17,556 nt of DNA from an uncultured Methylobacillus sp. (GTDB lineage Bacteria > Pseudomonadota > Gammaproteobacteria > Burkholderiales > Methylophilaceae): assembly GCA_946481235.1 (NCBI GenBank), contig CAMLME010000017.1, forward strand, positions 1 through 17,556, read 5' to 3'. The translations under genes and the position numbers were made by a program. The notes under the pieces were generated by a model that was given only the letters and a program-made list of their open reading frames with translations, searched no databases and was not told the origin of the DNA. Positions within the stretch are counted from its first letter, which is position 1. Each line of letters starts with the position of its first letter. Of this stretch, positions 1-17,556 are shown piece by piece.

Positions 1-1673
1 ACCACGCCGGAGCCGACCTGGAACTTCCACAACTCCTTGCCGGTGTTGGCGTCGAGTGCCTTGAACCAGCGATCCAGCGTGCCGTAGAACACCAGGTTGG
101 TGGAGGTGGCCAATACGCCGCCCCAGGCAGAGAACTTTTCCTTGTTGTACCAGACAGATTTGCCCTTGAGACCATCCCAGGCCATGAAGCCGCCCATTAC
201 GCCTTCCGGGCCGGCGAACATGGTCAGCGTCGAGCCCACCCACGGCTGGCCTGCAACGTATTTGGACTCGACCGGTTCATACGTCATGCACACATGGTTG
301 AGCGGAACGTAAAACAGACCGGTCTTCGGCGAGAAGGCCGCAGGCTGTTCATCCTTGACGCCCAGTGCGGACGGGCAGATGCCTTGCGCGTTGTAGTCCT
401 GGTGCGTGGAGTATTTGGGGTCCTTGTTAGGTACGCCGGACTTCAGGTTGATGGAAGTTGCCCAGTTGACGAACGGACGCATTTTTTCGGCGACGAGCAG
501 GTTGCCGTTGGTGCGATCGAATGTGTAGGCGAAACCGTTGCGGTCGAAGTGCGAAGCGAGCTTTTTGCCCTTGGCATCCCACAGGATGACTTCATTCATG
601 CCGTCGTAGTCCCACTCGTCATGCGGTGTCATCTGGTAGCCCCAGCGCGCCATGCCGGTATCCACGTCACGTGCGAAAATGGTCATCGACCACTTGTTGT
701 CGCCGGGGCGCACGTCCGGATTCCAGGTGCCAGGATTACCGGTGCCGTAATACACAAGGTTCAAAGCAGGGTCATAGGAATACCAGCCCCAGGTGGCGCC
801 GCCGCCATTCTGCCAGCCGTCCTTGCGGGCTTGCGGCTTGAGCCAGGTCTTAACACCGAGGTCGCTTTCCGGATACTTCAGTTGTTCCTTGGTCAGCGCC
901 TTGAACGAGCCGCCCAGCTTGTTGCCGCCGTTTACATCTTCATACAGGGACAGTGCGCTGTAATGCGGGTTTTCCTTGTTGAAGTCCTTGCCGATCAGCA
1001 CTTCGCTGTCCGGACCGGAACTGTATGCACGCCAGGCCAATGAACCGTCCTTGATGTTGTAGGCCGAAAGGTAGCAGCGCACGCCGTATTCGCCGCCGGA
1101 ACAACCGGTGACGACCTTGTCCTTGATGATGTGCGGTGCGCTGGTGGTTGAAGCACCTTCCTTGGTGTTCACGACGGTCACGTCCCAGATTTTTGCGCCG
1201 GTCTTGGCGTCAAGCGCGACCAGCACGCCGTCATTCTGTTGCAGGAAGATTTTGCCGTCGCCGTATCCCAGGCCGCGGTTGACGTTGTCGCAGCAGAGCA
1301 GCGACTGCACCGACGGATCCTGCTTGGGGAAGTACGACCACATGATCTTCTGGTTGTCGCTGAGGTCCAGTGCGTAGACGTTGTTGGGGAACGCGGTGTG
1401 GATGTACATGGTGTTGCCGATGACCAGCGGCGCGCCTTCGTGGCCGCGGTTGACGCCGGTGGCAAAGGTCCAGGCCAGCTTCAGCGACTTGACGTTGCCC
1501 TTGTTGATCTGGGAAAGACGGCTGTAGCCGGTGTTGGCGAAGTCCTTGCGGGGGTGCGCCCATTGGTTGTCGTCCTGCATGAGCTTTGTCAGCTCGTCGC
1601 TCGCCAATGCCGGCAGGCTAAGCAGGCCAAGCATGGTGGTACCGAGAGCCAGTTTCAACGGTTGAAATTTCAC
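1..1673 (-). CDS. xoxF: XoxF-type lanthanide-dependent PQQ methanol dehydrogenase, 3' end cut by window start
   Basis: Periplasmic quinoprotein that oxidises methanol to formaldehyde or formate and passes electrons to a cytochrome c. The 557 residues visible start at a GTG (1671-1673) preceded by GGAGA with a 6-nt spacer. Residues 1-24 form a signal peptide ending in PALA. Family marks are the vicinal disulfide C127-C128, a metal-ligand Glu at 195 (GGEYGVR), Asn 313 (GTGNPGTWNP) and HDEWDYDG at 351-358. Asp357, two residues after the catalytic Asp355, is the extra acidic residue that separates lanthanide-binding XoxF from calcium-binding MxaF, which has Ala there. By family length some 45-50 C-terminal residues are missing beyond the window. 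About 34 extra residues lie between Glu195 and Asn313 compared with the MxaF and SolV XoxF spacing. It is divergent from a sigma-54 activator and has its own -24/-12 promoter. The alternative, another PQQ alcohol dehydrogenase such as an ExaA/PedH type, is less likely because of the DEWDYDG context. Confidence 0.93.
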   Translation of the reverse strand, partial: MKFQPLKLALGTTMLGLLSLPALASDELTKLMQDDNQWAHPRKDFANTGYSRLSQINKGNVKSLKLAWTFATGVNRGHEGAPLVIGNTMYIHTAFPNNVYALDLSDNQKIMWSYFPKQDPSVQSLLCCDNVNRGLGYGDGKIFLQQNDGVLVALDAKTGAKIWDVTVVNTKEGASTTSAPHIIKDKVVTGCSGGEYGVRCYLSAYNIKDGSLAWRAYSSGPDSEVLIGKDFNKENPHYSALSLYEDVNGGNKLGGSFKALTKEQLKYPESDLGVKTWLKPQARKDGWQNGGGATWGWYSYDPALNLVYYGTGNPGTWNPDVRPGDNKWSMTIFARDVDTGMARWGYQMTPHDEWDYDGMNEVILWDAKGKKLASHFDRNGFAYTFDRTNGNLLVAEKMRPFVNWATSINLKSGVPNKDPKYSTHQDYNAQGICPSALGVKDEQPAAFSPKTGLFYVPLNHVCMTYEPVESKYVAGQPWVGSTLTMFAGPEGVMGGFMAWDGLKGKSVWYNKEKFSAWGGVLATSTNLVFYGTLDRWFKALDANTGKELWKFQVGSGV

Positions 1674-1704
1674 GCTATTTCTCCAAAGACTAGTTTTATT
1701 GATG

Positions 1705-1755
1705 GCGAAATCAGATTCGCTTGTCGTGATATCGGCGATTGCCGTATCATCGACA
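1705..1755 (-). promoter_or_regulatory. Structured 5' leader of xoxF (two tandem hairpins)
   Basis: On the minus strand, 1755-1722 folds as a long hairpin. TGTCG (bulged A) TGATA CGGC pairs with GCCG (bulged A) TATCA CGACA around an AATC loop, giving about 14 base pairs. A second hairpin follows at 1720-1705 (GCGAA/TTCGC, 6-nt loop). The rest of the leader to the SD looks unpaired. The predicted sigma-54 transcription start is about 1756, so the mRNA would begin directly with the first hairpin. There is no U-tract, so it is not a normal terminator. A role as a 5' stabiliser or regulatory leader is inferred. Confidence 0.6.
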
Positions 1756-1767
1756 CAACTCATCTAC

Positions 1768-1782
1768 GCAACTGGCGTGCCA
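1768..1782 (-). promoter_or_regulatory. Sigma-54 (-24/-12) promoter of xoxF
   Basis: Read on the minus strand the site is TGGCACGCCAGTTGC. It matches the sigma-54 consensus TGGCACG-N4-TTGC, with exactly 10 nt between the GG and GC dinucleotides. It points at xoxF and predicts a start near 1756 and a leader of about 83 nt. The divergent gene encodes a sigma-54-dependent activator, which supports the call independently. Confidence 0.85.
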
Positions 1783-1879
1783 GAGTGCGAAGATGCAGCA
1801 AGCGCATCACGGGAGGCGTTGTCCTGCAAGGCTTGGCCGCTGATCTCCGTATGCGTTCGAATAAAAATAATCGGGGAAT

Positions 1880-1889
1880 GAAACGTTTC
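1880..1889. promoter_or_regulatory. Candidate activator-binding palindrome (UAS 1)
   Basis: GAAACGTTTC is a perfect 10-bp palindrome centred about 104 bp upstream of the -24 element of the xoxF promoter. Enhancer sites for sigma-54 activators usually lie about 80-200 bp upstream. It is the nearer of two palindromes in the divergent region. An AT-rich tract at 1859-1871 lies between it and the promoter and could help bending. Binding by the adjacent regulator is inferred. Confidence 0.4.
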
Positions 1890-1909
1890 CCGTTGTCACG
1901 GAAATGCAC

Positions 1910-1920
1910 AGGTGTCACCT
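1910..1920. promoter_or_regulatory. Candidate activator-binding palindrome (UAS 2)
   Basis: AGGTG-T-CACCT is a perfect 5-1-5 inverted repeat, about 134 bp upstream of the xoxF -24 element and 52 bp before the regulator start. Related half-sites (GTTGTCAC at 1892, GGTGGCAC at 1924) lie on either side. It could serve both enhancer binding for xoxF and autoregulation of the activator gene. This is inferred from position and symmetry only. Confidence 0.45.
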
Positions 1921-1971
1921 GCGGGTGGCACAGTCAGCAACGATTTGAACAGGCCCCAGAGGACCCCGTCC

Positions 1972-3861
1972 ATGCAAGATGATACGCAAGCGGTTTTGCG
2001 CGCCAGACAGGAATTCTTTTCCGCCGGCCGCGTGCAGCAAGGCGCCGTCGCCGAGGCGATAGAGCGCTCCTGGCGGAGATGTCTCGATAACGGCCTCGAC
2101 ACTTCGTCCCAGATCGTCAATGAGCTGATTACGCATGACGAACTCGCGCACAAGTGCGAAAAGAATGAGTTGCTGCTCTCCCATGCTCGCCCGGAAATGG
2201 CGACGCTGAACGAACAGATCTCGCATACGCGCAGCATGGTCATCCTCACCGACGACGAAGGCTTGATCCTGCACAGCCTGGGCGACGACAACTTCCTCAG
2301 CGCAGCACAGCGTATTGCCCTCAGTCCCGGCTGTTCGTGGCACGAAGACCAGCGCGGCACGAATGCCATCGGCACCGCACTTGTAGACAAGGCTCCCATG
2401 ACGGTACAGGGCGCCGAACATTACATGGAACGGCATCACATCCTCAGCTGCTCGGCGGTCCCCATCTTCGGCGCGGCCAATGAACTGGTTGGTACCCTGG
2501 ACGTTTCCAATGACTACCTGATGCCGCAACAGCACACCCTGGCGCTGGTCAAGATGGCGGCGCAAATGATCGAAAATCGTTTGTTCCGCGCCAGTTGCAA
2601 GGGCGAAGTCGCTTTGCATTTCCACGCCCGTCCGGAGTTCATCGGCACGTTGTGGGAGGGCATTGCAGTATTTTCCGGTGACGGCGCGCTGGTGGCCTTG
2701 AACCGCAGCGGGCAATTCCAGCTCGAGCTGGTTGGCTCGGCCAAGGGCGCCCATTTCGACAGCCTGTTTGACTTGTCGCTGAATGCAACGCTGGCCCGAG
2801 GGGCATCGGCAGAGCAATTGATCTTCCCGCTACGCCTCGCCAACGGTGCGCGCATTTACGCACGCATGGAAATCTCGCCGGAGCGGAGTTCCCTGGCCGC
2901 TCGCGCCGAATCTTATCCGGCACGTCAGAAACGCACCTCTGCTGCCAATTTCGACATGCTGGATAGCGGCGATCCACGCGTCGCGCGTGCCATTGCGCAA
3001 GTGAAGATGGTGCTGAAGCAGGAGATTCCCATCCTCATCGAAGGCGAAACCGGCGTCGGCAAGGAGTTGTTTGCGCGTGCCATTCACGATGCCAGCCGGC
3101 GCAGCGATGGCCCGTGGGTGGCCGTGAACTGCGCGGCGTTGCCGGAAGGCCTGATCGAGTCCGAACTGTTTGGATATGAAGAAGGCGCTTTCACCGGCGC
3201 GCGTCGCAAGGGCAGTCCGGGCAAGTTGGAGCAGGCGCATGGCGGTACGTTATTTCTGGATGAAATCGGTGATATGCCGCTGGCGTTGCAAGCTCGTTTG
3301 TTGCGTGTGCTGCAAGAGCGCAGCGTAACTCCGCTGGGTGGCAGCAAGGCCAAGGCCCTTGATTTCTCCCTAGTCAGCGCGACCAACCAGAAGCTGCGCG
3401 AGAAAGTCGAACGCGGCGAGTTTCGCAGCGACCTTTACTACCGCCTGAATGGCCTTTCCGTGACCCTGCCGCCGCTACGCCAGCGCACCGATTTGCCAGC
3501 GCTGCTGGATATGCTGCTGCAGATCGAACACGCGGAGCAGGCTGAATTCACGCCGGAAGTGATGCAGTTGTTCCAGACGCATCCTTGGCCGGGCAATATC
3601 CGTCAGTTGCATAACGTACTGCGCACTGCGCTGGCGCTTTCTTCCGGACAGCCGATCAGCGAGCTGCACCTGACGCAGGACTTCCTCGATGATCTGGAAC
3701 GGTGTGCCGAGGAAGAGATCGAAGCCAGCACGCTCGATAGCATGGCCGACGATGCGATACGTGCAGCCTTGCGCAGCAACGACGGCAACGTCTCGGCAGC
3801 CGCGCGCCAGCTCGGCATCAGCCGCAATACGATGTACCGTAGAATGAAATCTCTGGGCTAA
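1972..3861 (+). CDS. AcoR-like sigma-54-dependent transcriptional activator (GAF / AAA+ / Fis HTH)
   Basis: This 629-residue enhancer-binding protein activates sigma-54 RNA polymerase. An N-terminal sensory part of the AcoR type (GAF-like, roughly residues 75-205, containing EDQRGTNAIGTAL) is followed by a second, PAS-like stretch. The AAA+ domain has Walker A GETGVGKE at 358-365, the sigma-54-contacting GAFTGA loop at 405-410 and Walker B LFLDEIGD near 427-434. A Fis-type helix-turn-helix (NVSAAARQLGISRNTMYRRM) closes the protein. All catalytic motifs are intact. The start chosen is ATG 1972, with AGAGGA (1958-1963) 8 nt upstream. A GTG at 1912 is in frame but lies inside the UAS 2 palindrome and adds residues that do not look conserved. 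It is transcribed divergently from xoxF, whose promoter is sigma-54-type, so xoxF is its likely target. The inducer is unknown; family members respond to small alcohols, ketones or acetoin. Confidence 0.93.
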   Translation: MQDDTQAVLRARQEFFSAGRVQQGAVAEAIERSWRRCLDNGLDTSSQIVNELITHDELAHKCEKNELLLSHARPEMATLNEQISHTRSMVILTDDEGLILHSLGDDNFLSAAQRIALSPGCSWHEDQRGTNAIGTALVDKAPMTVQGAEHYMERHHILSCSAVPIFGAANELVGTLDVSNDYLMPQQHTLALVKMAAQMIENRLFRASCKGEVALHFHARPEFIGTLWEGIAVFSGDGALVALNRSGQFQLELVGSAKGAHFDSLFDLSLNATLARGASAEQLIFPLRLANGARIYARMEISPERSSLAARAESYPARQKRTSAANFDMLDSGDPRVARAIAQVKMVLKQEIPILIEGETGVGKELFARAIHDASRRSDGPWVAVNCAALPEGLIESELFGYEEGAFTGARRKGSPGKLEQAHGGTLFLDEIGDMPLALQARLLRVLQERSVTPLGGSKAKALDFSLVSATNQKLREKVERGEFRSDLYYRLNGLSVTLPPLRQRTDLPALLDMLLQIEHAEQAEFTPEVMQLFQTHPWPGNIRQLHNVLRTALALSSGQPISELHLTQDFLDDLERCAEEEIEASTLDSMADDAIRAALRSNDGNVSAAARQLGISRNTMYRRMKSLG

Positions 3862-3901
3862 ACGCCTTTCGCAAGTTTCAATCGCTGCATACAAGAGAGG
3901 C

Positions 3902-3925
3902 CCTCCCTTCCTCAGAGAAGGGAGG
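3902..3925 (+). terminator. Stem-loop after the activator gene
   Basis: CCTCCCTTC and GAAGGGAGG form a perfect 9-bp stem with a CTCAGA loop, 41 bp after the regulator stop codon. There is no clear T-run after it, so it is a weak or factor-assisted terminator. It separates the activator from the Fur-controlled promoter downstream. Confidence 0.6.
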
Positions 3926-3980
3926 CGTCCTGATAAATTCCTAGGGTTTAAGCCGTGTTGCAATCATGAATAAAAGACGG

Positions 3981-4009
3981 TTGACTTGATAATTAAGAAT
4001 CATTATCAT
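3981..4009 (+). promoter_or_regulatory. Sigma-70 promoter with overlapping Fur-like box, driving hemP and the Ton operon
   Basis: The -35 element TTGACT (3981-3986) and -10 element TATCAT (4004-4009) are separated by 17 bp, each 5 of 6 to consensus. Between and over them, 3988-4007 reads GATAAT TAAGAAT CATTATC, an imperfect Fur box with GATAAT / ATTATC arms. A repressor bound there would cover both promoter elements, giving iron repression. The transcription start is predicted at about 4016-4017, on or next to the hemP ATG. Confidence 0.75.
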
Positions 4010-4016
4010 TCGCATC

Positions 4017-4205
4017 ATGATTAATTCGTCAGACAAGCCCGACACCATCGCCCACGCCGTTCAGGCAGGCGAGGGCATAGCCGCACGCAAGCGCATCAAC
4101 AGCCGCGAGCTGTTCGGGCCGTTGCGCGAGCTGGTGATCGAGCATGTCGGCGAAGAGTACCGCTTGCGTATCACCAATCAGGGCAAGCTGATCCTCACCA
4201 AGTAA
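4017..4205 (+). CDS. hemP: HemP/HmuP-family small protein
   Basis: The 62-residue protein ends in the HemP-family core: RINSRELFGPLRELVIEHVG, then EEYRLRITNQGKLILTK. HemP/HmuP proteins are cytoplasmic. In alpha- and betaproteobacteria they are needed for expression of haem or siderophore receptor genes and are typically Fur-controlled. Here it is the first gene after a promoter overlapped by a Fur-like box, ahead of tonB-exbB-exbD and two receptors, which fits a regulatory role for the operon. ATG 4017 has no Shine-Dalgarno, and the -10 element ends only 7 nt before it, so translation may be leaderless. No other in-frame ATG exists before the conserved core. Confidence 0.88.
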   Translation: MINSSDKPDTIAHAVQAGEGIAARKRINSRELFGPLRELVIEHVGEEYRLRITNQGKLILTK

Positions 4206-4215
4206 AAAAATCAAC

Positions 4216-4233
4216 CGCACCTGCACGGGTGCG
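4216..4233 (+). other. Short hairpin after hemP
   Basis: CGCACC (4216-4221) and GGTGCG (4228-4233) pair around a 6-nt loop, 11 nt after the hemP stop codon. There is no T-run. It may protect or attenuate the transcript between hemP and the tonB part of the operon. It directly precedes the first AGCCAGCC repeat. Confidence 0.35.
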
Positions 4234-4270
4234 AGCCAGCCAGGCGCCTTTAGCGTAGTAGCCAGCCAGC
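4234..4270 (+). repeat. AGCCAGCCAG repeat pair in the leader of the 78-aa gene
   Basis: AGCCAGCCAG at 4234-4243 recurs as AGCCAGCCAGC at 4260-4270, 26 bp apart. The same motif occurs as pairs in the other two large gaps of the operon (6526/6553 and 10103/10116), always 35-90 nt before a start codon. Confidence 0.6.
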
Positions 4271-4310
4271 ATTATGAAATTCGCTTCAGCAAGCATTGCT
4301 GGAGTTGGCT
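4260..4310 (+). promoter_or_regulatory. Leader hairpin with a competing inner stem before the 78-aa gene
   Basis: AGCC (4260-4263) can pair with GGCT (4307-4310), and CCAGCA (4266-4271) with TGCTGG (4297-4302). A rival stem, CAGCAA (4287-4292) with TTGCTG (4296-4301), uses part of the same right arm, so the two folds exclude each other. The SD-like AAAGGG and ATG 4325 follow closely. A switching leader is possible, but this is seen by eye only. Confidence 0.35.
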
Positions 4311-4324
4311 GACTAAAGGGCATT

Positions 4325-4561
4325 ATGAGCGCAAACAATCCATGCAATAAGACTGTGCTGGCCGGCGAAAGCGGTTGCAGGGTGGTCTATTGTCACGATT
4401 GCCATGTGGCGGAGCTCGAAGTGGGTTCCGTTAGCTTGCGACTCACGGATGATGCCTTCCGCAATCTTTCCAGCCTGATTGCGACTGCTGTCGGCAACCT
4501 GGACAGGGCGTCCCTGAACGATGGCGGGTTCTACGGACAGGATGGACGCCATGTCCACTAA
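4325..4561 (+). CDS. Unknown Cys-rich small protein, paralogue of the 86-aa protein at 13630
   Basis: The function is not recognised. The 78-residue protein has no signal peptide or membrane segment and is probably cytoplasmic. It has four cysteines (7, 18, 23, 26) and the cluster Y22-C-H-D-C-H27, which suggests metal or haem binding. Residues 17-50 align without gaps with residues 16-49 of the 86-aa protein near the far end of the operon (shared V, YC, L, G, L.L and DA positions). The start ATG 4325 follows AAAGGG with a 4-nt gap. The gene overlaps the preferred tonB start by 11 nt, so the two are probably translationally coupled. Position between hemP and tonB suggests a regulatory or metal-handling part in iron uptake, which is inference. 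Confidence 0.75.
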   Translation: MSANNPCNKTVLAGESGCRVVYCHDCHVAELEVGSVSLRLTDDAFRNLSSLIATAVGNLDRASLNDGGFYGQDGRHVH

Positions 4562-5351
4562 CACAGCCGTATCTTCTGGCGTCAACGTTGGAATGCCTGC
4601 CGAAAGCATGGCGCGCCTGGCTGCCATGCCCGATCTTCCTGGCATCCAGCTTCCTCGCATTGCACCCAAGTCGCTGGCATTGGTGGTCGCGCTGCATGTT
4701 GCGGTAATTGTCGTGCTGGCGAACCACCGCACGGAAGTGCCCGAGCCGCCGCGTCCCGTGATGGTCAGCCTGATTGCGCCGGAGCCTGCGCCGGAGGCCC
4801 CCAAGCCTGAAATCACACCTCCCAAGCCGCTGCCGGCGACGCCAAAACCGGTCAAGAAAAAAGCCGAACCCAAGCCTGTGAAGAAGCCTGAACCGGTCGT
4901 GCAACCCGAGCCGCAACTGGTGTCCTCGGCTCCCGAGAATACGCCTGCTCCCGCGGTCGAGCCGCCGGCACCTACGCCGCCTGCCCCCGCCCCTGAAGTT
5001 ACGCCTCCGCCGCAGCCTGAGGTTGCCAAGGCGGCTCCTCCCGCGCCGGCGGAAGAAGACCCGCCTATCGATCCGCCGCTCTTCAATGCCGATTATCTCG
5101 ACAACCCCGCTCCAGGTTATCCCTCGCTTTCACGGCGCCTGGGTGAAGAAGGGCGCGTCCTGCTGCGCGTGCACGTTGCGGCGGGCGGTGCTGCAAAGTC
5201 GGTAGTTCTGCATAAATCCAGCGGTCATTCGCGGCTGGATCAGGTCGCCCTCGATACCGTAAAGAGGTGGAAATTCGTACCCGCACGCCAGGGCGACAAG
5301 CCCGTGGACGCGTGGGTGATCGTACCGATTCAATTTAGCTTAAAGGGTTAG
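4551..5351 (+). CDS. tonB: TonB energy-transducing protein
   Basis: TonB links the inner-membrane ExbB-ExbD proton channel to outer-membrane receptors. Taken from ATG 4551 it has 266 residues. A single N-terminal membrane anchor (about 41-58, with His49 in the place of the conserved TonB membrane His) is followed by a long Pro/Lys/Glu-rich periplasmic spacer (about 62-180). The C-terminal TonB domain (189-266) begins YPSLSRRLGEEG and contains LDTVKRWKFVPAR. ATG 4551 is preferred because AGGA (4539-4542) sits 8 nt before it. In-frame ATGs at 4521 and 4542 are possible alternatives with poorer signals. It overlaps the upstream 78-aa gene by 11 nt and is followed after 2 nt by exbB. Confidence 0.93.
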   Translation: MSTNTAVSSGVNVGMPAESMARLAAMPDLPGIQLPRIAPKSLALVVALHVAVIVVLANHRTEVPEPPRPVMVSLIAPEPAPEAPKPEITPPKPLPATPKPVKKKAEPKPVKKPEPVVQPEPQLVSSAPENTPAPAVEPPAPTPPAPAPEVTPPPQPEVAKAAPPAPAEEDPPIDPPLFNADYLDNPAPGYPSLSRRLGEEGRVLLRVHVAAGGAAKSVVLHKSSGHSRLDQVALDTVKRWKFVPARQGDKPVDAWVIVPIQFSLKG

Positions 5352-5353
5352 CC

Positions 5354-6085
5354 ATGCAACAGACATTGGGATTCGCAAACTTTTTACAGACAGTCGACGG
5401 TGTCGGCATGTTTCTGCTGGTCGCGCTGGCGCTGTCGTCGATCGCCACGTGGTATCTGATCGTGACCAAGTCGATTGCCAACTGGCGCATGCGCCGCCAT
5501 GCAAAGAGTTTTCTGGCAGCGTTCTGGGAAGCCCCTAACCTCGATGTTGTGGCCGAGCGCCTGAACGACGGCATGCCGCGCGACCCGTTCTCGCACCTGG
5601 CGCATCACGGTTTCCGCGCGATTGCGCAGCATGGATCCAAGACTGGTCAGCGCATGATCGAAGCCGGCTCGCAGGAAGAGTTCCTCACCCGTTCGCTGCG
5701 CCGCGCCATCGAGCAGGACACCGCGCGTCTTGAATCCGGCCTGACAGTGCTGGCCTCGGTAGGCTCTAGCGCACCTTTCGTTGGCTTGTTCGGCACCGTG
5801 TGGGGCGTTTATCACGCACTGGTCGGCATCGGCATGAGCGGCCAGAGCACGCTCGATAAAGTGGCAGGGCCGGTGGGCGAGGCGCTGATCATGACCGCGC
5901 TCGGTCTTGCGGTGGCGATCCCGGCGGTGCTGGCATACAACTTCTTCACCCGTTCCAACCGCATGGTGCTGTCCGAACTGGACTCCTTCGCGCATGACCT
6001 GTTTGCCTTCATGTCCACCGGCGCCCGTATGGCCGAGCCGGCAGTTGAAGGCAAGGTGACGCCGATTTCCAAGCGGAGCGCATGA
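5354..6085 (+). CDS. exbB: ExbB proton-channel subunit
   Basis: Inner-membrane MotA/TolQ/ExbB-family protein that forms the pentameric proton channel with ExbD and energises TonB. The 243 residues show three membrane segments at about 16-38, 131-155 and 173-198. The signature GLFGTVWGVYHAL (144-156) and the third-helix GEALIMTALG, with Glu176, are present. The start ATG 5354 lies 2 nt after the tonB stop, with AAAGGG (5342-5347) as SD inside the end of tonB. Its stop overlaps the exbD start (ATGA), so the subunits are probably coupled in translation. Confidence 0.95.
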   Translation: MQQTLGFANFLQTVDGVGMFLLVALALSSIATWYLIVTKSIANWRMRRHAKSFLAAFWEAPNLDVVAERLNDGMPRDPFSHLAHHGFRAIAQHGSKTGQRMIEAGSQEEFLTRSLRRAIEQDTARLESGLTVLASVGSSAPFVGLFGTVWGVYHALVGIGMSGQSTLDKVAGPVGEALIMTALGLAVAIPAVLAYNFFTRSNRMVLSELDSFAHDLFAFMSTGARMAEPAVEGKVTPISKRSA

Positions 6086-6501
6086 TGGCGTTCGGCGGAT
6101 TCTCGAAAAACCAGGCCAGCCAGCCGATGGCGGAAATCAACATGATCCCGCTGATCGACGTGATGCTGGTGCTGCTGGTGATCTTCATCATCACCGCGCC
6201 CATGCTGAATCACGCGGTCAAGGTGGAGTTGCCCAAGGCCAGCTCGGCACCGGAAGAGCAGAAGCCGGACGTGATCCGGCTGACGATAGACGCTGCTGGT
6301 GCTGTTTACTGGAACGATCAGAAGCTCGAAGAAACCGAGTGGCGCACCCGCATGGCCGAAGCTTCCAAAAAACCGACGCAGCCTGAATTGCGCATACGCG
6401 CCGACGGCGCCAGCGCCTACCGCAACGTGGCGGGGGTGATGTCAGACGCGGCCAGTGCAGGATTAACCAAGATCGGATTTGTAACCGAGCCCAAGCTTTA
6501 A
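6082..6501 (+). CDS. exbD: ExbD proton-channel subunit
   Basis: ExbD/TolR-family protein with a single membrane helix. The 139 residues contain INMIPLIDVMLVLLVIFIIT, in which Asp26 is the essential protonatable residue. The periplasmic domain follows (about 45-139) and ends with the usual region around AGLTKIGFVTEP. The start overlaps the exbB stop as ATGA; a second ATG at 6085 would shift frame and is not used. Bases 6115-6128 within the gene match the leader repeat at 10116-10129 exactly over 14 nt. Confidence 0.94.
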   Translation: MMAFGGFSKNQASQPMAEINMIPLIDVMLVLLVIFIITAPMLNHAVKVELPKASSAPEEQKPDVIRLTIDAAGAVYWNDQKLEETEWRTRMAEASKKPTQPELRIRADGASAYRNVAGVMSDAASAGLTKIGFVTEPKL

Positions 6502-6525
6502 TCATTACAACAGCTATCAAACATC

Positions 6526-6560
6526 AGCCAGCCAGCACGAGTTATTCATGCAAGCCAGCC
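6526..6560 (+). repeat. AGCCAGCC repeat pair in the leader of the first receptor gene
   Basis: AGCCAGCCAGC (6526-6536) and AGCCAGCC (6553-6560) lie 27 bp apart in the 86-bp gap between exbD and the receptor gene. The spacing is close to the 26 bp of the pair at 4234/4260. The second copy starts inside the left arm of the start-codon hairpin. Confidence 0.6.
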
Positions 6561-6592
6561 GCAAAGACAACAAAGGGGAGTTCTTGCATGAA
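6545..6592 (+). promoter_or_regulatory. 10-bp inverted repeat enclosing the SD and containing the receptor start codon
   Basis: TTCATGCAAG (6545-6554) is the exact reverse complement of CTTGCATGAA (6583-6592). The receptor ATG (6588-6590) sits inside the right arm, and the SD AGGGGAG (6574-6580) lies in the 28-nt loop. Folding of the mRNA would bury the start codon. Translational control is inferred. Confidence 0.55.
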
Positions 6593-8756
6593 AGTAACAT
6601 TTAAACTGCGGCCACACCACGCCGCATTGCTGCTGGCGATTGCCGCATGGCCAACTCAGGCAGCTGACGCCGCAAAAGCGGAAGAAGGCGCAACCGCAAC
6701 AGGTGCTGAAACCACGTTGCCTGAAGTGAAAGTGCAGGCCGGCACTGAAAATGAAAGCCGCTACCAGCCGCTGACCACCAAGACCGCGGCCAAGATCGAA
6801 GCCGAGCTGCGCGATATTCCGCAGACCGTCAACGTAATTCCGGAGACATTGTTCCGCGACCAGGGCGCGCGCTCGATGAATGAAGTCCTGCGCAATGTGC
6901 CGGGCGTCGGTTTCAGCAATGGCGACGGCCAGCGCGACCAGGTGACCATTCGCGGATTCTCCGCGATTGCCGACCAGTTCATCGACGGCGTGCGCGACGA
7001 TGCGCTGTATTTCCGCGAGTTGGCCAACATTGAGCAGGTCGAAGTGCTGAAAGGTCCGGCATCGGTGCTCTACGGGCGCGGCTCTTCCGGCGGCCTCATC
7101 AACCGCATCACCAAGAAGCCTACTGACGATCCATTTACCAATGTGACGACGACTGTCGGCTCGTGGGACATGAAGCGCGTCGAGGTGGATTCCAACCAGC
7201 CATTGGGCGAGGTCGCCGCGTTCCGCATCAATGCGGCCGTGGAAGATTCGGGTAGTTTCCGCGACCAGGGCTTTACCGAGCGCAATTTCATCGCGCCCTC
7301 GCTGCAACTGAATATCTCGGAAAAGACCAGGCTGCTGTTCCAGGTGGAAAACCTGGAAGACAAGCGTGTGACCGACTTCGGTGTGCCGGCGATCAACGGC
7401 CGCCCAGTGGATGTGGACCCGGAGACCTACTACGGTTCCAGCGATGCGCGCGACGACGATTACACCGAGACCGATATGCTGTCCGGTGCAGTGACGCTGG
7501 AACATGAGTTCAACAATGGCTGGAAACTGAAGAACACCTTCCGGGCCAGTGACTACGATCTCAATCGTAACAACACCGTGGTAACGTCGGTCAACACGAC
7601 GACTCTGCTCGCCAATCGCCGTCACAGCTTCATCGACCGCCAGGAGCACGGCTACTTCAACCAGACCGACATCAGCACCAATGCGGATTGGTTGGGCATG
7701 AAGCATGCGTTGCTGTTCGGCATGGAGCTGGGCTACCAGGACAAGGATGCGCAGTCCGGCAGTTATGCCAATCCGGGTTCTGTAAGCCTGTACGATCCGC
7801 AGTCCAATGACAACACCGGCGCTAATCGCACGGTCACGGCCAGTACCCGTTCCCTGAGCCAGGTCGCCGGTTTCTATGTGCAGGATCTGATCACCCTGAA
7901 TCCCGAGTGGAAGGCGCTGGTAGGTGTTCGGCATGACCGTTTCGATCAGACTACGGAAAATGTCCTGACCGATACCCGTTTCGGGCGTACCGATACCGAA
8001 TTCAGTCCGCGTGCCGGGCTGGTCTATCAGCCGACACCCTGGGCCAGTGTTTACGCTTCGTATACGCAGTCGTTCCAGCCTTCGCAGGAAGTATTCGCGC
8101 TGGCTGCCAACAACACCGACATCGCGCCGGAAGAAACGACCAACTACGAAGTGGGAACCAAGCTGGATTTCCTCGGCGGCAATCTCTCCGCGATGGTTTC
8201 GCTGTTCCGTCTCGAGCGCACCAACATCAAGTCTGTCGATCCGACGGACACCACCAAGCTGATCCCGGTCGGTGAGCAGCGTACCGACGGCCTGGAGCTC
8301 TCTCTCAGTGGTCGCCCGGCGCATGGTTGGGATATCACCGCAGGCTATGCCTTCCTCGATGCTGAAATCACCAAGTCGCCAACGAGCGTCGGCGTGCCTA
8401 TCAGCGCCACAGGGGCGTCCTATCTTGTTGCTATAGAAGGGAATCGTCCCAGCCTGACACCTCGCCACAGCGCCAATCTGTGGGTGACGCGTCGTTTCGA
8501 CAACGGCTTTGGCCTCGGCGGCGGCGTGACTCTCATGGGTGAGCAGTTTGCATCGGTCAGCAATGAAGTGAAGCTGCCGGGATATGCCCGCGCGGACATG
8601 ACTGCATTCTATGAAACCAAGAAGTACGAAGTACGCCTGCTGGTCAACAACATCTTCGATCGAGAGTATTTCGAATCCGCCCATGGTTCCGTCGATATCG
8701 ACAACACCCCCGGCGCGCCGCGCAACGCGCAGTTGTCGCTCAAGCTGAAGTTCTAG
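6588..8756 (+). CDS. TonB-dependent siderophore receptor, Fiu/catecholate-like
   Basis: Outer-membrane 22-strand barrel with a plug that imports ferric chelates using TonB energy. The 722 residues begin with a signal peptide (to about AQA at 25). A TonB-box-like TTLPEVKVQA follows near residues 42-51. The plug carries LRDIPQTVNVIPE, LRNVPGVGFSNGDGQ, IRGFSAIADQFIDGVRDD and IEQVEVLKGPASVLYGRGSSGG. The barrel ends in the aromatic residue expected for outer-membrane insertion (LSLKLKF). Plug style is closest to Fiu/PiuA-type catecholate receptors, but substrate cannot be fixed from sequence. SD AGGGGAG lies 7 nt upstream within a potential start-codon hairpin. The next gene follows at 10 nt with its SD overlapping this stop. 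Confidence 0.93.
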   Translation: MKVTFKLRPHHAALLLAIAAWPTQAADAAKAEEGATATGAETTLPEVKVQAGTENESRYQPLTTKTAAKIEAELRDIPQTVNVIPETLFRDQGARSMNEVLRNVPGVGFSNGDGQRDQVTIRGFSAIADQFIDGVRDDALYFRELANIEQVEVLKGPASVLYGRGSSGGLINRITKKPTDDPFTNVTTTVGSWDMKRVEVDSNQPLGEVAAFRINAAVEDSGSFRDQGFTERNFIAPSLQLNISEKTRLLFQVENLEDKRVTDFGVPAINGRPVDVDPETYYGSSDARDDDYTETDMLSGAVTLEHEFNNGWKLKNTFRASDYDLNRNNTVVTSVNTTTLLANRRHSFIDRQEHGYFNQTDISTNADWLGMKHALLFGMELGYQDKDAQSGSYANPGSVSLYDPQSNDNTGANRTVTASTRSLSQVAGFYVQDLITLNPEWKALVGVRHDRFDQTTENVLTDTRFGRTDTEFSPRAGLVYQPTPWASVYASYTQSFQPSQEVFALAANNTDIAPEETTNYEVGTKLDFLGGNLSAMVSLFRLERTNIKSVDPTDTTKLIPVGEQRTDGLELSLSGRPAHGWDITAGYAFLDAEITKSPTSVGVPISATGASYLVAIEGNRPSLTPRHSANLWVTRRFDNGFGLGGGVTLMGEQFASVSNEVKLPGYARADMTAFYETKKYEVRLLVNNIFDREYFESAHGSVDIDNTPGAPRNAQLSLKLKF

Positions 8757-8766
8757 GAGAACAATA

Positions 8767-9420
8767 ATGAAAAAAATCATGCAAGTGCTAATCCTGCTGG
8801 GTATGGCGGCATCGTTGCCCGTGAAGGCGCATTACCTGTGGATCGAGCCGGCTGCGAATGGCGAGGCGCATCTGTGTTTCGGCGAATATGAAAACGCGTT
8901 GCGCGAAAAGTCGGGCGGGCGGCTGGATACGATTGCCATGCCCGAGGTGCAGGTTAACGATGACAAACGTACGGCTGTTGCAGTGCAGCGCAAAGACGAT
9001 TACCTGGCGCTTACCGCCAAGGCCGGTCAGCCACTGATTGCTCAGGAAATCACGATGAAAGTGAAAGACCTGCGTAAAAACAACATCGGCATCGTCAAGC
9101 CGATGTATTACACGCGCCTTGCCACGGCGGACGTTGAAGGTGCATCCGCGCTGGCGCTGGATATTCAGCCGCTGGGCGAGGGAAGAATGCGCGTCAGCCT
9201 GCATGGCAAACCGTTGGCCAAGGCCAAGCTGAACGTCTTCGCCCCAAATCAATGGCTACGCGAATACGAAACCGACGCACAGGGCGAAACCACGGTCGAA
9301 ACGCCATGGGCAGGGCTGTATGTGCTTGAAGTGGTACATGTGGAAGCGGAGAAGGGCGTTTACCAGGGCGATGCTTACGAGGGCATCCGCCATGTCGGCA
9401 CGCTTAGCCTGATTCGATGA
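8767..9420 (+). CDS. Periplasmic DUF4198-like protein
   Basis: The 217-residue secreted protein starts with a clear signal peptide (residues 1-21, ending PVKA). Predicted cleavage leaves HYLWIEP at the mature N-terminus, so His22 would be the first residue. The body resembles DUF4198-type proteins found beside TonB receptors: an early Trp-x-x-Pro motif and a C-terminal beta domain with PWAGLYVLEVVHVE and YEGIRHVGTLSL. The family is linked loosely to metal uptake; its biochemical role is not established. SD AGGAGA (8755-8760) overlaps the receptor stop, and the stop overlaps the next start as ATGA, so it belongs with the receptor and the PepSY-type gene. Confidence 0.8.
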   Translation: MKKIMQVLILLGMAASLPVKAHYLWIEPAANGEAHLCFGEYENALREKSGGRLDTIAMPEVQVNDDKRTAVAVQRKDDYLALTAKAGQPLIAQEITMKVKDLRKNNIGIVKPMYYTRLATADVEGASALALDIQPLGEGRMRVSLHGKPLAKAKLNVFAPNQWLREYETDAQGETTVETPWAGLYVLEVVHVEAEKGVYQGDAYEGIRHVGTLSLIR

Positions 9421-10064
9421 GGGCTGAGGCAGCGGCCCCGGCGCACGTCAGCCGGGCGAAATTCCTGCGCTGGCTGCGCCGCGTGCATGGCTGGCTGGGG
9501 TTGTGGGGCGCGGTACTGGGTTTGCTGTTCGGGGTGACAGGTTTTTTGCTTAACCATCGCGCCGTCATGAAGATCCCGGCATTGCAGATGGAGCAAAGCC
9601 AGTTCCAGATGGCGCTGCCCGCTACGGGTCCTGCGAATGCGCAAACCTTCGCGCTCTGGGTGCAGCAGCAGCTCAAGCTGCAGCAGTCGGCCTACAAGAT
9701 CCATGACGAGCCGGCCAGGGCTATTCCCTGGGGTGACGGCAAGCTGATACAGCCCGCGCAATGGAAGGCGGATTTTCATACGCCGCAGCATTCATGGAGT
9801 GCCGAGTACTGGGTGGGCAACCGCTTTGTCAGCGTCAAGCAGCAGGATGTCAATGCCTGGGGCTTCCTGATGCGTATGCACAAAGGCGTCGGCATGAGCA
9901 CTGGCTGGATACTGCTGGCCGACTCGCTGGCCGGCGCGATGCTGATCCTGTCGATTACCGGCGTGCTGTTGTGGACCAGGATGCGGGGCTCACGCCTGGC
10001 CCTGGCAGGACTGGTCGGGACGTCGTTGGGCCTGACAGTGTTATTCACCATGCAATCGCTTTAA
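9417..10064 (+). CDS. Short PepSY-associated membrane protein (putative siderophore-iron reductase)
   Basis: The 215-residue inner-membrane protein has one N-terminal helix (about 26-45), a periplasmic domain of about 100 residues, and two C-terminal helices (about 162-187 and 193-212). Histidines at helix ends (His24 in RRVHGWLGLW, His47 in LLNHRAVM, His155 in MRMHKGVG) match the PepSY-TM family, whose members such as FoxB bind haem and reduce ferric siderophores in the periplasm. It is about half the usual length of PiuB/FoxB proteins, so it may act as a dimer or be a minimal version. It overlaps the upstream gene by ATGA and forms a receptor / DUF4198 / reductase triplet. Confidence 0.8.
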   Translation: MRAEAAAPAHVSRAKFLRWLRRVHGWLGLWGAVLGLLFGVTGFLLNHRAVMKIPALQMEQSQFQMALPATGPANAQTFALWVQQQLKLQQSAYKIHDEPARAIPWGDGKLIQPAQWKADFHTPQHSWSAEYWVGNRFVSVKQQDVNAWGFLMRMHKGVGMSTGWILLADSLAGAMLILSITGVLLWTRMRGSRLALAGLVGTSLGLTVLFTMQSL

Positions 10065-10070
10065 ACATCG

Positions 10071-10085
10071 GCCGCCTCGAGCGGC
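10071..10085 (+). other. Small hairpin between the short PepSY-type gene and the second receptor
   Basis: GCCGC (10071-10075) and GCGGC (10081-10085) pair around CTCGA just after the upstream stop codon. It lacks a T-run, so it is at best a partial terminator or a stabiliser. A second small stem, AAGCT/AGCTT around AGCC, follows at 10098-10111. Confidence 0.35.
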
Positions 10086-10102
10086 TACTTAAAAATTAAG
10101 CT

Positions 10103-10127
10103 AGCCAGCTTTCACGCCAGCCAGCCG
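10103..10127 (+). repeat. AGCCAGC / GCCAGCCAGCC repeats in the leader of the second receptor gene
   Basis: AGCCAGC (10103-10109) and GCCAGCCAGCCG (10116-10127) lie in the 87-bp gap before the receptor. GCCAGCCAGCCGAT (10116-10129) also occurs exactly at 6115-6128 early in exbD. The motif resembles the pairs before the 78-aa gene and the first receptor. Confidence 0.55.
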
Positions 10128-10151
10128 ATACGAAACTCATCGGAGGTTGGC
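10120..10151 (+). promoter_or_regulatory. Hairpin partly covering the SD of the second receptor
   Basis: CCGAT (10125-10129) pairs with ATCGG (10139-10143). After an internal loop, GCC (10120-10122) pairs with GGC (10149-10151), directly before ATG 10152. The SD CGGAGG (10141-10146) is partly in the stem. The left arm is the AGCCAGCC repeat itself. Translational control is inferred. Confidence 0.4.
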
Positions 10152-12272
10152 ATGAAAATGCGCAATGCAACATTGGTATTGGCGTTAGCCGCGGCGTGGG
10201 GGATCGCAGCCCCTGCTGCTGCACAAGAGCAAATTGACGCGGAAGCCGCGCCGGAAACGGTTCTGCCCGAAGTGCAGGTGAACGTCGCGCCCCGGCTGGA
10301 TCTTCCCAGCGAAGAAACCGGTTCCTACACCGTTCGCAGCTCCAGTTCCGCCACCGGGTTGGATCTGAGCCTGCGCGAGACGCCGCAGTCGGTGTCGGTC
10401 ATCACGCAGGAGCAGATGGACGACTTTCGCCTGATTTCCATCAATGACGTGCTGGACAACGTGCCGGGCATCACGGTCGAGCGCGTCGAGACCGACCGCA
10501 CCTATTACTCCGCGCGCGGTTCCGACATTACCAACTTCCAGGTCGATGGCATCGGCATTCCCATGCCTTACGGCCTGATCGATGGCGATATCGACACTGC
10601 GGTGTATGACCGCATCGAGGTTGTCCGCGGCGCCAACGGGCTGATGTCGGCGACCGGCAATCCCTCTGCCACCGTTAACTTCATCCGCAAGCGGCCCACC
10701 GCCGACTTCAATGCTTCGGTCGATGTCTCGGCCGGCTCGTGGAATAATTATCGGCTGGAATCCGACGTTTCCGGCACGCTCAACGAAGCCGGAAATTTGC
10801 GCGGTCGGGCGGTGGTCGTCAAACAGGACAAGGATTCCTATCTCGACCGCTACCAGCACGACAAGACCGTGCTGTACGGCATCCTCGAAGCCGATCTCGG
10901 CGACAGCACGTTGCTCACCATCGGCCACACCTACCAGGAAAACGACGCAGACAGCCCCTTGTGGGGCGCGTTGCCGCTGATCTATAGCGATGGCCGCCGC
11001 GTCCATTACGACGTCTCCGCCAGCCCTGCCACGGACTGGGCGTACTGGAAATCGAAGGACAACCGCACATTTGCCGAGCTGGCGCACGATTTCGCCAATG
11101 GCTGGCAGGCCAAGGCGGTACTGACGCGGCGCGAAAACACCGAGGACAGCAATCTCTTTTTCGTAAATGGCATAACCGCCGACAGCATGACGACCTTCCC
11201 CAGCCTTTACGAGATGGAGAACGAGCAGTGGATTGCGGATGTTTACGCGAAAGGGCCGTTCAGCCTCGGCGGGCGCGAACACGACCTGACGGTAGGCGCC
11301 AGCTGGTCGAAATCCGATCTCGAGGCGGAGTCGCGGTACGGAACCTCGGTCGGGACGGCAATCACGCTGCAGGAGGTTCTGGCCGGTTCGTCGCCGAACA
11401 CCACCTATCCGACCGTGGGCGGTGAAGCCGATTTCCGCGACAAGCGCAGCAGCCTCTACGGCGCGGCGCACTTCAATGTGACCGACCGGCTGGACCTCAT
11501 TGGCGGCGCGCGCGTCACCGGCGTTAAAAGCGAAGGCGAAAGCTACAGCGTGGCTCACGAGTACGAACACAAGGGCGAGATCACGCCCTACGCCGGCATT
11601 GTGTATGCCTTGACCGACGTGCATTCCGCCTACGCCAGCTACACGGATATCTTCAACCCGCAGACGCAACTGGGCGCAGATCTCAAGCCGCTTGCGCCGC
11701 TTGAAGGCAAGAACTACGAGGCAGGCATCAAGAGCGAATGGCTGGGCAAAAAGCTGAACAGCACGTTCGCCGTTTTCAAGAATACGCAGGACAACGTGGC
11801 GGAATTCGCCGGAACCGTTTCCGGATTATCGACCTATCGCGGCATCAGCGCCGACACCAAGGGGTTTGAAATCGACGTCGCGGGCGAAGTCACGGATCGC
11901 CTGAAAGTGCAGGGCGGCTATACAGCGATGTCTATCGAGGGCGACGATGGCGAAGACGTGAAAACCTACACCCCGCGCCATATTTTCAATCTCTCGACCA
12001 CCTACCGCGTGCCGATGGTGGAAGGCCTGAAGGTGGGGATGAATATCAACTGGCGAGGCGATATTTACCGCGAGGTTTCCGGATTCCGCGTTTATCAGGA
12101 AAGCTACGCATTGGTCGATCTCATGGCCGCCTATGAAATCGATAAGCGCACCACGCTCACCCTCAACCTCGACAACGTGACGGACGAGAAATACCTGACC
12201 AGCCTGCTGTGGGATCAGAGTTTCTACGGCACGCCACGCAGCGCCAGCCTGACGCTGAGCTGGAAGTACTAG
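10152..12272 (+). CDS. TonB-dependent siderophore receptor, FhuE/FpvA-like
   Basis: Outer-membrane receptor of 706 residues. A signal peptide ends near AAAQEQ, followed by a TonB-box-like TVLPEVQVNV. The plug contains LRETPQSVSVITQEQMDDF, DVLDNVPGITVERVETDR, YSARGSDITNFQVDG and DRIEVVRGANGLMSATGNPSATVNFIRKRP, the style of ferric-hydroxamate and pyoverdine receptors (FhuE, FpvA) rather than of the upstream Fiu-like one. The barrel ends in LTLSWKY with a terminal aromatic residue. SD CGGAGG (10141-10146) lies 5 nt before ATG 10152; ATG 10158 is a weaker alternative. It is followed within 5 nt by its own PepSY reductase gene. Substrate is inferred only at family level. Confidence 0.93.
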   Translation: MKMRNATLVLALAAAWGIAAPAAAQEQIDAEAAPETVLPEVQVNVAPRLDLPSEETGSYTVRSSSSATGLDLSLRETPQSVSVITQEQMDDFRLISINDVLDNVPGITVERVETDRTYYSARGSDITNFQVDGIGIPMPYGLIDGDIDTAVYDRIEVVRGANGLMSATGNPSATVNFIRKRPTADFNASVDVSAGSWNNYRLESDVSGTLNEAGNLRGRAVVVKQDKDSYLDRYQHDKTVLYGILEADLGDSTLLTIGHTYQENDADSPLWGALPLIYSDGRRVHYDVSASPATDWAYWKSKDNRTFAELAHDFANGWQAKAVLTRRENTEDSNLFFVNGITADSMTTFPSLYEMENEQWIADVYAKGPFSLGGREHDLTVGASWSKSDLEAESRYGTSVGTAITLQEVLAGSSPNTTYPTVGGEADFRDKRSSLYGAAHFNVTDRLDLIGGARVTGVKSEGESYSVAHEYEHKGEITPYAGIVYALTDVHSAYASYTDIFNPQTQLGADLKPLAPLEGKNYEAGIKSEWLGKKLNSTFAVFKNTQDNVAEFAGTVSGLSTYRGISADTKGFEIDVAGEVTDRLKVQGGYTAMSIEGDDGEDVKTYTPRHIFNLSTTYRVPMVEGLKVGMNINWRGDIYREVSGFRVYQESYALVDLMAAYEIDKRTTLTLNLDNVTDEKYLTSLLWDQSFYGTPRSASLTLSWKY

Positions 12273-12277
12273 CCATC

Positions 12278-13531
12278 ATGCGTGCATCGCTCGTCCTTCT
12301 GCATCGCTGGTTCGGACTGTTCATGGCCGTGTTCCTGTTTGTCTCCGGCCTCACCGGGGCGATCATCTCATGGGATCACGAACTGGACGAATGGCTGAAC
12401 CCGCAGATGTACCAGGCCAGGAGCGGCGACGAGAGAATCACGCAATCCGCACTGGCGCTGGCGGAACAGTTCGAGGCACAGGACAAGCGCGTCATGGTCA
12501 CCTACCTGCCGCTCGGCATCGAGCCCGGCCACACCCAGGGCATGTCGGTCCGGGCCAGGCCGGACCCGGTGACCGGCAAGGCGTATCCGCTCGACTACAA
12601 CCAGGTGGCGCTCGATCCCGCCACCGGCGCAGTGCAAGGCAGCCGTATGTGGGGCGATGTGTCGCTCACCCGCGAAAACCTGCTGCCATTCCTCTACAAG
12701 CTGCATTACAGCCTGCATATTCCGGATGGTTTCGGCATGAAACTGGGCGTGCTGTTCATGGGGATCGTCGGCATCGTGTGGGTGATCGACAGTTTCATTG
12801 CGCTGTGGATTTCATTTCCCAACGGCAATGCCTGGCGCAAGTCGTTCGCTTTTCGTTGGAAACAGGGCGGTTACAGGCTCAATTTCGACTTGCACCGCTC
12901 GGGCGGTGTCTGGCTGTGGGCGCTGCTGCTGATACTGGCGGTCACTTCGGTATCGATGAACCTGAATTTCCAGGTGGTACGACCCGTGGTGTCACTGTTT
13001 TCCGAACTCGCGCCCAGCCCCTTTGCGATACGCGCGCCCAATCCGCCGGACCAGCCGCGCGCGCCGCACATCGGCCGCGAACAGGTGATCGCGCTGGCCA
13101 AGGCGGAAGCGGAAAAGCGCAACTGGAAGCTGCCCGCCGGGGGCGTGTTCTACAACCCGGAGGTCGGCATCTATGGCGTCGGCTTCTTCGAACCCGGTCA
13201 CGACCACGGCGACGGCGGACTCGGCAATGCCTGGCTGTATTTCGACGGGCAGGACGGGCGATTCATCAGCGCGCTGGTGCCGGGTACGGGCAGCGCCGGC
13301 GATATTTTCATGCAGGCGCAGTTTCCGCTGCATTCCGGACGCATTCTCGGGCTTCCTGGGCGCATCCTGGTTTCGCTCATGGGATTGGCAGTAGCCATGC
13401 TGTCGGTCACCGGTGTCGTGATCTGGGCGCGGAAGCGAGCCGCTCGGGCTTCGCTCGCGCGCAATGCCGCACCTGCGGTCGGGGCCGATAAAAGTCAGCG
13501 CATTCCTACTCCCGCGCATGAGATTTCATAA
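12278..13531 (+). CDS. PepSY-associated membrane reductase, FoxB/PiuB-like
   Basis: The 417-residue inner-membrane protein probably reduces ferric siderophores delivered by the adjacent receptor. Four membrane segments lie at about 8-31, 155-178, 208-228 and 362-384, with a long periplasmic PepSY region between each pair. Conserved helix-end histidines are His9 (LLHRWFGL), His143 and His147 (KLHYSLH), His206 (DLHRSGGVW) and His352 (PLHSGRILGLPGR), the pattern of haem-binding PepSY-TM proteins. A histidine/acid-rich loop, GHDHGDGG (308-315), precedes the last part. The start is placed at ATG 12278, just 5 nt after the receptor stop; the frame is open further upstream but only over the receptor's C-terminus. 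The SD is weak (GGAAG), so coupling to the receptor is likely. Confidence 0.88.
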   Translation: MRASLVLLHRWFGLFMAVFLFVSGLTGAIISWDHELDEWLNPQMYQARSGDERITQSALALAEQFEAQDKRVMVTYLPLGIEPGHTQGMSVRARPDPVTGKAYPLDYNQVALDPATGAVQGSRMWGDVSLTRENLLPFLYKLHYSLHIPDGFGMKLGVLFMGIVGIVWVIDSFIALWISFPNGNAWRKSFAFRWKQGGYRLNFDLHRSGGVWLWALLLILAVTSVSMNLNFQVVRPVVSLFSELAPSPFAIRAPNPPDQPRAPHIGREQVIALAKAEAEKRNWKLPAGGVFYNPEVGIYGVGFFEPGHDHGDGGLGNAWLYFDGQDGRFISALVPGTGSAGDIFMQAQFPLHSGRILGLPGRILVSLMGLAVAMLSVTGVVIWARKRAARASLARNAAPAVGADKSQRIPTPAHEIS

Positions 13532-13633
13532 ATGACGAAAAAAGGCAGAACGATGGTCACAGAAGCTTGTCCTTACGAATTCCCGGATGTGCGTAATCCG
13601 ACAGCCCAATCGAAAGAAAGGATCACAGGATGA
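13532..13633 (+). CDS. Small ORF of 33 residues between the PepSY-type and 86-aa genes
   Basis: An ATG immediately after the preceding stop opens a 33-codon frame whose TGA overlaps the ATG of the next gene as ATGA. An inner ATG at 13553 has a better SD (AAAGG, 13541-13545, 7-nt spacer) and would give 26 residues. The peptide has one Cys and the stretch CPYEFPDVRNP. It has no membrane segment and no homologue that I recognise. The tight fit at both ends suggests a real coupled peptide or a translational relay for the next gene. Confidence 0.45.
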   Translation: MTKKGRTMVTEACPYEFPDVRNPTAQSKERITG

Positions 13634-13890
13634 AACAGAAATCTCGCGAATGGATGCCTTTGTCGCAACACGGCGACTGGACGGTTGAATATTGCCTGGA
13701 AGAGCGCTCGGTGCGCTTGCGATTGGGTGAAGCCAATTTATACCTGGACCGCGATGCGTATTTGCTGCTGTGGGCAACGCTGACGGAAGGGCTGGACGCG
13801 ATGGAAATGGCCGACGACGAGGCCAGCCGCATTACCGACCTGTTGCTGGAGGCGGATCCGCTGACCCGCTGGTCCCACACTCGCCATTAA
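13630..13890 (+). CDS. Unknown small protein, paralogue of the 78-aa protein at 4325
   Basis: The function is not recognised. The 86-residue cytoplasmic protein aligns, from DWTVEYCLEERSVRLRLG onward, with the 78-aa protein near the operon start. The shared pattern is V-x-Y-C, then L-x-x-G-x-x-x-L-x-L-x-x-D-A. Only the first Cys of the CHDCH cluster is kept (Cys22), so metal binding seems lost or changed. The C-terminus is longer and acidic, then basic. SD AAAGGA (13617-13622) lies 7 nt before the ATG, and the start overlaps the upstream 33-aa ORF. Two divergent copies in one operon suggest a family tied to TonB receptors. Confidence 0.75.
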   Translation: MKQKSREWMPLSQHGDWTVEYCLEERSVRLRLGEANLYLDRDAYLLLWATLTEGLDAMEMADDEASRITDLLLEADPLTRWSHTRH

Positions 13891-13924
13891 TCGATAGAAC
13901 CATAAACCCAAGGAGATAAATCAC

Positions 13925-14542
13925 ATGTCACGTTACACCGGCCCCAGGGTCAGAGTGATGCGCGCGCTCGGCGTCGAACTGCCGGGCCTGTCGCGGAAAA
14001 CCACCGAAAACCGTCCCAACCCTCCCGGCCAGCACGGCGCGTCGGCGGCGCGCCGGCGCAAGTCGGACTACGGCGTCGCGCTGATCGAGAAACAGAAGCT
14101 GCGTTACAACTACGGCGTCAACGAGCGCCAGTTGCGCAGCCTGATGGTGCATGCGCGCCACACGCACGGCTCGTCCGGTGCCATCCTGTTGCAGATGCTG
14201 GAGTCGCGCCTGGATAACGTTGTTTTCCGCGCCGGGCTGGCCCCCACGCTGATCGCCGCGCGCCAACTGGTCAGTCACCGCCATTTCACGCTGAATGGCC
14301 GCATCGTCAATATCCCCTCGATGCGTTTGCGCGTCGGCGATGAAATCCAGTTGCGCGAGCGTTCGCGCAATATCCCGATGGTGGTCGAAACCATCGCCCA
14401 ACCCGCATTGACGCGCCCTGAATGGTTGAACTGGGATGACAAGAAGTTCAGCGCAAAAATCACCCGTCTGCCGGAAGCGGACGAGGTGCCATTTCCCATC
14501 GACATCCAACTGGTGGTGCAGTACTACGCAATGCTTGTTTAG
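13925..14542 (+). CDS. rpsD: Ribosomal protein S4 paralogue, zinc-free (C-) form
   Basis: The 205-residue protein is a full S4: an N-terminal domain with SRYTGPRVRVMRALG, the PGQHG motif and DYGVALIEKQKLRYNYGVNERQ, an S4 RNA-binding domain (LESRLDNVVFRAGLAPT...ARQLVSHRHFTLNGRIVNIPS), and the usual C-terminus. It contains no cysteine, so it is the C- form lacking the zinc-binding residues. It differs in style from the usual betaproteobacterial S4 encoded next to rpsK and rpoA, so it is likely a second copy, perhaps acquired by transfer. It has a strong SD (AAGGAG, 9-10 nt upstream) 34 nt after the previous gene and is the last gene before a strong terminator. A role as a replacement S4 under metal limitation is inference. 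Confidence 0.9.
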   Translation: MSRYTGPRVRVMRALGVELPGLSRKTTENRPNPPGQHGASAARRRKSDYGVALIEKQKLRYNYGVNERQLRSLMVHARHTHGSSGAILLQMLESRLDNVVFRAGLAPTLIAARQLVSHRHFTLNGRIVNIPSMRLRVGDEIQLRERSRNIPMVVETIAQPALTRPEWLNWDDKKFSAKITRLPEADEVPFPIDIQLVVQYYAMLV

Positions 14543-14574
14543 CCGTCGTTCAGACATCCCTGAATTTCCATTTG

Positions 14575-14603
14575 AAAGCTGCCGATTGGCAGCTTTCCTT
14601 TTT
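14575..14603 (+). terminator. Strong intrinsic terminator of the Ton operon
   Basis: AAAGCTGCC (14575-14583) and GGCAGCTTT (14588-14596) form a perfect 9-bp stem with a GATT loop, followed by CCTTTTT. It lies 32 nt after the S4 stop and marks the end of the transcript that starts before hemP. Confidence 0.92.
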
Positions 14604-14646
14604 AGGTTTACATTAATCGCTGATGCGACAAGCTGAGGAATTAATA

Positions 14647-15003
14647 ATGAACCAGAAAATGCTTGAACACCTTGGAGAGCATGCCGATAAATACCCCAGT
14701 AATCTTGAGCAGAAATATCCGCATGTTTTCCAGAAAATGGTCGAGCTATGGGGTACTTCGAACATGCGCCCCTATTTCGATGAGCTGATCATGAGCAACC
14801 GCCCCAATCGTCTCGGATTCCCGCCCGAAGTGGTCACCGAGATCTGGGCACTCAGCAAGGTCTATTCGACCTTGCATCCCGAGCATGAGCCGCCGGAAAC
14901 CATTTCCGCTTTCGGCGATATCTGGAGCGCGGATATCGACGCGGCGCGTGATACCTGGAAGTCGGAGGCTGCAGAGAAAAAAGCCAGCGACAATTCACAG
15001 TAG
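14647..15003 (+). CDS. Conserved-looking protein of unknown function
   Basis: The 118-residue protein starts at ATG 14647, with an ideal SD GAGGAA (14635-14640) 6 nt upstream. An upstream in-frame ATG at 14623 lacks such a site. It has no Cys, signal peptide or membrane segment. It looks helical and acidic, with features such as LEQKYPHVFQKMVELWG, RPYFDELIMSNRPNRLGFPPEVV and a charged tail. I do not recognise a domain. It stands alone between two terminators, so it is probably transcribed by itself from the short region after 14603, where I see no clear promoter. Confidence 0.75.
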   Translation: MNQKMLEHLGEHADKYPSNLEQKYPHVFQKMVELWGTSNMRPYFDELIMSNRPNRLGFPPEVVTEIWALSKVYSTLHPEHEPPETISAFGDIWSADIDAARDTWKSEAAEKKASDNSQ

Positions 15004-15010
15004 CCGGTTT

Positions 15011-15044
15011 GCCACCTTTCTCACGAGGGAGGTGGCGATTTGTT
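15011..15044 (+). terminator. Intrinsic terminator after the 118-aa gene
   Basis: GCCACCTTTCT (15011-15021) pairs with AGGGAGGTGGC (15026-15036), including two G-T pairs, around a CACG loop. A T-rich tail GATTTGTT follows. It begins 8 nt after the stop codon and separates this gene from glycogen phosphorylase. Confidence 0.75.
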
Positions 15045-15079
15045 AAACTGCAGGTAACATTTGAACAGAGGCCTGCTGC

Positions 15080-17556
15080 ATGAAATCCCCTCGCAAGACC
15101 GCTTCTCCCCGCCAGTATCCTTTGAATTCCGAGGAACACTCCATCGACAAGTCGCTTGCCAATCACCTGATCTATACCAGCGGCAGGCACGCCGAGGCTG
15201 CAACCACCCGCGATTGGTACGAAACCACATCCCATACCGTGCGCGACCATCTTATCGAGCGCTGGGTGGAAACCGTCGAGACTTATTACGACAAGGATCC
15301 CAAGCGCGTCTATTACCTGTCGCTGGAGTTCCTGATCGGCCGCATGCTGTCCAATGCAGCGCTGAATCTCGGTATTGACGGTCAGGTGCGCGATGGCCTG
15401 AAAGCGCTGGGGCAGGAGATGGAAACGATCAAGGAAGTTGAAACCGATGCTGCGCTCGGCAATGGAGGCCTCGGGCGTCTGGCGGCGTGCTTTCTTGATT
15501 CGATGGCGACGATGGACTTGCCCGGCATGGGCTACGGCATCCGCTACGAGTACGGCATGTTCAACCAGCACATCGAGCACGGCCAGCAGGTCGAGCATCC
15601 CGATAACTGGCTGCGCTACGGCAACCCATGGGAGTTCCAGCGTCCGGAACGCTTGTATCCCGTCAAGTTCTACGGTCACGTGGTGGAATTCCAGACGCAG
15701 GATGGCAGCATCGAGCAGCACTGGGTGGATTGCGAGACCGTGATGGCGATGGCCTACGACATGCCGGTACCCGGGTACAACACGGAAACGGTCAATAACC
15801 TGCGGCTATGGTCGGCCAAGGCCACACGCGAGTTCAACCTGGACTCCTTCAATGCCGGCGATTATGTCGGGGCGGTGGAAGACAAGACCAGCACCGAGAA
15901 CCTGTCCAAGGTGCTTTATCCCAACGACACCTCGATGATGGGGCGCGAACTGCGGTTGCGCCAGCAGTACTTCTTCGTGTCCGCGTCGATCCAGGACATC
16001 CTGCATCGCTTCACCATCGAGCACAATTCCAGTTGGGACATGCTGCCGGACAAGGTCGCCATTCAGCTTAACGACACGCATCCGGCCATTGCCGTGGCAG
16101 AAATGATGCATGCGCTGGTGGATATTTTCCATCTGAAGTGGGAGCGCGCCTGGAACCTGACCACGCGCATTTTTGCCTACACCAACCACACGCTGATGCC
16201 CGAGGCGCTGGAAACCTGGCCGGTCGAGATGTTCGAGCGCGTATTGCCGCGGCATCTGGCCATCATTTACAAGATCAATCATTACTTCCTGCATGACGTG
16301 AATCACCGTTTCCCCGGCGATACCGAATTGCTGACGCGTGTATCCATCATCGATGAAGACCATGGCCGCCGCGTGCGCATGGCGCATCTGGCGGTGGTCG
16401 GCAGCCACACAGTCAACGGTGTCGCGGCGATCCATAGCGATCTCTTGAAAACCACGCTGTTCGCGGACTTCAACCGCATTTTTCCCGGCAAGATCATCAA
16501 TGTCACCAACGGCATCACGCCGCGCCGCTGGCTGAATCAGTGCAATCCGATATTGACCGAGCTGATTGCCTCGCGCATTGGCCCCGGCTTCATCAAGGAT
16601 CTTTCGCAACTGGAAAAGCTTGCGCCCTTTGCCGAGGATGCCAGCTTTCGCAAGCAATTCATGCAGGTCAAACAGGCCAACAAGCTGCAACTGGTCGAGC
16701 GTATCCATCATCGGCTGGGGATGAAGGTCGATCCGGAATCGATGTTCGACGTGCAGGTGAAGCGCATACACGAATACAAGCGGCAATTGCTCAATGTGCT
16801 GCATGTGATCACGCTGTACAACCGCATTCGTGCCGGCAATACCCAGGGCATGACACCGCGCACCGTGATCTTCGCCGGCAAGGCGGCGCCTGGGTACAAG
16901 ATGGCGAAACTCATCATTCGCCTGATTCTCGACGTGGCCGGCATCGTCAACCGTGACCCGGCCATCAACGGCTTCCTGAGAGTGGTGTTCCTGCCCAATT
17001 ACGATGTATCGTCGGCGGAACGCATTTTCCCCGCCAGCGATCTTTCCGAACAGATTTCCACGGCCGGCACCGAGGCCTCGGGCACCGGCAACATGAAAAT
17101 GGCGCTCAACGGCGCGCTGACCATAGGCACGCTGGACGGCGCCAACATCGAGATCCGAGAGGAGGTGGGCGAGGACAACATCTTCATCTTCGGACTGACC
17201 ACCCAGCAGGTCGCCGAGCTGCGCGTCCGCGGCTATAACCCGTGGGAGTACTACAACGCCAACGCGGAACTGAAGCAGGCGCTGGACATGATCGCCGATG
17301 GGTTCTTCTCGGTAGAGGAGCCGGAGCGCTACAAGCCGATCTACGAAACCCTGACCTGGAACGGCGATTACTACCTGCTGCTTGCCGACTACGCCAGCTA
17401 CGTGAAAACGCAGGATGAGGTGAGCACCATGTATCGCAACAAGGACGAATGGGCGCGCCGCGCCATTCTCAATGTGGCGCGCATGGGCAAGTTTTCCAGC
17501 GACCGCACCATCCGCGAATACGCCCAGAAAGTATGGGGCGTGCAGCCGGTGGAGCG
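15080..17556 (+). CDS. glgP: Glycogen/maltodextrin phosphorylase, C-terminus cut by window end
   Basis: Pyridoxal-phosphate enzyme that releases glucose-1-phosphate from alpha-1,4-glucans in the cytoplasm. The frame is open for 825 codons to the window end, close to the full family length, so only a few residues are missing. Signatures seen in order are RVYYLSLEFLIGRML, ALGNGGLGRLAACFLDSMA, GYGIRYEYGMF, QLNDTHPAIAVAEMM, NVTNGITPRRWL, VKRIHEYKRQLLN and the PLP-site EASGTGNMKMALNGAL, whose Lys binds the cofactor. The start ATG 15080 has AGAGG (15067-15071) with an 8-nt spacer. It lies 36 nt after a terminator, so its promoter must be very short or overlap that structure. Its link to the upstream iron genes appears to be proximity only. 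Confidence 0.96.
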   Translation, partial: MKSPRKTASPRQYPLNSEEHSIDKSLANHLIYTSGRHAEAATTRDWYETTSHTVRDHLIERWVETVETYYDKDPKRVYYLSLEFLIGRMLSNAALNLGIDGQVRDGLKALGQEMETIKEVETDAALGNGGLGRLAACFLDSMATMDLPGMGYGIRYEYGMFNQHIEHGQQVEHPDNWLRYGNPWEFQRPERLYPVKFYGHVVEFQTQDGSIEQHWVDCETVMAMAYDMPVPGYNTETVNNLRLWSAKATREFNLDSFNAGDYVGAVEDKTSTENLSKVLYPNDTSMMGRELRLRQQYFFVSASIQDILHRFTIEHNSSWDMLPDKVAIQLNDTHPAIAVAEMMHALVDIFHLKWERAWNLTTRIFAYTNHTLMPEALETWPVEMFERVLPRHLAIIYKINHYFLHDVNHRFPGDTELLTRVSIIDEDHGRRVRMAHLAVVGSHTVNGVAAIHSDLLKTTLFADFNRIFPGKIINVTNGITPRRWLNQCNPILTELIASRIGPGFIKDLSQLEKLAPFAEDASFRKQFMQVKQANKLQLVERIHHRLGMKVDPESMFDVQVKRIHEYKRQLLNVLHVITLYNRIRAGNTQGMTPRTVIFAGKAAPGYKMAKLIIRLILDVAGIVNRDPAINGFLRVVFLPNYDVSSAERIFPASDLSEQISTAGTEASGTGNMKMALNGALTIGTLDGANIEIREEVGEDNIFIFGLTTQQVAELRVRGYNPWEYYNANAELKQALDMIADGFFSVEEPERYKPIYETLTWNGDYYLLLADYASYVKTQDEVSTMYRNKDEWARRAILNVARMGKFSSDRTIREYAQKVWGVQPVE

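Follow-up and report, generated by a model that had tools for sequence, protein, structure and literature searches.

Organisation of the xoxF locus

The window, by which we mean the whole stretch of DNA analysed (17,556 nucleotides), carries at its left edge a xoxF gene and, divergent from it across a gap of 299 bases, the gene of a sigma-54-dependent activator. Within the gap lie a predicted -24/-12 promoter, two palindromes and a putative upstream activating sequence (Table 1). The xoxF reading frame, the 3' part of which is cut by the window edge, starts with the GTG at 1673, preceded by GGAG. An ATG at 1763, which comes after the -12 element but ahead of the predicted transcript start, was considered as the start instead and rejected because relatives keep the GGAG/GTG of 1673.

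Table 1. Positions of the genes and sequence elements at the xoxF locus of the window.
Feature	Position	Strand	Remarks
xoxF, XoxF4-2-like lanthanide-type methanol dehydrogenase gene	3..1673	minus	PQQ domain; TIGR03075 above cut-off; WDYDG
Predicted -24/-12 sigma-54 promoter TGGCACGCCAGTTGCG, facing xoxF	1767..1782	minus	Transcript start predicted near 1756
Palindrome GAAACGTTTC	1880..1889		Absent from L087
Putative upstream activating sequence GTGACACCTGTGCATTTCCGTGACA	1894..1918	minus	Centre 124 bp above -24
Palindrome CAGGTGTCACCTG	1909..1921		Also in L087; overlaps the 1894-1918 block
GAF-AAA+-Fis sigma-54-dependent activator gene, 629 aa	1972..3861	plus	PF01590, PF00158, PF02954

In a sequence search against solved structures the top PDB matches of the enzyme are the XoxF chains 6oc5 and 6dam. 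It possesses the extra aspartate of the lanthanide site (the DxD in WDYDG), the relevant residues being listed in PMC11845868. The motif likewise reads WDYDG in 6dam and 4mae; it is WDFDG in 6oc5 and WDYAG in 4tqo and 9ism.

The divergent gene was described in an earlier note on this DNA as an intact activator of the GAFTGA type, and its translation bears this out. Besides the GAF domain we find the Sigma54_activat AAA+ domain (224 bits against a cut-off of 20.2), with the GAFTGA loop, the Walker A motif GETGVGKE and the Walker B motif LFLDEIGD, and at the C-terminus the DNA-binding helix-turn-helix HTH_8 (residues 595-626). Among the 25 best NCBIfam models listed, no equivalog passes its threshold, and the search against solved structures returned only AAA+ and C-terminal matches, none of them informative about the GAF ligand. 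Where organism names are given for the 120 best proteins listed, they are mostly those of Methylophilaceae or of genera belonging to this family. The window itself resembles Methylophilaceae DNA.

On the other side of the activator, positions 3995-13528 hold an iron-type uptake cluster composed of hemP, tonB, exbBD, two genes for TonB-dependent receptors, a DUF4198 gene and two PepSY genes; ahead of hemP, at 3995, lies a weak match to a Fur box (13 of 19). G449, the closest relative, retains this cluster apart from the second receptor gene and the second PepSY gene (10152-13528). We rejected this cluster as part of the module, for among six relatives viewed over 9.5-13.8 kb only G449 has it; in G453 we saw one receptor gene, a distant one (29% identity).

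A predicted -24/-12 promoter facing xoxF is conserved in the family

A near-perfect -24/-12 element had been claimed to face xoxF. The element, TGGCACGCCAGTTGCG, deviates from TGGCACGNNNNTTGCW by one mismatch, keeps GG-N10-GC and is the sole match with at most one mismatch across the whole window. Shuffled windows contain on average 0.34 matches as good, with one or more present in 57 of 200 shuffles; thus, finding such an element by itself anywhere within 17.5 kb would not be unusual, which is the one point in favour of a chance match. For the 299-base gap and the correct strand, simple arithmetic gives an expectation of about 0.003.

We searched for relatives of the activator at two levels. 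Five of 399 genomes sampled from the order contain it at E <= 1e-190. All five were recovered in the search of the family, where 53 out of 187 genomes possess an activator at E <= 1e-150, at 59 places in all. At 45 of these places it is divergent to xoxF (43 judged from coordinates, plus G547 and G466). The remaining 14 are two in G451, one in G541, one in G567 (C13), which adjoins an aldehyde dehydrogenase gene, and ten in a separate clade. No xoxF was seen within the 4.9 kb examined at one of the two G451 activators, nor within the 3.6 kb examined at that of G541, and the existence of such activators of the same clade counts against our explanation. The two activator copies of G451 (L105) score equally, and no xoxF is listed beside either.

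The divergent pairs were examined as 30 loci plus the window in one set, from which L105 and L108 had been dropped for having no xoxF in the stretch examined, and as 15 in a second one. All 45 pairs, as well as the window, have a -24/-12 element that agrees with the consensus at 10 or more of 12 positions and whose end lies 76-134 bp upstream of the xoxF start. As a negative set served xoxF copies standing apart from an activator. At least 150 xoxF places exist in the family; 107 of those listed have no adjacent activator, and for 100 of these about 400 bases upstream of each xoxF were scanned. Of these copies, 96 score at most 9 and four carry a -24/-12 element; shuffled upstream regions reach a score of 10 in 0.5-1.6% of cases. 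Both sets support the proposal of a sigma-54 promoter for xoxF accompanied by a divergent activator. The four exceptions are all 83% identical to the window XoxF. Two of them lie on short contigs (4.7 kb in G474 and 3.2 kb in G573), the one in G452 stands beside a broken activator, and the one in G567 has no neighbouring activator, those listed for this genome being on other contigs. The G567 and G452 copies count against our explanation, since in these cases either the site is a relic or a different protein must be the activator. The broken gene in G452 (L244) is split into at least three open frames, beside a xoxF with both promoter and upstream block; this genome has a second activator, adjoining another xoxF.

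With place, strand, family-wide conservation and a clean negative set taken together, coincidence is in effect refuted as the origin of the element. Another reading is that xoxF is driven mainly from a sigma-70 promoter and that the contribution of the sigma-54 site is small. Many promoters escape consensus scans and the start belonging to the -24/-12 element is a predicted one; however, a sigma-70 scan of 1600-2050 found a single site, on the plus strand and none facing xoxF, and the -24/-12 element is kept in every pair while the remaining gap is variable. We therefore consider a main sigma-70 promoter improbable. An rpoN domain is encoded in 176 of the 187 family genomes, too many for its presence to be informative as a search criterion.

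A conserved block far upstream of the promoter

Alignment of the relatives revealed a conserved block of 25 bp far above the -24 element. With an expectation-maximisation matrix trained on all 50 promoters it is recognised in 49, centred 103-156 bp above -24 and in 28 of the 49 within 121-125 bp, so that a candidate enhancer at least about 100 bp upstream is present in nearly all of them; only L093 has no block recognisable by this matrix search. When the matrix was trained with the window and its closest relative L087 left out, 1894-1918 ranked first in the window with 17.5, the next site having 6.0. For a held-out test the matrix was trained on 31 promoters. It gave 12.5-21.5 for all 15 other adjacent promoters and 17.5-23.6 for the four promoter-bearing xoxF copies of the negative set; the other 96 copies reached at most 5.8. 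The full matrix yielded at most 8.3 on 500 shuffles of upstream regions. As a pattern searched through 16 chosen genomes, the block matched ten times with no or one mismatch, always at a xoxF promoter, which suggests one main site in each genome; six genomes were without a match of this quality. With two mismatches there were 14 matches, one of them at a xoxF promoter. The reversed control yielded eight matches.

Two palindromes had originally been proposed as the enhancers. One of them, CAGGTGTCACCTG, overlaps the conserved block, and to this extent the proposal stands. The other, GAAACGTTTC, was rejected, as it is missing from the 92% relative L087. Conservation of both kinds of element upstream of xoxF orthologues had been suggested as a check: the -24/-12 element is kept; relatives other than L087 do not retain the palindrome CAGGTGTCACCTG as such.

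Perfect IHF-like sites (WATCARNNNNTTR) occur in 19 of the 50 promoters, all on one strand and either 53 bp (15 cases) or 64-65 bp (4 cases) above -24. Allowing up to one mismatch, such sites are found in 32 of the 50, compared with 16.8 expected. The window itself has no good IHF-like site, its best one showing two mismatches. Helical phasing of the block gave p = 0.0008 against uniform spacing; we set this aside as evidence because shared ancestry makes the uniform-spacing test too generous.

In the window the block lies between both genes, 54-78 bases before the activator start, where a repressor site for the activator gene could also sit. It might accordingly serve the activator gene in an autoregulatory manner, with something else controlling xoxF through the same gap. 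Against this, the block holds its place relative to -24, and it also precedes the four xoxF copies for which no adjacent activator is listed. Such a role as the only one appears to us improbable, although a role for xoxF and one for the activator gene may coexist.

The predicted promoter accompanies one type of xoxF

A tree was built from 21 XoxF proteins. Nine out of ten promoter-less copies group in a single clade (100/100), and the remaining one, L280, is a long branch. The nine main sigma-54-linked copies, including that of the window, fall outside this clade and do not form one supported clade of their own. The -24/-12 element, the activator gene and the block are present, conserved and associated with one type of xoxF. 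The window protein pairs with G449 (100/99), and G499 comes next at 80/77 only. G499 has two xoxF genes, with a small cytochrome c gene behind the activator-linked copy. Such a gene is described behind mmol_1770 (PMC3728764), which is given as the gene of XoxF4-2 (PMC6028718). On these grounds, and taking G499 as Methylotenera mobilis JLW8, we tentatively infer that the window xoxF is most like XoxF4-2 (Mmol_1770) of that species.

Genes for c-type cytochromes (CXXCH) stand directly behind the sigma-54-linked xoxF in L233, L235, L236, L237, L241 and L242; their products come in two sizes, about 115 and about 170 residues. In the flanks inspected, none was seen in L234, L239, L240, L245 and L246, nor directly behind xoxF in G449. 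L276 and L281 represent a second subtype of sigma-54-linked XoxF, with WDYDA or WDFDA replacing WDYDG and with activators 53-56% identical to that of the window. In the tree the two copies of the second subtype (G453, G027) pair at 100/100.

Origin of the activator

In a tree of 67 activator rows the xoxF-linked ones form one clade of 42 rows (100/98), a figure which includes L105 and L108, where no xoxF was seen, and one duplicate. Next to this clade (99/99) stands the activator of G567 C13 with its aldehyde dehydrogenase neighbour. Five activators not linked to xoxF had their flanks examined, and four of them are located beside aldehyde dehydrogenase genes. The fifth (L128, G449 C1) is a paralogue whose neighbour is a chemotaxis-type FIST/MCP gene; the gap between the two contains a -24/-12-like site with a score of 10.

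An activator scan of genome contigs gave at least 80 loci, with identities of at best 47% among the matches listed. Also among the matches listed, no adjacent XoxF is more than 36% identical; L046 has a 56% XoxF match about 3 kb away. Within L001-L046, six loci among the matches listed have an aldehyde dehydrogenase of 69-76% identity, divergent within about 600 bp, and the divergent one of L023 is 46% identical. Ten aldehyde dehydrogenase gaps contain -24/-12-like sites with scores of 9-12 of 12, taken without a shuffle control, and the upstream block matrix gives at most 9.2 there. Residues of the GAF domain set the xoxF-linked clade apart from the aldehyde-dehydrogenase-linked one. The simplest reading of these relationships is that a switch of the aldehyde dehydrogenase type may have been re-aimed at xoxF.

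A model for the control of xoxF

We propose that the -24/-12 element at 1782-1767 would serve sigma-54 RNA polymerase for the transcription of xoxF. The GAF-AAA+-Fis protein encoded by the divergent gene would bind the upstream site at 1894-1918, reach the promoter by DNA looping, perhaps with the help of IHF in some of the relatives, and open it through ATP hydrolysis once its GAF domain has become active. Judged from sequence comparison, we assign this explanation as a whole a probability of about 0.86. From the same evidence we infer that the activator probably binds the block, that rpoN is probably needed and that the effect would be activation. Sigma-54 promoters are generally silent without their activator, and the model consequently makes sharp predictions.

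As the signal for the GAF domain we would guess an alcohol or aldehyde of small size, since aldehyde dehydrogenase genes with -24/-12-like sites adjoin several relatives of the activator. The governing signal might instead be lanthanide, acting via another protein, so that the promoter and activator proposed here would add a further level to the lanthanide switch already known. In favour of this, the enzyme belongs to the lanthanide type, lanthanides are described as inducing xoxF and repressing mxaF in other methylotrophs (PMC12482762), and JLW8 is reported to grow on methanol with lanthanum (PMC4109929). On the other hand, further lanthanide-type xoxF copies in the same genomes do not have this promoter, and GAF activators of the same architecture adjoin aldehyde dehydrogenase and not lanthanide genes. 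A lanthanide signal of this kind seems unlikely.

Published expression data bear on the strength of such a switch. In a study of three species (PMC3728764), mmol_1770 is given as raised 4-6 fold in situ, where it ranked with the most highly expressed genes, msip34_0016 as about 100 fold up yet low, and m301_1208 as very low throughout; low laboratory expression of XoxF4-2 has been suggested elsewhere (PMC6028718). This pattern fits a strong switch in two of the three species. Different xoxF copies were expressed differently in the same three-species study (PMC3728764), and our results suggest separate controls for different xoxF copies of one cell. Going further, a one-component sigma-54 switch, gated by an intracellular C1 metabolite and not by a two-component lanthanide switch, might be the main control of XoxF4-2 in Methylophilaceae, having arisen from an aldehyde-dehydrogenase-type GAF activator re-aimed at xoxF. 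We put this forward tentatively, at somewhat less than even odds; it would explain weak laboratory expression yet near-natural induction in two of three species.

According to one study, most xoxF sequences (over half) in Lake Washington sediment metatranscriptomes come from the XoxF4 clade, which is tied there to Methylophilaceae (PMC12482762). How a xoxF4 gene is turned on was not found described in the accessible parts of the open-access literature. For M. mobilis JLW8, both single and double xoxF mutants are available (PMC6028718, its Table 1). A promoter can now be named for xoxF4, together with candidates for its enhancer and its activator, and the family includes a strain amenable to genetics, so that the regulation of this enzyme has become testable.

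Comparison with known systems

AcoR consists of a GAF domain, a sigma-54 activation domain and a Fis-type helix-turn-helix. The window activator shares this order, GAF-AAA+-Fis, and in this respect was rightly called AcoR-like; the name does not extend to its neighbourhood, which consists of xoxF and the iron-type uptake cluster and contains no acetoin genes. In Pseudomonas putida, AcoR is described as the activator of acetoin genes (PMC8427195). Related systems are the GAF-type, AcoR-like activators beside aldehyde dehydrogenase genes, with which the window has in common the domain order, the divergent pair and -24/-12-like sites before the dehydrogenase gene. In contrast to these systems the target here is a lanthanide methanol dehydrogenase, and the upstream block is weak there.

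Sigma-54 control is also described for a PQQ alcohol dehydrogenase gene, where a LuxR-type response regulator is involved, whereas the window combines a GAF enhancer-binding protein with a lanthanide-type XoxF. The soluble methane monooxygenase genes, with RpoN and MmoR, provide another case of C1 oxidation controlled through a -24/-12 promoter and a dedicated sigma-54 regulator (PMC5874634, PMC6778391), but both the enzyme and the bacteria differ. For xoxF itself, a GAF/sigma-54 regulator gene in its vicinity appears in one figure legend; no sigma-54 promoter or enhancer, and no test of an activator, was found described for any xoxF in the accessible parts of the open-access literature. Finally, MxbDM, MxcQE, MxaY/MxaB and PedS2/PedR2 resemble the proposed system in controlling lanthanide-dependent alcohol dehydrogenases (PMC11845868). 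All of these are of the two-component type, whereas the window presents a one-component GAF activator together with sigma-54. The view that this would be an unusual wiring fits the account in that one review of lanthanide regulation, which gives two-component systems (PMC11845868).
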